The position numbers were made by a program, and so were the translations under genes. This document shows positions 1 through 64,000 of a stretch of DNA of 64,000 nt, one piece after another. Source of the stretch: Tessaracoccus timonensis (GTDB lineage: Bacteria; Actinomycetota; Actinomycetes; Propionibacteriales; Propionibacteriaceae); the NCBI RefSeq assembly GCF_900343145.1, contig NZ_LT996886.1:1860001-1924000 (forward strand). The letters run 5' to 3'. How positions within the stretch are numbered: the stretch's first letter is position 1; each line of letters opens with the position of its first letter. The notes under the pieces are model-generated. The model saw only the letters and a program-made list of their open reading frames with translations, ran no database searches and was not told the DNA's origin.

Positions 1-1675
1 TGATCGACCCGTTCACCATCTCCTGCAGCACCCGCGCGCGGCCCCGCGTCGAGTCTTTCTGCTCACGCGTGGCGTGGAAGCTCGGGCACATCACCCCACC
101 CGACGGCGCGTTGTTGGCGAGGCACTTCCCGACACCCGTGCACTGATGCACCTCCCGCACGAAGTCCGGGTCGCTCAGGTTCAGGGGCGACGAAGCCGCA
201 GCCACCATGCGCGCGTCGGCCTCTACCGGTACGGGGTCGACGAGGATGCCTGGGTTCAGCAGATTCTGCGGATCAAACAAGTGCTTGACTTGCGCAAACA
301 GCTCGAGTGCCTCGTCGGAGTACATGTACTTCAGCAGCGCGGAACGCGCCCGGCCGTCGCCGTGCTCGCCGCTCATCGAGCCGCCGAATCCCGCGACGAT
401 CTGCGCGGCCTCCTCGACGAACGCGCGGTAGCGCTCGGGGCCGTCGGGCTCGTCGAGCGGGAAATCGATGCGGCAGTGCACGCATCCGTCGCCGAAATGC
501 CCGTAGGGGAGCCCCTGCAAGCCGTGCCGCTCGAGGCACGCGTCGAACGCGCGCAGGTAGTCGCCGAGGTGCTCCGGCGGCACCGCGGAATCCTCCCAAC
601 CGGGGTACGCCGGCTTCTCGAGCGACACGCCCGCCAGGCCCGCACCGTCGGCGCGAATCTGCCACAGCCGGGCAGCCTCGACGGGGTCGTCCACGATCCA
701 ACCGTCGCCGGCGCGCGCGGTGTCGAGGAGCTGCTGCGCCCGGCTCCGCAGCGCGGCGGGGTCGTCGTCGGTGAGTTCGAGTAGCATCCAGCCGTCGCCC
801 GCAGGCAGCGCGTCCACGGCGTCGGGGCCCTTCTGGCGGATGACCACGTCGACGATGCGCCGGTCGAGCCCTTCGCACGCGGTGGGGGAGAACTGGAGCA
901 GGTTGGCGATGTCGTCGCCGGCATCCGCCATCGTGGGGTAGCCGAGCGCCACCATCAGCTTGTGGGGCGCATCAGCGACGAGCTTCACCGTCGCCTTCGT
1001 GATCACTCCCAGCGTGCCCTCGGTGCCGGCGAAGAACTTCGCGACATCGAAGCGGCGCTCGGGCAGCAGGTGCTCCAACGAATAGCCGGACACCTGCCGC
1101 GTGAACCGCCCGAACTCAGTACGGATCACGCCCAAATTGGCCGCCACAAGGGCTTTGAGCTCGGGGAACTCGTCGCGGCCCAGCGTCCGCAGCTCGCCGG
1201 TGCCGTCGATGATCTCCAGTTCGACGACGTTGTCGGCCATGCGCCCATACCCCAGCGCGCGCGGCCCGCAGGCGTTGTTGCCGATCATGCCGCCGACGGT
1301 GCACCGCGACGACGTCGACGGGTCGGGGCCGAGGCGCAGCCCGTATGGGGCGGCGGCTTGCTGCAGCTGGTCTTGCACGACGCCAGGGTCGATCACAGCC
1401 GTGCGGGATTCCGCGTCAATGGAGTGGATGCGGGTGAGGTGGCGCGACACGTCGACGATCAGCCCAGTCCCGACGGCGTTGCCGGCGCATGAGGTACCCG
1501 CACCGCGCATAGTGATGGGTAGCTGTTGGCGGAGTGCCCAACGCACGGTTTCAATGAGCTCTGACGTGGTGCGTGGCGTCGCCACAGCGGTGGGTTCAAC
1601 TCGGTAGAGGGACCCGTCGGAGGTGTACAGCGCACGGGTGAGCGGCGAAGAATCTAGGTTGGGCACGCACTCCAT
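1..1675 (-). CDS. FAD-linked oxidase / Fe-S oxidoreductase (GlcD + GlpC type fusion), 3' end outside window
   Basis: The reverse strand reads without a stop from the ATG at 1675 to the window edge, about 558 residues. The N-terminal third is an FAD-binding type 4 domain (RGAGTSCAGNAVG, then GGMIGNNACG). It is followed by the FAD-oxidase C-terminal domain with GHFGDGCVH and the typical end motif FDPQNLLNPG. The last visible part begins a ferredoxin-like domain (CTGVGKC, MCPSF, STRGRA). This order is that of the one-polypeptide D-lactate/glycolate/2-hydroxyacid dehydrogenases, which oxidise a hydroxyacid and pass electrons to the quinone pool. The substrate cannot be read from sequence. The gene starts 11 nt after the marR-like stop, so it is probably co-transcribed with, and controlled by, that regulator. 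The C-terminal Fe-S part is missing only because the window ends. Confidence 0.88.
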   Translation of the reverse strand, partial: MECVPNLDSSPLTRALYTSDGSLYRVEPTAVATPRTTSELIETVRWALRQQLPITMRGAGTSCAGNAVGTGLIVDVSRHLTRIHSIDAESRTAVIDPGVVQDQLQQAAAPYGLRLGPDPSTSSRCTVGGMIGNNACGPRALGYGRMADNVVELEIIDGTGELRTLGRDEFPELKALVAANLGVIRTEFGRFTRQVSGYSLEHLLPERRFDVAKFFAGTEGTLGVITKATVKLVADAPHKLMVALGYPTMADAGDDIANLLQFSPTACEGLDRRIVDVVIRQKGPDAVDALPAGDGWMLLELTDDDPAALRSRAQQLLDTARAGDGWIVDDPVEAARLWQIRADGAGLAGVSLEKPAYPGWEDSAVPPEHLGDYLRAFDACLERHGLQGLPYGHFGDGCVHCRIDFPLDEPDGPERYRAFVEEAAQIVAGFGGSMSGEHGDGRARSALLKYMYSDEALELFAQVKHLFDPQNLLNPGILVDPVPVEADARMVAAASSPLNLSDPDFVREVHQCTGVGKCLANNAPSGGVMCPSFHATREQKDSTRGRARVLQEMVNGSI

Positions 1676-1686
1676 CCAACCACGCC

Positions 1687-2160
1687 TTACCGCTTGCCGG
1701 TCGCCTCGTCCGCGACCTCCAGGATCGCATCCATGCACCGCCCGAGCGCCTCCAAATCCTCGGGGGACACGGCGTCGATGAGCACCTGGCGCACCGAATC
1801 AACGTGGTGCGGCGCGGCGTCACGCAGCACGTCGAGGCCCTCAGCAGTGAGGACTGCCTGGACGCCGCGCCCGTCGCAGGTGCTCGGTTCGCGGCGGACG
1901 AGGTTGCGGTTTTCCATCCGGGCGATGGTGTGCGTGAGGCGCGAGCGGGAGTGGCCCACGCTCTCGGCGAGTTCACCCATGCGCAGCGTGGTGTCGGGGG
2001 CTTCCGACAGGCGAACGAGCAGCTCGTATTCGTCGAGGCTCAAACCGTACTCTCTCAGTACGTGGTCGAGATATTCGCTGATCCTCTTCTTGGCAAGGAG
2101 CGAACTTCGCCAAATTTTTTGCTGATCTTCTGTCAACCAGCCACGCTGGGGAGTGCTCAT
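1687..2160 (-). CDS. MarR family transcriptional regulator
   Basis: 157 residues, the usual length for a MarR dimer. The winged helix is central: helix pair TTLRMGELAESVGHSRSRLTHTI at about residues 56-78, then a wing around MENRNLVRREPSTCDGRGV. N- and C-terminal helices would form the dimer interface. It is the first gene of a reverse-strand pair with the FAD/Fe-S oxidoreductase and is divergent from the acyl-CoA synthetase at 2278, so the 117 bp between 2160 and 2278 probably carries its operator. The ligand is unknown. Control of the hydroxyacid oxidase, of fatty-acid activation or of both is inference from position. Confidence 0.9.
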   Translation of the reverse strand: MSTPQRGWLTEDQQKIWRSSLLAKKRISEYLDHVLREYGLSLDEYELLVRLSEAPDTTLRMGELAESVGHSRSRLTHTIARMENRNLVRREPSTCDGRGVQAVLTAEGLDVLRDAAPHHVDSVRQVLIDAVSPEDLEALGRCMDAILEVADEATGKR

Positions 2161-2277
2161 GGACGCCCATACTATGCGGTGGGCAGATGCCAGAAGCAGG
2201 CTGGGCCGGGTTAACGTCCCAAGTCATCGAAAGATGGTCGTATAGGCTGCCAAGTGAGCATTTCGCAGGAGGACTAG

Positions 2278-4107
2278 ATGACCACTCATTCGGACGAATT
2301 GGAGCGCGTCTCCAAGAGCTTCGGTGACTACTTCCGCTGGCGCGTAGCGGAGAGCCCGGATTCCTTGGCGTTCAGCTGCCCTGACTACGCCGCGGAAGGT
2401 CCGAGCCAGTGGACGAAATTCACGTGGGCCGAGTCGCGCGTCATCGTCGACGAGCTCGCCGCCGGCTTCCTGGCACGGGGCATCAAGCCTGAAGAGCGCA
2501 TCTCCATCTGCTCGTCCACCCGCATCGAGTGGATCTTCATCGATCTCGCCATCGCCTGCTCGGCGGCCGCCACCACGACGATCTACCCCAACACGGGTGA
2601 AGACGAGATGCGGTACATCATCACCGACTCCGACTCGAAGATCCTCGTCGCTGAGAACGCCACACACCTCGAGAAGGTGTTGCACGACGACGCCATCACC
2701 GAGCAGGTGCACACCGTCGTGATGCTCGACACCGAAGGCGTCACCCTCGACGACCGCATCATCAGCTACACCCAGCTGCGCGAAGCCGGCCGCAAGCTGC
2801 TCGCCGAGCAGCCCACCGCCGTCGACGATGTGCTGGCCACGGTGCAGATCGGCGACCTCTCCACACTGATCTACACCTCCGGCACGACGGGGCGCCCCAA
2901 GGGTGTACGGCTGCCGCACCGCTGCTGGATGGCGGAGGCCGTCGGCTCTATGGAGCGGCATCTGCTGCCGCACGACACCACCATGTATCTGTGGCTCCCG
3001 CTCAGCCATGTCTTCGGCAAGACGCTGCTGGCATGTTCCATGGCCTACAACATTCACAACGCCGTCGACGGGCGGATCGACCGGATCGTCGACGGGCTGC
3101 AGGAAACCAAGCCCGACGTGATGTGCGGCGTGCCGCGCATCTTCGAGAAGGTGCGCGCCGCGGTGATCACCGGCAAGGGCATCAAGGGTCGGATTTCCCA
3201 CTGGGCCTTCGCGGTTGGCCGCGACGCCATGGCCGCGCGTGAGAAGGGCGAGCTGAAGGGCCTGCTGAAGTGGAAGCATGCGCTGGCTGACAAGCTGGTG
3301 TACTCCAAGTTGAAGGAGCGCCTCGGCGGCAACATTCGCTACATGATCTCGGGCTCCGCGAAGCTGAACCCGCAGGTGCAGACCTGGTTTGAGTCTGCCG
3401 GCATCCGCATCATCGAGGGGTACGGGTCGACGGAAACCTCCGCCATCGCCACCGTGGATGACCCAGATAATCCGCGACTAGGCACCGTCGGGCTGCCCCT
3501 GCCGCGCGTGGAGACGAGGCTTGCTGAGGACGGCGAGCTCCTGTTGCGCGGCCCGTCGCTGTTCGACGGCTACCACAACCTTCCCGAGAAGACAGCCGAG
3601 GTGCTCGAAGCCGACGGCTGGTACCACACCGGCGACATCGCGGAGATCGACGAAACCGGGCGGGTGCGCATCACCGACCGCAAGAAGGACCTCTTCAAGA
3701 CCTCCGGTGGTAAGTACGTCGCACCGCAGAAGGTTGAGGCGGCGATCACGACGAACATCCCGTACGTGTCGCAGGCCATCGCGGTGGGCGAGGGGCGTAA
3801 GTACGTGGCGGCGCTCGTCGTCATGGAGCCTGCCCTGCTGCGCGCCTGGGCGGAGAAGCGCGGCATGGGTGAGCTGAGCTACGCGGAGCTCACCCAGCGT
3901 CCCGAGATTTATGGGTCGGTGGAGAAGCAGATGGCGAAGGCTAACGCGCGCCTGGAGCACTGGGAGACGGTGAAGAAGTTCGCCATCCTCGACCACGAGC
4001 TCACCGTCGAAAACGGCGGAACCACGGCGAACATGAAGATCCGACGAGGCATCGTCGCGCAGGAATACCAGGACATCGTCGACGGGCTGTACCCGAAGGA
4101 AAACTGA
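2278..4107 (+). CDS. fadD: Long-chain fatty acid--CoA ligase (AMP-forming, FadD15-like)
   Basis: 609 residues, the normal size of bacterial long-chain acyl-CoA synthetases of the FadD15/FAA1 branch. The ATP-binding P-loop LIYTSGTTGRPKGV lies at about residues 197-210, the adenylate motif GYGSTETSA at about 381, and the hinge region WYHTGDIAEID...DRKKDLFKTSGGKYV near 450-480. It activates long-chain fatty acids to acyl-CoA via acyl-AMP in the cytosol or at the membrane. The start ATG has a strong ribosome binding site (AGGAGGA, 2268-2274). The next gene, a thioesterase, begins 2 nt after the stop, so synthesis and hydrolysis of acyl-CoA appear to be co-expressed. Confidence 0.93.
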   Translation: MTTHSDELERVSKSFGDYFRWRVAESPDSLAFSCPDYAAEGPSQWTKFTWAESRVIVDELAAGFLARGIKPEERISICSSTRIEWIFIDLAIACSAAATTTIYPNTGEDEMRYIITDSDSKILVAENATHLEKVLHDDAITEQVHTVVMLDTEGVTLDDRIISYTQLREAGRKLLAEQPTAVDDVLATVQIGDLSTLIYTSGTTGRPKGVRLPHRCWMAEAVGSMERHLLPHDTTMYLWLPLSHVFGKTLLACSMAYNIHNAVDGRIDRIVDGLQETKPDVMCGVPRIFEKVRAAVITGKGIKGRISHWAFAVGRDAMAAREKGELKGLLKWKHALADKLVYSKLKERLGGNIRYMISGSAKLNPQVQTWFESAGIRIIEGYGSTETSAIATVDDPDNPRLGTVGLPLPRVETRLAEDGELLLRGPSLFDGYHNLPEKTAEVLEADGWYHTGDIAEIDETGRVRITDRKKDLFKTSGGKYVAPQKVEAAITTNIPYVSQAIAVGEGRKYVAALVVMEPALLRAWAEKRGMGELSYAELTQRPEIYGSVEKQMAKANARLEHWETVKKFAILDHELTVENGGTTANMKIRRGIVAQEYQDIVDGLYPKEN

Positions 4108-4109
4108 GC

Positions 4110-4937
4110 GTGCACGCGCCCATCCAGCTGCGCTGGTCGGACATGGATGCGCAGCGCCACGTGAACAACGCGCGCATCGCCGACTACCTGCAGGAGGCGC
4201 GCGTGCACCTGCTGCGCGACTCCGGCATCCTCGAGCAGGGCGTCGTGGTCGTGGGGCAGCAGGTGATGTTCCGGCGGTCAGTCGAGTACTCGCCCGAGCC
4301 GCTCGACGTCGAGCTCGTCATCACTCACCTCGGCGCCGCACGCGTGCAGATCGGCTACGTGCTTCGGCAATTCGACGAAGTGGTCACCGAGGCGCGCACG
4401 GTGCTGGCGCCGTTTGACTTCGATCAGCAGCGCCCCGTGCGCCTCACCCCTGAGATGCGCGCGTACTTCGGCCAACACAGGGCTGTGTGGGATCCGTTTC
4501 CGGAGCTCACGGCCCCGGCGCTCGAGGGGCGGGGGATTGCGACGAGGCATCACACCAGGTGGACCGACCTCGACCGCTACGGGCACGTCAACAACATGCT
4601 CGTGTTCGAGTACCTGCAGCAGGCGCGCATCGAGGTGTCACCGCAGTGGAGCCCGACGTTGGCTCGCCCCGGCAGCGGCGAGGCCGAGTACAACTGGCTC
4701 GTCGTTCGGCAAGACGTCGACTACCTGGCTCAGATTCACCACAGCTTCGAGCCCCTCACCGTGCGCACGGCGCTCACCCATCTTGGGCGCACCTCGCTGA
4801 AGTCGGCTGCTGAAGTGTGTTCGCCCGACGGAACCTTGCTGGCGCGCGGGCGGACCGTCGTGGTGTGTACGGATGCACAGTTTCGTCCGTGTGCGTTGCC
4901 GGATCGGGAGTCGCTGGAGCAGCACCTGGTGGCGTGA
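4110..4937 (+). CDS. Acyl-CoA thioesterase with two hotdog domains
   Basis: 275 residues starting with GTG at 4110, 2 nt after the fadD stop. Two 4-hydroxybenzoyl-CoA thioesterase-like hotdog folds are fused: the first shows SDMDAQRHVNN near residue 11, the second TDLDRYGHVNN near residue 150. In both, Asp followed by HVNN is the usual active-site and CoA-binding helix region. It should hydrolyse acyl-CoA and so balance the ligase upstream; chain-length preference is unknown. The last ~100 bp of this gene are partly duplicated downstream at 6068-6128, a scar of the insertion that placed the Abi_2 gene between this gene and the sirtuin. Confidence 0.85.
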   Translation: MHAPIQLRWSDMDAQRHVNNARIADYLQEARVHLLRDSGILEQGVVVVGQQVMFRRSVEYSPEPLDVELVITHLGAARVQIGYVLRQFDEVVTEARTVLAPFDFDQQRPVRLTPEMRAYFGQHRAVWDPFPELTAPALEGRGIATRHHTRWTDLDRYGHVNNMLVFEYLQQARIEVSPQWSPTLARPGSGEAEYNWLVVRQDVDYLAQIHHSFEPLTVRTALTHLGRTSLKSAAEVCSPDGTLLARGRTVVVCTDAQFRPCALPDRESLEQHLVA

Positions 4938-4970
4938 TTCGTGCCAGGATGAGGCCATGGCACGTATCGT
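4841..4970 (+). repeat. Upstream copy of duplicated insertion-flanking sequence
   Basis: Two blocks here recur at 6068-6128 on the other side of the Abi_2 gene. Positions 4841-4863 (inside the thioesterase 3' end) match 6068-6090 exactly over 23 bp. Positions 4933-4970 match 6091-6128 with two mismatches. In the downstream copy the two blocks are fused, with the ~69 bp between them lost at a shared GTGG. The block at 4957-4970 contains ATG GCA CGT ATC GT, the first codons of the sirtuin, so a truncated cobB start remains here and the intact gene follows the insert. Confidence 0.85.
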
Positions 4971-4989
4971 TTCCTCCGCCTGGGAGACA

Positions 4990-5082
4990 CCAGTGCTAGG
5001 AGACGAGTGTGATAAAATTACTACAACCGTTCAGCCCGCCTCGACTCCGCTCGAGAGTGGGCTGGATCTCTTTCTAGGCTGG
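4990..5082 (+). ncRNA. Candidate structured RNA upstream of Abi_2 gene
   Basis: The 93 bases just before the Abi_2 start can fold with a closing helix and an internal hairpin. 4990-4999 (CCAGTGCTAG) pairs with 5074-5082 (CTAGGCTGG) with one bulge. 5032-5037 CAGCCC pairs with 5059-5064 GGGCTG and 5040-5044 CTCGA with 5051-5055 TCGAG. The A/T-rich segment GATAAAATTACTACAACC (about 5011-5028) remains single-stranded. A conserved RNA motif is known upstream of abiF-type genes; equating this fold with it is inference, since covariation could not be tested. It might instead be a 5' regulatory leader. Confidence 0.5.
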
Positions 5083-5090
5083 TAACTGCG

Positions 5091-6038
5091 GTGACCAAAC
5101 CAGTAAAACAAGCAGCAACTATTCCCGAACACATTGCGTTGCTGCGCTCTCGCGGCATGGAAGTTGAGTGCGAATTGGCGCACCAATGGTTGAGCTACGT
5201 AAGCTACTACCGGCTGTCGGCGTATTGGTATCCCGCTAGGAGACTGGGCCGTTGCGGCAACCGAGATGATGAATTCAACCCCGGCACCAGATTTAGCGAT
5301 GTTGCTGCGCTCTACGAGGCGGACAGGAAACTACGCGCACTCGTGCACGACGGCATGGAGCGTATTGAAATTGCTATGCGCACTCGCATAGGCGAAGCTC
5401 TCATCGATGGCGATCCCCTTGCCTATGTTGATCCACGACGGTTCCGCCCCACCTTTGATCACCAACGATGGATGAGAACTATCACGAGGCGCGTTGACCG
5501 CGCAGGTCGCAACAATGAGGCAATCCGGCATTATCAGGCGAAGTATGACAGCCAATACCCTTTTTGGGTGCTTGCTGAAGTGCTCGACTTTGCCGATATT
5601 TCACGCCTGTATGAAGGGTTGTTGGTTGCGGACCAGCGTCGTGTTGCCGAAGAACTGGGAATTGTCGTCGACCTGGCAGATTTATCGAAGAACCAGCAAC
5701 GCAAGGTAAAGCTCCAATCACCGCTTGTGCGATGGATGGAGCAGCTTACGATTGTTCGCAATATTTGCGCACACCACGCTCGATTGTGGAATAAGTCATT
5801 TGCGCCAGCCCCCACCGCAGCGTTGCGAACGCAGTCAGGCTTCGCCGGGCTACCTGATGGGCAGAGCGAACAAGTCTTTGGCGTGCTCACCGTGATGACG
5901 CACCTCATTCGAGTAGCATCGCCCGGGAAAACTTGGCCCAGGAAAATTGCGAATCTCATCAGCGAGAGCTTCCTCCCCAATCCGCTCGTAGCTCCCTCAG
6001 CGTTGGGACTACCAGAGCCCTGGGCAGGCACCTTTTAA
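5091..6038 (+). CDS. Abi_2 family (AbiD/AbiF-like) abortive-infection HEPN protein
   Basis: 315 residues from a GTG start, the usual length for Abi_2 proteins. The N-terminus has the family pattern: a short basic leader, then IPEHIALLRSRGMEVE, LSYVSYYRLSAYWYP and YEADRKLRALV. In the C-terminal half, R223-N224-x3-H228 (RNICAHH) is an Rx4H HEPN ribonuclease motif with the polar residue expected after Arg. Abi_2 genes block phage growth by stopping the infected cell; the RNA target here is unknown. Base composition is visibly lower in G+C than the neighbours, and the gene lies between duplicated flanks, so it was acquired by transfer. A foldable RNA lies directly upstream. Confidence 0.85.
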   Translation: MTKPVKQAATIPEHIALLRSRGMEVECELAHQWLSYVSYYRLSAYWYPARRLGRCGNRDDEFNPGTRFSDVAALYEADRKLRALVHDGMERIEIAMRTRIGEALIDGDPLAYVDPRRFRPTFDHQRWMRTITRRVDRAGRNNEAIRHYQAKYDSQYPFWVLAEVLDFADISRLYEGLLVADQRRVAEELGIVVDLADLSKNQQRKVKLQSPLVRWMEQLTIVRNICAHHARLWNKSFAPAPTAALRTQSGFAGLPDGQSEQVFGVLTVMTHLIRVASPGKTWPRKIANLISESFLPNPLVAPSALGLPEPWAGTF

Positions 6039-6067
6039 GCCTCTTAGCACCACGCCGCAGACCGCGC

Positions 6068-6128
6068 GGCGCGCGGGCGGACCGTCGTGGCGTGATCCGT
6101 GCCAGGATGAGGGCATGGCACGTATCGT
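6068..6128 (+). repeat. Downstream copy of duplicated insertion-flanking sequence
   Basis: This segment joins 23 bp identical to 4841-4863 (inside the thioesterase gene) to 38 bp that match 4933-4970 with two changes. It therefore represents the original thioesterase/cobB junction with an internal ~69 bp deletion. It supplies the intact ATG and upstream region of the sirtuin gene. Confidence 0.85.
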
Positions 6129-6819
6129 CATTCTCACGGGCGCGGGCGTTTCAGCGGAGTCGGGCATCCGCACGTTTCGCGACGCCAACGGACTGTGGGA
6201 GAACCACGACATCACCGACGTCGCCACGCCGGAGGGGTTCGAGGCCGACCCAGCGCTCGTGAACGAGTTCTACAACCAGCGCCGCCGTCAGCTGTGCTCA
6301 GATGCGGTGCGCCCGAATGCTGCGCACGAGGCGCTCGCGCGGCTACAGCGCGAACTGCCCGGCGAGGTGCTTATCGTCACGCAAAACATTGATGACCTGC
6401 ACGAACGCGCCGGCGCCACCGATGTCATCCACATGCACGGCGAGCTGCTCAACCAATGGTGCCTGGCGTGCGGCGAGCGCACGCATACCCGCGACGACAT
6501 CGCCGAACACACCTCGTGCCCTGCCTGCGGCGAACGGGGAAGGCTGCGCCCCGACGTGGTCTGGTTTGGCGAGGTCCCCTACGAGATGGACCGAATCAGC
6601 AACGAGTTTGAGCGCTGCACGCTGTTCGCGTCCATCGGCACCTCGGGGGAGGTGTATCCCGCCGCCGCCTTCGTGCAGTACGCAGTCGCAGTAGGAGCGC
6701 ACACCGTCGAACTGAATCTCGACGCATCGAGAGCGTTCAGCTACTTCCACGAAGTCCGGCAGGGGCTCGCGTCGGTGGAGGTGCCGAAATGGGTCGACGA
6801 AGTGCTGGCCGGCAGCTGA
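6115..6819 (+). CDS. cobB: NAD-dependent protein deacylase, class III sirtuin
   Basis: 234 residues, typical of short bacterial CobB. The NAD-binding motif GAGVSAESGIRTFRD starts at residue 8; QNIDDLHERAG and HMHGEL follow, H108 being the catalytic histidine. Four cysteines (C116, C119, C135, C138) form the zinc site. The pair Y53-x-x-R56 (FYNQRR) is the class III signature that binds acidic acyl groups, so desuccinylase/demalonylase as well as deacetylase activity is expected. The gene overlaps the duplicated segment that follows the Abi_2 insertion. It ends 4 bp from the convergent exonuclease gene, with no room for a terminator between them. Confidence 0.92.
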   Translation: MARIVILTGAGVSAESGIRTFRDANGLWENHDITDVATPEGFEADPALVNEFYNQRRRQLCSDAVRPNAAHEALARLQRELPGEVLIVTQNIDDLHERAGATDVIHMHGELLNQWCLACGERTHTRDDIAEHTSCPACGERGRLRPDVVWFGEVPYEMDRISNEFERCTLFASIGTSGEVYPAAAFVQYAVAVGAHTVELNLDASRAFSYFHEVRQGLASVEVPKWVDEVLAGS

Positions 6820-6823
6820 CCCC

Positions 6824-7510
6824 TCAGCGCAGCACCTGGCGCGCCTTCGTGAGCCCGAGCTCCGCAGTCAGCGCGAGGTAGAGCTCCGCACACGCGAGCG
6901 CATCGCCGAGCGCATGGTGAGCCTTATAGGTCGGCAGCCCGAAGCACCGACGCAGTGCCCACAGCCGGAGCGCACCGCGCGGCACTGCTGCTTGCTGGTG
7001 GAGCACGAGGTCGTGGCCGAGTTGCATCGTGTCCGCGACGGGGAACACCGGCGCGGCGCCAAACACCTGGTGACAAGCCCGGGTGATGAACTCCACCTCT
7101 ACCCGGGCGTAGTGGGCGAGCAGCACTCGACCCTGCAGCGCCGTGAGGGTGATCTCGAGCGCTTCCCGCAGGCTCATGCCGGCGGTGAGGGCATCGTCGG
7201 TGATGCCGTGGAGTGTGGCGGAGGCACCCACCGACGATGCCTCGTCGGGGCATATCAGCACGTGTCGCGCGCCACCGAGGGTGATGCTGTCGCCGTCGAC
7301 GGGGACAAACCCGATACTGAGGATGCGGTCCTCGGCGGGGTCGAGGCCGGTGGTTTCCAGGTCGATGGCCAGCAGCGGTAGGGCTGCCAGCGGGAGGTTT
7401 GTCGTCGGGAATGGTGTGGAGAGGAAGTCTCGCACCGGTCCTTCGGGGGCGCTGGCGAGGCGCCGGCGACGTTGCGCGTCGGGGGATCTACGGAACAAGT
7501 TGAGCGCCAT
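6824..7510 (-). CDS. DEDDh 3'-5' exonuclease, DNA polymerase III epsilon-like
   Basis: 228 residues with the three Exo motifs of the DnaQ superfamily: AIDLETTGLD (D50, E52), a central HGITDDAL/VADTMQLG region, and HHALGDALACAEL, where His and Asp are spaced as in DEDDh enzymes. It lacks the tau/alpha contact regions of replicative epsilon subunits, so it is probably a stand-alone nuclease for DNA repair or RNA turnover. It starts 1 nt after the stop of the cNMP/CBS/DUF294 gene and forms an operon with it. This pairing is common in proteobacteria and actinobacteria, but its joint role is not established. Confidence 0.88.
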   Translation of the reverse strand: MALNLFRRSPDAQRRRRLASAPEGPVRDFLSTPFPTTNLPLAALPLLAIDLETTGLDPAEDRILSIGFVPVDGDSITLGGARHVLICPDEASSVGASATLHGITDDALTAGMSLREALEITLTALQGRVLLAHYARVEVEFITRACHQVFGAAPVFPVADTMQLGHDLVLHQQAAVPRGALRLWALRRCFGLPTYKAHHALGDALACAELYLALTAELGLTKARQVLR

Positions 7511-7511
7511 G

Positions 7512-9362
7512 TCACTGCATCAGATGGGTGCGGAATTGGTAGGCGAGGGTTTGCTGGGCCTGTTTCACAACGGCGAACGCTTCACGTAGGTTGCGGCGCT
7601 CAGCGGAGGTGAGGGCGTCGGGTGCGATGCAATTGTCGGGTTGGTCGTCGCGCGTGGCCAGCTCGATGTGGCGGCGCAGGCGGAGTAGCTGCATGAAGCT
7701 GAAGGCATCGGTGAGTTCGGTGGCCTGCTCGGCGGTGAGCTGACCGGCGGCTTGGATGGCCTCGATCCGGGCGAGCGTGGGGGTGGCAGTGATTTCCTGC
7801 GACAGCGCGAGCACCCGAACCAGCTCGATCACGGCGTGGATGCCGCCCGCTTTGATGTCGAGCCGATGCGCATGCTCGCCGGAGCGTTCCACCACGAACC
7901 CTCGGAAGAATCCCAGCGGCGGCTCGCGACGCACCGCCATCGTCGCGAGATGCCCGAGGAACCGTTGCGACGACGCCGCCTGAGGCCAGACGGCAGCCTG
8001 CAGCTCCCTATAGAGGGCCTCGTCGCCGTGCACCGGGTGCATGTCGAAGAAGATCTGCGAGTGCAGCACTGCCTCCGAGGTGGGCTGGGCCACCCAACCC
8101 CGCATCTGCTGCTTCCATTCATTGAGCGGCATGCACCAGCGGGTTGCCATGGTGTCGCCGGGGCATCGAGGGTAGCCGCAGCGCTCCAGCCCCTCGGTGA
8201 CGCGCTCGGTGACGGCGCGGTACCAGGCGAGATCGGTGGCGCCGTCGGCGACGATGATGGCGTGATCCTGATCTGACCCCAGCGCGAGTTCCCGACGCGC
8301 CTGCGAACCGAGACTCACCCAGCACCACGGATGCGGGGCGGTGCCGAGCTCATCTTCGGCGAGTTCGATGAGCCGAGTAGTGGTTGCATCGGCGACGGTG
8401 GTCAACACGACGGAGACCTCGTCGGCCGTTGCGCCTCTGGCAAGGAGTTGCGCGGCAAGTTTCGATCGACGGGCGCTGACGTCGGCGATCCCATCGACGG
8501 TGGTTTGCTTGGAGATATCGCCGACGAGATAGACCGGGTTGGAGGTCTCGAGACGCATGATGTCGCCCGCCGACACCAGCCCCAACACCTCGCCGTCGCG
8601 GATCACAGGCAGATGGTGCACATGCTGTTGCGTCATCACCATGAGCAGCTCGAATGCCTTCGCGTCGGGTGCGACGGTGGCGGGGTGCGTGGTCATGACG
8701 TCGCCGATGGGCTGGCGAACGTCGGTGCCGGTGAGCACGACGCGGGAGCGAAGATCGCGGTCGGTGACGATGCCGCGCAGGCGCTGGTGCTCGTCGGTAA
8801 GGAGTAGCGCGGAGACGCGAGCCGAGGTCATCGTTTGCGCCGCTTCTTGGATGCTGATCGTGGGCGACGCTGTGACGGGCGGCCGGGTGATGAGGTCTTT
8901 TGCGCGCAACTTCACGATGGGGGAGACGCCGGCGTGCAGGGCCTCCGTGGCGCGGCGTAGTCGGCCTCGTTGGCGCGGGGTGAAGTGGTCGGCCACCTGC
9001 TGATGGGATTGGAATAGCTCGACGAATCGCTCGCCGGGCAGGATCAGCGCCAGGGTGTCTTCGATGGCTGTGGCGGTGTACGCCGACGGTTGCTGCCCAC
9101 CCATCACTGACAATGAGCCGAATGTATCGCCTGGGGCATTGCGGTCGATGAGGAGCCCGTCGCGGTCGGTGAGGTCGACGGCGCCGGAGCGGATCATAAA
9201 CAGGCCCGGAGCCACCGCGCCAAAGGCGAGCAGGACGCTGTCGCGTCGGAAGTACTGCATGTGCATGCTGCGCGCCAGCTTGGCGCGGTCGGCGTCGGGG
9301 AGCGCGTCGAACGGGGCGTGCTGGGCGAGGAAGTCGACCACCTCAAAGACTTCGATGTCCAT
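7512..9362 (-). CDS. cNMP-binding / CBS-pair / DUF294 nucleotidyltransferase-like signalling protein
   Basis: 616 residues from the ATG at 9362; an ATG at 9371 is an alternative. Domains in order: cyclic-nucleotide-binding-like fold (~1-125), two CBS motifs (~150-290, for example ARVSALLLTDEHQRLRGI), a GlnD-type nucleotidyltransferase DUF294 (~310-460, with GSQARRELALGSDQDHAI), and the helical DUF294_C domain (~470-610). The architecture resembles GlnD-like sensors that read nucleotides; the transferred group and target are unknown. An upstream extension of the frame to 9497 would run into a divergent gene and has a low-complexity Arg/Ser composition, so it was not used. An exonuclease gene follows directly. 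Confidence 0.87.
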   Translation of the reverse strand: MDIEVFEVVDFLAQHAPFDALPDADRAKLARSMHMQYFRRDSVLLAFGAVAPGLFMIRSGAVDLTDRDGLLIDRNAPGDTFGSLSVMGGQQPSAYTATAIEDTLALILPGERFVELFQSHQQVADHFTPRQRGRLRRATEALHAGVSPIVKLRAKDLITRPPVTASPTISIQEAAQTMTSARVSALLLTDEHQRLRGIVTDRDLRSRVVLTGTDVRQPIGDVMTTHPATVAPDAKAFELLMVMTQQHVHHLPVIRDGEVLGLVSAGDIMRLETSNPVYLVGDISKQTTVDGIADVSARRSKLAAQLLARGATADEVSVVLTTVADATTTRLIELAEDELGTAPHPWCWVSLGSQARRELALGSDQDHAIIVADGATDLAWYRAVTERVTEGLERCGYPRCPGDTMATRWCMPLNEWKQQMRGWVAQPTSEAVLHSQIFFDMHPVHGDEALYRELQAAVWPQAASSQRFLGHLATMAVRREPPLGFFRGFVVERSGEHAHRLDIKAGGIHAVIELVRVLALSQEITATPTLARIEAIQAAGQLTAEQATELTDAFSFMQLLRLRRHIELATRDDQPDNCIAPDALTSAERRNLREAFAVVKQAQQTLAYQFRTHLMQ

Positions 9363-9483
9363 AGACACCATGGTGGCCGACCGGCGGCAACCGTAGGGTT
9401 TGTTTCGCGGAAATGGGGTGGTGGCGCAGTTCGACGACCGACGGCGGCACGTCGCGAGCGCTGCCCGTGCGGCGTTCTTCGGG

Positions 9484-9489
9484 TACGAT
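9484..9489 (+). promoter_or_regulatory. -10 hexamer of leaderless small membrane protein gene
   Basis: TACGAT ends 6 nt before the ATG at 9496, the spacing at which transcription starts on the A of the start codon. No Shine-Dalgarno sequence is present. Confidence 0.55.
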
Positions 9490-9495
9490 GCAGCC

Positions 9496-9645
9496 ATGAT
9501 CCTCCTCGAAGCTCTTCCCGGTTGGCCTGAAGCCGAGCCGTTGTCCGCGCTGTTCTACTGGATGCTGCTCGTGATCGGGCCGCTGGCATTCGGAGCGCTC
9601 ATCACGCTGCTCGTGTTCGCCAAAGACTGGGGCAAATCGGAGTAA
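9496..9645 (+). CDS. Small single-pass membrane protein (49 aa), unknown function
   Basis: A 49-residue frame starts at the ATG at 9496. It has a short acidic N-terminus, one strongly hydrophobic helix (about residues 19-43, FYWMLLVIGPLAFGALITLL) and a charged C-terminus KDWGKSE. It is preceded at leaderless distance by a TACGAT box and followed by a strong hairpin terminator, which argues that it is a real transcription unit. It is divergent from the DUF294 operon. I do not recognise the family; a subunit or regulator of a transporter is possible. Confidence 0.6.
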   Translation: MILLEALPGWPEAEPLSALFYWMLLVIGPLAFGALITLLVFAKDWGKSE

Positions 9646-9649
9646 CCCA

Positions 9650-9680
9650 CATGGCCCAGGGCGATGTGCCCCGGGCCATG
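9650..9680. terminator. Hairpin between small membrane protein and pepN
   Basis: CATGGCCC at 9650 and GGGCCATG ending at 9680 form a long stem with an inner GGG/CCC pairing. It separates two convergent genes and could serve both strands. Confidence 0.7.
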
Positions 9681-9699
9681 TAGTTCAGCGTTTCGTCAC

Positions 9700-12252
9700 T
9701 CAGCGCTTGCTGGTCTCCTGCGCGCGCAACGCGCGCCTCGCGTCGTCGAGCTGTTCCAACACCAGACGCAGCACCTGCTGCGCGGGCTGGTGCTCATCAA
9801 CCCACTGCTGAATGCGGTCGATGACCTCCTGGGTGGCGACCGGCGTCGGGAACAACCACCTCACCGCGGCAGCGATGGCCGCATAGCCGCGCTTCTCCCA
9901 CGATCCAGTACGGTTCGACACCGCGCCCAACAGCTCGAGGTATTGGTCGGTGTAATCGATGTCCTGACCGTACTGCCAGAATCCAGCGCACACCTGACGG
10001 TGCGTCTCGTTCGGGATGTCCGGTTCCTCGGTGGCGCGCTTCCAAGCGAGCTCCTTCTCATCCGCGCTCGGCAGCGCAGCGCGCGCGCCGGCGGCCTGCT
10101 CGGCGCCGGCGGAGGTGTCGTCGTGCTCCGCCTTCTCGCGCTCGATCTCGTCGGCGGAAATCTTGCCGAGGCTGGCCAGCGACTTCACAATCGCCCAGCG
10201 CATCGCCGTGTCGATCTTGAGCCCTGCGGGCACCTCTTCGCCGGCGAGCCAGCCTTCGACCAGGGCGACGGCCTCGTCGGAGTTAGAGCTCGCGATCAGC
10301 GCCTTCGCGAACAGCACCTGCTTGTCAGAGCCCGGTTCACTGTCGCGCAGCAGGTGGGCGAGGCCTGCGACGAGGTGCCTGTTGAGGTCGTCGCGCAGCT
10401 CCGGTGCGGTGTACGCCGACGCGGCGGTGCGTGCCTGGTTGAGCAGCGTCGATGTGGCTGCCATGTCCGTCTCCACGGGGAGCCCTGCGAGCACCAGGTT
10501 GATGTAGTCGCGCGAGGGTAACTCACCGTCGCGAGTCATATCCCACAACGCGGTCCAGCTGACGGCGCGCGCCAGCGGATCGCTCAGCGGTGTGCGCAGC
10601 GCTTCAAGCGTGGCCTCGTCGAGGCGCACCTTCGCGAACGTGAGGTCGCCGTCGTTGACGAGCACCACCTCTTCGCGCGGCTTGCCGACCAGCGCCTCCA
10701 CAGGGGTGCGCTCGTCGCGGACATCAACCTCGACGTACTCCTTGCGCTCATCGCCGGAATACAGGCCGATGCCGACGCGGTGCGTGCGCAGCGTCGGCCA
10801 CTGCTCGGGAGCGCTCTGCACGATCTCGAAACGGGTGAAGCGGCCCTCGTCGTCGACGTCGAAATCGGCGCGCAGGGTGTTGACGCCCGACGTTTCGAGC
10901 CACTGCGAGGTGAACCAGGAGAGGTCCTTGCCGGAGGCGGTTTCGAGCTCGGTGAGGAGGTCGCCCAGCACCGTATTGCCGTAGGCGTGCTTCTTGAAGT
11001 ACTCGCTCACGCCGGCGATGAACGCGTCCTGGCCGACGAAGCTGACGAGCAGTTTCAACACCGACGCACCCTTAGCGTAGGTGATGCCGTCGAAGTTCTG
11101 CTCCACCTTCTCGATATCGGAAGAATCGGAGGCGATGGGGTGCGTGGTGGGGTACTGATCCTGACGGTAGGCCCAAGCCTTGCGCTCGTTGGAGAACGTC
11201 ACCCACGGGTTGGAGTCGCCGCCGTAGCGCTTCTGGATCTCCACCTGCGCGAAGTGCGACGCCCACTCAGCGAACGACTCGTTCAGCCACAGGTCATCCC
11301 ACCACTGCATCGTGACGAGATCGCCGAACCACATGTGGGCGAGCTCGTGGAGGATCGTGTTGTCGCGCGACTCCATCTCGCGGGCTGTCACCCGCGAACG
11401 GTAGAGGTACTCGTCGCGGAACGTGATGCAGCCGGCGTTCTCCATGGCGCCGAAGTTGTACTCGGGCACGAAGATCTGGTCGTAGGTGCCGAACGCGTAG
11501 GGGACGCCGAAGGTCTCCTCGAACACCTCGAACCCGCGCTGCGTGGTTTCCAGGATGCGTTCGTGGTCGAGGTACTGAGCCAGCGACTGGCGGCAGGCCA
11601 CCTGTGCGGGCACCTCGCCGGCCGCCGACTGGATGGTGGAGGGCACGACGTGGTACTCGCCGGCCACCACTGCGGTGATGTAGGTAGACAGCGGCTTCGT
11701 CGGCTCGTGCGTCCAGCGCGAGAACCCGTCGCCGATCTCCTCGGGCTGCGCCGCAGCGGCGTTGCCGAAAACCCGCCAGTGCGACGGGGCGTCGACGGTG
11801 AGCTGGAACGTCGCCTTCTGGTCGGGCTGCTCGAAGTTGGCGTAGACGCGGCGGGCGTCGGGCGCCTCGAACTGCGAGTAGAGATAGACGCGGTTGTCGG
11901 AGGGGTCGACGAAGCGGTGCAGGCCCTCGCCGGAACGCGAATACCGCATGACGGAGGTGACCTTCAGCACATGCTCACCCGCGCTGACGCTGAGCGGGAG
12001 GCGGTAGCCGTCGAAGCGAGAGGTATCGACGTCCGTGCCGTCGAGCGTGGCCTGGCGCACCTCGTCGCCGATGAGGTCGATGTGGAGCTCACCGTCCTTC
12101 GAATCAAACGAGAAGGTCGTGTGGGTGATGAACTGACGCTCGGCGTCGGCGACGTCGCGCCCGGTGAGGTCGATGTGTACCTCGTAGGAACGTGCGGTGG
12201 CCAGCTCTGAGCGTGCGCGAGCCTCGTCGCGGGTGATATTGGCTGTGGACAT
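9700..12252 (-). CDS. pepN: Aminopeptidase N, M1 family zinc metallopeptidase
   Basis: 850 residues. The M1 exopeptidase motif GAMENAG spans residues 268-274, and the zinc motif HELAH 302-306 is followed by the third ligand Glu in NESFAEW. The C-terminal half is the ERAP1-like helical domain. It removes N-terminal residues from peptides in the cytosol, downstream of the Clp and tricorn-type proteases also coded here. The start chosen is the ATG at 12252: TAGGCT lies 7 nt upstream and the protein begins as other actinobacterial PepN do (MSTANITRDEARARS). The frame stays open about 450 bp further but overlaps rpiB. Confidence 0.95.
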   Translation of the reverse strand: MSTANITRDEARARSELATARSYEVHIDLTGRDVADAERQFITHTTFSFDSKDGELHIDLIGDEVRQATLDGTDVDTSRFDGYRLPLSVSAGEHVLKVTSVMRYSRSGEGLHRFVDPSDNRVYLYSQFEAPDARRVYANFEQPDQKATFQLTVDAPSHWRVFGNAAAAQPEEIGDGFSRWTHEPTKPLSTYITAVVAGEYHVVPSTIQSAAGEVPAQVACRQSLAQYLDHERILETTQRGFEVFEETFGVPYAFGTYDQIFVPEYNFGAMENAGCITFRDEYLYRSRVTAREMESRDNTILHELAHMWFGDLVTMQWWDDLWLNESFAEWASHFAQVEIQKRYGGDSNPWVTFSNERKAWAYRQDQYPTTHPIASDSSDIEKVEQNFDGITYAKGASVLKLLVSFVGQDAFIAGVSEYFKKHAYGNTVLGDLLTELETASGKDLSWFTSQWLETSGVNTLRADFDVDDEGRFTRFEIVQSAPEQWPTLRTHRVGIGLYSGDERKEYVEVDVRDERTPVEALVGKPREEVVLVNDGDLTFAKVRLDEATLEALRTPLSDPLARAVSWTALWDMTRDGELPSRDYINLVLAGLPVETDMAATSTLLNQARTAASAYTAPELRDDLNRHLVAGLAHLLRDSEPGSDKQVLFAKALIASSNSDEAVALVEGWLAGEEVPAGLKIDTAMRWAIVKSLASLGKISADEIEREKAEHDDTSAGAEQAAGARAALPSADEKELAWKRATEEPDIPNETHRQVCAGFWQYGQDIDYTDQYLELLGAVSNRTGSWEKRGYAAIAAAVRWLFPTPVATQEVIDRIQQWVDEHQPAQQVLRLVLEQLDDARRALRAQETSKR

Positions 12253-12259
12253 GAGGGCC

Positions 12260-12265
12260 AGCCTA
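12260..12265 (-). promoter_or_regulatory. -10 hexamer of leaderless pepN
   Basis: TAGGCT on the minus strand, 7 nt from the pepN ATG at 12252, with no ribosome binding site. Confidence 0.55.
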
Positions 12266-12303
12266 GTGCAGTTGGCATAGTTCGGGCATGCCATAGTTAA
12301 GCC

Positions 12304-12744
12304 ATGCGCGTACATATTGCTACAGACCATGCTGCGTTCGAGATGAAAAACTACCTCGCCGGGCGTCTGCGAGACGCGGGGTACGAGGTGGTCGACCACG
12401 GTGCCACCACCTACGACCCCCTCGACGATTACCCCACCTTCATCTTTCCCTGCGCCGAAGCGGTGGCTGCTTCCGGTGAGCTTGGCATCGTGCTGGGCGG
12501 CTCCGGAAACGGTGAGCAAATCGCGGCTAACAAGGTGAAAGGCGTGCGCGCGGCGCTCGCGTACAGCCCTGAGATTGCCCGGCTCTCGCGTGAGCACAAC
12601 AACGCCAACGTGCTGTCCATCGGCGGGCGCTTCCACGAGGAGGAAGACGCCTGGCAGATAGTGCGAGCCTTTCTCGAAACCCCGTTCTCCCGTGACGAAC
12701 GCCACCAGCGGCGCATCGACGCCATCGGGGCATACGAAGCCTGA
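12304..12744 (+). CDS. rpiB: Ribose-5-phosphate isomerase B (RpiB/LacAB family)
   Basis: 146 residues. It opens with VHIATDHAAFEMK, has the family loop GIVLGGSGNGEQIAANK near residue 62, the segment AYSPEIARLSREHNNANVLSIGGR, and a C-terminal helix. Length and motifs match actinobacterial RpiB, which interconverts ribose-5-phosphate and ribulose-5-phosphate in the pentose phosphate pathway. It is divergent from pepN (51 bp apart). A CATAGT box 6 nt before the ATG suggests a leaderless transcript. A 24 bp-arm hairpin begins 4 nt after its stop. Confidence 0.93.
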   Translation: MRVHIATDHAAFEMKNYLAGRLRDAGYEVVDHGATTYDPLDDYPTFIFPCAEAVAASGELGIVLGGSGNGEQIAANKVKGVRAALAYSPEIARLSREHNNANVLSIGGRFHEEEDAWQIVRAFLETPFSRDERHQRRIDAIGAYEA

Positions 12745-12747
12745 GCT

Positions 12748-12822
12748 AACCCGATATCCACATTCGTTTGCTGAAATCGGCTTTTTTGGGCCGTGTTCGC
12801 AAACGCGTGTGGATATCGGGTT
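12748..12822. repeat. Long two-tier hairpin, family 1 copy A
   Basis: The 24 nt arm at 12748-12771 (AACCCGATATCCACATTCGT...) pairs with 12799-12822 with two non-Watson-Crick positions. The 27 nt between them holds a smaller hairpin, CGGC, a T-rich loop, GCCG. The same arm sequence occurs at 22512-22592. It lies between rpiB and the nei-like gene on the same strand. It may act as a terminator, but it is much longer than those at 29258 or 35360. Confidence 0.8.
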
Positions 12823-12839
12823 GGTTGCTCGAAGTAACC

Positions 12840-13661
12840 ATGCCTGAAGGTCACGTCATACACCGCTTGGCGCGCGAGTTCACCGATGTGTTCGGCGGCC
12901 GCGAGGTGCGCGTTAGCTCTCCGCAGGGGCGGTTCGCCGTCGAGGCCGCTGCCCTCGACGGGGCCGAGCTCATCCGCGCCGAAGCGGTGGGCAAGCACTT
13001 GTTCCTGCAGTTCGACGTGCCCGGGCCGCAGTACGTGCACATTCATCTGGGGCTCATCGGCAAGCTGCGACTGCATCCCATCGCGCCGCCGCAGGGTGTG
13101 GTGCGGCTGCGCATCTCCGACGGCACCACCGCCGCGGACCTCCACGGGCCGCAGTGGTGCCGGCTCGTCGACGAGGAACAGTACCTGGGGGTGCTGGCGT
13201 CGTCGGGCCCTGACCCCATCCGCGACGACGCAAACCCCGAAGTCGGCTTTGCTCGGCTGCGCCGTTCGGGGAAGTCGCTCGCGGCGCTGCTGATGGATCA
13301 GCGGATTGCGGCGGGTGTCGGGAACATCTTTCGTGCGGAAGTGCTGTTTCGCCTGGGGCTCACGCCGACGACGCCGGGGCGCGAGGTGCCTCGTCGGACG
13401 TGGGATGCGGTGTGGGCAGATCTCGTGGAGTTGATGCGGGCGGCGGTGGTCGTCGGGCGGATCGACACGGTGCGGCCCGAGCACTCGCCCGAGGCACAGG
13501 AGCGGGCGCCACGAGTGGATGCGCATGGGGGCGAGGTGTACGTCTACCGTCGCGCCGGTCAGCCGTGTTTGGTGTGCGGCACCGAGGTGCGCACCCGGGT
13601 GCTCGAGGGCCGCAATCTGTACTGGTGCCCGTGCTGCCAGCGTCGCAAGACCCCTCGGTGA
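12840..13661 (+). CDS. nei: Endonuclease VIII-like DNA glycosylase (Fpg/Nei family)
   Basis: 273 residues starting MPEGHVIHR: Pro2 is the catalytic nucleophile and Glu3 the acid, and PEGH is typical of the Nei rather than MutM branch. A helix-two-turn-helix segment (AAGVGNIFRAEVLF) and a C-terminal zinc finger (C243, C246 and a CPCC pair) complete the fold. It excises oxidised pyrimidines and cleaves the strand at the lesion. The frame extends upstream to 12768 through the hairpin, but MPEG at 12840 is the only start that exposes Pro2. A true MutM is coded at 56336, so the two enzymes probably divide lesions. Confidence 0.92.
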   Translation: MPEGHVIHRLAREFTDVFGGREVRVSSPQGRFAVEAAALDGAELIRAEAVGKHLFLQFDVPGPQYVHIHLGLIGKLRLHPIAPPQGVVRLRISDGTTAADLHGPQWCRLVDEEQYLGVLASSGPDPIRDDANPEVGFARLRRSGKSLAALLMDQRIAAGVGNIFRAEVLFRLGLTPTTPGREVPRRTWDAVWADLVELMRAAVVVGRIDTVRPEHSPEAQERAPRVDAHGGEVYVYRRAGQPCLVCGTEVRTRVLEGRNLYWCPCCQRRKTPR

Positions 13662-13715
13662 CCGGCACGGGCGCCGACCCGTCGTCGCTGCTCTTCCGCC
13701 CGCCCGGGCAGACGT

Positions 13716-13818
13716 AACCTGTGCGGCTCTGTCCCGGCATATGTGTCACTTGCCCCGCCGCGACGAGGCGTCGTCGGGAGGCAGGTGACACTTGATCCGC
13801 AAGTGAGCCGCACAGGTT
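13716..13818. repeat. Nested long hairpin downstream of nei
   Basis: The outer arms 13716-13729 and 13805-13818 pair perfectly over 14 bp. Inside, 13744-13754 (TGTCACTTGCC) pairs with 13780-13790 with one mismatch, and CGACGA/TCGTCG caps the structure. It shares its architecture, not its sequence, with the hairpins at 12748 and 22512. It occupies most of the 238 bp gap before the HAD gene and may terminate nei. Confidence 0.72.
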
Positions 13819-13887
13819 GCACCTGCCTGGGCGACGGGCACCGCGCCGGCGGGACGACGACCCGGTCGCGTTGCAGAAAGGAGCCAC

Positions 13888-13893
13888 TAGGCT
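13888..13893 (+). promoter_or_regulatory. -10 hexamer of leaderless HAD/GH65 operon
   Basis: TAGGCT ends 6 nt before the ATG at 13900. An AAAGGAG at 13877-13883 lies too far upstream of the start codon to act as a ribosome binding site. Confidence 0.5.
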
Positions 13894-13899
13894 GGCGGT

Positions 13900-14604
13900 A
13901 TGGATTGGAGCGCACACGAAGCTGCACTGTTCGACCTCGACGGGGTCATCACCCCCACCGCTGAGATTCACATGCAAGCGTGGAGCGAAATGTTCAACGC
14001 ATTCCTCGACGCCGACCAGCCCCGATATACCGACGACGACTACTTCCGCTTCGTGGATGGCAAGCCCCGCTACGACGGGGTCCGCGACTTCCTCGCCTCA
14101 CGCGGCATCATCCTTCCCGACGGCGACCCCACCGACGAGCCCGACGCGCGCACGGTCTGCGGCTTGGGGAACCGCAAGAACGAGCAGTTCAACCTCATCA
14201 TCGAACGCGACGGCATCGCCCCGTACCCCGGCTCCAAGCGGCTCATCGAAACTCTGGCCGAGCAGGGCCTCAAGCTGGCAGTCGTGTCCAGCTCGAAGAA
14301 CGCCCCGGCCGTGCTGCGGGCCGCGAAGATGGACCACCTCTTCGAGGTGATCGTCGACGGTAACGTCGCCGTCCGCGAGCACATCCCAGGCAAACCGGCC
14401 CCCGACATGTTCCGGCGCGCCGCCGAGCTCCTGCAGGCCGACGAGCGTCGCTGCGTCGTGCTCGAAGACGCCATCTCCGGCGTGCAAGCGGGCGTGGCGG
14501 GCGACTTCGCGCTCGTCATCGGCGTCGACCGCGGAGTCGGCCCCGACGAGTTGCGCAAGGCCGGCGCTGACATCGTCGTGGAAGATCTTGAGGAGCTGCT
14601 GTGA
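13900..14604 (+). CDS. HAD family beta-phosphoglucomutase-like phosphatase/mutase
   Basis: 234 residues. HAD motif I is FDLDGVIT (nucleophile D11, acid/base D13), followed by a helical cap, motif II VVSSSKN, motif III around GKPAPDMF and motif IV LEDAISGVQAG. These match beta-phosphoglucomutase-type enzymes. Its stop overlaps the GTG of the GH65 phosphorylase (GTGA), so the two are translationally coupled. The expected route: GH65 releases beta-glucose-1-phosphate from a disaccharide and this enzyme converts it to glucose-6-phosphate. In some actinobacteria the HAD partner is annotated trehalose-6-phosphate phosphatase-like, so the mutase role is inferred from context. Confidence 0.87.
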   Translation: MDWSAHEAALFDLDGVITPTAEIHMQAWSEMFNAFLDADQPRYTDDDYFRFVDGKPRYDGVRDFLASRGIILPDGDPTDEPDARTVCGLGNRKNEQFNLIIERDGIAPYPGSKRLIETLAEQGLKLAVVSSSKNAPAVLRAAKMDHLFEVIVDGNVAVREHIPGKPAPDMFRRAAELLQADERRCVVLEDAISGVQAGVAGDFALVIGVDRGVGPDELRKAGADIVVEDLEELL

Positions 14605-17084
14605 TCCGGGGTATTAGCACCGACCCACTCAACCGCACGCGCTTCCCGGTCGAGCCGTGGCGCTTCGTCGAGCGTGAATATAACTCCGCCGACCTTGGCA
14701 CGACGGAAACGCTGTTCGCCATCGGCAACGGCTTCCTGGGCATGCGCGGCAACCCGGGGGAGGGTCGCCCGTCGTACGCGCACGGCACCTTCGTCAACGC
14801 CTTCCACGAGACCTGGCCCATCCACCACGCCGAGGCCGCCTTCGGGTTCGCTGAAACCGGCCAGACCATTATCAACGCCCCTGACGCGAAGGTCATCAAG
14901 ATCTACGTCGACGGCGAACCCCTCACGCTGAGCATCTCCGACCTGGAGCACTACGAGCGCGCGCTCGACTTCCGCGCGGGTCAGCTCACCCGCGACATCA
15001 TCTGGCGCACGCCTGCGGGCAAGCGGGTGCGGATCCGCTCGTCGCGGATGGTGTCCTTCACCGACCGGTCGATCGCGCTGTTCGACCTGGAAGTGGAGCT
15101 GCTCGACGGGGACGCCCCCATCGTGCTCAGCTCCCAGATTGTGAACCGCCAGGACGGTGGCTCGGACTACTACTCGCCTTCTGAGGCGAGGGAGGGGTTC
15201 GACCCTCGCCGTTCGTCGGGTTTTGGTTGGCGGGTGCTGGAGCCGCAGCTGCAGTCGTCGGACAACACCCGGATGCTGCTCGGCTTCCGCGCCGCGCACT
15301 CCGGCATGACCTGCCTCGTCGGCGCCGATCACCACTTCGAGACGGACAATCCCTACGAGGTTGACACCCACATCGACCCCGATGTCGCCAAGGCGGTCTT
15401 CCGCATTGAGGCCAAGCAGGGCAAACCCGTCCGGCTGCGCAAGGCGGTGGCGTATCACACGTCGCGAGGCGTCGTCGTGCCGGAGCTGGCCGACCGCGCG
15501 AACCGCAACCTCGACCGCGTCCGCGACCTCGGGTTCGAGCACTTCGAGCAGCAGCAGCGCGCCTGGCTCGACGAGTTTTGGGCCAACTCCGACGTCGAAA
15601 TCGGCGGACGCCCAGCCATCCAGCAGGCCGTGCGTTGGTGTCTCTTCCAGCTCGCGCAGGCCACCGCCCGCAGCGATCAACTCGGCATCGCAGCCAAGGG
15701 CGTCACCGGCTCTGGCTACGAGGGGCACTACTTTTGGGACACCGAGATCTATCTCGTCCCGTTCCTCATCTACACCAACCCCAACGTCGCAAGGAACGCG
15801 CTGCGGATGCGCGTCAACATGCTCCCGCAGGCCCGCGAGCGCGCGTCGGTGATGTCGTTGCGCGGCGCGCTGTTCCCGTGGCGCACCATCAACGGCGAGG
15901 AAGCCTCCGCCTACTATGCCGCCGGCACGGCACAATTCCACATCGACGCCGACGTCGCCTACGCCTTCACCAAGTACGGGGCCATGACCGGCGACAACCA
16001 GTTCCTCTATCGCGACGGTGTGGCCGTCCTCGTGGAAACCGCCCGCATGTGGGCCGACCTGGGCTTTTGGCGCACCGACGCCGACGGCACCGAGCGCTTC
16101 CACATTCACGGCGTGACGGGCCCCGACGAGTACACCGCCGTGGTGAACAACAACTTCTTCACCAACGTGATGGCCAGGGCCAACCTGCGCAACGCGGTGC
16201 GGCTGCTTGAGGAGATGGCGGCCAACGACCAGGCGGCGTTCGAGCGCGCGGCGGAGGCGTTGGAGTTCACGCAAGAGGAGGTCGAATCGTGGCTCCGCGC
16301 GGCTGACGGCATGGTGATCCTCCACGACGAGAACCTCGGCATCCACCCGCAGGACGAGAAGTTCCTCCAATCGGAGATGTGGGATCTCGAGAACACCCCC
16401 GACGAGAAACGACCGCTGCTGCTGCACTTCCATCCGCTCGTCATCTACCGTTTCCAGGTGCTGAAGCAGGCCGACGCGGTGCTCGCCCTGTTCCTGCAGG
16501 GCGACGAGTTCACCGCCGAGGAGAAGCGCTCGGACTTCGAGTACTACGACCCGATCACGACGGGCGACTCGACGCTGTCAGGCGTTGTGCAGTCGGTGAT
16601 GGCCGCTGAGGTGGGCTATCAGGAGATGGCCATGGACTACTTCCTCTCCGGCCTCTACGTCGACCTCGCGGATCTCCACTCGAACGCCCGAGACGGCGTG
16701 CACATCGCCTCGACCGGCGGCGTGTGGAATGCGCTGATCTACGGCTTCGGCGGCATGCGCGACCACGGCGGCAACCTCACCTTCGACCCCCGCCTGCCGA
16801 AGGATTGGCAGTCGCTCGGCTTCCAGTTGCAGGTGCGCGGGTCGAAGATGAAGGTCAACCTGACAAGGGCGAGCATCACGTTCGAGGTGGTCGAGGGAGG
16901 TCCGGTGGAGCTGTCGGTGCGGGGCAAAGCCGTCTCGGTGCAGCCGGGTGAGATCAGCTCCGTCGTGCTCGACGGGCACGGGCCCCAGTTGCCGTCGCTG
17001 CACGGCACGCACCCCGTAGTCGGGCACCGTCGTGCGGACGGCTCCGTCATCCAAGCGGTGGTGCCGGAGGCGGGCGAAGATTGA
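14601..17084 (+). CDS. GH65 family disaccharide phosphorylase (maltose/trehalose/kojibiose type)
   Basis: 827 residues with the GH65 domain order: N-terminal beta-sandwich (~1-270), linker, (alpha/alpha)6 barrel catalytic domain (~320-700) and C-terminal sheet domain. The catalytic region shows GVTGPDEYT with E510 as general acid, plus YFWDTEIYLVPF and the phosphate-site region STGGVWNALIYGFGG. It splits an alpha-linked glucose disaccharide with phosphate to give beta-glucose-1-phosphate, which the HAD enzyme upstream would isomerise. The linkage it prefers cannot be decided by eye. GTG start at 14601 overlapping the upstream stop. Confidence 0.92.
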   Translation: MIRGISTDPLNRTRFPVEPWRFVEREYNSADLGTTETLFAIGNGFLGMRGNPGEGRPSYAHGTFVNAFHETWPIHHAEAAFGFAETGQTIINAPDAKVIKIYVDGEPLTLSISDLEHYERALDFRAGQLTRDIIWRTPAGKRVRIRSSRMVSFTDRSIALFDLEVELLDGDAPIVLSSQIVNRQDGGSDYYSPSEAREGFDPRRSSGFGWRVLEPQLQSSDNTRMLLGFRAAHSGMTCLVGADHHFETDNPYEVDTHIDPDVAKAVFRIEAKQGKPVRLRKAVAYHTSRGVVVPELADRANRNLDRVRDLGFEHFEQQQRAWLDEFWANSDVEIGGRPAIQQAVRWCLFQLAQATARSDQLGIAAKGVTGSGYEGHYFWDTEIYLVPFLIYTNPNVARNALRMRVNMLPQARERASVMSLRGALFPWRTINGEEASAYYAAGTAQFHIDADVAYAFTKYGAMTGDNQFLYRDGVAVLVETARMWADLGFWRTDADGTERFHIHGVTGPDEYTAVVNNNFFTNVMARANLRNAVRLLEEMAANDQAAFERAAEALEFTQEEVESWLRAADGMVILHDENLGIHPQDEKFLQSEMWDLENTPDEKRPLLLHFHPLVIYRFQVLKQADAVLALFLQGDEFTAEEKRSDFEYYDPITTGDSTLSGVVQSVMAAEVGYQEMAMDYFLSGLYVDLADLHSNARDGVHIASTGGVWNALIYGFGGMRDHGGNLTFDPRLPKDWQSLGFQLQVRGSKMKVNLTRASITFEVVEGGPVELSVRGKAVSVQPGEISSVVLDGHGPQLPSLHGTHPVVGHRRADGSVIQAVVPEAGED

Positions 17085-18247
17085 TCCACGTCCACGGGCT
17101 CGACGCCGAGCTGCTCGTCCCCGACGAGTGGCGCGAGGTTTCCGCGGAGATCGGGCGACGGTGGGAGCACCCGTCGGGCCTGGCGCTCGTCGCGAAATTC
17201 CACGACGGTGACCGCGCGCGCATCGAGGTGTCGGTGCTGCCTGCCGACACCGTCGCGATGGCTCCTGCGCCGCGCGCCAAGGTGACCTCCGAACACCATC
17301 TCGTCGGCTGGCTGGGCGGTGCCAGCGCTGAGATCACTGCCCCGACGGCCAGGGGCCCCGTCTTCGCGCAACAGCGCCGCGGGTTTGCCGTCGGGAGCTT
17401 GGAATCGATGAGCCTGTTCCCCGAGCCGCTCGTAGTGGCGCCGGGGCATCCGCAAACGTCGGTGTGGGTGGTCGAGCAGCTAGCCGGCGACATGTTCCAG
17501 CTTCCGCCCGAGCCCGACTGGTTGCCCGCCCGCAGGCACGTGCCCTACGGGGATGAGTTGACGCTTAGGCTGCCCGACGCGGTGGTCACGGGGGTGGACG
17601 CCGTCGCTCACGGCGATAGGCACGAGCTCGTGGGGGAACCGGGGCTGCACACCGTCGAGGTGGGCGATATGGCGGGCATCTCGCGCCTCGAGGTGGGCTG
17701 GCACCGCGATTGGGATGAGCTCGTGGAGGGAGCCCGGAGCGGGGCGCCCGACGACCTGTGGTGCTATCTCACCACGCTCACCCGCGAACCCGACGTTGAC
17801 GAGCTGTCGCCCCGGCTCGCACGAGCCCTCGAGACGCCGACGCTGTGGGCCGCACTCGCCGCCGCGCACACCGTCGATATGGGACTGACAAGCCACGACG
17901 ACGCCCTCACGGCAGCGGGAGCGGTGCTGCCCACCGCGGATGTGGCAACGGTGGTGGCGCTGGTCAGCCGGGGGCTCGCGACGGTGGACTCACTCGTCGG
18001 CGTCAAACTCGGGCAGGTAGCCTACGACGGACTGCTGCAATTTGGGCTCGGGCGCGTGATGTCCGACTACCCAGACGGTGCCGAGCGGCATCTGGTGCCG
18101 GTGTGGTTGTGGCTGGCTGGCATGGGGGAGAGCGAGGCCGCGGCGCGGATCGGTGGCATGGTCGGGCTGGCGCAGGCGCGTGCGCTGTGCCGGGCATCGG
18201 ACACGCTCGACGCCGAGGCGGTGGCGTGGCTGTCGCTCAGCGGCTGA
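17081..18247 (+). CDS. Unknown protein coupled to GH65 gene
   Basis: 388 residues from a TTG whose last two bases begin the GH65 stop codon (TTGA), the same overlap style as the preceding junction, so it is the third gene of the operon. The N-terminal half is beta-rich and repeats Val/Glu/His-containing strands without a recognisable motif. The C-terminal 190 residues are Ala/Leu-rich helices (ETPTLWAALAAAHTVDMG, LVPVWLWLAGMGE). There is no signal peptide or clear membrane span. I do not recognise the family. The operon suggests a role linked to disaccharide use or its regulation. Confidence 0.65.
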   Translation: MIHVHGLDAELLVPDEWREVSAEIGRRWEHPSGLALVAKFHDGDRARIEVSVLPADTVAMAPAPRAKVTSEHHLVGWLGGASAEITAPTARGPVFAQQRRGFAVGSLESMSLFPEPLVVAPGHPQTSVWVVEQLAGDMFQLPPEPDWLPARRHVPYGDELTLRLPDAVVTGVDAVAHGDRHELVGEPGLHTVEVGDMAGISRLEVGWHRDWDELVEGARSGAPDDLWCYLTTLTREPDVDELSPRLARALETPTLWAALAAAHTVDMGLTSHDDALTAAGAVLPTADVATVVALVSRGLATVDSLVGVKLGQVAYDGLLQFGLGRVMSDYPDGAERHLVPVWLWLAGMGESEAAARIGGMVGLAQARALCRASDTLDAEAVAWLSLSG

Positions 18248-18289
18248 CCAGCGTCAGTTGTCTCGCCCGAGATGCATCGAACGCCGGCG

Positions 18290-18295
18290 TAGGAT
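18290..18295 (+). promoter_or_regulatory. -10 hexamer of leaderless hydrolase gene
   Basis: TAGGAT ends 7 nt before the ATG at 18303. The ATG at 18294 overlaps this box and is unlikely to be the start. Confidence 0.5.
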
Positions 18296-18302
18296 GGCCG
18301 GC

Positions 18303-19016
18303 ATGGTGAAACCGCTCGTCGTCTTGGTGCACGGCACGCACGAATCGAAAGTGGAGTGGGACGGCTACGACGCGCTCCTCCCCGACGTGGAGGTCCTCGC
18401 GATCGACCTCCCCGGCCACGGCGATGCCACACACCAACGCTGCACCCGGAGCAACGTCCTCGCCGCGTTCGAGGACGCGCTCGCGCAGGCCGAGCCTGGT
18501 CAGCCCGTGGTGCTGGTGGGGCACAGCCTGGGCGGTTACTTCTCGGCGCTGTACGCCAACTACCTGGCCGACGAGGGCCGCGACGACCTTGCCGCGCTCG
18601 TGCTCGTGGGCACCACGGCAGACCCATCGAGCCTCATCGCGCTCGGCTACAAGGGGTTTCTGTGGTTGATATCCGCACTCGGGGTGCAGCGCATGACCAC
18701 CATCTCGAACGCCTTCTATCGGCTGATCGGTAATAGGGGCGAGCTGCCCGGCCAAGAGTCGTACCAAGCGCTCGCCGACGGATGGCGCGTCGTGTTCGAC
18801 GAGTGCGGCCCGGCCAATCTGCGCGACGTCCAGTGCCCCGTCGTGCTCGTCAACGGGCAGTTCGACCAGATGCGCGTGCACGCCAAGCGGTTCGCCAACC
18901 AAGCCTCGAATGTGTCGGCGCATGTGCTGCGCGGAGCCACGCACCAACTGCCCAAGACGCACCCGGCGAAGCTGGCGGCGATCATCGACGGCGCAGTCGC
19001 CAACCTGCGCAGCTGA
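18303..19016 (+). CDS. Alpha/beta hydrolase
   Basis: 237 residues. The oxyanion region is LVHGTHESK, the nucleophile elbow GHSLGG carries S75, and the acid and base lie in NGQFDQMRVH and GATHQLPKTH, so the Ser-Asp-His triad is complete. A short helical lid (SSLIALGYKGFLWLISALG) covers the site. Cytosolic, with no signal peptide. The substrate is unknown. The start is set by the TAGGAT box 7 nt upstream. It converges with the protein kinase gene 4 bp downstream. Confidence 0.85.
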   Translation: MVKPLVVLVHGTHESKVEWDGYDALLPDVEVLAIDLPGHGDATHQRCTRSNVLAAFEDALAQAEPGQPVVLVGHSLGGYFSALYANYLADEGRDDLAALVLVGTTADPSSLIALGYKGFLWLISALGVQRMTTISNAFYRLIGNRGELPGQESYQALADGWRVVFDECGPANLRDVQCPVVLVNGQFDQMRVHAKRFANQASNVSAHVLRGATHQLPKTHPAKLAAIIDGAVANLRS

Positions 19017-19019
19017 GCG

Positions 19020-20018
19020 TTACGTCACCAGCAGCAGCACCAGCGCCACCGCGAGGAGCACGACACCCGTACCGATCACGATCAGTGGACCCTTCGACGC
19101 CGGCTTGGTGGGCGCCGCCGGCAGCACGACGGTGGGTTCCGAAGGCGGTTCGGGCGACTGCACCGGCGTAGGGTCCGGGTCGTCGAGCGCCAGCTGGTCG
19201 AACACCTCGAACGGTTCCCCATTCGCGACGGTGTACCCCGCGCGATGTGCGACCTCGGTGAGGCTTCGTCGGGCTTCCTGGGCGGCATCAATGCGGGCCG
19301 CAGGGTCGTCACTGGTGAGCCCGAGAATGACGCGCTGCAGGGGAAGGGGTAGCGGCTGGGAGGTGATGCGCTGCCGGGCCGCAGCGAGGACGTCGACGGA
19401 TTTCGCCTCGGGGTGCAGCATGCGCAGCGCGACGATGCCTGCGGCGTAGAGGTCCGCCGATGGTGCGGGCGCAGCGCCTTCGAGCGCCTCGGGCGGAACA
19501 TAGCCGGGGGTGCCGTGGATGAACCCGATCTCGGTGAAGCGGGGGTCGTCGGTGCGCAGGGCCGTGCCGAAGTCGCCCAGTCTGAGGTGCGGACGGCCGG
19601 TGCCGGTGGGTTCGAGCAGGATGTTCGCGGGCTTCACGTCGCGGTGAATCCAGCCCGCATCATGCACGTGTGCGATGCCGTCGAGCAACTGGTAGAGGCA
19701 GGTGGCGACGAGCTCCGGCGAGAAGGCACCGTGGTCGCTGAGCGCGGATTCTAGGGTGCCGCCGCGCACGAGCGGCATGGCAATGGCGACGTCGTCGTCC
19801 TCCGCAGCCCAACCGTATGGCGTAGCCAGATGGGGGTGGTCCAGTTGTACGCCCTGTTCACGCACGAACCGCAGCAGCTCCCCGGAGTCTTTCTGGCGGA
19901 GCACCTTGGCCGCGCACTCGGAGTTTCGCCGACGGTCTACTGCTCGCCAGATCGATCCCGTCGCGCCCGACGCGATGTGCTCGAGCAGTTCGAATCGTCC
20001 TGCAATTACCTGACCCAC
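19020..20018 (-). CDS. Membrane-anchored Ser/Thr protein kinase (PknB-like, no PASTA domain)
   Basis: 332 residues. Kinase elements in order: glycine loop ASGATGS (~17-23), K38, catalytic HRDVKPAN with D127, DFG at 149-151, the activation segment and P+1 loop GTPGYVPPE. A Pro-rich linker follows, then one C-terminal membrane helix (PLIVIGTGVVLLAVALVLLL) with almost nothing outside, so there is no extracellular sensor. GTG start at 20018, 6 nt after a TAGGCT box. The HTH regulator at 20034 lies just upstream in the same direction (16 bp), making it a possible substrate or operon partner. Confidence 0.92.
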   Translation of the reverse strand: MGQVIAGRFELLEHIASGATGSIWRAVDRRRNSECAAKVLRQKDSGELLRFVREQGVQLDHPHLATPYGWAAEDDDVAIAMPLVRGGTLESALSDHGAFSPELVATCLYQLLDGIAHVHDAGWIHRDVKPANILLEPTGTGRPHLRLGDFGTALRTDDPRFTEIGFIHGTPGYVPPEALEGAAPAPSADLYAAGIVALRMLHPEAKSVDVLAAARQRITSQPLPLPLQRVILGLTSDDPAARIDAAQEARRSLTEVAHRAGYTVANGEPFEVFDQLALDDPDPTPVQSPEPPSEPTVVLPAAPTKPASKGPLIVIGTGVVLLAVALVLLLVT

Positions 20019-20033
20019 CGCTCCAGCCTAGAG

Positions 20034-20462
20034 CTAGTTCGACGCCTGGCTCGACTTCAACAGCGCAGAAGCCAAGCGCGTCGCGCCGAGCGACTGCGCG
20101 AACTCGGCTGTGGCGCGCAGCTGGTCTGATGTGGCGAGCGACGAGAGGTCCGCGGTGGAGGGCATCGTCGTGGACTGTTGAGTGCTCAGCACCGGGGTAG
20201 AGGCGTGCACCTCGGCGAGCACCGCGGCGTGGTCGTCCTCGTCGGCGCGCATTTCCAGCATGACGAGGCGCTCGTAGACGGCGGGGTTGCCAATTTTGAT
20301 GCGTTGCGCGTGGATGAGTTGGGAGAGCATGGGCGCGGAGAGGCCGAGTACGTCGGCCAGGCCGCGCTGCGTGAGCGCGTAGGTGTTCATCACTGCGCCG
20401 AAGCGTTCTGCCAGGGTGCTGCCGTAGAGTGCGCGTTGTTGGTCCGCTCGTGAGTTGCTCAT
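20034..20462 (-). CDS. HTH (XRE-like) transcriptional regulator
   Basis: 142 residues from the ATG at 20462; the open frame upstream runs through the operator region and was not used. The helix-turn-helix is near residues 25-60 (LTQRGLADVLGLSAPMLSQLIHAQ), followed by a Ser/Thr-rich linker and a C-terminal helix. Two near-identical palindromes (20483-20496 and 20510-20523) lie between it and the divergent vWA gene, suggesting autoregulation and control of that gene. The kinase gene follows it on the same strand. Its Ser/Thr-rich tail could be phosphorylated; this is inference. Confidence 0.8.
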   Translation of the reverse strand: MSNSRADQQRALYGSTLAERFGAVMNTYALTQRGLADVLGLSAPMLSQLIHAQRIKIGNPAVYERLVMLEMRADEDDHAAVLAEVHASTPVLSTQQSTTMPSTADLSSLATSDQLRATAEFAQSLGATRLASALLKSSQASN

Positions 20463-20482
20463 GGGCCCATTCTGCCAGATTG

Positions 20483-20523
20483 TTTGCATTCGCAAACTCG
20501 ACGTGTATATTTGCAATTGCAAA
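20483..20523. promoter_or_regulatory. Tandem palindromic operators in divergent promoter
   Basis: TTTGCATTCGCAAA (20483-20496) and TTTGCAATTGCAAA (20510-20523) are two palindromes with the same TTTGC/GCAAA half-sites, 27 bp centre to centre. TATATT at 20506-20511 between them is a possible -10 for the vWA gene. The regulator at 20462 is the likely ligand. Confidence 0.7.
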
Positions 20524-20551
20524 CCTCGTTGCTGGTTAGGAAGTGAAAAGC

Positions 20552-22516
20552 ATGAAGCAGGCAGTACGCAGATGGAGCGCAGGGGTGCTCGTCGCCTTGG
20601 TTGCGCTCGTGACCCTCCCTCAGGGCGCATGGGCTGATGAGGGGCAGCAAGCACAGCAACCCGTCGTAGTGGTCACCGACTTCTCGGGTTCGATGAATGA
20701 GAAGGACGCGGACTCGAAGGGCACCACGCGCATCGCCGCAGCCAAGACTGCGGTGAAGGGCCTGCTGGCGGAAACCCCGAAGGACTCCCGCCTCGGCCTG
20801 GTGGTGTACGGCGCGAGGAACGACTCCTGCGACGACATCCAGACGCTCAACAAGGTAGGTGCCTTCGACGCTGCGGCACTCGGCAAGCAGGTCGATGGGC
20901 TGCAGGCAAAGGGGAACACGCCGATTGGTCCCGCGCTGAAGCACGCTGCGAAGGAGCTGGAGGGCATCGAGGGCTCGAAGGCGATGGTGCTCGTCTCCGA
21001 TGGTGAGCCGAACTGTGAGCCGCCGCCGGCGTGCGACGTCGCGAAGGAACTCGCAGGCCAGGGCATCGACCTCACGGTGCACACCATCGGTTTCAAGATC
21101 TCCGGCAATGCGAAGGCTAAAGAGACGCTGCGCTGCATCGCCGAAGCCACAGGGGGCAGCTACACCGACGTGGATGACGCCGGCTCGCTGCAAGAGGCCA
21201 TGCAGCAGGAGACTCTGCGTGCGCTGGCGGGGTATCAGAGTCAAGGCATTGCGGTGGACGGTGGGCCGACGGCCCCTGATGCCGAGGAGATCGTCGCCGG
21301 GCAGTACGTGGTGAAGATGCCCACTGGTGAGAAGCCCGACAAGGGTGTGGCTGCGGAGAACCGTCGCTACTTTTCGGTGCCGTTTCATGAAGGCTGGGAT
21401 GTGGCGGTCACGGCGACGCTCGTGCCACCGCCCATCGAATCCGGTGCGCAGGCGCAAGACGAGCGGAAGCTGCGACTGGCGCAGGTCGATCCAGCGGGCG
21501 ATTCGCTAGGTGGAGATTTCGAGAACGGTCGACAAGACGGTTACTTGGACACGGACGATCTCAAGGTCTCCATCGTGATGGATGGCAAACCGGGCGGCTT
21601 GAATAAAGATGGCAAGCAGCGCTTCGAGCTCGTCCGCACTGAGAATGCCTGGGCCGATCAAGAGCTGGACGTGGAATTCACCGTCGGGTATGTGAAGTCC
21701 GATGTCGCGCCCGGACAGACGGTGCCTGAGCCTGGTCCTGCTCCGACTGCGGATAAGCCAGGTGAGCCGAAGGCCGTCGCTGGTGGCAGCAGCTTCAATA
21801 CCGCGACGGTGTTGCAGCCCGGCGACGTGATCGCTGACAATATCAATGCGGGCGAGCGGCGTTATTTTGCGGTCCCGGTGGAGACAGGACAGAACCTGCG
21901 GGCGGTGATTGATATTCCGAAGGCTGATGGCGTTGCCATGTTCAGGCTGGCGGCGTACAACCCGCTACGGCAGAAGCTCGCTTTTGAGCCTAGAAGCGTG
22001 AATCATATCCAGGCGAGCGGCTCCATGGGTACGGTCGTCAAGAACGGCACGTCGATGGATGGCACCCTGAAATGGCCGATTGTGCCGACGAATATCGTCT
22101 CAAGCGATCAGCAGGGGGCACACGCCATTGGTGGAATGCAGTATCTCGTCGTGGGGCGGAACTACGACAACGAATCGAATAAGGCGGCGCTGCCATTCAC
22201 GCTGAGGACGCAGGTCTGGGGCGAAGCGTCTGACCAGGGGCTAAAGGTGCTCACGACGCCGGAGGAGTACAAGGCCGAGTTTGGTGACCCGGAGGCGGAT
22301 GCGGAGGCCAGCGCGTCGCCATCACCCAGCCCGTCGGCTTCTGAGGAGCCGTCGAAGGAGCCATCGGAAGAGCCCAGCGAGGAGGAATCCCCGAAGGCTT
22401 CTGAGGCTGAGGCGGACGAGCAGGGCGGCTTCCCGCTCGTGCCGGTGCTCGGCGGTGTCGGCGGAGTGCTCGTTCTCGGTGGCGGCGTCTGGTTGTTGAT
22501 ACGCCGCCTGAGCTAA
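20552..22516 (+). CDS. Exported, membrane-anchored von Willebrand factor A domain protein
   Basis: 654 residues from the ATG at 20552 (AGGAAG ribosome binding site 8 nt upstream); a GTG at 20543 is an alternative. A signal peptide ends near AWA-DEG (residue 28). The vWA domain (~37-225) has the MIDAS motif DFSGS starting at D43 and the supporting Thr in GNTPIG. A large beta-rich extracellular region follows, then a Ser/Pro/Glu linker (~585-625) and a C-terminal membrane helix. It is similar in plan to cell-surface vWA proteins thought to bind ligands through a metal ion. The last codons form part of a long hairpin. Divergent from the HTH regulator. Confidence 0.88.
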   Translation: MKQAVRRWSAGVLVALVALVTLPQGAWADEGQQAQQPVVVVTDFSGSMNEKDADSKGTTRIAAAKTAVKGLLAETPKDSRLGLVVYGARNDSCDDIQTLNKVGAFDAAALGKQVDGLQAKGNTPIGPALKHAAKELEGIEGSKAMVLVSDGEPNCEPPPACDVAKELAGQGIDLTVHTIGFKISGNAKAKETLRCIAEATGGSYTDVDDAGSLQEAMQQETLRALAGYQSQGIAVDGGPTAPDAEEIVAGQYVVKMPTGEKPDKGVAAENRRYFSVPFHEGWDVAVTATLVPPPIESGAQAQDERKLRLAQVDPAGDSLGGDFENGRQDGYLDTDDLKVSIVMDGKPGGLNKDGKQRFELVRTENAWADQELDVEFTVGYVKSDVAPGQTVPEPGPAPTADKPGEPKAVAGGSSFNTATVLQPGDVIADNINAGERRYFAVPVETGQNLRAVIDIPKADGVAMFRLAAYNPLRQKLAFEPRSVNHIQASGSMGTVVKNGTSMDGTLKWPIVPTNIVSSDQQGAHAIGGMQYLVVGRNYDNESNKAALPFTLRTQVWGEASDQGLKVLTTPEEYKAEFGDPEADAEASASPSPSPSASEEPSKEPSEEPSEEESPKASEAEADEQGGFPLVPVLGGVGGVLVLGGGVWLLIRRLS

Positions 22517-22592
22517 CCCGATATCCACATTCGTTTTGAGAAATGGCCTGATCTGCGAGGAACTGGCAAACGAATGTGGATATCGGGTTAGC
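22512..22592. repeat. Long two-tier hairpin, family 1 copy B
   Basis: 25 nt arms 22512-22536 and 22568-22592 are perfectly complementary around a 31 nt centre. The left arm (GCTAACCCGATATCCACATT...) is the same as that of the hairpin at 12748, and the first bases of the centre (GAAATnGG) are also alike. It overlaps the stop codon of the vWA gene and ends 24 nt before the phosphatase ATG. Confidence 0.85.
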
Positions 22593-22615
22593 TACCCGCC
22601 GTATGCTGGGCGCTC

Positions 22616-23167
22616 ATGGAGCTCTATCTGGTTCGCCACGGTGAATCCACTTGGAACGTGGAGGGGCGGTTGCAAGGTCAAACCATGCACGTGCCGCTCA
22701 CCGCGCTCGGTGAGTCGCAGGCCGCCCGGGCCGCGGAGGAGCTCATGGGGAAGGGCGTCGTCGCGCTGTGGTCGAGTGATCAGCTTCGCGCCCAGCAGAC
22801 CGCCCGCATCATCGGCGAGCGCTTGGGGGTTTCACCGCGCTGGACGGCGCTCTTGCGTGAGCAGGGGCTAGGGGAGCTGGAAGGGAAGCTCGCTGAGGAA
22901 CTCCAGCCCGAGCCCACGCCGCCGGGGCAGCACATCTCCGAGGTGGCGTGGGGCGGGGGAGAGTCGATCCGCGACGTGCACCGTCGGCTCCAGGAATTGT
23001 GCGTGTTGTTGCGCGACGAGCACGGGCCGGGCGATCGCGTCGCGCTCGTCTCGCACGGCGACACGATTCGCGTGCTGCTCGCCGTGTTGCAGGGGAAGGG
23101 GCATCGCGACGTGGATTGGGTGCCGATCGCGAACGGCAGCGTGACGCGGGTGCGCTGGGATGGGTGA
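22616..23167 (+). CDS. Histidine phosphatase family protein (phosphoglycerate mutase-like)
   Basis: 183 residues. The phosphate-pocket motif LVRHGESTWN carries the nucleophile H8; the second histidine is in ALVSHGDTIRVLL near residue 144. The length and the loop EQGLGELEGK fit broad phosphatases of the CobC/GpmB branch rather than glycolytic phosphoglycerate mutase. A TATGCT box ends 8 nt before the ATG, so it is probably transcribed separately from the vWA gene. The substrate is unknown. Confidence 0.88.
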   Translation: MELYLVRHGESTWNVEGRLQGQTMHVPLTALGESQAARAAEELMGKGVVALWSSDQLRAQQTARIIGERLGVSPRWTALLREQGLGELEGKLAEELQPEPTPPGQHISEVAWGGGESIRDVHRRLQELCVLLRDEHGPGDRVALVSHGDTIRVLLAVLQGKGHRDVDWVPIANGSVTRVRWDG

Positions 23168-23638
23168 TTAGTCGACGAAGTGGTCCTCGTCGATGGTTGC
23201 TTCGAGCGGCTCGGCGTCATGGGCTCGGCGGGCGACGAAGCGTCGCGGTACGCGATCGCGCTTGTAGGTGACGGTGGAGTAGCCGTGCGGTTTGGGTTCG
23301 CCGTTTTCGTCGAGTGCCACCATGACAATTCTGTCGATGGTGATGATCTTCTCGCCGGTGAACACATTGCGTACCACGGCTTTGAGGGTGAGGCTGGTGG
23401 TGCCCCAGTGCACGACGGCGAGTCCCATCTCGATGATGTCGCCTTCGCGAGCGGAGGAGACGAAGTTGATCTCACTTATGAATTTCGTGACGGTGCGCTC
23501 GTTTCCCAGCTGGATGATGGCGTAAATGGCGGCTTCCTCGTCGACCCAACGCAGCAAACTGCCTCCGAAGAGGCTCTGGTTGGCGTTGAGGTCTTCAGGC
23601 TTCACCCATTTGCGGGAATGGAAATTCATATTCGACAC
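23168..23638 (-). CDS. Acyl-CoA thioesterase, single hotdog (YciA/BACH-like)
   Basis: 156 residues from the GTG at 23638, which stands 6 nt after a TACGAT box; the ATG at 23629 is the alternative. A single hotdog domain with NANQSLFGGSLLRWVDEEAA (active-site Asn/Asp region) and the second half GDIIEMGLAVVHWGTTSLTLK. Such enzymes hydrolyse a range of acyl-CoAs. It converges with the histidine phosphatase, with the two stop codons adjacent. The frame remains open upstream through REP-like palindromes, which was rejected. Confidence 0.85.
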   Translation of the reverse strand: MSNMNFHSRKWVKPEDLNANQSLFGGSLLRWVDEEAAIYAIIQLGNERTVTKFISEINFVSSAREGDIIEMGLAVVHWGTTSLTLKAVVRNVFTGEKIITIDRIVMVALDENGEPKPHGYSTVTYKRDRVPRRFVARRAHDAEPLEATIDEDHFVD

Positions 23639-23667
23639 GCCCCGATCGTAGCCGCTGCCGTAACGGT

Positions 23668-23913
23668 GGTTGGGTAGCGTCTGTAGGGCGCGTATCGAGT
23701 CCTGCTGCGGTGCCGGTGGTTGAGTAGCGAGCGGAGCTCGCGTATCGAAACCGCAGTCGCCTCGACGGTTGAGTAGCCCATGTAGTGGGCGTATCGAAAC
23801 CACTTGGGCCAGATGATTTCGACTCGCGGGCTGCACCCGCGGCTCAATCATCGGGGCTGGGGAGCCCGCCGCCTCGATGGTTGAGTAGCCCATGTAGTGG
23901 GCGTATCGAAACC
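23668..23913. repeat. Cluster of four REP-like palindromes
   Basis: Four copies of GGTTGAGTAGC-(variable stem-loop)-GCGTATCGAAACC lie at 23668-23699 (diverged), 23718-23752, 23767-23801 and 23879-23913. The third and fourth are identical over 35 bp. A different palindrome, GATGATT...AATCATC (23812-23852), sits between them. This element type is widespread in intergenic DNA of many actinobacteria; related copies are at 57206-57350 and 59144-59179. The whole 23639-23965 interval has no gene. Confidence 0.85.
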
Positions 23914-23965
23914 GGCATTGCATCTCGATGCACAGCTTCGCTGCTATTCGATGATCGAGCGGGGG

Positions 23966-25312
23966 GTGTCCCTATGTTGTTTGTCAAGCTGCGAGGGTGA
24001 CGGGTTTGGGGTTGGGCGAGGGTGTTGGTGGTTGGTAAGGGGTGCCGTCTCGGAGCATGGCGTAGATGACGTTGCATCGTCGGCGGGCGAGGCAGATGAT
24101 GGCGGCGTTGTGGCGTTTCCCTTCGGCACGTTTGCGTTGGTAGTAGGTCTTGGATGCGGGGTCGCGGGTGGAGGCGATCCAGGCGGAGTAGAAGAGGGCG
24201 TTCTTGAGGCGTTTGTTGCCTGCTCTGGATGGGTATTCACCGCGGATGGAGGAGCCGGAGCGTCTGGTGATAGGGGCGATGCCGGCGTAGGCGGCGAGAT
24301 GGCTGGCGGTGGCGAAGCTGGAGCCGTCGCCGATGGCGAGGAGGATCTGTGCGGCGGTCTTGATGCCGATCCCGGGCATGCTCATCAAGACCTTGGAGAG
24401 AGGGAAGTCGGCGAGCATGGCTTCGACTTCTTGTGCGACGGTGGCGCGTTGGGTCTTGAGCTCGACGACTTGCGCGGCGATGCGGGGGATGATGCTCTCG
24501 ACGGCGCGGGTGGCGGGGACGGTCACGGTTTGTTCCTCGAGTGCGGTGAAGATGCGGTCGATGAGCTGGCCTGGATTCCGGTAGCGGTGGGTCCGGGCGT
24601 AGCGCAGGACGCGGGTCTTCCCGGCCGTGGCGAGACCGGTGGGGCCGGCGTATTTGATCAACAGGTTCAGCGCGAGTTCGCTGCTGAGGGTGGTGCCGGT
24701 GAAGACCCGTTCGAGGGCGGGGTGGATCTGTGTGAGCAGCGAACGGAGCCGGTTCAGCGCGCGGGTGCATTCGTGGGCGAGGTCTTCGTCGAAGCCGGAG
24801 AGGACTTTCAACGCGGACAGAGTTTCGCTGTTGTGATCGACCTGCCGGAGTGTGTGGGGCATGGTACGGGCGGTGTCAGCGATGATGAATGCGTCTTTGG
24901 TATCGGTCTTTGCCCGGCCGGGATAGAGGTCGGCGGCTTTGCGCATGGCCAGACCGGGCAGGTAGGCGACCTCGCAGCCAGCGTCACGGGCGACTGCGAC
25001 CGGGAGCGCGCCGATTGTGTTGGGTTGATCGACCACCAGCAGTACTCGGCCGTGGTCGAGTAGCGTGGTGAACAGTGCGCGGAGTTTGGTCTCGTCTTGT
25101 GGGAGGGGTTTGTCGAAGATCTTCTTCCCGGTGGGATCGAGCGCGCAGGCGTGGTGCTCGGTCTTGCCGACGTCCAGGCCAATGGTGATTGCAAATGGTG
25201 TCTTGCATGGTGGCTCTCCTCAATGAGAGTTTCTGGCTGGTCGCAGTCGTGACACCCACTGCCGGCACCCACGTTACGGTGAGACCTCAGCAATGCTGGG
25301 CCGTGTCCCTAT
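23966..25312 (-). mobile_element. IS110 family insertion sequence
   Basis: The IS110 transposase is bracketed by the 10 bp direct repeat GTGTCCCTAT at 23966-23975 and 25303-25312, which I take as the approximate ends (about 1.35 kb). IS110 elements have no inverted-repeat termini, so ends cannot be confirmed by symmetry. The 95 bp between the transposase start and 25303 would be the region carrying the bridge RNA. The element lies between REP-like palindromes and the 3' side of a tRNA-Pro gene. Confidence 0.7.
23984..25208 (-). CDS. IS110 family transposase, frameshifted after codon 5
   Basis: The body (350 residues from an internal GTG at 25036) shows the IS110 C-terminal transposase_20 domain with MPGIGIKTAAQILLAIGD and the serine region RRSGSSIRGEYPSRAGNKRLKNA. 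The N-terminal DEDD part can be read on to GLDVGKTEHHACALD, but that frame lacks a normal start codon. The ATG at 25208 with a GAGGAG ribosome binding site is in another frame. Deleting one T of ATTTGC would give MQDTIAITIGLDVGK, the expected IS110 N-terminus. So a one-base insertion separates start and body, leaving a probably inactive transposase of ~407 residues, unless frameshifting rescues it. Confidence 0.85.
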
Positions 25313-25331
25313 CAGCGGTCAACGAGTGTCT

Positions 25332-25396
25332 CTCGGTCGGGTGGCAACACCCCCCGGACCATCAATGGCAGGGCGAGACAGCCATGCCCGACCGAG
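25332..25396. repeat. Inverted repeat between IS110 and tRNA-Pro
   Basis: CTCGGTCGGG (25332-25341) and CCCGACCGAG (25387-25396) pair perfectly, extended inward by TGGC/GCCA after a 2 nt bulge, around a ~40 nt centre. If the IS110 left end lies further out than 25312, this could belong to its bridge RNA region. Otherwise it is another large intergenic hairpin. Confidence 0.5.
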
Positions 25397-25441
25397 CGAC
25401 CAGATCCCCGACGTTCGAGGACTCTTCCACGGTAACGGGTG

Positions 25442-25460
25442 CCGGCCTTTCGATGGCCGG
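25442..25460 (-). terminator. Hairpin downstream of tRNA-Pro
   Basis: CCGGCC (25442-25447) and GGCCGG (25455-25460) with a 7 nt loop, 8 nt after the encoded CCA end of tRNA-Pro. It is a plausible terminator of the tRNA transcript. Confidence 0.6.
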
Positions 25461-25467
25461 ACGGGAG

Positions 25468-25543
25468 TGGTCGGGGCGACAGGACTCGAACCTGCGGTCT
25501 CCTGCTCCCAAAGCAGGCGCGCTAGCCACTACGCTACGCCCCG
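25468..25543 (-). tRNA. tRNA-Pro (TGG anticodon)
   Basis: The minus strand starts CGGGGCG, as prolyl tRNAs do, and pairs with CGCCCCG at 25472-25478. The anticodon stem CCTGC/GCAGG encloses TTTGGGA, giving TGG. The T arm GCAGGTTCGAGTCCTGT is intact. The discriminator A at 25471 is followed by an encoded CCA (25470-25468). Confidence 0.95.
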
Positions 25544-25598
25544 TTCCCGGCGAGGAGCCCGGCGGCTTGCCCCACGGCAGCGACTACCGGCTCCTTCG

Positions 25599-25669
25599 AG
25601 CGGATGACGGGAATCGAACCCGCGTAGCTAGTTTGGAAGACTAGGGCTCTACCATTGAGCTACATCCGC
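25599..25669 (-). tRNA. tRNA-Gly (TCC anticodon)
   Basis: The minus strand starts GCGGATG and pairs with CATCCGC at 25600-25606. The D arm TAGCTCAATGGTAGAGC is normal. The anticodon stem CTAGT/ACTAG encloses CTTCCAA, giving TCC. The T arm GCGGGTTCGATTCCCGT is complete. CCA is not encoded, unlike the neighbouring tRNA-Pro, 55 bp downstream in the same direction. Confidence 0.95.
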
Positions 25670-25718
25670 AACGCCGACTGATCATAGCAGTGACGAACGT
25701 CGTGCGCGATCCGCCCGA

Positions 25719-25724
25719 TACGAT
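25719..25724 (+). promoter_or_regulatory. -10 hexamer of leaderless membrane-protein pair
   Basis: TACGAT ends 6 nt before the ATG at 25731; no Shine-Dalgarno sequence is visible. Confidence 0.5.
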
Positions 25725-25730
25725 TTGCGC

Positions 25731-26732
25731 ATGCGTGAACGGCCGCCCCTCGACGTCGAGCTGCTCGACTTCCATGCCAAAGCAGTGTCGTTCGATGGCA
25801 GCATCGCGGTGCAGTACGACGACGGGACGGTCGTCGTGATTACGCTGTTCGGGCCCGAGGGCGGCCCGAAGACCGCCAGAATCGCGGGCACCAAAGGGTT
25901 CAACGTTACGTCGCTCCACATCGACGAGTTCCCGGAGCTGGGTGACCTCGCCCTCGCCGCCCACACGCGACGCCCTGTCGGCGCGTACAAACTCCCGCCG
26001 GGCAAATTGATCACGGTATTCAACCCCGCCTACGCCTTCACGATGCTGGCGTGCGTGTGCGTCGGCGGGGCGTTCGGGTTCTGGGCCAGCTACCACATGG
26101 GTATCCCAATCCCCCCTCTCGCCTTCCTTGTGGGCGTGCTCTGTGCAGTCATCCCTGTTGCCTTCATCCATCCTCGCTTCGTCGCCGCGCCGCACGTCTA
26201 CGTCTCAGGAGGGCACGAGTATCAGCTGCACGGGTTCCTGGACGATGCCGGAGCACGGAGGGACATCGTCGGAAAGGTCAACGAGCTGAAGGCGGAGTAT
26301 GGGCGGCTGGCATCGGACGTCATCATGCGGATCGAGTGCCCGGCACTCTTCGACGCCACGTTGCCGGAAACCCGACGATTCACCGAGCTCCTCGTGCGGT
26401 GGGACGCAGAACACGCACGGCTATCTAACCCCGAGCGGGCCACGCTGGCGGGGGAGTTGGCCGTCGCATTTGAAACAGCGAAAGCGCATGCTGAGGCAGT
26501 GGGCATGCAGCACTACCCCGACGACGCCCGCGGTCCGGCAGACACCGCGCTGAAGGCGATGCGACTCGCTCAGGACGCTCGGGCGACGCGTGCGGAGCGG
26601 CAGGCCGCGCTCGAGCGTGCGGTGGCGATCCTGGAATCGTTGGCGCTGCACTACCTCCCAACCGTCAGGGAAGCGAAGGCACTTGTCGCGGGCCGGCCGT
26701 TGCGCGCGTTGCCGGGGAGGCTGGAGCTGTGA
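25731..26732 (+). CDS. Unknown membrane protein, first of tandem paralogous pair
   Basis: 333 residues. The N-terminal ~95 residues look like a small beta-rich domain. Two membrane helices follow (~100-140: AFTMLACVCVGGAFGFWASY and PPLAFLVGVLCAVIPVAFI), then a helical cytosolic domain from ~165. The C-terminal half contains RIECPALFDATLPETRRF and HAEAVGMQHYPDDARG, both mirrored in the next gene. I do not recognise the family. The ATG at 25731 is chosen from the TACGAT box 6 nt upstream. The stop overlaps the GTG of the paralogue (GTGA), so the two are coupled and may form a heteromer. Confidence 0.72.
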   Translation: MRERPPLDVELLDFHAKAVSFDGSIAVQYDDGTVVVITLFGPEGGPKTARIAGTKGFNVTSLHIDEFPELGDLALAAHTRRPVGAYKLPPGKLITVFNPAYAFTMLACVCVGGAFGFWASYHMGIPIPPLAFLVGVLCAVIPVAFIHPRFVAAPHVYVSGGHEYQLHGFLDDAGARRDIVGKVNELKAEYGRLASDVIMRIECPALFDATLPETRRFTELLVRWDAEHARLSNPERATLAGELAVAFETAKAHAEAVGMQHYPDDARGPADTALKAMRLAQDARATRAERQAALERAVAILESLALHYLPTVREAKALVAGRPLRALPGRLEL

Positions 26733-27769
26733 GCAGCGAAACGTACTGGACTCAGGCCAACCTCGACGCCGAACTCATCGATCTGGCTGGGCAGACGTTC
26801 CTGTGGCTCGGGCGACGACCTTCCATCGCCATGCGAGTGGATGTCATCCAGCACAGCCACTCATCCGCCATCATGCTGCGCTTTGTAGACCTTGAAGCGC
26901 GCCCATTACGTACATGGACGGAGCGTTTCGCGTTCCATGGCCACAAGCTTGGCTACGCCAACCCCGACGGCGACCCGTCGCGCCAGGTGCTGCGCATGCC
27001 TCCGTGGGAGCTGGAAGGCAAGTACCTGACCGTCGCGCAGGTGCGTCGCTGGAGCCTGCTTCCGATAGCAGCGATCATTGTGCTGGCCACGGTGTTGGCG
27101 CAGCCATTCGTGCTGCTGGCGTTGTTTCTGGTTCCGCTGCTGGCATGGACGCGCAGGGCATTGAACCCAGCGGGCGGCCTCACTGTGCGCTCGCTCGAGG
27201 GCATGCCGCTCAACGAACACAACCTCGTCGAATACGCATTAGCGCGGCAGCGCGGTGAGAACCCGCGCGGCCTGCGCGGCATCCCGCGCATCGAGGAGGC
27301 GAGGGAGCGCGTCGAGAAAGTCCGCTCCGACTACGGTGGGCGCAAGATAGACATCGTCTATCGCATCGAGCAACCGGCGCTGTTCGATGCATCAGCACCG
27401 ACGACCGAGGCATTCCTCGCCGCGTTGTGGGAGTTCGACCAGATCCCCGACGACGCCCCACCCCGTGAGGCAGAGGAGGCCGCCGCTCGGGTAGAAGTGA
27501 CGTACGGGCTCGCGCGTCGCCACGCCGAAACCGTTGGGATCAGGCACGTCGTGCCCGAGAAGGCCGACGACGTCCGTCGCGCCGCGAAAGTGGCGAGGCT
27601 GACCGTCGCAGGCTCCAGCGAGGGCGAGCGCTCCGCGGCCCGGGCGCAGCTCAGGGCACTGTTGGCCTCCCTCTCGCTGCACTTCCTACCCGACGCGGCA
27701 GAGCTGCGCGCACTCGAAGGCCCGAGAGTCGAACCCGGCGAGCGTGACCCGATTGACACGGACCGCTAA
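26729..27769 (+). CDS. Unknown membrane protein, second of tandem paralogous pair
   Basis: 346 residues from a GTG overlapping the previous stop. Same plan as its neighbour: N-terminal ~100 residues, a membrane hairpin (~112-145, LLPIAAIIVLATVLAQPFVLLALF), then a helical domain. Shared segments are RIEQPALFDASAPTTEAF against RIECPALFDATLPETRRF, HAETVGIRH against HAEAVGMQH, and the C-terminal LSLHFLPDAAELRAL against LALHYLPTVREAKAL. This indicates an old tandem duplication. Function unknown. It ends 40 bp before the trigger factor start. Confidence 0.72.
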   Translation: MSSETYWTQANLDAELIDLAGQTFLWLGRRPSIAMRVDVIQHSHSSAIMLRFVDLEARPLRTWTERFAFHGHKLGYANPDGDPSRQVLRMPPWELEGKYLTVAQVRRWSLLPIAAIIVLATVLAQPFVLLALFLVPLLAWTRRALNPAGGLTVRSLEGMPLNEHNLVEYALARQRGENPRGLRGIPRIEEARERVEKVRSDYGGRKIDIVYRIEQPALFDASAPTTEAFLAALWEFDQIPDDAPPREAEEAAARVEVTYGLARRHAETVGIRHVVPEKADDVRRAAKVARLTVAGSSEGERSAARAQLRALLASLSLHFLPDAAELRALEGPRVEPGERDPIDTDR

Positions 27770-27809
27770 GATTGCACAGTCACAATCGTCCATTTCAGGA
27801 GACAAGTTC

Positions 27810-29240
27810 GTGCCTAGCACTATCGAGCAGCTCAACCCCACGCGGGTCAAGCTCACTGTTGAGATTCCATTCGTCGATCTCAAGCCGCACCTTGACAAGG
27901 CTTACAAGGACATCGCCGGCCAGGTGAACATCCCCGGCTTCCGCAAGGGCAAGGTGCCGGCAGCGGTGATCGACCAGCGTTTCGGCCGCGGCGTCGTGCT
28001 GCAGGAAGCCATCAACGACGCCATGCCCGGCGCCTACGGTGCTGCCGTCGAGGAGCACAAGCTCTTCCCGCTCAGCCAGCCTGACATCGAGGTCACCAAG
28101 CTCGAAGACAACGAACTGGTCGAATTCACCGCCGAACTCGATGTTCGCCCCGACTTCGACCTCCCCGATTTCGACAAGATCGACGTCGAGGTCGACGCCG
28201 CGCAGAGCAGCGACGAGGAGCTCGACGAGCGCATCGAACTGCTCCGCAAGCGCTTCGCCACAACGAAGGAAGTAGGTCGCAAGGCCAAGAAGGGCGACCT
28301 CCTCACCATCGACCTCAAGGCCAGCCAGGACGGCAAGGAACTCGAGGACGCTACCGCTGAAGATCTCGAGTACGAGATCGGCGACGACAAGAACATGCTC
28401 GAGGGCCTCAAGAAGGCCGTCACCGGCACCAAGGCCGGCGACATCGTCACCTTCACCTCGACGCTGCTGGGCGGCGCCCACCGCGGCGAAGAGGCCGAGA
28501 TTGAGGTCACCGTCAAGAAGGTGCAGCAGCAGGATCTGCCCGAGGTGGACGACGAGTTCGCCCAGATGGTGTCCGAGTTCGACACCGTCGAAGAGATGAA
28601 GGACGACCTCCGCAAGGCCGTCGAACAGCAGGCCAAGCAGGAGCAGATCGCCGACGCCCGCGACAAGATCATCGAGGCCGTCGTCGAGGCCACCTCCTTT
28701 GAGCTGCCCGAGAAGACGCTCGCCGACGACCTCGCTGCCCGCCGCCAGGGCGTCGAGCAGCAGCTCGCCCGCGCTGGGCTCACCCTGCAGCAGTACCTCG
28801 AGGAAGCCGAAGACGAAGAGGCTGAGGATGAGGAGTCCTTCTGGGCTGAGCTCAACCGTCGCGGCGAAGAGGCGCTTCGTGCCCAGATCATCCTCGACAA
28901 GTACGCCGAGGAGCACACCGTCGACGTCTCCCAGCAGGACCTCACGGAGCTCATCTTCCAGAAGGCCCAGATGAACGGCACCTCGCCGCAGGACGAGATT
29001 CAGCACATGATGGAGCACAACCACATGGCTGAGTGGATGTCCGAGGTGCGCCGCGGCAAGGCGCTCGCCGCCATCTGCGTCGCCGCGACGGTGAAGGACG
29101 CGGAGGGCAACGTCGTCGAGATGCCGAAGCCCGTCGAACCCGAGGAAGCCCCTGTCGACGATGCCTCCGAGGCCGCTCCCGCGCAGATCGTCACCGAGGT
29201 GGACGGCGAAGAGATCGCCGTCGACACCGAGGCCAAGTAA
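27810..29240 (+). CDS. tig: Trigger factor, ribosome-associated chaperone and prolyl isomerase
   Basis: 476 residues from the GTG at 27810, with CAGGAGA as ribosome binding site. The ribosome-binding domain contains the tail signature region GFRKGKVPAAVIDQRFG near residue 45. The FKBP-type isomerase domain is at ~150-240 (KKGDLLTIDLKA) and the helical substrate-binding C-domain follows. The C-terminal ~45 residues form an acidic, Ala/Glu/Pro-rich tail. It binds nascent chains at the exit tunnel. It stands directly before clpP1-clpP2-clpX, the usual bacterial order, so folding and degradation are coded together. A hairpin terminator follows at 29258. Confidence 0.96.
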   Translation: MPSTIEQLNPTRVKLTVEIPFVDLKPHLDKAYKDIAGQVNIPGFRKGKVPAAVIDQRFGRGVVLQEAINDAMPGAYGAAVEEHKLFPLSQPDIEVTKLEDNELVEFTAELDVRPDFDLPDFDKIDVEVDAAQSSDEELDERIELLRKRFATTKEVGRKAKKGDLLTIDLKASQDGKELEDATAEDLEYEIGDDKNMLEGLKKAVTGTKAGDIVTFTSTLLGGAHRGEEAEIEVTVKKVQQQDLPEVDDEFAQMVSEFDTVEEMKDDLRKAVEQQAKQEQIADARDKIIEAVVEATSFELPEKTLADDLAARRQGVEQQLARAGLTLQQYLEEAEDEEAEDEESFWAELNRRGEEALRAQIILDKYAEEHTVDVSQQDLTELIFQKAQMNGTSPQDEIQHMMEHNHMAEWMSEVRRGKALAAICVAATVKDAEGNVVEMPKPVEPEEAPVDDASEAAPAQIVTEVDGEEIAVDTEAK

Positions 29241-29257
29241 CGCACAACGCCGAGCAA

Positions 29258-29294
29258 ACGAAGGGCGGCTCCGCACACGCGGGCCGCCTTTCGT
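29258..29294 (+). terminator. Terminator after tig
   Basis: ACGAAGGGCGGC (29258-29269) pairs with GCCGCCTTTCGT (29283-29294) with one G-T pair; 17 nt after the tig stop codon. Confidence 0.75.
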
Positions 29295-29359
29295 CGTGCG
29301 TATGGGTCTGCCGACGGCGAACAGCTCGGCCAAGTGTTGGGTCGGGCGCCTGGTGCCGG

Positions 29360-29365
29360 TAGGTT
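29360..29365 (+). promoter_or_regulatory. -10 hexamer of leaderless clpP1
   Basis: TAGGTT ends 7 nt before the GTG at 29373, which fixes the clpP1 start. Confidence 0.5.
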
Positions 29366-29372
29366 GGGGATC

Positions 29373-29990
29373 GTGACTGAACGAATGAACCCCACCGCAG
29401 TGGCGGCCGCCGGGGGCCTGGGCATGAACGACAACGTGTACCAATCGTTGCTCGCGAACCGCATCATCTTCCTGGGCTCCGAGGTGCGCGACGAGAACGC
29501 CAACGCCATCTGCGCTCAGATGCTGTTACTCAATGCAGAGGATCCGCACAAGGACATTTTCCTCTACATCAACTCGCCCGGTGGCTCCGTCGACTCCGGC
29601 ATGGCCATCTTCGACACCATGCAATGGATCAGCAACGACGTCGCCACGGTGGCGATGGGTCTCGCTGCGTCGATGGGGCAGTTCCTGCTGTCTGCAGGCA
29701 CCCCCGGCAAGCGCTACGCGCTGCCGCACAGCCGCATCATGATGCACCAGCCCTCGGGCGGGCTCGGCGGCACGGCGTCGGACATCCGTATCCAGGCGGA
29801 GCAGTCGCTGCACATCAAGAAGACCATGGCTGAGCTCATCGCGAAGCATACCGGCCAGCCGCTCGAGCAGATTGAAGCCGACTCCGACCGCGACCGCTGG
29901 TTCACGGCCGAGCAGGCACTCGAATACGGCTTCATTGACCACGTCTACGAGCGCGCGTCGCAGATCAACACGGAGGCACCGAACCAGTGA
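29373..29990 (+). CDS. clpP1: ATP-dependent Clp protease proteolytic subunit 1
   Basis: 205 residues from the GTG at 29373, including a short propeptide before [17 protein letters not shown]. The catalytic residues are S100 (AASMGQ) and H125 (IMMHQP), at the normal spacing of 25, with the Asp in the [12 protein letters not shown] segment. Actinobacterial ClpP1 and ClpP2 form mixed rings that are active only together. The stop overlaps the GTG of clpP2. A separate leaderless promoter after the tig terminator suggests expression independent of tig. Confidence 0.95.
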
Positions 29991-30631
29991 GCGAATTCAC
30001 CCTTCCCGGCGGAATGGCTCCGGCGGGCCCGTCGATGGACTACTACATCCCCCAGTGGGAAGAGCGCACCAGCTACGGCGTGCGTCGCGTCGACCCCTAC
30101 ACGAAGCTGTTCGAAGACCGCATCATCTTCCTCGGCACTCCCATCAGCGACGACATCGCCAACGCCGTGATGGCGCAGCTGCTGTGCCTGCAGTCGATGG
30201 ATGCCGAGCGCCCCATCTCGATCTACATCAACTCTCCGGGCGGCTCCTTCACCGCGCTCACCGCTATCTATGACACGATGCGCTACATCAAGCCAGAGGT
30301 GCAGACGGTGTGCCTGGGCCAGGCGGCCTCGGCCGCTGCGGTGGTGCTCGCTGCGGGCACGAAGGGTAAGCGTTTCGCCCTGCCGAACTCGCGCATCCTC
30401 ATCCACCAGCCAGCCACCGAGGGCGGCCGCGGGCAGTCGTCCGACCTCGAAATCCAGGCGAAGGAGATCCTGCGTATCCGCGCACGCATGGAGGAGATGC
30501 TCGCCGAAGATACCGGCCAGCCGGTCGAGAAGATCACGAAGGACATCGAGCGCGACAAGTTCCTCACTGCCGAAGAGGCGAAGGAATACGGCATCATCGA
30601 CGACATCTTCACGACGATGAAGCAGGCGTAA
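29987..30631 (+). CDS. clpP2: ATP-dependent Clp protease proteolytic subunit 2
   Basis: 214 residues from a GTG overlapping the clpP1 stop. S115 (AASAAAVV) and H140 (ILIHQP) are the catalytic pair; the Asp lies in [15 protein letters not shown]. An N-terminal extension of ~35 residues precedes the ClpP fold. With ClpP1 it forms the tetradecamer fed by ClpX, coded 189 bp downstream. A strong hairpin follows the stop. Confidence 0.95.
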
Positions 30632-30649
30632 CGTCAGCACTGATGCGTC

Positions 30650-30685
30650 GGGGCCTCGGGGGAATGTGAACACCCTCGAGGCCCC
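30650..30685 (+). terminator. Terminator after clpP2
   Basis: GGGGCCTCGGGGG (30650-30662) pairs with CCCTCGAGGCCCC (30673-30685) around 10 nt, followed by AATATATT. clpX therefore probably has its own promoter; TAGGCT near 30780 is a candidate. Confidence 0.8.
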
Positions 30686-30819
30686 AATATATTGAAGGTG
30701 CATCTGCGCGCGCCCGCCCATGAGCCAACCACGCTGCAGCCGTGCGGCGAGCCATCTGGAGTTGCACGGATGAGTAGGTAGGCTTACGTGGAGAAACTAA
30801 TCCGGGAGGAGGCCCGCCG

Positions 30820-32097
30820 ATGGCACTAGCGAGTGATGTCCGCGAAGTGTTCAAATGCAACTTCTGCGGCAAGTCGCAAAAGCAAGTGCGACGCCTCATT
30901 GCCGGCCCTGGCGTGTACATCTGCGACGAATGCATCGACCTGTGTCAGGAGATGATCGAGGAAGAATTCCCCGACGCCGTTGACGCCCCTGCGCTATCCG
31001 AGCTGCCCAAGCCGAGAGAGATCCGCGATTTTCTCGACACCTACGTCATTGGTCAAGACGATGCGAAGAAGACCCTTGCCGTAGCCGTCTACAACCACTA
31101 CAAGCGCCTCCGCGCCGAGCAGAAGCGCCCCCGCCGCGCGAACGAGGAACTCGTCGAGGTTGCCAAATCCAACATCTTGATGCTCGGCCCTACCGGCTGC
31201 GGGAAAACCTACCTCGCCCAGACCCTGGCGCGCATGCTCAACGTGCCCTTCGCGATGTGCGACGCGACGGCACTCACCGAGGCGGGCTACGTCGGTGAAG
31301 ATGTCGAAAACATCCTCCTGAAGCTCATCCAAGCCGCCGACTTCGACATCAAGAAAGCGGAGACGGGCATCATCTACATCGACGAAATCGACAAGGTGGC
31401 TCGCAAATCGGAGAACCCCTCCATCACCCGCGACGTGTCGGGCGAGGGCGTCCAGCAAGCGCTGCTGAAAATCATCGAGGGCACGGTCGCATCGGTGCCT
31501 CCGCAGGGCGGGCGCAAGCATCCGCACCAGGAATTCCTCGAGATCGATACGACGAAGGTGCTCTTCATCGTCGGGGGAGCATTCGCTGGTCTCGAAGAGA
31601 TCATTCGAGAGCGCGTGGGCAAACGCGCGCTTGGGTTCAGCAACGACACCGATGGGGAGCACGAGCTCGTCGACGCATTCGCGCAGGTGCGTCAAGAAGA
31701 CCTCCACAAGTTCGGGCTCATCCCGGAATTCATCGGACGCCTGCCGGTGGTCACGTCGGTATCTCCACTCGACCGTGATTCCCTCGCCCGTATCCTCCGC
31801 GAGCCCAAGAACGCCCTTATCAAGCAGTACCAGAAGCTGTTCGATCTCGACGGGGTGGAGCTCGAGTTTTCCGACGACGCCATCGAGGCCATCGCGGACA
31901 GCGCGCTCGAGCGCAACACGGGCGCCCGCGGGCTGCGCTCCATCCTGGAGACGCTGCTGCTTGATGTCATGTTCGAGGTGCCGAGTAACGACGACATCGC
32001 GATGGTGCGTGTCACGGCAGCCACGGTGCACGGCGAAGAAGGCCCTGAGCTGATTTCCCGCACCGAGATTGAGGCACATCGGATCCTGTCGGCCTGA
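30820..32097 (+). CDS. clpX: ATP-dependent Clp protease ATPase subunit ClpX
   Basis: 425 residues. The N-terminal zinc-binding domain has C13, C16, C35 and C38 (CNFC...CDEC). The AAA+ module has Walker A GPTGCGKT near residue 125, Walker [11 protein letters not shown], the pore loop GYVGEDVE and an IGF-type ClpP loop region near FIGRLP. It unfolds tagged substrates and threads them into ClpP1P2. The GGGAGGAGG ribosome binding site is strong, in contrast to the leaderless neighbours. Confidence 0.97.
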
Positions 32098-32151
32098 TCG
32101 TCGCCGCTCACGGAGCTGATGGACCCCGGTGCGTGACTAAGCTGGGGCCTT

Positions 32152-35100
32152 ATGAGTCATGACTACCGGCGTTACCCGCATATTCACGGCAAACACATCG
32201 TGTTCGTTGCTGACGATGACCTCTGGCTGGGCGAAACGAGTGGGGGCACGGCGGCGCGGTTGACGCGGGGTGAAGAGACGCCACGTTCGCCGAGGTTCGC
32301 TCCGAACGGACGTGACATCGCCTTCGTCTCCACCACCGGCGGCGGTTGGGACCTCTACGTCACGGATGCCGACGGCGGCGCGCGCAGGCTCACATGGCTC
32401 AGCGCCTCGAGGATGCAGGTATCGGGCTGGATTGACGACTCGCACATCATGATCGCCTCGTCGCACGAGACGGTGGCGCGCGGGCTGACGTACCTGTACT
32501 CCGTCTCCCTCGACGGGCGCATCACCCGATTGCCCTACGGCCTCGCCATGGACGCCGCTATCGGGCGGGCGGGCACCGTCGTCGCGAGCCCGAACTTCCA
32601 CGGCCCCCACGACTGGAAGCGCTACCGCGGCGGCATGGCGATCCGGCTCTGGGCCTCCGCCGACGGCCGCTCCGACTGGAAGCGGATTCTGCCCGACACC
32701 GCGGCGAGCCTCGCCGGCCCCAGCTGGTTCGGCGACCGCATCATCTTCACCTCTGATCGCGGCGACGCCGTCCGCGGCCAGGCACAGCTGTGGTCGGTCA
32801 CCGCCACCGGCCGCAACCCGAAACAGCACACCAAGCACGGCTTCGAGCAGGGCTACGTGCGCGACGCCACCACCGACGGCAAGAACATCGTCTACCACGC
32901 ACGCGGCCAGCTGTACCTCATGACCTCGCTCGAGGGGCGCCCGGAGCCCCTCGACCTGCGCACCGCCACCGGGCGCCCACAGCCCGTCTCCATCGCCCCT
33001 GGGGAGCGCCTCGAAGCCATCGTCCCCGACCACGGTGGCGACGGCTCCTTGCTCGAGTGGCGCGGGGCAGCGTACTTCCTCACCCACCGCTCTGGCCCCG
33101 CACGGGCCCTGGCCGACGCGCCCGGCGTGCGCATCCGCGAACCCCGGCTGCTCGGTCGCAGCGGCAAAGCCATCTGGGCCTCCGACGTCGACGGCGAAGA
33201 CTGCCTGGAAATCAAGGGCATCGACGGCGACGGGCCGGTGCGCCGCCTCGCGCAAGGCCGCATCGGACGCGTCGTAGAGCTGCAGTCCAACGCGCAGGGC
33301 TCCAAGGTGGCCGTCGGATCGCACGACGGCACGATCTACCTGCTCGACGTAGCCCGCGGATCGCTGAAGAAAATCGGACGTTCCCCCAATGGCGAGCCCA
33401 GCGGCTTCACTTTCTCACCCGATGGACGCTACCTCGTGTGGCGCGAGGCGATCGCCAACGAGGGCATGCTCGGCAGGCTCGTCGGCTACGACGTCATCGA
33501 CGACGCCTCGTTTACGCTCACCAGGGGTCAATTCAACGACTACTCACCGCAGTTTTCCACCTGCGGCAAGTACCTCATCTTCCTGTCGTCGCGCACCATC
33601 GATCCCAGCTACGACGAGCTCACCTTCGATCTCTCGTTCACCAACACCGTGCGCCCCTGGCTGGTGCCGCTGAGCGCCGAGGAACCGTCGCCCTTCGGTG
33701 TGAGCGCCGACGGTTGGCAGATCAGCGAGGCCGATGACGACTCCAGCGCCACCGACGAGGCCAAGAAGGACGACCAAGACAGCAGCGACCTTCCGCAAGG
33801 AAGCCTCGACGTGGACGGCTTTGAAGACCGCCTCTCGGTGTTTCCCGTCCCCAGCGGGCAGTTCCGCGGCGTGTCTCCCGTCGCCGACGGCGTCATCTGG
33901 ACCCGCTCCACCGCCGGGAGTGCGGTGCTGGGCGACGGCCGCGTCGGCACCGAGGACGCCAAGGACCTCGTCGAGCACTTCTCGTTCAAACAGCGCAAGA
34001 CGACGGTGGTCGTCGACGCGTGCGACTCCGTGGCCGTATCCGGTAACGGTGAGCGTCTCGTCGTGCGTTCTGGCGACGAGGTGTGGGTGCAACCCTCCGA
34101 TTCGAAACCGGACGACGACAGGATTGGCGTGGACCTCAGCCGTCTCCGCCGCGACGTCGACCCCGTCGCCGATTGGCAGCAGATGTTCGACGAGACCACA
34201 CGCCTCATGGCCAGCCACTTCTGGCGCGAGGACATGGACGGCGTCGACTGGAAATCGGTGGTTGCCCAGTACCGCCCGCTCGTCGGTCAGCTCGCCACCT
34301 ACGACGACCTGGTCGACCTGCTGTGGGAAGTCATCGGCGAACTGAACACGTCGCACAGTTACGTGATTCCGCCCAATACGGGGGAGCGTTCGCCCGTCGG
34401 CTGGCTCGGCGCCGAATTCCGGCGCAACTCCAAGCAGGAGATCGTGATCGACCGTATCCTGCCGGGCGAATCCTCGGATCCCCGCGCACGTTCCCCGCTG
34501 CTGGCGGCGGGTGTCGGCGCGGAGCCCGGCGACGTGATCCTCGCCATCGATGGTCATCCCACCGCCGAAGCGAAACACATAGGCGAGCTGCTCGTCGGAA
34601 CTGCGGAGAAAGCGATTGAGCTCACGCTCGCCCGGGGGCGCATGAAGCGCCGTGTCGCGGTGGTGCCGGTGGCCTCCGAGGTGCCGCTGCGCTACCACGA
34701 ATGGGTGAAACACAACGTGCGATACGTTGATCGCGCTTCCGACGGCAAGCTCGGCTACGTGCACGTGCCCGACATGACCGCCTTCGGTTGGGCCGAGTTC
34801 CACCGACTCATCGGCGAGGCAACCCAGCGCGACGGCATCGTCGTCGACGTGCGGTACAACGGCGGAGGCCACACCTCCGAACTCGTGTTGGAGCGGCTGA
34901 TGCGCAAGGTGGTTGCATTCACGGGCGCGCGCCACCTCGACGGCTTCGGCACCTACCCGGCGCAGGGCCTGCGCGGCCCCGTCGTGTTCGTCACCAACCC
35001 GTACGCTGGATCCGACGGCGACATCGTCACCCTCGCTGCCCAGGAACACGGGCTCGGTCCGGTGGTGGGGGAGCGCTCCTGGGGTGGCGTGATCGGCATC

Positions 35101-35349
35101 GACGGACGCTTCCAGCTCGTCGACGGCACCGAGGTCACGCAGCCGCGCTACTGGATCCAGTTTGAGCGCTCCGGGATGCGCGTCGAGAACCACGGCGTTG
35201 ACCCCGACATCGAGGTGGAGATGACGCCCGACAGCTGGGAATCCGATAAGGATCCGCAGCTCGACGCGGCCATCGCGGAGGCCTTGCAGCGGCTCCAGCG
35301 CATTCCCGCAAAGGAACCCAAGCCGCTGGGCGCACCGCGCTTCGCCTGA
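32152..35349 (+). CDS. Tricorn protease homologue, S41 family
   Basis: 1065 residues, matching archaeal tricorn in length. Order: a beta-propeller pair (~1-620, WD/PD40-like repeats such as PRFAPNGRDIAFVS and FTFSPDGRYLVW), an acidic linker near 525-545, a C1 domain, a PDZ domain (~745-830), and the C2 peptidase core. The catalytic residues keep tricorn spacing: S734-H735 (NTSHSY), S954-D955 (AGSDGD) and E1012 (VENHGV), compared with 745/746, 965/966 and 1023 in the Thermoplasma enzyme. It cuts peptides released by Clp or the proteasome; the aminopeptidase PepN coded at 9700 could finish them. Cytosolic, no signal peptide. Confidence 0.92.
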   Translation: MSHDYRRYPHIHGKHIVFVADDDLWLGETSGGTAARLTRGEETPRSPRFAPNGRDIAFVSTTGGGWDLYVTDADGGARRLTWLSASRMQVSGWIDDSHIMIASSHETVARGLTYLYSVSLDGRITRLPYGLAMDAAIGRAGTVVASPNFHGPHDWKRYRGGMAIRLWASADGRSDWKRILPDTAASLAGPSWFGDRIIFTSDRGDAVRGQAQLWSVTATGRNPKQHTKHGFEQGYVRDATTDGKNIVYHARGQLYLMTSLEGRPEPLDLRTATGRPQPVSIAPGERLEAIVPDHGGDGSLLEWRGAAYFLTHRSGPARALADAPGVRIREPRLLGRSGKAIWASDVDGEDCLEIKGIDGDGPVRRLAQGRIGRVVELQSNAQGSKVAVGSHDGTIYLLDVARGSLKKIGRSPNGEPSGFTFSPDGRYLVWREAIANEGMLGRLVGYDVIDDASFTLTRGQFNDYSPQFSTCGKYLIFLSSRTIDPSYDELTFDLSFTNTVRPWLVPLSAEEPSPFGVSADGWQISEADDDSSATDEAKKDDQDSSDLPQGSLDVDGFEDRLSVFPVPSGQFRGVSPVADGVIWTRSTAGSAVLGDGRVGTEDAKDLVEHFSFKQRKTTVVVDACDSVAVSGNGERLVVRSGDEVWVQPSDSKPDDDRIGVDLSRLRRDVDPVADWQQMFDETTRLMASHFWREDMDGVDWKSVVAQYRPLVGQLATYDDLVDLLWEVIGELNTSHSYVIPPNTGERSPVGWLGAEFRRNSKQEIVIDRILPGESSDPRARSPLLAAGVGAEPGDVILAIDGHPTAEAKHIGELLVGTAEKAIELTLARGRMKRRVAVVPVASEVPLRYHEWVKHNVRYVDRASDGKLGYVHVPDMTAFGWAEFHRLIGEATQRDGIVVDVRYNGGGHTSELVLERLMRKVVAFTGARHLDGFGTYPAQGLRGPVVFVTNPYAGSDGDIVTLAAQEHGLGPVVGERSWGGVIGIDGRFQLVDGTEVTQPRYWIQFERSGMRVENHGVDPDIEVEMTPDSWESDKDPQLDAAIAEALQRLQRIPAKEPKPLGAPRFA

Positions 35350-35359
35350 TCCTAGATGA

Positions 35360-35383
35360 GCCCCGCCTTGCCACAGGCGGGGC
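35360..35383 (+). terminator. Terminator after tricorn gene
   Basis: GCCCCGCC (35360-35367) pairs with GGCGGGGC (35376-35383) around an 8 nt loop, 10 nt after the stop. Confidence 0.75.
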
Positions 35384-35412
35384 GCGTGCTCTACCTTGAT
35401 GGGGCAGGCGTC

Positions 35413-35434
35413 CGCCTGCGCAGGCGTTTTGGAC
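35413..35434 (+). promoter_or_regulatory. Small hairpin before the rtcB-leader mini-ORF
   Basis: GCCTG and CAGGC pair around CG, and flanking GTCC and GGAC can extend the stem. It ends a few bases before the ribosome binding site AAAGGAG of the mini-ORF at 35444, so it could influence its translation. Confidence 0.4.
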
Positions 35435-35443
35435 CGAAAGGAG

Positions 35444-35524
35444 ATGACGATGAACCAGTGCTCCCGACTGCAGCGTGAGAAGTTCTTCGTCTTCTGTGAC
35501 CGGTCCGCCGTGCCGTCTACCTGA
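35444..35524 (+). CDS. Putative 26-residue leader peptide upstream of rtcB
   Basis: The frame ATG ACG ATG AAC ... ACC TGA has AAAGGAG just upstream; the second ATG (35450) is at the better distance. The product, 26 or 24 residues, starts MTMNQCSRLQREKFF and contains two Cys and three Phe in its middle. A strong terminator hairpin follows 22 nt after the stop and rtcB starts 40 nt beyond that. Leader peptide, terminator, then structural gene is the layout of transcription attenuation. It could alternatively be an independent small gene. No known leader family was recognised. Confidence 0.5.
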   Translation: MTMNQCSRLQREKFFVFCDRSAVPST

Positions 35525-35546
35525 CGCACACCCAAACACTTCCTTA

Positions 35547-35579
35547 CAAGGGCCCGGTCAGCGCGCGACCGGGCCCTTG
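35547..35579 (+). terminator. Terminator/attenuator hairpin before rtcB
   Basis: CAAGGGCCCGGTC (35547-35559) pairs perfectly with GACCGGGCCCTTG (35567-35579), followed by TTGTGTG. It lies between the mini-ORF and rtcB. Confidence 0.8.
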
Positions 35580-35618
35580 TTGTGTGCCTGCACCCATATG
35601 AACGAAAGGAACAGACCA

Positions 35619-36830
35619 ATGGTCACCACCCTGCCCACGGCACTGCCCGGCTCGGACGCCGACGTGCTCCTGTGGGCCGACCCGTCGGAAGTCGAGGACG
35701 CAGCCCTGCAGCAGCTGCGCAACATCGCGTCGCTCCCGTGGGTCAATCGTGTCCGCGTTATGCCCGACGTGCATCTCGGCAAGGGAGCCACCGTCGGATC
35801 CGTGATCGCAATGCGCGACGCCGTCGCGCCCTCTGCGGTCGGCGTCGACATCGGCTGCGGCATGATCGGCGTCCGCACGAGCCTCACCGCAGACGACCTC
35901 CCCGAGGACCTCTCTGCGCTTCGGCTCGCCATCGAGGCGGCGGTCCCCGTCGGCTGGCACCAGCATGACAGCCACGCCCCCATCCTCGACGACAACCCGC
36001 GCCTGGCTGCGCAGTTCGATCCGCTCGTACGCGGCTTCGACGAGCTGCGCGCGCCGAACGTGGGGGATCGTCGGCAGAAGATGGTGGCGCAGTGCGGCAC
36101 CCTCGGCGGCGGAAACCACTTCATCGAGGTCACGCTCGACGATGACGACCGCGTGTGGCTCATGCTGCACTCCGGGTCACGCAACATCGGCAAGGAGATC
36201 GCGGAGCGCCATATCGCGACGGCGAAGACGCTCAACCACAACCTCGATCTGCCCGACCGCGACCTCGCCGTGTTCCTCGCGGGCACCGACGAGATGGCGG
36301 CGTACCTCCACGACCTCTACTGGGCGCAGGCCTACGCGAAGACCAACCGCGAGGTGATGATGGCGCTGGTGCAGGCCGTCGTCGTGCAGCACTTCCCGCA
36401 CGTGCGCTTCGACGAGGGCGTGAACTGCCACCACAACTACGTCTCGGAAGAGACGTACGACGGTGTGGAGCTCGTCGTGACCCGCAAGGGCGCCATCCGC
36501 GCGGGGCGCGGCGATCTGGGGCTCATCCCGGGCTCCATGGGAACAGGCTCCTACGTGGTGCGCGGCCTCGGCAACGAGGTGGGCCTCAACTCCGCTTCGC
36601 ACGGCGCAGGACGCCGGATGTCCAGGCGGGCAGCGAAGCGCGCGTTCACCGTCGATGACCTCGCGGCACAGACCGCAGGCATCGAGTGCCGCAAGGACGA
36701 GGGTGTGCTCGACGAGATCCCCGGCGCCTACAAAGACCTCGCCAAGGTCATTGAGGCGCAGACCACCGGCGAGCAGCCGCTGGTTGAGGTGGTCGCGCGG
36801 TTGCGCACTATCCTGTGCGTGAAGGGGTGA
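35619..36830 (+). CDS. rtcB: RNA-splicing ligase RtcB
   Basis: 403 residues from the ATG at 35619, with GAAAGGAA as ribosome binding site; the frame upstream crosses the terminator and is not used. Motifs: PDVHLGKGATVG, the metal-binding DIGCGM, GGGNHFIEV, LHSGSRNIG, NCHHNY and GSMGTGSY. H328 in ASHGAGRRMSR is the histidine guanylylated during catalysis. RtcB joins 2',3'-cyclic phosphate or 3'-phosphate ends to 5'-OH ends, as made by toxin nucleases. No archease gene is next to it. It is preceded by an attenuator-like leader and converges with valS across a shared hairpin. Confidence 0.94.
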   Translation: MVTTLPTALPGSDADVLLWADPSEVEDAALQQLRNIASLPWVNRVRVMPDVHLGKGATVGSVIAMRDAVAPSAVGVDIGCGMIGVRTSLTADDLPEDLSALRLAIEAAVPVGWHQHDSHAPILDDNPRLAAQFDPLVRGFDELRAPNVGDRRQKMVAQCGTLGGGNHFIEVTLDDDDRVWLMLHSGSRNIGKEIAERHIATAKTLNHNLDLPDRDLAVFLAGTDEMAAYLHDLYWAQAYAKTNREVMMALVQAVVVQHFPHVRFDEGVNCHHNYVSEETYDGVELVVTRKGAIRAGRGDLGLIPGSMGTGSYVVRGLGNEVGLNSASHGAGRRMSRRAAKRAFTVDDLAAQTAGIECRKDEGVLDEIPGAYKDLAKVIEAQTTGEQPLVEVVARLRTILCVKG

Positions 36831-36835
36831 GCAGA

Positions 36836-36875
36836 TTCGTCGGGAGGCGTCTCAGCCGAGGCGCTTCCCGACGAA
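36836..36875. terminator. Bidirectional terminator between rtcB and valS
   Basis: TTCGTCGGGAGGCG (36836-36849) pairs with CGCTTCCCGACGAA (36862-36875) with one G-T pair, between convergent genes. Confidence 0.75.
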
Positions 36876-36907
36876 CGACCTCCCCGAAGCCGGTCGCAGC
36901 GGGAGTA

Positions 36908-39448
36908 TCACTCCTGCGCGGCAAGCTCCACGTCGACGGCGAGCTCGTCGCCGCCGACGGTCCACGACACGTCACCGACGATGCGCCCGACGGCGCGCAG
37001 GTCGCTTTCGATGGTGCGCAGCCGCTCCAGCACGTCAGCGGGGCCACTGAATGCGGCCTTCACGACCTCCGTGCGCATCGACACCTTCGCGTTCGACTTC
37101 GCACCACGGATCACGATGAGCGCCGACGCCACGTCGTCCATGAGCTCGGTGTCGGCCTCAGGCAGCTCGTCGACGGTGGGCCAAGCCGAGCGGTGGATGG
37201 AGCCGTCGCGGAACCAGCTCCACGTCTCCTCCGTCACGTACGGCAGGAACGGCGCGAGCAGGCGCAGCTGTACGTCCAGCGCGTGCTGCAGCGCGGCCTT
37301 CGCGGAGCGGGACCCCTCGTCGTCGGAGTAGGCGCGCTCCTTCACGAGCTCGATGTAGTCGTCGCAGAATGCCCAGAAGAATTGCTCCGCGGCCTCGAGC
37401 GCCGACGTGTAGTCGTACGCGTCGAACGCCTGGGTGGCCTGCGCCACCACGCCCCGCAGCGAGGCGAGCAGCGCACGGTCGAGCGGGTTGGTGACCTCAT
37501 CGAGCGTGAACTCACCCTCCGCGCGAGACAGCGCGAACTTCGATGCGTTCAGCACTTTCATAGCCAGGCGGCGGCCCACCTTCATCTGCGACTCGTCGAA
37601 CGGCGAATCAAGCCCCGGGCGGGCCATGGCTGCGCGCCAGCGCACGGCGTCCGAGCCGAACTTATCGAGGATCTCGGTGGGCACCACCACGTTGCCCTTC
37701 GACTTGGACATCTTCTTGCGGTCGGGGTCGACCACGAAACCCGAAATCGTGGCGCGCTTCCACGGCAACGAATCGAACTCGAAGTGGGAGCGCACGACGC
37801 GGGAGAACAGCCAGGTGCGGATGATGTCGTGAGCCTGCGGAGCCACATCCATCGGGAATGTGAGGTTGAACAGTTCCTCGTCGCGCTGCCAACCGCAGGC
37901 TAGTTCGGGGGTGAGCGACGACGTCGCCCACGTGTCCATCACGTCCGGGTCCGCCATGAAGCCGTCCGCCTGACCGCGCTGGGATTCGTCGTAGCCCTCG
38001 GGCGCCTGAGACATCGGGTCGACGGGCAGCTCGGCCTCGTCGGGGACGATCGGGTGATCATAGTCGGGCTCGCCGTCGGCATCGAGCGGATACCAGACGG
38101 GGAACGGCACGCCGAAGAACCGCTGGCGCGAGATCAGCCAGTCGCCGTTGAGGCCTTCCACCCAGTTGTCGTAGCGGTGCCGCATGTGCTCGGGCACCCA
38201 CTGCAGCTCCTCGCCGCGGGCGCGCAGCTTGGCCTTGAGCTCGTCGTCACGGCCACCGTTGGAGATGTACCACTGCCTGGTGGCGACGATCTCGAGCGGC
38301 TTGTCGCCCTTCTCGAAGAAGTTCGCCTTACGGGTGGTGGCCTTCGGCTCCTCGGTCATCGCGCCGGATTCGCGCAGCATCGCGACGGTGGCCTCGCGGG
38401 CGGAGAACACCGTCTTGCCGGCGAGCTGCTCGTAGGGCTCGGTGTTGGTGACCCACTCGGGCGTCTCGCGCACAAACCGCCCGTCGCGGCCAATCACCGT
38501 GCGCGTGGGGAGGTCGAGCTCGCGCCACCAGGTGACGTCGGTGAGATCACCGAAGGTACAGCACATGGCGATGCCGGCGCCCTTGTCGGGCTCCGCGTCG
38601 CGGTGGGCGAGGACGGGAATCTCCACGCCGAACACCGGCGACGTCACCGTCTGCCCAAACAGGTCTTGGTAGCGCTCGTCGTCGGGGTGCGCGATGAGCG
38701 CACACACGCTCACCAGCAGCTCGGGGCGGGTGGTTTCGATGAAGACGGGGGAGCCGTCGGCCTTCGTGAAGGCGACGCGGTGGTAGGCGCCGGGGTAGTC
38801 GCGGGCTTCGAGCTCGGCCTGCGCGACGGCGGTCTGGAACGTCACATCCCACAGCGTCGGCGCATGGTTCATGTACGCCTCGCCACGCTGCAGGTTGCGC
38901 AGGAAGGCCTTCTGGGCGATGGCCTGGGTGTCGCGCCCGATCGTGGTGTAGAGCAGATCCCAGTCGACCGAAAGCCCAAGCCTGCGCCACAGCGCCTCGA
39001 ACACCTGTTCGTCGATGGCCGTCAGTTCCTCGCACAGCTCGATGAAATTGCGACGAGACACCGCTACCTGGCGCTTCGGGTCAGGCTTGGCGGGAGGCTG
39101 GAACTCGGGGTCGTAGGGCAGCGACGGATCGCAGCGCACGCCGTAGTAGTTCTGCACGCGGCGCTCGGTTGGTAGGCCGTTATCGTCCCAACCCATGGGG
39201 TAGAACACTTCCTTGCCGCGCATGCGCTGGTAGCGGGCCACCACGTCGGTGTGGGTGTAGCTGAATACGTGACCGACGTGCAGCGAGCCGGAGACGGTGG
39301 GCGGCGGGGTGTCGATGGAGAACACGGCTTCGCGGGAGGCCGGGCGACGGAACGCGTACGTGGCTTCGTCGCTCCACACCTTGCCCCACTTCTCCTCGAG
39401 GCCTTCGAGGGACGGCTTGTCGGGGATGCGGGATTGCAATTCGGTCAT
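36908..39448 (-). CDS. valS: Valyl-tRNA synthetase
   Basis: 846 residues. The class I HIGH motif appears as [10 protein letters not shown] near residue 55, and KMSKSKG is at ~579-585. The editing domain lies between (~190-330). The anticodon-binding helical domain follows the catalytic core and the C-terminus is short, without the long coiled coil of many ValS, as in several actinobacterial homologues. It charges tRNA-Val. The start ATG is 7 nt after TAAGAT on the minus strand, with no ribosome binding site. Confidence 0.96.
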
Positions 39449-39455
39449 GCCAGCG

Positions 39456-39461
39456 ATCTTA
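39456..39461 (-). promoter_or_regulatory. -10 hexamer of leaderless valS
   Basis: TAAGAT on the minus strand, 7 nt before the valS ATG at 39448. Confidence 0.5.
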
Positions 39462-39508
39462 GTGGCAAGCCCCGCATCACGCAGTTTCGCTCAGCCCCCG
39501 AATACGAG

Positions 39509-39542
39509 TGAGAGCCCGCAACCGAGGTGGCGTGCGGGCTCT
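39509..39542 (-). terminator. Terminator after DsbA-like gene
   Basis: GAGAGCCCGCA (39509-39519) pairs with TGCGGGCTCTC (39532-39542) around 12 nt. It separates the DsbA-like gene from valS on the same strand. Confidence 0.8.
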
Positions 39543-39557
39543 CAAGCGACGTTGGCG

Positions 39558-40382
39558 TTACTTTTTCTCGAGCGGCTGGTGGGTGGGAGCGTCGGTGCCC
39601 TCCTGCGCCTTGGTGATGGCATCCAGGAGCGACGCGGCGTCGGGCTGGATGAGCCGCTCGCCGGTCTCGGGGTTGCCGAAGATGAGCTTCTGTCCATTCA
39701 CCACATAGGTGGGCGTGCCGGTGGCGCCGGATTCCATGAAGGCCTTGTGTGATTTCTCTGCGAAGTCCTTGTACGCCCGCGTCCGCAGCAATTCCTGGAA
39801 CTGCTTCAAATCGTCGCCCTCGATGCCTGCCTGCTTCGCGAACTTCTCACGCAGGTCTTTTTCTGGGTAGTACGAGCTCTGGTTCTGGAACAGCACATCC
39901 GCGTACTGCCGGTACTTGCCGAAGGCGTCTGCCGTCGCGGCAGCGATCGCAGCGCGGTACGACGGGCCTGCTTCAGTCTCACCATCCATGAAGTACGCAG
40001 TGCGGTGCTCGACGGTGATCTTGCCCTGAGCAACGAGCTCTTCCAGTGCAGGTCCATAGGTGACCTGGTACTCAGCGCAGTGCGGACACAGGAAGTCGGT
40101 GTACGCGATGACGTTGGGCACCCCGTCGGTGGGCATCTTGGCATCTTGCATGATGCCGCCCTCCGCCGTGGCATTCGGCGGGGTCTGCTGGTTCTCCGTC
40201 ACCTCGACGCCCCGATTGCTCAGGATCGGTGGGATGGCCACCACCGCAATCACGACGATGAGCGCCAACGCCACGATGCCGGCGCCGATGCCGATGACCC
40301 GGTTTCTGCGCCGTCGCTGTTGTTCGAGTTCCTGCTGCTGGCGCAGCATGGCGCGGCGGCTGAGATTTTGGTTGTTCGCCAT
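39558..40382 (-). CDS. Membrane-anchored DsbA-like thioredoxin-fold protein
   Basis: 274 residues. A basic, Gln-rich cytosolic N-terminus (~1-28) precedes one membrane helix (~29-52), so the rest is outside. The thioredoxin-fold DSBA-like domain has the active site C99-P-H-C102 (TDFLCPHCAEY) and the cis-Pro region GATGTPTYVVNG. CPHC is the motif of oxidising DsbA. It probably forms disulfides in exported proteins, such as the vWA protein in this window. Divergent from folC across 194 bp. Confidence 0.9.
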   Translation of the reverse strand: MANNQNLSRRAMLRQQQELEQQRRRRNRVIGIGAGIVALALIVVIAVVAIPPILSNRGVEVTENQQTPPNATAEGGIMQDAKMPTDGVPNVIAYTDFLCPHCAEYQVTYGPALEELVAQGKITVEHRTAYFMDGETEAGPSYRAAIAAATADAFGKYRQYADVLFQNQSSYYPEKDLREKFAKQAGIEGDDLKQFQELLRTRAYKDFAEKSHKAFMESGATGTPTYVVNGQKLIFGNPETGERLIQPDAASLLDAITKAQEGTDAPTHQPLEKK

Positions 40383-40576
40383 CGTGGTGTCTCTCCAAGC
40401 AATCCTGATTCAGGGTTCAATGAAACGCAACGACTCGCGGTGCCGTTTTGTTCCGTATCACTCGAGTTGCAGTGTAGTGGAGCCTTGCTGGTGCTCGACG
40501 CCCCGATATCGCCGCCTGTGGCCGTGCGCCTCGAAAGTGGGCACTTCCAACCGTCAGGGCCTACGATCAAGGCATC

Positions 40577-41914
40577 ATGCACGAGACGTACCGCGAGCTC
40601 ACTGCTCAACTCACTGCCCGCTGGCCGGAACACCGGGTGGCGCCCAGTCTGAAGCGCATCGCCGCGCTCATGGACCTCCTGGGAGATCCGCAGCGCGCGG
40701 TCCCTGTCATCCAGGTTGCGGGCACCAACGGCAAGGGTTCGACGGCGATCATGATCGACGCGCTCTTGCGCGCTAGCGGGTTGCGCACGGGGCGGTTTTC
40801 GTCGCCACACCTCACTGACGTTCGGGAACGTATCTGCATCGACGGGGTACCCATCTCGCAGGAGGACTTCGTCGCGGTGTGGGAAGACATCGAGCCCTAC
40901 GTGCGCATGGTGGATGGTGAGCGCCACGACGACGTCGCGATGACCTTCTTCGAGGTGATCACCGGCCTCGCCTATGCCGCATTCGCTGACGCACCCGTCG
41001 ACGTGGCCGTGATGGAAGTCGGGCTCGGAGGCCGCTGGGACGCTACCAGCGTCGCTGACCCGCAGGTAGCTGTCATCTGCCCCGTCGGACTGGATCACAC
41101 GCACATCCTCGGCTCCACCATCCAGGAGGTCGCGGGCGAGAAGGCCGGCATCATCAAGGAAGGCGCGACGGCGGTGCTCGCCGGGCAAGATCCAGCGGCG
41201 GCACCCGTGCTGCTGGAGCGCGCCGTCGAGGTAGGCGCCCGCGTCAAGGCCGAGGGCCCCGATTTCGGGCTCATCGACCGCCAGGCTGCCATCGGCGGAC
41301 AGCTGCTGCGCATCGCGACGGAGGGAGGACCTGTCGGTGACGTGTTCCTCCCGCTGTTCGGCGAGCACATGGCGCGCAACGCGGCGCTGTCGGTCGCCGC
41401 CGTGGAGGCATTCCTGGGCGGGAAACCGCTGCATCCGGAGATCATCGTCGAAGGGCTCGGCCAGGTGGAGGCGCCGGCACGGCTCGAACGCGTGCGCACG
41501 TCGCCCCCCATCGTCATCGACACCGCCCATAACCCGCAGGCGGCTCTCGCCACCGCGAAGGGATTCAGCGAAGCGTTCACCTTCCAGCCGACCATCGGCG
41601 TCGTCGCGATGATGCAAGACAAAGACTCCCGTGAAGTGCTGCGCATCTTCTCGGAGATCATGGACGTCATCGTCATCACCAAAGTGCAGTCTTCGCCGCG
41701 AGCACGCGAGATTGCCGAGCTCGCTGAGGAGGCGCGGGAATTCTTCCCCGACGGTGTGATCCACCAGTCGGCAACCATGGCCGAGGCGCTCGACACCGCA
41801 GTGATGCTCGCAGACACACTCTCCGAACACGCCGGCATCCTCGTCGCCGGCTCCGTGATCGCGGCGGGAGAAGCCTGCGCGCTGCTGGCGAAGGACACCA
41901 CCGATGAGGCTTGA
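40577..41914 (+). CDS. folC: Bifunctional folylpolyglutamate / dihydrofolate synthase
   Basis: 445 residues. The Mur-ligase ATP loop VAGTNGKGST starts at residue 50, followed by FSSPHLTDVRERI. The middle has EVGLGGRWDATSV and LDHTHILG, and the C-terminal domain has IDTAHNPQAA. It adds glutamate to folates. folC, a DUF4233 gene and ndk follow each other with overlaps, an arrangement standard in actinobacteria. A TACGAT box ends 9 nt before the ATG. Confidence 0.95.
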   Translation: MHETYRELTAQLTARWPEHRVAPSLKRIAALMDLLGDPQRAVPVIQVAGTNGKGSTAIMIDALLRASGLRTGRFSSPHLTDVRERICIDGVPISQEDFVAVWEDIEPYVRMVDGERHDDVAMTFFEVITGLAYAAFADAPVDVAVMEVGLGGRWDATSVADPQVAVICPVGLDHTHILGSTIQEVAGEKAGIIKEGATAVLAGQDPAAAPVLLERAVEVGARVKAEGPDFGLIDRQAAIGGQLLRIATEGGPVGDVFLPLFGEHMARNAALSVAAVEAFLGGKPLHPEIIVEGLGQVEAPARLERVRTSPPIVIDTAHNPQAALATAKGFSEAFTFQPTIGVVAMMQDKDSREVLRIFSEIMDVIVITKVQSSPRAREIAELAEEAREFFPDGVIHQSATMAEALDTAVMLADTLSEHAGILVAGSVIAAGEACALLAKDTTDEA

Positions 41915-42248
41915 TCCCAGCAACCCCATGAACGCCTCGATGCGGGCCCTGCTCGTGTTCGAGATCATCGTCGCGTGGCTCTCGTTTCCCGGCATGTTGC
42001 AGGTAGCCGGAGCGGACGTGGGCATGGCAGTAGCGGCGTGCTCGGTGGAGACGCTGCTGCTCGTCGCCGCCGCGGGCGGAATCAAGAAATCATGGGGATA
42101 CCCCGTCGGGTGGCTTGGGCAGGCAGGCCTCCTGCTACTGGGGCTCCTCACCTGGTGGATGTACGTGATGGGTGCAATCTTCGCCCTGCTGTGGATAACC
42201 TCATACGTACTCGGTAAACGAATCGAAGCAAAGAAGGAAGCCCAGTGA
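41904..42248 (+). CDS. DUF4233 family membrane protein
   Basis: 114 residues overlapping the folC end by 11 nt and the ndk start by 4 nt. Three to four hydrophobic helices: LLVFEIIVAWLSFPGMLQV, AACSVETLLLVAAAGG and LLLLGLLTWWMYVMGAIFALLWI, ending in a basic tail. The family is defined by this position between folC and ndk in actinobacteria; its function is not known. Confidence 0.88.
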   Translation: MRLDPSNPMNASMRALLVFEIIVAWLSFPGMLQVAGADVGMAVAACSVETLLLVAAAGGIKKSWGYPVGWLGQAGLLLLGLLTWWMYVMGAIFALLWITSYVLGKRIEAKKEAQ

Positions 42249-42649
42249 ACGAGACATTCGTCATCATCAAACCCGACGCGGTGGCCGCCGGCCATGTCGG
42301 CCATATCCTCACCACCTACGAGGATGCGGGGCTCACCGTCGAAGCCATGGAACTGCGCACCATCGACGGCGCCTTCTCCGACCAGCACTACGCCGAGCAC
42401 CTGGAACGCGACTACTACCCGCCGTTGCGCGAGTTCATGACCTCCGGCCCGCTCGTAGCGGTGATCCTCTCCGGCGACGACGCCATCCAGAAGGTGCGTG
42501 CATTGAACGGTGTCACCGACCCGTCGAAGGCCGACGAGGGCACCATCCGGCAGCGCTTCGGCACGAGCGTGCGCGAAAACGGTGTGCACGCGTCCGACTC
42601 GGAGGCCACGGCTGCCTCTGAGATCGCGCTCTGGTTCCCGCAGCGCTAA
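42245..42649 (+). CDS. ndk: Nucleoside diphosphate kinase
   Basis: 134 residues from a GTG overlapping the DUF4233 stop. It starts ETFVIIKPDAVAAGHVGHIL and has the nucleotide site ADEGTIRQRF; the phosphorylated histidine is H115 in ENGVHASDS. It equilibrates nucleoside tri- and diphosphates. The Kpn-loop segment is slightly divergent (TDPSKADEG). A 19 bp-arm hairpin starts 18 nt downstream. Confidence 0.95.
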   Translation: MNETFVIIKPDAVAAGHVGHILTTYEDAGLTVEAMELRTIDGAFSDQHYAEHLERDYYPPLREFMTSGPLVAVILSGDDAIQKVRALNGVTDPSKADEGTIRQRFGTSVRENGVHASDSEATAASEIALWFPQR

Positions 42650-42667
42650 CGGCTTCAGCGTGACCCG

Positions 42668-42740
42668 CGACTGAGCGCACACCAGATCGCTATTTTCGCC
42701 TTTTTGGAGGCATTTTCGTCGTCTGGTGTGCGCTCAGTCG
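42668..42740. repeat. Long two-tier hairpin between ndk and radical SAM gene
   Basis: 19 nt arms 42668-42686 (CGACTGAGCGCACACCAGA) and 42722-42740 are perfectly complementary around 35 nt. The centre contains GCCT, a T-rich loop and AGGC, a small inner hairpin resembling that of copy A at 12748. The arm sequence is unique in this window. Confidence 0.8.
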
Positions 42741-42810
42741 TGCAACGCGCTGGTAGGTGCCCGCGGATGATTCCCGGCTCGCGCCATACGGCAGTTACAA
42801 TCGGCGCGTT

Positions 42811-44760
42811 ATGACTGCCACCATGCCAGGACAGACCCTGTTCCCCGAGCTCGAGCCGTTGCTCGCGCAGGTCTCCAAGCCCATCCAATACGTGGGCGGT
42901 GAGCTCAACTCCGTCGTGAAGGAATGGGACGCCGTCGACGTGCGCTGGGCGCTCGCGTACCCCGATGCCTACGAGGTTGGGCAGCCCAACCAGGGCGTCG
43001 CCATCCTCTACGAGATCCTCAACGAGCAGGACTGGATCCTGGCCGAACGCACCTACTCCGTGTGGCCCGACATGGCCACTCGGATGAGGGAAGCACGCAT
43101 CCCTCAGTTCACCCTCGACGCGCACCGCGCCATCGGTGACTTCGACGTGTTCGGGCTCAGCTTCTCCACTGAGCTCGGGTACACCAACCTGCTGAGCATG
43201 CTCGACCTGGCCGGCATCCCGCTGCACGCCGATGAGCGCGGCGACGGGGACCCCATCGTCGTGGCCGGCGGGCACGCGGCCTTCAACCCGGAACCCATCG
43301 CCGACTTCATCGACGTTGCGGTGCTCGGCGACGGCGAGGAGGCGTCGCTGCACATCTCTGACATTGTGCGCGAGTGGAAGCAGGAAGGGCGCCCCGGAGG
43401 CCGCGACGGGCTCCTGGAACGCCTGGCCGAAACGGGTGCGTTCTACATCCCACGCTTCTACGACGTCGAATACCTTGACGACGGCCGCATCATGCGCGTC
43501 GCGCCAAACCGTCCGGCCGCGCCGTTCCAGGTGCGCAAGCACACGCTCATGGACCTCGACGCGTGGCCATACCCAAAGAAGCCGATTGTTCCGCTCGCGG
43601 AGACCGTGCACGAACGCTACTCGGTGGAGATCTTCCGCGGTTGCACCCGCGGCTGCCGCTTCTGCCAGGCGGGCATGATCACCCGCCCGGTCCGCGAGCG
43701 CAACATTCAGACCATTGGTGAGATGGTGGCTGGCGGACTCGAGGCGACCGGCCTGGAGGAGATCGGCCTGTTGTCGCTGTCGTCGGCCGATCATTCCGAG
43801 ATCGCCGACGTCACCAAGCAACTGGCGGACCGCTACGAGGGCACCAACGTGTCGCTCTCGCTGCCCAGCACCCGCGTCGATGCGTTCAACATCGACCTCG
43901 CCAATGAGCTCAGCCGCAACGGTCGACGCTCGGGCCTCACCTTCGCGCCCGAGGGCGGTTCGGAGCGGATGCGCAAGGTCATCAACAAGATGGTCACCGA
44001 GGACGACCTCATCGACACCGTCGCCACCGCGTTCGGCAACGGTTGGCGGCAAGTGAAGCTGTACTTCATGTGCGGCCTGCCTACCGAGACCGACGAGGAC
44101 GTGCTCGCCATCGCGGATATGGCGGCTCGCGTGATCGAGACTGGGCGGAAAGTGGCAGGCACGAAGGATATCCGCTGCACCGTGTCGATCGGCGGATTCG
44201 TGCCGAAGCCGCACACGCCCTTCCAATGGGCCGCGCAAGCGAGCGCAGAGACGATCAACCACCGCCTCTACGCGCTGCGCGACAAGATCCGTGAGAACCG
44301 CCACTACGGCAAATCGATCGGGCTGCGCTACCACGAGGGCGAGCCGGGCATCGTCGAAGGACTGCTGAGCCGCGGTGATCGTCGCGTCGGGAAGGTCATC
44401 GAACGCGTGTGGCGCGAGGGCGGCCAGTTCGATGGCTGGAGCGAGCACTTCAGCTACGAACGCTGGGTGCAGTGCGCCAACGAAGAACTCGCGCCGTTCG
44501 GCGTCGACCTCGACTGGTTCACCACGCGCGAGCGTGAGTACGAGGAAATCCTCCCGTGGGATCACCTCGACTCCGGCCTCGACCGCGACTGGCTGTGGGA
44601 AGACTGGCAGGAGGCGCTCGACGAGCAACCCGTCGACGACTGCCGCTGGACACCCTGCTACGACTGTGGGGTGTGCCCGCAGATGGGCACGGACATCCAG
44701 ATCGGCCCGACGGGGCAGACCCTGATCCCGCTGAGCGTCGTGAAGCGTGACCTGAGCTGA
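42811..44760 (+). CDS. TIGR03960-type B12-binding radical SAM protein
   Basis: 649 residues from the ATG at 42811, 9 nt after TACAAT; the frame open upstream to 42757 is not supported. The N-terminal B12-like domain (~40-200) is followed by the radical SAM cluster C278-x3-C282-x2-C285 (CTRGCRFC), then a TIM barrel and a TRAM-like C-terminal part (CRWTPCYDCGVCPQMG). The family nearly always occurs with a DUF2344 gene, as here at 45674, and with rne. The reaction is not established; rRNA or tRNA modification has been suggested. A lipoprotein gene interrupts the usual pair. Confidence 0.9.
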   Translation: MTATMPGQTLFPELEPLLAQVSKPIQYVGGELNSVVKEWDAVDVRWALAYPDAYEVGQPNQGVAILYEILNEQDWILAERTYSVWPDMATRMREARIPQFTLDAHRAIGDFDVFGLSFSTELGYTNLLSMLDLAGIPLHADERGDGDPIVVAGGHAAFNPEPIADFIDVAVLGDGEEASLHISDIVREWKQEGRPGGRDGLLERLAETGAFYIPRFYDVEYLDDGRIMRVAPNRPAAPFQVRKHTLMDLDAWPYPKKPIVPLAETVHERYSVEIFRGCTRGCRFCQAGMITRPVRERNIQTIGEMVAGGLEATGLEEIGLLSLSSADHSEIADVTKQLADRYEGTNVSLSLPSTRVDAFNIDLANELSRNGRRSGLTFAPEGGSERMRKVINKMVTEDDLIDTVATAFGNGWRQVKLYFMCGLPTETDEDVLAIADMAARVIETGRKVAGTKDIRCTVSIGGFVPKPHTPFQWAAQASAETINHRLYALRDKIRENRHYGKSIGLRYHEGEPGIVEGLLSRGDRRVGKVIERVWREGGQFDGWSEHFSYERWVQCANEELAPFGVDLDWFTTREREYEEILPWDHLDSGLDRDWLWEDWQEALDEQPVDDCRWTPCYDCGVCPQMGTDIQIGPTGQTLIPLSVVKRDLS

Positions 44761-44775
44761 CGCCATACTCGTTGT

Positions 44776-45627
44776 ATGCGAATCATTCGGGGCATCGTCG
44801 CCATCCTCGCGGCTGTGGCCTTGGCCGGGTGCAGTCTTCTCAACAATAAGGACGGCGAGAACAAAGAGCAGCTCATTGCGGAGCTGAGCGCCATCGACGG
44901 CGTGGACCACGTCGAAGTGACGTCCCATGCCACCGCAGGCGGGCTAGGGAGCGCACCGTACCCGAAGGTGCACGGGCGCGACGACCTGAGCCCGGAAGAG
45001 GCGGAGAAGGTGGCTCGACGAGCGCTCGTTCGGGTAGCAGATCTGGACCTCGGTGTCGAACGGTTCCGGTATGTGCAGCAGGTGCATGGCGGCACGTTCG
45101 AGTTGGGGATTTCTCGGAATTTCCGCGAGCCAGGCTTCAGCCCCGAGTCGTTCACGTCGCTCTTCGAAGAACTCCGCCGGGGAGCTACAACAGCCACGTG
45201 GTTCAACCCGGGTTCGGCCTGTGAAATCGTTGCGGAAGGACCATCCGAAACGTTCTATGACTGGTTCGATGCGCCGAATCCTGAGGGCTGTCAGGCGAGC
45301 GTACGGAAATGGGTGTACGAGGGAGTCGAAGTGCGCAATGCAGGGGGGCCTCTTTCCCTTCGTGAACTCGCGCCCATCGCCGAAGGAGGGAAGGTGCGGG
45401 AGATCAGGAACGGCAAGGATGTGCTGGCGCTGCATCCCGCTGACGGGGTGGAGCCCGAGCAGCTTGCTTCAGAGGCCGCAGGCGTCGTTGCGGATCTCCC
45501 TTCAGGCCATGTCATCAGTATCGACGGAGGACGCGTCGAAGTCGCTGACGGCAAGGTGGAGCTGACACCCAAATTCGAGACTGAGAAATCGAAGAGGCTC
45601 GTCGAAGCGATCAACGCACAGCTGTGA
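44776..45627 (+). CDS. Lipoprotein of unknown function
   Basis: 283 residues. The N-terminus is a lipoprotein signal peptide: MRIIRG, a hydrophobic stretch, then the lipobox LAGC with C19. The mature part is mixed alpha/beta with two similar halves, each containing an ELSAIDGVDHVEV- or VVADLPSGHVISIDG-like strand. Such BON-like or division-protein-like repeats are only suggested. It lies between the TIGR03960 and DUF2344 genes, which are normally adjacent, so it is an insertion in that cluster. A CATACT box 6 nt before the ATG hints at its own leaderless transcript. Confidence 0.75.
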   Translation: MRIIRGIVAILAAVALAGCSLLNNKDGENKEQLIAELSAIDGVDHVEVTSHATAGGLGSAPYPKVHGRDDLSPEEAEKVARRALVRVADLDLGVERFRYVQQVHGGTFELGISRNFREPGFSPESFTSLFEELRRGATTATWFNPGSACEIVAEGPSETFYDWFDAPNPEGCQASVRKWVYEGVEVRNAGGPLSLRELAPIAEGGKVREIRNGKDVLALHPADGVEPEQLASEAAGVVADLPSGHVISIDGGRVEVADGKVELTPKFETEKSKRLVEAINAQL

Positions 45628-45673
45628 CGCTGCGCGTCGTTCGGGGCGATCGCGCCCGGTAGAGTGATGCCTC

Positions 45674-46372
45674 GTGAGTAAGCGCAAGCAGCCTCCCCAG
45701 CAGCCACCCCCGGTGCAGAAACTTCGTATCCGATACGCCAAACGCGGGGCGGCGAGGTTCACGTCGCATCGTGATTTCGGCCGTGCCCTCGAGCGCGCGC
45801 TGCGCCGGGCCGATGTGCCGATGGCCTACTCATCGGGCTTCAACCCGCACCCGCGCATCTCGTACGCCAACGCCGCGCCCACCTCCGCCGCATCCGAGGC
45901 GGAGTACGTGGAACTCGGGCTTGCCCAGCGCTGCTCGCCGGAGAAGGTGCAGGAGGCCCTGAACTCGTCGCTGCCGAACGGCTTTGTCGTCCTCGACGCC
46001 GCCGACGCAGTGCCCGAGTCGCTCGGCGACCTTCTGCAGGCATCCGACTGGGAGGTGTCGCTGCCCGACGTCGACCCCGCCACGATGGAGGGTGCCGTCG
46101 CGCGGTTCCTCGCCGAAGACAGCCACGAGGTGGAGCGCATGACGAAGAACGGCCTTCGCACGTTCGACGCCCGGGCCGCGGTGCTGCACTGCACCACCGA
46201 TGCTCAGCTGCTCACGATGCGCCTGCGGCACACCGTGCCGTTGGTTCGGCCCGACGATGTGGTCACCGCGCTGCGTTCGCTGGAGCCCGCTCTCGCGGGG
46301 CAGCCGTTGCTGCGACGCATCTGCCAGGGCCCGCTCGCAGACGGTGAGATCGGCGACCCGCTGCGCCCCTAA
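45674..46372 (+). CDS. DUF2344 / TIGR03936 family protein
   Basis: 232 residues from the GTG at 45674, 8 nt after TAGAGT. It has the family signature KLRIRYAKRGAARFTSHRDFGRALERALRRADVPMAYSSGFNPHPRIS split over ~18-60, followed by LGLAQRCSPEKV. The protein is always found fused to or next to the TIGR03960 radical SAM protein and is thought to work with it on an RNA substrate. rne follows, as in most actinobacteria. Confidence 0.88.
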   Translation: MSKRKQPPQQPPPVQKLRIRYAKRGAARFTSHRDFGRALERALRRADVPMAYSSGFNPHPRISYANAAPTSAASEAEYVELGLAQRCSPEKVQEALNSSLPNGFVVLDAADAVPESLGDLLQASDWEVSLPDVDPATMEGAVARFLAEDSHEVERMTKNGLRTFDARAAVLHCTTDAQLLTMRLRHTVPLVRPDDVVTALRSLEPALAGQPLLRRICQGPLADGEIGDPLRP

Positions 46373-46596
46373 CTACTCGCGCGAAAGTCCGGACGTTGCC
46401 GCGTCGATGTGGCAAGAATTTGGCTTCGTGTGCGAAGATAGCTGCAGGTCAAGGCGCCGCCGGCGCCACCGGGAAGCACGAGGCTGCACCGCGACATAGG
46501 TTTGCACGCGACTGCCTCGTAGCGCCTGGGGGCCATAGGTTTTTGGCACAACACGGTTGTGCCCGTCCGCGCATCATGCGCGTAAGGAGTTTCTCC
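46373..46596 (+). promoter_or_regulatory. rne 5' leader with hairpins
   Basis: The 224 bp before rne hold GGCACAA/TTGTGCC (46545-46551 with 46557-46563) and, directly upstream of the ribosome binding site, GCGC/GCGC at 46569-46581. A G+C-rich segment around 46455-46475 can also fold. RNase E mRNAs are often autoregulated through 5' leader structures; that role here is inferred. Confidence 0.4.
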
Positions 46597-49266
46597 ATGA
46601 CCGACCAGGTCGTACCCGAATCTAACGAGCCATCTGAATCCGCGCGTCCGCGTCGCCGACGTGCGGCATCGCGCCCGGCAGGCGCCCCGGTGAAGGTGGA
46701 AGTGAGCGCTGCAGAAGCGCAGACGAGCGCCGCGCAGGTCGACGCCGAGGCGGCGCAGCCCGCCGCGGAGCCCGCGGAGGAGGCGCCTAAGCGTCCTGCC
46801 AGGCGCCGCGCCACCCGCAAGGCGGCACCCGCCGCTGCAGACGAGGCCGTCGTCGTCACCGGCGACGCGCCGAAGCAGGCTGAGGCACCGACGCAGGAGT
46901 CGGCGTCTGCGGATGAACCCGCAGCCGAAGAGCAGAAGCCGACGCGTCGCCGCCGCTCGACGAAACGCCAGGAGGAAGCTCCCGCGGAATCGAGCGAGAA
47001 TTCGGGCGAGTCGGAGCAGAAGCCCAAGTCGACGTCAAGGCGCAAGAAGGCGACGCCCCAAGAAGACAGCGCGGTAGAGGCACCGGCGGCGGATGCGTCG
47101 TCGGCAGAAGCTCCGGTGGAGGAGGCCCCGGCGGAGGAGAAGCCCACCAGGAGCCGCCGTCGACGCTCGCCCAAGAGCGAAGCCCCAGCGGAGGACGCGC
47201 CGACGCCGTCCACCGAGCCCGCCCAGGACGAGTCTGCAGAAGACAGCGGCGAAGAAGACGACGTGTCTGCCAAGCTGGCCGAAGCGGAGAAGCTGGCGCA
47301 GGCTCGTCGCGAGGTGGTCGCCAACCCGTTCATGAGCAGCGAGGATCGCGAGAAGCAGCTCGCCGAGCTTGCCGGAGCTATCGCCGGCGGTGACGATGGC
47401 GAGGACGACCAGTCCGACGACGAGGATGCCGCCGACAAGGCGCAAGAGTCCGATTCCAGCGACGAGAACGACGAGTCCGAGTCACAAGACAACGACTCGG
47501 GCGACGACAACCAGGTGGAGGACAAGCCGTCGAGACGTCGTCGTCGACGCGGTGGCCGGCGCCGGCGTCGCGGTAACAACAACCGCGACAACGACGACAA
47601 CGATGACGATTCCGACGACAGCAGCGACGACGACTCCGACGACAACGCCGAGAAGTCGAGCGACCAGTCCGACGATGGCTCTGACGCCGACAAGAACGAC
47701 GACAAGAGCAAGGACGACGAGGACAACGGCGACAACGGTGACAACGGCACCTCTCGCCGTCGCCGTCGACGTCGCCGCCGGGGTGGGAGCGGCAGCTCCG
47801 ATTCGAGCGACGACGAGGTCACTGGCATCGAAGGCTCCACGCGGATGGAGGCCAAGCGGCAGCGTCGCAAGGAATCGCGTGCGGCGGGCCGACGTCGTGC
47901 TCCCATCCTGAGCGAAGCCGAGTTCCTTGCGCGCCGCGAATCCGTGAACCGCAAGCTCGTGGTGCGACAGAGCGAGGAGTACACGCAGCTCGCCGTACTC
48001 GAAGACGACATTTTGGTGGAGCACTACGTCGACCGCCCGTCGGCGTCGTCGCTCATCGGCAACATCTACCTCGGCAAGATCCAGAACGTGCTGCCGAGCA
48101 TGGAAGCCGCCTTCATCGACATCGGCCGCGGACGCAATGCCGTGCTGTACGCGGGCGAGGTCGACTGGGATTCCTTCGGCGTGACCGGTGAAGACCGCAA
48201 GGTCGAGAACGTCCTCAAGTCCGGGCAGACCATCGTCGTGCAGGTCACGAAAGACCCGGTGGGGCAGAAGGGCGCCAGGCTCACGCATCACATCTCGCTG
48301 CCTGGCCGCTACATCGTCTACTCGCCGGGCGGTCATCTCTCCGGCATCTCCCGCAAGCTGCCCGACACCGAGCGTTCACGCCTGCGCAGCGTGCTTGGCA
48401 ACCACATCTCCGACGAGGAGTCGGTGATCGTCCGTACCGCGGCGGAGGGCGTCGGCGAAGAAGATCTGGTGCGCGACATCAGCCGGCTGAAGGCCCAGTG
48501 GGAAGTGATCGAGAAGCGCTCGAAGCAAGGGGGAGCACCCCACGCGCTCTACACCGAGCCCGATCTCACGCTGCGCATCATCCGCGACCTCTTCACCGAG
48601 GATTTCGAGCAGATTCAGGTGCAAGGCAACGGCGGCCCCGAGGACGCCTTCGACGCCATCTCGGCCTACGTCGGGCACGTCGCGCCGAACTTGCTGGATC
48701 GCGTGCAGCACTACGAGCCGGGCGAGGACGGCAAGGACGTCTTCGCGGTGCACCGCATCGACGAACAGATCGCCAAGGCGCTCGACCGCAAGGTGTTCCT
48801 CCCGTCGGGCGGATCACTCGTGATTGATCGCACCGAGGCCATGACCGTGATCGACGTCAACACCGGACGCTTCACCGGGTCGGGCGGCAACCTCGAGGCC
48901 ACGGTGACATCGAACAACCTCGAGGCTGCGGAGGAGATCGTCCGCCAGCTGCGCCTGCGTGACCTGGGCGGCATCATCGTCGTCGACTTCATCGACATGG
49001 TGCTCCCCAGCAACCGCGAGCTGCTGCTGCGCCGCCTCGTCGAATGCCTCAGCCGCGACCGTACCCGCCACCAGGTAGCGGAGGTCACGAGCCTCGGCCT
49101 CGTGCAGATGACGCGCAAGCGCATCGGCACCGGCCTAGCCGAAGCGTTCACTGAGGAGTGCGAGCACTGCCACGGCCAGGGATACCTCAAATTCGAGGAA
49201 CCCACGGACTCCCAGGCCCCGGCAGACGGCGGCGACCGCCCCCAGCGTCGACGCCGCAAGCGCTAG
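46597..49266 (+). CDS. rne: Ribonuclease E/G family protein
   Basis: 889 residues from the ATG at 46597 (AAGGAG, 8 nt spacing). The first ~430 residues are a disordered extension with alternating acidic runs and Arg clusters (RRRRRRGG-type blocks near 310 and 390), likely RNA- and partner-binding. The catalytic part begins with the S1 domain (~470-560, YLGKIQNVLPSMEAAFIDIG). DNase I-like motifs with D753 (DVNTGRF) and D798 (DFIDM) bind the metal. The C-terminus has CEHCHGQG. It processes rRNA and tRNA and starts mRNA decay. Unlike the usual order, rplU-rpmA-obg do not follow. Confidence 0.95.
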   Translation: MTDQVVPESNEPSESARPRRRRAASRPAGAPVKVEVSAAEAQTSAAQVDAEAAQPAAEPAEEAPKRPARRRATRKAAPAAADEAVVVTGDAPKQAEAPTQESASADEPAAEEQKPTRRRRSTKRQEEAPAESSENSGESEQKPKSTSRRKKATPQEDSAVEAPAADASSAEAPVEEAPAEEKPTRSRRRRSPKSEAPAEDAPTPSTEPAQDESAEDSGEEDDVSAKLAEAEKLAQARREVVANPFMSSEDREKQLAELAGAIAGGDDGEDDQSDDEDAADKAQESDSSDENDESESQDNDSGDDNQVEDKPSRRRRRRGGRRRRRGNNNRDNDDNDDDSDDSSDDDSDDNAEKSSDQSDDGSDADKNDDKSKDDEDNGDNGDNGTSRRRRRRRRRGGSGSSDSSDDEVTGIEGSTRMEAKRQRRKESRAAGRRRAPILSEAEFLARRESVNRKLVVRQSEEYTQLAVLEDDILVEHYVDRPSASSLIGNIYLGKIQNVLPSMEAAFIDIGRGRNAVLYAGEVDWDSFGVTGEDRKVENVLKSGQTIVVQVTKDPVGQKGARLTHHISLPGRYIVYSPGGHLSGISRKLPDTERSRLRSVLGNHISDEESVIVRTAAEGVGEEDLVRDISRLKAQWEVIEKRSKQGGAPHALYTEPDLTLRIIRDLFTEDFEQIQVQGNGGPEDAFDAISAYVGHVAPNLLDRVQHYEPGEDGKDVFAVHRIDEQIAKALDRKVFLPSGGSLVIDRTEAMTVIDVNTGRFTGSGGNLEATVTSNNLEAAEEIVRQLRLRDLGGIIVVDFIDMVLPSNRELLLRRLVECLSRDRTRHQVAEVTSLGLVQMTRKRIGTGLAEAFTEECEHCHGQGYLKFEEPTDSQAPADGGDRPQRRRRKR

Positions 49267-49273
49267 CCGCGAT

Positions 49274-49347
49274 GACCGTTTTCCTCCACGCCTGCCAAAA
49301 ATCCTCAGAAGGCTGGGTATCTCAGCTGCGTGTGGAGGATAACGGTC
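49274..49347. repeat. Long hairpin between rne and rpmB
   Basis: 16 nt arms 49274-49289 (GACCGTTTTCCTCCAC) and 49332-49347 pair with one mismatch around 42 nt. The centre contains GCCT...AGGC and an A-run, like the other large hairpins here. It begins 8 nt after the rne stop. Confidence 0.72.
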
Positions 49348-49428
49348 GGATTTGTGCGGACAGGCGAATTTGGGTTAGTCTTGTGCGGTTGCCTGAGCGC
49401 AACGCCCCGTTCTATCAAGGAGATTCTG

Positions 49429-49617
49429 ATGGCTGCCGTGTGTGACATCTGCGCCAAGGGTCCCGGCTTTGGCCATAACGTCCCTTGGTCCAAGAAGAAG
49501 ACCAAGCGCCGCTGGAACCCCAACATCCAGCCGGTGAGCGCGTCCGTCAGCGGGCGTGCCAAGAAGATCAACGCCTGCACAGCGTGCATCAAGTCGGGCA
49601 AGATCCTGGCGAAGTGA
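49429..49617 (+). CDS. rpmB: 50S ribosomal protein L28, zinc-binding form
   Basis: 62 residues from the ATG at 49429 (AAGGAG). It has two CxxC pairs (CDIC near residue 5, CTAC near 50), so it is the zinc-containing C+ paralogue. The KKKTKRRWNPNIQ segment is the family core. It binds 23S rRNA in the large subunit. It stands alone, followed by a terminator, and is not in an rpmB-rpmG operon. Confidence 0.95.
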   Translation: MAAVCDICAKGPGFGHNVPWSKKKTKRRWNPNIQPVSASVSGRAKKINACTACIKSGKILAK

Positions 49618-49636
49618 CGCTGCACTACGCGTAACG

Positions 49637-49666
49637 AACGAGGCGGTCTCATGAGGCCGCCTCGTT
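49637..49666 (+). terminator. Terminator after rpmB
   Basis: AACGAGGCGG (49637-49646) pairs with CCGCCTCGTT (49657-49666), followed by TTGT. Confidence 0.85.
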
Positions 49667-49677
49667 TTGTATCTCGC

Positions 49678-49683
49678 TAGGCT
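49678..49683 (+). promoter_or_regulatory. -10 hexamer of leaderless recG
   Basis: TAGGCT ends 7 nt before the recG ATG at 49691, just after the rpmB terminator. Confidence 0.55.
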
Positions 49684-49690
49684 TTCACTC

Positions 49691-51919
49691 ATGTTCCGCA
49701 CCCCGATCTACCGCGAACTCGCGCGGAGCCTGCCCGACGTCGTCGGCGCCGCCACCGCGAAGAAGCTGGCCGCCATCGGGCTGCACACCCTCGACGACCT
49801 GCTGCGCCACGTGCCCCGTCGGTATATCCCGGGCACGCAGATGTCGTCGTTTGAGAGCCTTCGCGAGGGCGAGGACGTTGCCGTCATCGCCAAAGTGGTG
49901 CATTCCTCCGTCGTGTACGGGCGCAAGACGCGCGTCGTGGCCACCATCGCCGACGAGGCGGGGTGCCGGCTGGACGTCACGCTGTTCGTGCCCGGAGCCA
50001 AGGCGCAATTTCTCGCTGACTACTGGAAGAACCTCCTGCACCCGGGCGACCGAGGGCTGTTCGCCGGCAAGATAGGCGTATTCCGCGACCAGCTCCAGCT
50101 GAGTCACCCCGACTTCGTCATGCTCGACGGCGCGCGCATCACCGGCGGCAAAGACCGCAAGCGCTCCGCGAAACAACAAGCCGACGAAGACAACCGCCAA
50201 GCCATGGGGCGGATGGCGCAGCGCGCGACGATGGTGGGCATCTATCCGGCCACGTCGACGTTCCAAACCTGGATGGTGGCCGAGACCATCCAGATGCTCC
50301 TGCCCACCATCGACGGCGAAACGTTGCCGCAGTGGGTGCTCGAGGAGGCCGGCCAGCCGTCCTTTGTTGAGGCGCTGCGCAGCGTGCACGAGCCGGTCGA
50401 CATGGCCGAGGCGGAGCGAGGCATCGATCGGCTGCGATTCGACGAGGCCTTCGGGATTCAGCTGGCGATGGCCCACCGTCGCGCAACCATGGCGTCCGAG
50501 ACCGCCAAGCCCCGCACGCGCACCGTCGGTGGCCTCCTCGACGCACTCGACGAGCGCCTGCCCTTCGCGCTCACCGACGACCAACGCAGCGTGGGGGAGA
50601 CCATCTTTGACGAGCTGGCACGCCCCGCTCCCATGCATCGACTGCTGCAGGGCGAGGTGGGATCGGGCAAGACTCTCGTCGCGCTCAGAGCTATGTGTGC
50701 CGTGGTCGACGCCGGCGGCCAGGCCGTGCTCGTCGCGCCCACGGAGGTGCTTGCCAAGCAGCATTTCGGCTCCATCAAGGCCATGCTCGGAGAGCTCGGC
50801 GACGGGCGCACCCTGGCGCAACCGCGAGGCACGCATGTGACGCTGCTCACGGGCTCCATGTCGACGGCGGAGAAGCGCGAGGCGCTCAACCACATCGTCA
50901 CCGGCGAGGCGGGCATCGTCGTCGGCACGCACGCGTTGTTCTCCGACCCGGTGGCGTTCTTCGACCTCGGGCTCGTCGTCATCGACGAGCAGCACCGCTT
51001 CGGCGTCGAACAGCGCGCGGCCCTGAGTAAGAAAGCCGCCCAGAAGCCCCACACGCTCGTCATGACCGCCACCCCGATTCCACGCTCTATCGCCATGACG
51101 ATCTTCGGCGACCTCGCCGTCTCCGAGCTTCGCCAGCTCCCACGCGGCCGCGAGGAAGTGCAAACCGTGTTCGTGAACACGCTGCGGCACCCCAACTGGG
51201 TAGATCGCGCGTGGGAGCGCATCCGGGAAGAGGTTGCCGCCGGGCGGCAGGCCTTCGTCGTGTGCCCATCGATCACCCCGGAACAGACGTCCACCAAGGG
51301 CGACGATGAGCGCACACTCGCGTCGGTGACGGAGCTTGCCGCAGAGCTCGAATCCGGGCCGCTCGAAGGTTTGCGCATCGGCATGGTGCACGGCCAGCAG
51401 CCCACAGAGGAACGCGACGCGACCATGCGCGCGTTCTCAGCGGGTGAGGTGGACGTGATCGTGGCGACCACCGTCGTGGAGGTCGGCGTCGACGTGCCCA
51501 ACGCGTCGGTGATGGTGGTCCTCGACGCCGACCGCTTCGGCATCTCACAGCTGCACCAGCTCCGCGGGCGCATCGGACGAGGCTCCCACAAGGGGTTGTG
51601 CCTACTCATGGCGCCGCTGCGTGACGAGGACGAGCAAGCCCACACGCGCCTCGAGGCCGTCGAGGGGTCGCGCGACGGATTCCACCTCGCGGAGGTCGAC
51701 CTCGAGCTGCGGCGCGAGGGAGACGTGCTTGGTGTGGGACAGTCGGGCGGCTCGTCGCTGAAGATTTTGCGAATCGCCGACGTCGAACTCATCCAGCAGG
51801 CGAAGGCGCTGGCGGAGCAAGTGGTCGACGATCCCCGCGCCGCCGACGACCTCCTGCTGGCGGACCTGCTGGAGCAGGCCACGCAGGTGGCTGCGGGCGA
51901 GTGGTTGGAGAAGGGATGA
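49691..51919 (+). CDS. recG: ATP-dependent DNA helicase RecG
   Basis: 742 residues from the ATG at 49691. The N-terminal wedge/OB domain (~1-200) binds branched DNA. The superfamily 2 helicase motifs follow: GEVGSGKT near residue 320, DEQHRFG, TATPIPRS, and in the second lobe VATTVVEVGVDVPNA and QLHQLRGRIGRG. It remodels stalled forks and Holliday junctions. The start follows TAGGCT at leaderless distance. The stop overlaps the ATG of rsmD (ATGA). Confidence 0.95.
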   Translation: MFRTPIYRELARSLPDVVGAATAKKLAAIGLHTLDDLLRHVPRRYIPGTQMSSFESLREGEDVAVIAKVVHSSVVYGRKTRVVATIADEAGCRLDVTLFVPGAKAQFLADYWKNLLHPGDRGLFAGKIGVFRDQLQLSHPDFVMLDGARITGGKDRKRSAKQQADEDNRQAMGRMAQRATMVGIYPATSTFQTWMVAETIQMLLPTIDGETLPQWVLEEAGQPSFVEALRSVHEPVDMAEAERGIDRLRFDEAFGIQLAMAHRRATMASETAKPRTRTVGGLLDALDERLPFALTDDQRSVGETIFDELARPAPMHRLLQGEVGSGKTLVALRAMCAVVDAGGQAVLVAPTEVLAKQHFGSIKAMLGELGDGRTLAQPRGTHVTLLTGSMSTAEKREALNHIVTGEAGIVVGTHALFSDPVAFFDLGLVVIDEQHRFGVEQRAALSKKAAQKPHTLVMTATPIPRSIAMTIFGDLAVSELRQLPRGREEVQTVFVNTLRHPNWVDRAWERIREEVAAGRQAFVVCPSITPEQTSTKGDDERTLASVTELAAELESGPLEGLRIGMVHGQQPTEERDATMRAFSAGEVDVIVATTVVEVGVDVPNASVMVVLDADRFGISQLHQLRGRIGRGSHKGLCLLMAPLRDEDEQAHTRLEAVEGSRDGFHLAEVDLELRREGDVLGVGQSGGSSLKILRIADVELIQQAKALAEQVVDDPRAADDLLLADLLEQATQVAAGEWLEKG

Positions 51920-52494
51920 GCCGAATCATCGCGGGCAGCGCCAAGGGGCGCCGGCTCGCCACACCCAAGGGTGATCGCACCCGCCCCACCACCGACCGCG
52001 TTCGCGAAGCGCTCTTCTCCGCGCTGGCAAGCTGGTTTGGCACCGCCGATGAGCCCGCCGACGAACACCTCGCAGGGTTGGCGGTGCTCGATCTTTTCGG
52101 CGGGTCGGGGGCCATCGGGCTCGAGGCCGCCAGCAGGGGAGCGGGGCGGGTCACCGTCGTAGAGTCCGACGGCCCCACCGCGCGGTTGATTGGCTCCAAC
52201 GCGAGCGAGCTTGGGTTGCGCGCGAAGGTGGTCGAGGGCCGGCTGCCCGGGGCGCTCGCGACGCTGCCGCCAGGCTACGACCTCGTCTTCGCCGACCCGC
52301 CGTACCAGTTCGCCGACGCCGCGCTCAGCGAACTCCTCGAGGGCCTCGCCGCCGGCGGGTTCCTCCTACCGCGCGCGCTCGTCGTCGTGGAGCGAGCCAC
52401 CGCGAGCGGGGCGCCAGATTGGCCGGGTATCTTCACAGATCAGTGGGAGCGCCGGTACGGTGAGACGACACTATGGTTTGGGGCAACCGACTAA
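51916..52494 (+). CDS. rsmD: 16S rRNA (guanine(966)-N(2))-methyltransferase
   Basis: 192 residues. It begins MSRIIAGSAKGRRLATPKG, the RsmD signature that binds rRNA, then TRPTTDRVREALFS, the SAM motif LDLFGGSGAIGLEAASRG and the catalytic DPPY in FADPPYQF. It methylates G966 of 16S rRNA in the small subunit head. Its ATG overlaps the recG stop. coaD follows 17 bp downstream, the usual arrangement. Confidence 0.93.
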   Translation: MSRIIAGSAKGRRLATPKGDRTRPTTDRVREALFSALASWFGTADEPADEHLAGLAVLDLFGGSGAIGLEAASRGAGRVTVVESDGPTARLIGSNASELGLRAKVVEGRLPGALATLPPGYDLVFADPPYQFADAALSELLEGLAAGGFLLPRALVVVERATASGAPDWPGIFTDQWERRYGETTLWFGATD

Positions 52495-52511
52495 TGCCCC
52501 GGTGGAGGTAG

Positions 52512-52997
52512 ATGATGGCGAAAGTGGTGTACGCGGGCTCGTTCGACCCGATCACCCTGGGGCACGTCGACGTGGCCGAACGCGCCCAACGGCTGTTCGG
52601 GGAAGTCGTCGTGGCTGTGGGACGCAACTCGTCGAAAACCTACGTGTTCAACTACGAGGAACGCATCGAACTCGTGCAGGGTGCGCTGCAGCACCTCGAC
52701 GGCGTGCATGTCGAGCCCCTGAGCGGACTGCTGGTGGATTTCGCGCGGCAGCATGACGCCGTCGCGATTGTGAAGGGGCTCCGATTCGGCGCTGATTTCG
52801 ACTTCGAGCTGCAGCAAGCGCACATGAACCATTCGCTGACCGGCATCGAGACGGTGCTGCTGCCCGCGTCGAAGGAGTACGTCACGCTCTCCTCCACTAT
52901 CCTGCGTGAGGTGTTCCGGCTGGGCGGCGATGTGTCGAGCTACGTACCGACGAACGTCGCCGCCGCGATCCAGGACAAGCAGGCGGCGCTGGGCTGA
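52512..52997 (+). CDS. coaD: Phosphopantetheine adenylyltransferase
   Basis: 161 residues; the ATG at 52515 is an alternative start, both after GGAGGTAG. Nucleotidyl-transfer motif GSFDPITLGHVDV near the N-terminus and the second signature SSTILRE near residue 128; KGLRFGADFDFE binds the substrate. It makes dephospho-CoA, the penultimate step of CoA synthesis. A 25 bp-arm hairpin begins 10 nt after the stop and separates it from a convergent gene. Confidence 0.95.
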   Translation: MMAKVVYAGSFDPITLGHVDVAERAQRLFGEVVVAVGRNSSKTYVFNYEERIELVQGALQHLDGVHVEPLSGLLVDFARQHDAVAIVKGLRFGADFDFELQQAHMNHSLTGIETVLLPASKEYVTLSSTILREVFRLGGDVSSYVPTNVAAAIQDKQAALG

Positions 52998-53006
52998 TGC
53001 CCCAAA

Positions 53007-53088
53007 AAACTTCAAAATCCGTACGCAGATTCACCTAACCCCCCGATTTCGGCATGTTGAGTCAATCTGCGTACGGATTATGAAGTTT
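53007..53088. repeat. Long two-tier hairpin, family 2 copy E
   Basis: 25 nt arms 53007-53031 (AAACTTCAAAATCCGTACGC...) and 53064-53088 pair with one mismatch around 32 nt that include CCGA-TT-TCGG. The same arm occurs at 57362-57443. It lies between the convergent coaD and the membrane-protein gene. Confidence 0.85.
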
Positions 53089-53119
53089 CACCGCCCGTGC
53101 CTCGTACGAGACGGCTCGG

Positions 53120-53830
53120 TCAGCTGGCGTTTGCGGCCCGCAGCAGCGAGATTTTCTGCCAGATTTTGCGGCTCATGCCCGTCGTGAGTTCCTCGATGCC
53201 CTCCACCGTGGCGAGCACGGTGTCATCGTCGCAGTGTTCGGCGAAGAGCGCCGCCGCCTTACCGACAAGTGACAGCAGCTCCGAGCAGTAGTCAAGGTAG
53301 GCCCACAGCTCGTGCATGTCCATGCCGATGTCGAGGCTGTGCTCGGTGCGCTGGTAGCCAGTGGCGAGCCGCTCCGGATCCTTCGAGAGCTGATGCATGT
53401 CGATGATGTGCGCCAGCGAGCGAAGCTTGTGGAGCGACTTCAGGTAGTGGTGGCGCTGCAGGCGATTGGGAACGTGCCACAGGAAGAAGATCGCGACGGC
53501 CGCGAAGATCACGTCGTTCACCATCGACTCGACGATGGACGCCCACTCCCACGCGCGGGGCTCATCGGGGGTGCCGCCGCTGCCCGTCAGCAGCATCGCG
53601 AACGCGACGACGAGGGTTAGCACCAGGATCGCGATGAGCACCCGGCTCACCACCTGCACCACGCCATGCCAGCGCGACCTCGGGCGGATGAGGAGCTCGT
53701 CGATGGTGCTGCTGACCTCCGTCGCAACCTTGGGTAGGTTCCGGGTGGGGAACCGGGCTTCGATGCGACGCTGGAGGCGGTCGACGGTATCGCGCACCGC
53801 TGCGGCATCCAGACGCGTGTACTGCGGCAT
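53120..53830 (-). CDS. Membrane protein of unknown function
   Basis: 236 residues. A helical N-terminus (~1-60) precedes two membrane helices (~62-84, VVSRVLIAILVLTLVVAFAML, and ~100-120, VNDVIFAAVAIFFLWHVP). A C-terminal helical domain of ~110 residues (RHHYLKSLHKLRSLAHIIDMHQLSKDPE, HELWAYLDYCSELLSLV) would lie in the cytosol. I recognise a conserved bacterial pattern but no named family. The ATG at 53830 is 6 nt after TAGGCT on the minus strand. Divergent from the asparaginase gene. Confidence 0.75.
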   Translation of the reverse strand: MPQYTRLDAAAVRDTVDRLQRRIEARFPTRNLPKVATEVSSTIDELLIRPRSRWHGVVQVVSRVLIAILVLTLVVAFAMLLTGSGGTPDEPRAWEWASIVESMVNDVIFAAVAIFFLWHVPNRLQRHHYLKSLHKLRSLAHIIDMHQLSKDPERLATGYQRTEHSLDIGMDMHELWAYLDYCSELLSLVGKAAALFAEHCDDDTVLATVEGIEELTTGMSRKIWQKISLLRAANAS

Positions 53831-53865
53831 GGCGGAAGCCTACCCGTCCACGTAGCTCAAGGCCC

Positions 53866-53871
53866 TAGTCT
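53866..53871 (+). promoter_or_regulatory. -10 hexamer of asparaginase gene
   Basis: TAGTCT ends 6 nt before the ATG at 53878; the intervening GGAGGC could in principle also serve as a ribosome binding site. TAGGCT on the other strand (53837-53842) serves the divergent gene. Confidence 0.5.
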
Positions 53872-53877
53872 GGAGGC

Positions 53878-54798
53878 ATGCAAGACGTTCAAGCCGCCAT
53901 CGCCCACCGCGGATGGGTGGCAGAATCCCACCACCGCGTCCGCGTCGTCGTGACGAATCCCGACGGGGGAGCCCGGCTCTCACTTGGAGACACCGCGCCT
54001 GCGACGCTGCCACGCTCAGCGCTGAAACCGTTCCAGGTGATCGCGATGCTGCGCAACGGTCTCGACCTCGACGGCGAACTGCTCGCGCTGGCTGGCGCGT
54101 CGCATTGGGGCGAGCAGTTCCATCGCGACGGTGCCCGCGCCATCTTGGCGGGGGCCGGGCTGAGTGAAGCCGACCTCGGCAACACCGCAGATTTCCCCCT
54201 CGACGAGGCATCCAGGATCGCGTGGATCCGTGACGGGCACGACAAGGAGCCGCTCGCGCACAACTGTTCGGGCAAGCACGCCGCGATGCTGCGCACCTGC
54301 GTGCGTGCCGGCTGGCCCACCGACGGCTACCGCGACCCTGCGCATCCGCTGCAGCAAGCCATCCGCGCCACGATCGACGAGTACTGCGGCGTCATCGGGG
54401 AGCCCGTCGTCGACGGATGCACCGCCCCCGCCTTCGCGTGCACGCTCGACGATCTGGCTCGGGGGTTTGGCGCTTGGGCACTCGCCGAGGGTGAGGCGGA
54501 GCGTCGGATCTATCGCGCCTATCACGAGCACCCCGCCTACATGTCCGGCTCCGACGACCGCACCGTCGTGTTCGTCAAGCAGATTGAGGGGCTTGTGATG
54601 AAGCTGGGGGCGGAAGGCATCCTCGCCGCCGCGCTACCCGACGGCACTGGTATCGCGGTGAAGATGTCCGACGGGATGGGGCGCGGGCGCTTCGAGGTGA
54701 TGGCAGCGGTGCTTGGAGCGTTGGGTCATCCGATTGAGGGGCTCAAAGCCGAAGTGGAGATCGCTCCCGAGCTCAGCGATGCCCTGCAAGGGCTGTGA
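53878..54798 (+). CDS. Asparaginase II family protein
   Basis: 306 residues. Family segments: AHRGWVAESHHRVRVVV, LPRSALKPFQVIAML, LALAGASHWGEQFH, HNCSGKHAAMLRTC and DGCTAPAFACTL. It belongs to the Rhizobium etli AnsA-like family, unrelated to E. coli asparaginases, and converts asparagine to aspartate and ammonia. Cytosolic. It is monocistronic, with short gaps on both sides. Confidence 0.9.
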   Translation: MQDVQAAIAHRGWVAESHHRVRVVVTNPDGGARLSLGDTAPATLPRSALKPFQVIAMLRNGLDLDGELLALAGASHWGEQFHRDGARAILAGAGLSEADLGNTADFPLDEASRIAWIRDGHDKEPLAHNCSGKHAAMLRTCVRAGWPTDGYRDPAHPLQQAIRATIDEYCGVIGEPVVDGCTAPAFACTLDDLARGFGAWALAEGEAERRIYRAYHEHPAYMSGSDDRTVVFVKQIEGLVMKLGAEGILAAALPDGTGIAVKMSDGMGRGRFEVMAAVLGALGHPIEGLKAEVEIAPELSDALQGL

Positions 54799-54907
54799 CA
54801 AGTGCCTGCGTGGCGCGTGGAGGTATTTGGAGATTTGAGCGCCGACGAGTAGAGTTGGCCGTCGGTCAACCACGAGGTCATGCTCGGTCAGGAGCTGGGA
54901 AACCATC

Positions 54908-55453
54908 ATGAAGTCCGGTCATCACCATAGCGATCGCCGCTCGCCGTTCGTCTTCGACGTGCACGAGTTCGGCCACCGCGCGGGAATGATGAAAGAACTG
55001 CATGTGGTGCTTCCCGCCCCCGCAGAGCTTGGCACCGAGGTGATCGGAGTGCCGGAAGGCTCCGACATCCACCTGGATCTCAGGATGGAAGCGGTGGTGG
55101 AAGGCGTCTTGGCGACGGGAACAGTCGACGTTGTGCTCAACGGCGTATGCTCCCGATGCCTGAAGGAGTTGGACGACGATGCGTCATTCAACTTCCAGGA
55201 GCTGTTCTACTACCCCGGCCGTGAGGTCGAGGAGGACGAGCTGCTCATCGTCGATGAGACGGTGGACATCGAGGAACCGCTCCGAGGCGCTGTGGTGCTC
55301 GAACTTCCGTTCACGCCCTTGTGCGACGAGGATTGTCTCGGTTTGTGCCCCGAATGTGGGCTCGACCTGAACGATGATCCGGATCACTCACACGGCGAAC
55401 AGGTGGATTCCCGTTGGGAGAAGCTCGCCGGGCTGTTCGGAGACAACGACTAA
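54908..55453 (+). CDS. YceD / DUF177 family protein
   Basis: 181 residues. Two cysteine sets, CSRCLKEL and CDEDCLGLCPECGLDLN, are the DUF177 signature and probably bind zinc. Bacterial YceD is coded next to rpmF and linked to 23S rRNA maturation; the same order (DUF177, rpmF, rnc, mutM) is seen here. TAGAGT near 54853 is a possible -10. Confidence 0.9.
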   Translation: MKSGHHHSDRRSPFVFDVHEFGHRAGMMKELHVVLPAPAELGTEVIGVPEGSDIHLDLRMEAVVEGVLATGTVDVVLNGVCSRCLKELDDDASFNFQELFYYPGREVEEDELLIVDETVDIEEPLRGAVVLELPFTPLCDEDCLGLCPECGLDLNDDPDHSHGEQVDSRWEKLAGLFGDND

Positions 55454-55477
55454 GACATTGGATTTCAAGGAGTAGAC

Positions 55478-55669
55478 ATGGCCGTTCCGAAGCGGAAGAT
55501 GTCGCGCAGCAACACCCGTTCGCGTCGTGCGCAGTGGAAGACCTCCGTCGTCCCCACCGTCGTGTGCGTGAACCCCGCTTGCCGTGAGCCGCACCTGCAG
55601 CACACCGCTTGCCCCTCCTGCGGCCAGTACGGCCCGCGCGGTCAGCGTCGCCAGGTCACCGAGGCCTGA
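55478..55669 (+). CDS. rpmF: 50S ribosomal protein L32
   Basis: 63 residues starting MAVPKRKMSRSNTRSRRAQWK, the L32 signature. The zinc site has one widened pair, CVNPAC, and a normal CPSC. It has a strong ribosome binding site (AAGGAG). The stop overlaps a CTG that appears to start rnc. Confidence 0.96.
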   Translation: MAVPKRKMSRSNTRSRRAQWKTSVVPTVVCVNPACREPHLQHTACPSCGQYGPRGQRRQVTEA

Positions 55670-56343
55670 GCAAGCTACTGCAACTCTTTCAAGAGCTGGA
55701 CGTCGAGGTCGACGCCCAGCTTTTTGAGCTGTCGTTAACACACCGCAGTTTCGCGTACGAGGCGGGCGGCATACCCAGTAACGAGCGACTGGAGTTCCTG
55801 GGCGACGCGGTGCTCGAGATCGTGGTGACCGACCACATCTACCGCCAATACCCCGGGCTGGCCGAGGGGGAGCTGGCGAAGCTGCGCTCGTCGGTGGTGT
55901 CCGCCGTCGCGCTGGCCGGGGTGGCGCGCAGCCTCGAGATCGGCCCGCTGATCAAGCTCGGTAAGGGCGAGATCTCGACGGGCGGCCACGACAAGAAATC
56001 CATCCTGGCCGACACCACCGAGGCCATCATCGGTTGTATCTATCTCTCACAAGGCATGGAGGCCGCGTCGCGGTTCATCCACCACGTGATCGACCCCCTC
56101 ATCATCGAGGTGGTGGAAGCGGGGGAGTACACCGACTTCAAAACCGTCATCCAGGAACGCTGCGCGCACCATGGCTGGAGCCTCACCTATGAGGTGGAAG
56201 GCTCTGGGCCCGATCACGACCGCCATTACGTGGCCACCGTGTTGATCGACGGCGTCGCGCGCGGCCGCGGTGCTGGAACCAACAAGCGCCGCGCCGAGCA
56301 GCTCGCGGCGAAGGAAGCCGTCGCTGCGCTGGGCAATGCCTGA
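55666..56343 (+). CDS. rnc: Ribonuclease III, probable CTG start
   Basis: 225 residues if translation starts at the CTG at 55666, whose last two bases begin the rpmF stop (CTGA). The catalytic signature [18 protein letters not shown] and the second metal-binding segment [13 protein letters not shown] form the nuclease domain. A dsRNA-binding domain follows (~150-222, [15 protein letters not shown]). No ATG or GTG lies between 55609 (a TTG inside rpmF) and the conserved core, and [15 protein letters not shown] aligns with other RNase III N-termini. It cleaves rRNA precursors and duplex RNA. It overlaps mutM by 8 nt. Confidence 0.92.
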
Positions 56344-57163
56344 GCTCCCGGAAGTGGAGGTGGTTCGACGAGGACTCGAGAGCCACCTTGTCGGACGCCG
56401 CATCCTCGACGTCGACGTCCTTCACCCGCGCCCGGTGCGCAACAACCCCGGCGGCGCTGACGTCTTCGTCGCAATGCTGCGGGGCAGTATCGTCGACGGT
56501 GCTCGTCGGCGGGGTAAATATCTATGGCTCACGCTCGGGCCGGACGCAATGCTGTGCCACCTGGGGATGAGCGGCCAGTTCCGCGTTGCTGATCCAGCGG
56601 ACGCGTTGGCGCGTCACACGCGCGTCGTGTTGCATCTCGACGACGGGCAGCAGCTGCGATTCGTCGATCAGCGCATGTTCGGCGGGCTCGAGCTGCGTCC
56701 GGGGCTGGCGGATGACCCCGTTCCGCACATCGCACCCGACCCCTTCTCGTCGGACTTTCGCATCCACGACGTGGCCCGGCGTTTGCGCGCGAAGCGTTCG
56801 ACGGTGAAACGCGCGTTGCTGGACCAAGGCCTGGTATCTGGGATTGGCAACATTTACGCCGACGAGGCCCTGTGGCGGGCGAAGCTCCACTACGAGACTC
56901 CGACGGGGAACCTCGGCCCCCGGCAGGCCACGGGCCTGCTGCGGCACGCCACCGACGTGATGCGCGAGGCGCTCGCCGCCGGCGGAACCTCGTTCGACTC
57001 GCTGTATGTGCACGTCAACGGTGAGTCGGGCTACTTCGAGCGATCTCTGGACGCGTACGGCCGCGAGGGTCTGCCGTGCAAGCGCTGCGGGACGCCAATG
57101 CGCCGCAGCGCGTTCATGAATCGATCCAGCTTCTGGTGCCCCAAATGCCAGCGTCTGCGGTGA
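56336..57163 (+). CDS. mutM: Formamidopyrimidine-DNA glycosylase
   Basis: 275 residues starting [15 protein letters not shown], with nucleophile P2 and E3. The middle has LGMSGQFRV, the helix-two-turn-helix [12 protein letters not shown] and the C-terminal zinc finger CKRC...CPKC with the family motif around [11 protein letters not shown]. It removes 8-oxoguanine and formamidopyrimidines. It starts inside the rnc end and closes the DUF177-rpmF-rnc-mutM operon. smc, which commonly follows, is 3.1 kb away behind an accessory insert. Confidence 0.95.
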
Positions 57164-57205
57164 TCGCCCTGCCTGATCATCGAGTAGGTCCGCCCCCCCG
57201 CCCCG

Positions 57206-57350
57206 ATCGTCGAGTAGCAGCGAAGCTGCGCATTGAGACGCAGGGCATGGTTTCGATACGCGCCCTACGGGCGCTACTCAACCACCGGGCTGCGCAGGCG
57301 CATCGTCCCACCCCGGTCATCGAGTAGCGCCGAAGGCGCGTATCGAGATG
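57206..57350. repeat. REP-like palindromes after mutM
   Basis: Three palindromes of the TCGAGTAGC...GCG(T/C)AT(C/T)GAGA or GGTTTCGATACGC...GCTACTCAACC type lie at 57206-57242, 57249-57283 and 57318-57350. They belong to the same element type as 23668-23913 and 59144-59179, with variable hairpin centres. Confidence 0.8.
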
Positions 57351-57361
57351 CGCCGAGTAGA

Positions 57362-57443
57362 AAACTTCAATATCCGTACGCAGATTCGCTTAACCCCCAA
57401 AAATCGGAGGGTTGGGTCTATCTGCGTACGGATTATGAAGTTT
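57362..57443. repeat. Long two-tier hairpin, family 2 copy F
   Basis: 24 nt arms 57362-57385 and 57420-57443 pair with two mismatches. Arms and the TTAACCCCC start of the centre match copy E at 53007-53088. The following 453 bp up to the cupin regulator (57444-57896) contain no gene I can support; frames there lack homology, a ribosome binding site or a -10 box. Confidence 0.85.
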
Positions 57444-57896
57444 CGTGCCAGATTCTGTTGCGCCCGCTATGCGGGATGCTCAACCATCCGAGATGTGTGG
57501 GCTGCCGCTATCCGCCTCCCGGCGGTCGGTACAGTTCCTGCGCCACGGGAGATTCCATTTTGATGGCCGTCACGGCACCCTCGCAATCGAGGGGCTTACC
57601 GGAGACTTCGTCTAGGGCTGGGGATGCGGCGAAAGTCGTCTTCGAACGAGCCGCGCAGGGGGGAAGCCCACGCATCGCGACGAGCCACGGCAGTACCGCT
57701 TCGTGCCGCGTCGCAGGCTCCGGCGCCGACGCCGACTCGCGTGGATCGGTACGTTCTCCGTCGTCGTCTTCTGCACGGGCAGCTCAACCGAGAGCAGGCG
57801 CATCTTCTCGTGATGAACGGGTACCCGTCAGCACCGACGGCGATGTGCCCAGAAGTGATCACATCTGCTTGCCGAAAGGGGGGTATCTGCCTTCGG

Positions 57897-58541
57897 TCAG
57901 GTTCCGGGCGGCGATGCGGACGCTGGTGGTTCTGTGAGGTGGCTTTGGTTGCTGAGAGCGGCCTGGTTCATGGAGGTCCGTAGATGGATTCGTTCTCCTT
58001 GGCTGCTGAACATGGTCAACAATTCCACTGGCCGCTTGCCAGCGGGGCCGAACCAATGGGGGACTGCCGTGTCGAATTCAGCGGCCTCACCAGGTTTGAG
58101 CGTGAGATCCTGTTCCCCGAGGAGTAGCCGGAGGCTGCCGCTGAGTACGTAGATCCATTCGTAGCCGTCGTGACTACGCAAGGTTCGTGGGCCGTCGAGG
58201 GGTGGTATAGACACCTTGTATGCCTGTGGGTCGTGCGGCTGGTGGGAGAGCCGGACGAAGGTCCGACCTGCCGACTGCTCTGGCGCATTGCGAACGCGTG
58301 GGTCGACGACGCGGGGCGGGGCGATCAGCTCATCGAGGCTTACGCCGAGCGCGGCAGCGATGGGTAAGAGCAGCTCCAAGCTGGGTTTACGTTGGCCATG
58401 CTCCAGCCGCGAGAGCGTGCTCGTCGAGATACCCGTGAGCGACGAGAGCTCGGACAACGGCATGCTTTTGCGTTCTCGCATTCGACGCAGCCTCGAAGGG
58501 ATCAGATCGAGCGCGGCGGCGATCGCAGGAATGGATTCCAT
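57897..58541 (-). CDS. XRE-family regulator with C-terminal cupin
   Basis: 214 residues. The helix-turn-helix occupies ~15-72 (RLRRMRERKSMPLSELSSLTGISTSTLSRLEHGQ). A cupin sensor follows (~110-190: DGYEWIYVLSGSLRLLLGEQDLTLKPGEAAEFD, then HWFGPAGKRPVELL). It is divergent from the DUF2938 membrane-protein gene 93 bp away, a pairing seen elsewhere, so it probably represses that gene in response to a small ligand. It lies within the accessory insert between mutM and smc. Confidence 0.88.
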   Translation of the reverse strand: MESIPAIAAALDLIPSRLRRMRERKSMPLSELSSLTGISTSTLSRLEHGQRKPSLELLLPIAAALGVSLDELIAPPRVVDPRVRNAPEQSAGRTFVRLSHQPHDPQAYKVSIPPLDGPRTLRSHDGYEWIYVLSGSLRLLLGEQDLTLKPGEAAEFDTAVPHWFGPAGKRPVELLTMFSSQGERIHLRTSMNQAALSNQSHLTEPPASASPPGT

Positions 58542-58634
58542 GCCTCCAGCCTAAATAGGCATCCCGGTTTCGGCAATGATTGTTGCTGTTGATGTTGACT
58601 TTGGTGATCATCGTGGAAACTGAAGGAGGTCGAA

Positions 58635-59135
58635 ATGAAATTCAGCGATCTAGGTCGCGCTGCTCTCATCGGGCTTGGAGCCACCGCGATGATGGATATC
58701 GGCGCGGAGATAATCCGGCGCACGACGGGTGTTCCACCGCTCAACCTCGACCTAGTGGGTCGCTGGGTTGGCCACATGCGAGAGGGGGATCTCTGTCATG
58801 ACTCGATCATGACCGCCGAACCGGTTGAGCATGAGCACGAGATTGGGCTGGTTACGCATTACGCCATCGGTGCGGGATTTGCTGTTGCGTTGGTTGCGGT
58901 GCGACCCGATTGGCTCAGTAAGCCCACCTTCCGACCAGCCATGACGGCGGGTGTTGCGACGTCCGCCGCGCCGTGGCTGCTTATGCAGCCAGCGTGGGGG
59001 ATGGGTGTTGCGGCGTCGAAGCTGCCCGATCCCGCTACGGCACGATTCCGCACCCTGCGGGCGCACGCGCTGTATGGTCTGGGAATCTGGCTGTCAGGTC
59101 GGGTGCTTCACCGCTTCGCTGGCGCGTCGAGATAA
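58635..59135 (+). CDS. DUF2938 family membrane protein
   Basis: 166 residues with GAAGGAGGT as a strong ribosome binding site. Hydrophobic segments near 8-25 (ALIGLGATAMMDIGAEII), 65-88 (IGLVTHYAIGAGFAVALVAV), 102-125 and 140-155. The pattern TAMMDIGAE...LVGRWVGHMREG and the conserved HYAIG and AHALYGLGIWL place it in DUF2938. Function unknown; the divergent cupin regulator suggests it is inducible. Confidence 0.82.
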   Translation: MKFSDLGRAALIGLGATAMMDIGAEIIRRTTGVPPLNLDLVGRWVGHMREGDLCHDSIMTAEPVEHEHEIGLVTHYAIGAGFAVALVAVRPDWLSKPTFRPAMTAGVATSAAPWLLMQPAWGMGVAASKLPDPATARFRTLRAHALYGLGIWLSGRVLHRFAGASR

Positions 59136-59143
59136 TGGGGGGT

Positions 59144-59179
59144 GGTTTCGATACGCCGCCCGTGGGCGGCTACTCAACC
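59144..59179. repeat. REP-like palindrome
   Basis: GGTTTCGATACGCCGCCC...GGGCGGCTACTCAACC, the same element type as at 23718 and 57249, 8 nt after the DUF2938 gene. Confidence 0.8.
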
Positions 59180-59292
59180 ACCGCTGAGCGCGCGGGCGGA
59201 TCGGCCACCAGGATGCGCGACGCCGGGTCAGCGCCGCTCGAAAGCGATGGCGAAGTCCGTTCCGGCGCCGTCGACGATGGACAATCCGCACG

Positions 59293-59343
59293 CTAGCTGT
59301 ACTGACCACGGATGGACCTAACCTCCGTGGTCAGTACAGCTAG
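59293..59343. repeat. Perfect 20 bp inverted repeat
   Basis: 59293-59312 (CTAGCTGTACTGACCACGGA) and 59324-59343 are perfectly complementary around 11 nt. It lies just upstream of the PIN pseudogene and may be a terminator for material to the left or a mobile-element remnant. Confidence 0.75.
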
Positions 59344-59357
59344 GGAAGAACTGCATC

Positions 59358-59566
59358 GTGGATAGTGTGTTTCTCGACACCAATGTGCTGGCCTAGTTGT
59401 AGTCGTTCTACGACGATGCTGCGGAGAAGCATCTGGTGTCGACGATTCTGGAAGCGGCCCGCCTCGCGGGGGCAGTGAAGTGTGTACGGAGGACCTGGCG
59501 AGCGGCTCTACGCTTCGCGGGGTTCGGGTGGTCAACCCATTCGTCTCTGAACCGGAATCACACTGA
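59358..59566 (+). pseudogene. PIN-domain (VapC-like) toxin remnant
   Basis: From the GTG at 59358 the frame reads VDSVFLDTNVLA, the start of a PIN nuclease with its first catalytic Asp, then meets TAG at 59394 and 59400. It continues in frame as SFYDDAAEKHLVSTILEAARLAG. From ~59479 another piece reads TEDLASGSTLRGVRVVNPF, the usual PIN C-terminus, ending at TGA 59566. The middle ~70 residues are missing. So the gene has two stops and a large internal deletion. No antitoxin gene is visible next to it; 59567-59710 holds nothing recognised. Confidence 0.75.
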
Positions 59567-59710
59567 CCCCAGCGTGCGTCGGCTCACGCGGAGCGTCCGC
59601 GGGGCCAGCAGCATCCCACCGAGTAATCTGTCCCTCATGGATTTGACCGTGCCAGCAGCCCGAGCGGTGTTGAACGCTCGCCGGAGGCCGGAGCGATTGG
59701 ACGAGATTGC

Positions 59711-60268
59711 ATGAAGCAGCTTGTACAACGCCATGGGCACTCGATTCGCCAGTTCCTCAAATTCGGCACCGTGGGCGGCTCGGGGGTGCTGGTTAACATG
59801 GCAGTGAACATCGCCATGAATAAACTCAACGGCGGGTCTGCCAACGCACAAAACATTTTGTGGTCAATCCCGGGAACACGGTGGAATATCCGATTCACGC
59901 TCCTGGCTTGGTTTGTGCCGTTCGTCGTGGCGAATGTGTGGAACTTTCAGCTTAATCGCTGGTGGACGTTCCAATCCCAAAAAGTAGCTGGCTGGTGGAA
60001 AGAATTCTGGCCCTTCTTCGTCGTCGGTTCGGTCGCGATGGTTGTGGGAGCGCTGCTGAAGATTCTCATGACGAACCCGACGACGCCCTTCTATCTCCCG
60101 GAACCGTGGTTCCACGAGGAGAAAGGCATCCGCTCACGGGAATACTGGAGCCAGCTCATCGCCATCTTCCTAACCCTCCCCATCAACTTCATAGTCAATA
60201 AACTGTGGACGTTCAGGGCGGTCCGGGCACCACAAGCATCCGCCGACCAGAAACCGACGGAGGTGTGA
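59711..60268 (+). CDS. GtrA-like membrane protein
   Basis: 185 residues with four membrane helices: FGTVGGSGVLVNMAVNIAM, LLAWFVPFVVANVWNFQLNRWWTF, FWPFFVVGSVAMVVGALLKIL and QLIAIFLTLPINFIVNKLWTF. The FKFGTVG start and the paired N(F/K)xxxxxWTF motifs are typical of GtrA, which moves polyprenyl-linked sugars across the membrane for cell-wall or glycan modification. The soluble loop of ~25 residues (about 118-142) is longer than in many members. It ends 4 bp before smc. Confidence 0.87.
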   Translation: MKQLVQRHGHSIRQFLKFGTVGGSGVLVNMAVNIAMNKLNGGSANAQNILWSIPGTRWNIRFTLLAWFVPFVVANVWNFQLNRWWTFQSQKVAGWWKEFWPFFVVGSVAMVVGALLKILMTNPTTPFYLPEPWFHEEKGIRSREYWSQLIAIFLTLPINFIVNKLWTFRAVRAPQASADQKPTEV

Positions 60269-60272
60269 TTGC

Positions 60273-63200
60273 ATGTATTTGAAACAGCTCACGCTCCGCG
60301 GCTTCAAATCGTTCGCCTCTGCCACCACGCTGGTGTTCGAGCCAGGCATCACCTGCGTCGTCGGGCCCAACGGCTCGGGCAAATCCAACGTCGTAGACGC
60401 CCTGAGTTGGGTGATGGGTGAACAGGGCGCGAAGACGCTACGCGGCGGCAAGATGGAGGACGTGATCTTCGCCGGAACAGCGAAGCGCGCACCACTCGGC
60501 CGAGCCGAAGTAGAGCTCACCATCGACAACTCCGACGGCGCGCTGCCCATCGAATACTCCGAAGTGACGATCACCCGCACCATGTTCCGCTCCGGCGGCT
60601 CCGAGTACCAGATCAACGGCGCTCAAGCGCGCCTCCTCGACGTCCAAGAGCTCCTCTCCGACTCTGGCATCGGCCGTGAGATGCACGTCATCGTCGGTCA
60701 GGGGCAGCTCGACGCGATCCTCCAAGCCACCCCCGAATCCCGACGCGGATTCATCGAGGAAGCCGCCGGTGTGCTGAAGCACCGCAAGCGCAAAGAGAAA
60801 GCGCTGCGCAAGCTGGAGGCCACCAAGGCCAATCTCGAACGCCTCACTGACCTCGTCGGAGAGCTGCAGCGCCAACTGAAACCGCTCGGGCGCCAGGCAC
60901 AGGCCGCGCGCAAGGCAGCGGTGATCCAGGCCGAGCTGCGCGATGCGAAGGCGCGCATTCTTGCCGACGATCTCTCGGCCGCCCAGCAAGCGCTCGAGGC
61001 CGAGCTCGCCGACGAGCGCGCGATGGAAGAAGCGAAAGCCCGCGCCGAGCAGGCCGTACGCGACGCGCTCGCTGGCGAAGAGGAGGCAGAACGCGCGCTC
61101 AAGGAGGCCTCCGCTAACTACGATCGCGCCCAGGAGACGTGGTACGGCCTCGCCGCGCTTCGCGAGCGCGTGCAGTCGACGATCACCGTCGCCTCCGAGC
61201 GCGCTCGGATGGGCGACAACCAGCCGCAGCTTGACGTCGGCGGCCGCGATCCGGAGAAGCTCGAGGCGGAGGCGAGGGAAGTTCGCGAGCGAGAGCAGCG
61301 GCTGCGTGCCGATGTCGAGGCCGCCCACGAGGCGCTCACTGACGCAACCCTTCGCCGCAACGGCGCGGAACAGCAGCACGCGGAGGCCGAGGCCGCTTAC
61401 TCCGCTGCACTGCGGGCCGTCGCTGATCGCAGAGAGGGCCTCGCCCGGCTCACCGGGCGGGTGAACTCCATCAAGTCACGCCTCGAAGCGTCCGAGGAGG
61501 AAGTGGCGCGCCTCGAGCGTCGCCGCGACGAGGCGCTCGCCCGGGCAGAGGATGCGGCGAAGCAGTACCGATCGACGGAAGCCTCGCTGGCTGGGCTGGG
61601 CGCCGACGAATCCGACCTGGATGCCACCTACGAGCGAGCTGCTGAAGCGCTCGAGGCGGCGGCGGACGCTGTCGAACACAACAAGTCCGCCGAGACGGAG
61701 CTCCAGCGCGAGCGCGCTGGCACCCAGGCGCGAGTCGACGCGCTGCGCCTTATGACCGAACGCAAGGACGGGTCGACGTCGCTGCTCGAATCGGGGCGCG
61801 ACGAGGTGCTCGGCCGGCTCAGTGACTTCCTCACCGTAGAGCAGGGCTGGGAGTCGGCGATCGCCGCGGCCTTGGGTGCTGCGGCGGAGGCGGTCGTCGT
61901 CGAGAGGCTGCAAGGCGCGACGGAGTCCCTCACCCACCTCGCTGGGGAGGAGTTGGGTCGCGCGTCGCTGGTGGTCGCCCACGCCGACGCCCCGACACCC
62001 AGCCGCGCCCAAGGCCGAGCCGCGATCGACGTCGTGCAGGCGAAGCCCGAGGTAGCGAGCGCCGTGGCGTGGCTGCTCGCCGACGTCGTGCTTGCCGACG
62101 ACGGCGATGAAGCCGCGAAGGTAGTGGCAGGCAATCACCTGACCGCCGTGACGCAATCCGGTGACGTGTACCGTTCCTGGCTGGTTGAGGGCGGGTCGGC
62201 GACGGGGCCATCGCTCATCGAGGTCTCCGCCCAGCTCGCGGAGGCGGAGGCGCTGCTGGAGGAGCAGGGGCACGCGCTCGACCGCATCCGCTTCGAGCAG
62301 GAGCAACTGCGCGAGCGCCTGGCCGAGGCCGAGCGGGACGAAGCCGACGCGCTGGGCCAGCTGCACGCGTCGGATGCGGCCATGGCTGCCGTGGCCGATC
62401 AGCTCAACGCCTACCGCCAAACCCAGGCAGCCGCGACGAAGGACGCCGAGCGCCTTGCCGAGGCCATCGAGCAAGCCACCACCTCGCGCGCACACGACGA
62501 AGCCCAGCTCGCCGAGCTCCAGCAACGCCTCGAAGCAGCCTCTGACGAGGGCGAACACGACGAGCCCGATCCGCAGGAACGCGACGAACTCGCCGTCGCC
62601 GCTCGATTGGCCAGGCAGAAAGAGATGGACGCCCGCCTACAACTCCGCACCGCAGAGGAGCAGGTGAAGGCCGTCGCCGGGCGCGCGGATTCGTTGCTGC
62701 GGGCCGCCGAGCATGAGCGGCAGTCGCGCGCCAAGGCGAAGGCACGCCTGGAGCAGCTTCGTCGCGAAGCTCAGGTGGCCGGTGTCGTGCACGAGGCAGC
62801 GCTGCAGCTCGCCGAGCGCGTCGAGCACGCACGCCAGCTCGCCACTCGTGAACGCGACCAGGCCGACGAGGCTCGTCGTGAAGCCGAGGCGCAGACCACC
62901 CGCGCCCGCCACTCCGCCAAGGCCGCGAACGCACACCTCGACGAGCTCATTCGCGGCGCTCACAAGGACGAGATGGCGCGCATCGAACACCGGATGCGCA
63001 TCGAGCAACTCACGGAGAAGGTGCTCTCGGAACTCGGCCTGGAGCCGAAGACGCTCATCGACGAGTACGGCCCCGACCAACTCGTGCCCGTCATCACACG
63101 CGAGGACGGCACCGCCCTGCAACCCGACGACGAGCAGCCCGACCCCATCCCGTACGTCAGGGCCGAACAGGAAAAGCGCCTCCGGGCCGCCGAGCGCAAC

Positions 63201-63806
63201 CTTCAACTCCTCGGGCGAGTGAACCCCCTCGCGCTGGAGGAGTTCGACGCCATGACCGCCAGACACCAGTTCCTCGCCGAGCAACTCGACGACCTCCGAT
63301 CCACCCGCCAGGACCTCGTCGACATTGTTCGACAAGTCGACGACAAAGTGCAGCAGGTGTTCGAGGAAGCCTACGTCGACGTGGAGCGCGCCTTCGGGGA
63401 GGTCTTCACTCGGCTCTTCCCCGGTGGCGAGGGCAAGCTCGTCCTCACGGAACCTGGCGATTGGTTGAACACCGGCGTCGACGTCGAAGCTCGGCCGGCG
63501 GGCAAGCAGGTCAAGCGCCTCTCGCTGCTCTCAGGCGGCGAGCGCTCACTGGTGGCCGTCGCATTCCTGTTCGCACTCTTCATCGCCCGCCCGAGTCCGT
63601 TCTACATCCTCGACGAGGTGGAGGCCGCCCTCGACGACGCCAACCTCGGGCGACTACTCAGCATCTACGAGGAGCTTCGCGAGAACTCGCAGCTGCTCGT
63701 CATCACGCACCAGAAGCGCACCATGGGGATCGCCGATTCGCTCTACGGCGTCACGATGCGCGGCGATGGCATTTCGACGGTAGTGAGCCAGCGTCTGCAC
63801 GATTGA
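60273..63806 (+). CDS. smc: Chromosome segregation protein SMC
   Basis: 1177 residues. Walker A GPNGSGKSNVVDALSWVMG starts at residue 31. A coiled coil (~165-500) leads to the hinge (~500-660, FLTVEQGWESAIAAALGAAAEAVV). The second coil (~660-1000) precedes the C-terminal lobe with signature LSGGERSLVAVAFLFA and Walker B YILDEVEAALDDAN. It forms the condensin ring that organises and segregates the chromosome. A GGAGGTG ribosome binding site precedes the ATG. ftsY, which often follows smc, is not in the window; the next gene is on the other strand. Confidence 0.97.
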   Translation: MYLKQLTLRGFKSFASATTLVFEPGITCVVGPNGSGKSNVVDALSWVMGEQGAKTLRGGKMEDVIFAGTAKRAPLGRAEVELTIDNSDGALPIEYSEVTITRTMFRSGGSEYQINGAQARLLDVQELLSDSGIGREMHVIVGQGQLDAILQATPESRRGFIEEAAGVLKHRKRKEKALRKLEATKANLERLTDLVGELQRQLKPLGRQAQAARKAAVIQAELRDAKARILADDLSAAQQALEAELADERAMEEAKARAEQAVRDALAGEEEAERALKEASANYDRAQETWYGLAALRERVQSTITVASERARMGDNQPQLDVGGRDPEKLEAEAREVREREQRLRADVEAAHEALTDATLRRNGAEQQHAEAEAAYSAALRAVADRREGLARLTGRVNSIKSRLEASEEEVARLERRRDEALARAEDAAKQYRSTEASLAGLGADESDLDATYERAAEALEAAADAVEHNKSAETELQRERAGTQARVDALRLMTERKDGSTSLLESGRDEVLGRLSDFLTVEQGWESAIAAALGAAAEAVVVERLQGATESLTHLAGEELGRASLVVAHADAPTPSRAQGRAAIDVVQAKPEVASAVAWLLADVVLADDGDEAAKVVAGNHLTAVTQSGDVYRSWLVEGGSATGPSLIEVSAQLAEAEALLEEQGHALDRIRFEQEQLRERLAEAERDEADALGQLHASDAAMAAVADQLNAYRQTQAAATKDAERLAEAIEQATTSRAHDEAQLAELQQRLEAASDEGEHDEPDPQERDELAVAARLARQKEMDARLQLRTAEEQVKAVAGRADSLLRAAEHERQSRAKAKARLEQLRREAQVAGVVHEAALQLAERVEHARQLATRERDQADEARREAEAQTTRARHSAKAANAHLDELIRGAHKDEMARIEHRMRIEQLTEKVLSELGLEPKTLIDEYGPDQLVPVITREDGTALQPDDEQPDPIPYVRAEQEKRLRAAERNLQLLGRVNPLALEEFDAMTARHQFLAEQLDDLRSTRQDLVDIVRQVDDKVQQVFEEAYVDVERAFGEVFTRLFPGGEGKLVLTEPGDWLNTGVDVEARPAGKQVKRLSLLSGGERSLVAVAFLFALFIARPSPFYILDEVEAALDDANLGRLLSIYEELRENSQLLVITHQKRTMGIADSLYGVTMRGDGISTVVSQRLHD

Positions 63807-63820
63807 ACGCAGCCACCTCA

Positions 63821-63870
63821 AGATAGATCAAGTTCGTGGTGGGTAGACGAGCCACAAACTTGATCTATCT
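63821..63870. repeat. Long hairpin after smc
   Basis: 19 nt arms 63821-63839 (AGATAGATCAAGTTCGTGG) and 63852-63870 pair with one G-T position around 12 nt. It begins 14 nt after the smc stop and may terminate smc. The arms are A/T-rich compared with the genome. Confidence 0.75.
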
Positions 63871-63885
63871 CGCGGTTCAGAGCGA

Positions 63886-63928
63886 CGACGCGGCCCCGCA
63901 CGCCGGTGAGACATACGGGGCCGCGTCG
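63886..63928 (-). terminator. Terminator of glycerol kinase gene
   Basis: CGACGCGGCCCCG (63886-63898) pairs perfectly with CGGGGCCGCGTCG (63916-63928) around 17 nt, 16 nt beyond the minus-strand stop codon. Confidence 0.8.
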
Positions 63929-63944
63929 AGGAAAGGGCGACGTA

Positions 63945-64000
63945 TCAGAGCACGTCGTCGTCCACCCACTCGAAGGTGCGGGTGACAGCCTTCTTCCACA
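63945..64000 (-). CDS. glpK: Probable glycerol kinase, C-terminal 17 codons only
   Basis: The minus strand enters the window coding and stops at 63945. The visible tail WKKAVTRTFEWVDDDVL matches the usual glycerol kinase C-terminus (WKKAVxRxxxW followed by acidic residues). That is little evidence, so the call is tentative. Glycerol kinase would feed glycerol into glycolysis as glycerol-3-phosphate. Confidence 0.6.
   Translation of the reverse strand, partial: WKKAVTRTFEWVDDDVL

Follow-up and report, generated by a model that had tools for sequence, protein, structure and literature searches.

An Abi_2 gene in the genome of Tessaracoccus timonensis is directly preceded by DNA that can be folded as RNA, and this raises the question of whether gene and RNA together make up a toxin with an RNA antitoxin and, if so, of which kind. 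The gene lies in a stretch of 64,000 nucleotides (contig NZ_LT996886.1, positions 1,860,001 to 1,924,000), here called the window, to which all coordinates without a contig label refer. As judged by sequence comparison, the locus is quite probably a small mobile module of the type III-like toxin–antitoxin (abortive infection) sort, of the AbiF/AbiD kind, with a new class of RNA, here termed class I. The features of the locus are as follows:

4929-4970, + strand: left copy of the direct repeat of 42 bp (40/42) that brackets the inserted module
5013-5018, + strand: putative -10 element TAAAAT (TGA-TAAAAT) of the RNA promoter; TANNNT is conserved at the same place
5025-5074, + strand: class I antitoxin-like RNA of about 50 nt, its start placed at the AA and its end in the U-rich tail
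5029-5067, + strand: hairpin made up of a lower helix (5029-5039/5057-5067, conserved) and an apical helix (5040-5045/5050-5055, variable)
5068-5075, + strand: pyrimidine/U-rich tail CUCUUUCU; YUYU in 27/27 loci with a cognate gene
5091-6038, + strand: Abi_2/AbiD HEPN ribonuclease-like gene, 315 aa, GTG start, predicted toxin
6087-6128, + strand: right copy of the 42-bp direct repeat, where the SIR2 gene starts

The product of 5091-6038 is a member of the Abi_2/AbiD-AbiF family by profile, motif, and fold. The sequence-only reading had assigned this gene to Abi_2, and the assignment is borne out by PF07751 (E 9.1e-50, 169.9 bits against a cut-off of 25.6) and by the AbiD profile of PADLOC, which carries no stated cut-off (E 5.9e-59, 198 bits); a search of NCBIfam at E ≤ 0.1 gave no match. 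The HEPN motif placed at R223 and H228 stands as well: R223, N224, A227, and H228 (R-x4-H, as R223-N-x-x-A-H228) are invariant in 33/33 aligned proteins and R223 and H228 also in a separate alignment of 20/20, the window protein being included in both. A sequence search of the PDB at E ≤ 1 returned a sole match, 8VZ6 (E 4.5e-32, covering residues 12-311), an entry titled as a PbAbiF dimer bound to ncRNA. An AlphaFold2 model built from 33 sequences (pLDDT 94.6, pTM 0.90) found chain A of the same entry with Foldseek (E 7.8e-15, TM 0.76/0.80), as the sole match at E ≤ 0.001; the runner-up stood at E 0.85. From motif and fold, the product would be an RNase harmful to the cell. The genome (2.76 Mb) contains one Abi_2 gene.

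Directly upstream, the hairpin earlier drawn at 5032-5064 proved stronger than had been claimed, with proper limits of 5029-5067 and a z-score of -5.18 when 5025-5076 is folded alone. The stretch ahead of it, earlier described as A-rich and unpaired, contains the -10 sequence TAAAAT. A TANNNT box occurs at the same place (with one base of slack either way) in 27/27 loci with an intact cognate gene, and its T, A, and T are kept in 24/25, 23/25, and 24/25 sequences, respectively, in an ungapped comparison. The conserved position of this box places the RNA start near 5025, where the AA at 5025-5026 is nearly invariant (24/25 sequences). No clear -35 element was seen in the window, and a simple sigma-70 promoter scan of the RNA region called nothing. 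The window and its 11 closest relatives thus have in common TANNNT, AA, and then GUUCAGCC..(stem)..GGCUGGAUCUCUUU. The eight-base tail holds a mean of 5.1 T across the 27 cognate loci, and a simple terminator scan calls none at the window; the tail is a possible partial terminator and/or protein contact. What is found upstream of the Abi_2 gene is accordingly a structured RNA with a predicted promoter of its own, as in type III systems. With the covariance model R1, whose source alignment includes the window RNA, this RNA scores 78.4 bits; it is the one strong class I match in the genome (next best 16.1 bits), and the tandem antitoxin repeats that mark the ToxIN family were not found at the locus.

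A second, outer helix (4990-4999/5074-5082), which the sequence-only reading had taken to close the structure, was dropped. It can be drawn in the window sequence, but among 25 sequences tested, including the window, pairing rises above shuffles only in the window (3/500) and in L081 (2/500), the next best being L047 (42/500), so that 23/25 have no comparable pairing. Moreover, the transcript start as placed by the -10 box is 26-35 bases downstream of the 5′ arm, which would therefore not be part of the RNA.

Conservation of the inner hairpin was assessed in relatives chosen independently of it. The 11 closest relatives (50%-76% protein identity) were fetched by protein alone, before their upstream DNA was compared, and a relative of the window hairpin lies upstream of Abi_2 in all 11; the same holds for 14/14 protein-fetched relatives at 39%-76% identity, a plasmid match (H2) being left out. 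RNAalifold gave a 17-pair hairpin on 13 sequences. R1, built from an early alignment, was then used to collect further class I RNAs, which yielded 58 places and 56 distinct sequences (L099 being identical to L005 and L079 to L080). In these 56, 96.0% of cells are paired and both sides have changed in 9/17 pairs, which answers the earlier call for covariation in this helix. The covariation score is 0.368 against 0.147 in shuffles (sd 0.009; 0/500 as high) and at most 0.096 with the partner slid, in an alignment that follows the structure and against shuffles that ignore the relatedness of the sequences. A plain MAFFT alignment of 25 sequences, made with no fitting to structure, gave 96.2% paired and a score of 0.277 against 0.155. 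Across the 27 loci with intact cognate genes, mean pairwise identity is 88.8% for the lower stem, AA, and tail, and 47.4% for the apical stem; the figures are 51.1% for the protein, 33.2% for codon position 3, and 28.4% for upstream DNA. No other part of the module is thus as well conserved as the RNA.

Beyond class I, 36 more distant Abi_2 genes (27%-38% identity) each have a hairpin of another sequence upstream, as seen by eye, a step that had no shuffle control and from which the automatic pick differed in at least five cases (L017, L020, L028, L029, and L037). The Rfam abiF family, RF03085, explains a few of these. Others were sorted into classes B-F by patterns written after the upstream DNA had been viewed; an Rfam scan at E ≤ 1, which covered 24 of the 26 loci so labelled, matched none of their hairpins. 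Classes D and E may be distant kin of class I, as they score 16-22 bits with R1.

In a tree of 67 Abi_2 proteins (60 labelled and seven unlabelled, with four duplicates dropped), each of the seven RNA classes—I (27 proteins), B (9), RF03085 (7), C (6), D (4), E (4), and F (3)—forms one side of a branch with a support of 93-100. RNA class changes on the tree six times, which is the minimum, against a shuffled mean of 31.1 (0/200 as low), a test inflated by near-copies; three of the RF03085 labels (L020, L039, and L040) lie below the Rfam gathering score. RNA class nonetheless tracks protein clade in 60/60 labelled proteins, and the absence of any exception across seven groups is strong evidence despite the near-copies. 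This suggests that each Abi_2 clade may recognise its own RNA. At least five hairpin classes beyond class I and RF03085 are thus seen ahead of actinobacterial Abi_2 genes (L015-L041 and L085-L093), each tied to one clade. Three loci (L034, L052, and L054) combine two classes, with class I RNA placed directly before an Abi_2 gene whose own RNA is of a different class; we read these as stacked or replaced modules.

The relation of class I to RF03085 is one of likeness, not membership. In the window, RF03085 has no match at its gathering score (37 bits) and, over 4900-6150, none even at E ≤ 10, so the Rfam search earlier proposed for the leader came back empty. Nor did the 11 close loci give a match at E ≤ 3, in a scan that does find phage phiC2 (37.6 bits), and class I was on these grounds ruled out as a member of the family. 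RF03085 exceeds its cut-off in 5/198 genomes of the window's family, and it matches before other Abi_2 genes. Like class I, the RF03085 RNA sits ahead of Abi_2 genes and has a stem ending in a U-rich tail, but most of the matches displayed contain a CCUCUC...GAUGC element that is absent from class I. Of the earlier proposal of an actinobacterial abiF RNA, the pairing with a HEPN Abi_2 gene survives, and the RF03085 motif and the outer helix do not. There is good support for a HEPN Abi_2 toxin that has an actinobacterial counterpart of abiF RNA as its partner; it comes from conservation, covariation, the place of the promoter, co-inheritance of RNA class with protein clade, and the fold match to 8VZ6.

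An AbiF toxin with an RNA antitoxin is a known kind of system; the class I RNA is unmatched in Rfam 15. AbiF-AbiFr (8VZ6) and C. difficile AbiF-RCd22 share with the window a HEPN Abi_2 protein and, upstream, a small structured RNA with a promoter; the class I RNA differs from AbiFr and RCd22 in sequence and shape, being a single, plain hairpin in which the lower stem is conserved, without an RF03085 motif. As for the ToxIN system, ToxN is to our knowledge not an Abi_2/HEPN protein. Its antitoxin logic is nevertheless like that proposed here, and pseudo-ToxI of phage phiTE is a phage-borne antitoxin copy (PMC3475682); the ToxIN antitoxin is described as a set of tandem repeats (PMC8860590), whereas class I is a single hairpin. 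The full-length RCd22 transcript is given as 132 nt with two motifs (PMC12373285), compared with the roughly 50 nt estimated for class I. C. difficile AbiF is described as toxic and as neutralised by its upstream RNA (PMC12373285), and in the AbiF-AbiFr complex the RNA is described as inhibiting AbiF (PMC12737573). In the literature searched, seen largely in forms short of full text, no report of class I RNA or of the inter-tRNA phage copies described below was recognised.

By analogy with C. difficile AbiF and AbiF-AbiFr (PMC12373285, PMC12737573), the class I RNA would block its HEPN RNase until infection frees the enzyme. Most transcription would end after the hairpin, giving an excess of free RNA, and read-through would provide the toxin mRNA. 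The RNA would use its conserved lower stem and pyrimidine tail to bind the HEPN dimer, blocking the R/H active site. Infection, by upsetting host transcription or RNA stability, would cause the short RNA to run out, and the freed RNase would cut RNA and stop the cell. In favour of this antitoxin model are an RNA more conserved than its protein, its covariation, the -10 box in 27/27 loci, the match of class to clade, and the likeness to 8VZ6; against it stand the lack of a promoter or terminator call by simple scans, the single hairpin, and the 16/56 class I RNAs that stand without a gene in cellular genomes.

Class I RNAs are sparsely distributed. R1 at 35 bits or more finds them in 13/198 genomes of the window's family (14 places); matches below 27 bits in 12/198 were treated as noise. 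At E ≤ 1e-4, R1 matches 4/394 genomes drawn from the window's class, two of which belong to the window's own family, and 25/245 genomes of another family, including the Kocuria salsicia locus (L099, L005). Class I RNA also occurs with Abi_2 on Mycolicibacterium and Rhodococcus plasmids (L082-L084), and there shows, in the lower stem, a compensatory replacement of A-U by G-C. Plasmid searches with the window's own module DNA gave nothing useful, nor did those with its RNA (five short matches).

The 56 distinct class I places comprise 27 with an intact cognate Abi_2, five with broken or partial genes, three before an Abi_2 of another class, one at a contig end, and 20 without a detectable Abi_2 (16 cellular and four viral); these counts are not rates, since the set was gathered largely with R1. 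The contigs of L079 and L067 end 111-137 bases past the RNA, too early for an intact gene to be seen. The 16 cellular solo RNAs include L053, which has a weak match of 30 residues at a distance of 760 bases. The -10 box is kept in 11/16 and 95.1% of pair cells are formed, and these solo RNAs may be remnants or kept antitoxins. With 16/56 class I RNAs in cellular genomes lacking a detectable Abi_2 downstream, the pairing of RNA and gene is not obligatory. L050, whose flanks are shared with viral contig L081, is probably a prophage. In three genomes of one genus (L112, L113, and L118), a solo class I RNA whose stem is largely intact, with no adjacent Abi_2, is convergent with a 489-aa ORF, the start of which is similar in 3/3.

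Solo RNAs are also found in phages. Pattern scans of viral contigs showed class I-like RNA in L096, L097, and L098, and none of the three records contains an Abi_2 gene anywhere. L097 is Mycobacterium phage GuuelaD (RNA at L097:137-176), in which the hairpin takes up the whole space from tRNA-Gly to tRNA-Lys; in phage Faith1 (L138), likewise with no Abi_2 nearby, the order is tRNA-Gly at 1930-2004, RNA at 2008-2047, and tRNA-Lys at 2047-2124. Counting duplicates, 21 Mycobacterium phage records were matched, with tRNA-Gly and tRNA-Lys under the match in 21/21. The assignment of these phages to cluster L has two bases: one of the 21, Gabriela, is named in PMC10865867, and the subfamily name of Faith1 is Lclasvirinae. 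Rhodococcus Rerduovirus phages likewise carry class I-like RNA between two tRNA genes (R1 bits: Takoda 27.2, RGL3 29.1, Hiro 37.7, and BobbyDazzler 37.7), as in these copies, which have no adjacent Abi_2:

L147:299-341, Rhodococcus phage copy between tRNA genes
L149:307-339, Rhodococcus phage copy between tRNA genes
L139:1506-1537, Rhodococcus phage copy between tRNA genes

A search with the Hiro RNA returned 58 records, of which 41, duplicates included, are Rhodococcus and 17 (11 Aeromonas, two Gordonia, two Microbacterium, and two others) were left out; two tRNA annotations lie under the match in 38/40 of the Rhodococcus records listed. The two remaining viral contigs differ in setting. In Gordonia phage Phinally/Leonard (L098), the RNA lacks a -10 box and is antisense, overlapping the final 10 bases of gp17 together with the gap that follows; the L096 RNA has a -10 box and adjoins an ORF which we take, by its start, to encode an endolysin.

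By raw count, chance alone would be expected to produce between 1 and 11 matches to the strict two-part pattern in the phage collection. Against chance stand the additional pairing in the stem, the occurrence between tRNAs in two groups of phages, and a compensatory change at one pair, which is A-U in Takoda and G-C in Hiro and RGL3. In seven viral copies, L097 and L138 being near-copies among them, 97.2% of cells are paired, and covariation is 0.241 against 0.129 in shuffles (0/500 as high).

Several other phage matches were set aside. BLAST matches in Propionibacterium phages PFR1/PFR2 were rejected as chance, that in PFR1 lying inside the endolysin frame, where this overlaps the holin gene, and having no R1 match; short Escherichia and unnamed-phage matches to the GuuelaD-type RNA, a Rhodobacter match, and viral contig L141 (no R1 match) were likewise treated as chance. 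A 21-base match in a Microbacterium phage and class C matches at E about 8, at least 15 of 26 and all of those listed lying in tail genes, were not taken as evidence, and the same goes for a stretch resembling class B RNA in Curtobacterium phages Olliecat/Squircle (E 0.3). In Olliecat this stretch (L143:1501-1537), which may be a chance match, lies in a gap without annotation, ahead of the tail assembly chaperone genes. Phage searches with the window RNA itself or with the L096 RNA (four short matches), and a search of viral contigs by protein, gave nothing useful.

The phage copies may have a use of their own. Plasmids of Mycolicibacterium and Rhodococcus carry matching pairs of RNA and toxin, and phages of Mycobacterium and Rhodococcus carry the RNA without a toxin. 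Of the 56 phage records that contain a relative of Abi_2, not one bears the name of a Mycobacterium, Rhodococcus, or Gordonia phage. The tRNA clusters of cluster L phages are described as likely to be expressed in lytic growth (PMC10865867), and one phage is known to make use of a copied type III antitoxin RNA (PMC3475682), though class I copies, unlike the pseudo-ToxI of phiTE, sit between tRNA genes. These three points—the name count, tRNA expression, and the known antitoxin copy—make a decoy reading plausible, and there is perhaps an even chance that the class I antitoxin RNAs of actinophages are stolen or mimicked and would be released by tRNA processing during infection to disarm the host Abi_2.

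Other roles for the hairpin may be weighed against that of an antitoxin. It might be only a cis-acting leader of the abi mRNA, an attenuator or translational switch with no action in trans; this is unlikely, in that such a switch need not keep a near-invariant lower stem across families or track the protein clade, and the RNA also occurs without the gene, in both cells and phages. The hairpin does suit a leader by its place, after the promoter and before the gene within the 5′ leader, and by its U-rich tail. There is also a precedent in L. lactis AbiD1, a relative in so far as the PADLOC AbiD profile matches the window protein: its gene is controlled by a structured 5′ UTR, described as exerting translational control (PMC12373285), whereas the window RNA is a proposed antitoxin. 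An ordinary terminator or read-through barrier, travelling with a mobile gene, would account for a strong hairpin with a U-rich tail but is very improbable: the terminator scan calls none, no terminator needs a stem of 89% identity or a promoter ending six bases ahead, and the Rhodococcus phages keep the core between tRNA genes without a U-run. That the RNA is a cofactor or guide-like activator of Abi_2 is equally hard to credit, as the two AbiF RNAs described are inhibitors (PMC12737573, PMC12373285) and class I varies much only in its apical stem-loop, with no obvious guide segment, even if AbiD/F proteins have been placed close to the RNA-guided Cas13 (PMC12165695).

If the antitoxin model is true, the RNA partners of Abi_2/AbiF would be more diverse than a single Rfam family suggests, and the pairs of RNA class and protein clade would form a natural test set for RNA recognition by HEPN nucleases, on a proposed road to Cas13. 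The inter-tRNA copies would then be one more reason why phages have tRNA arrays, and would make decoy antitoxins easy to test in laboratory phages.

Finally, the flanks bear on how the module reached its place. It occupies about 4971-6086, between a thioesterase gene and a SIR2 gene, and is bounded by the 42-bp imperfect repeat, which is composed of the thioesterase end and the SIR2 start. In genus relatives L127 and L130, the two genes are spaced 40-48 bases apart, and in L129 the spacing is larger; in 6/9 relatives, the thioesterase is absent from the available stretch. Given the flanking repeat and the nearness of the two genes in relatives, RNA and toxin seem to have arrived as one unit with no other evident gene. 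A second repeat, of 27 bp, is present at 4841-4867/6068-6094 (26/27).
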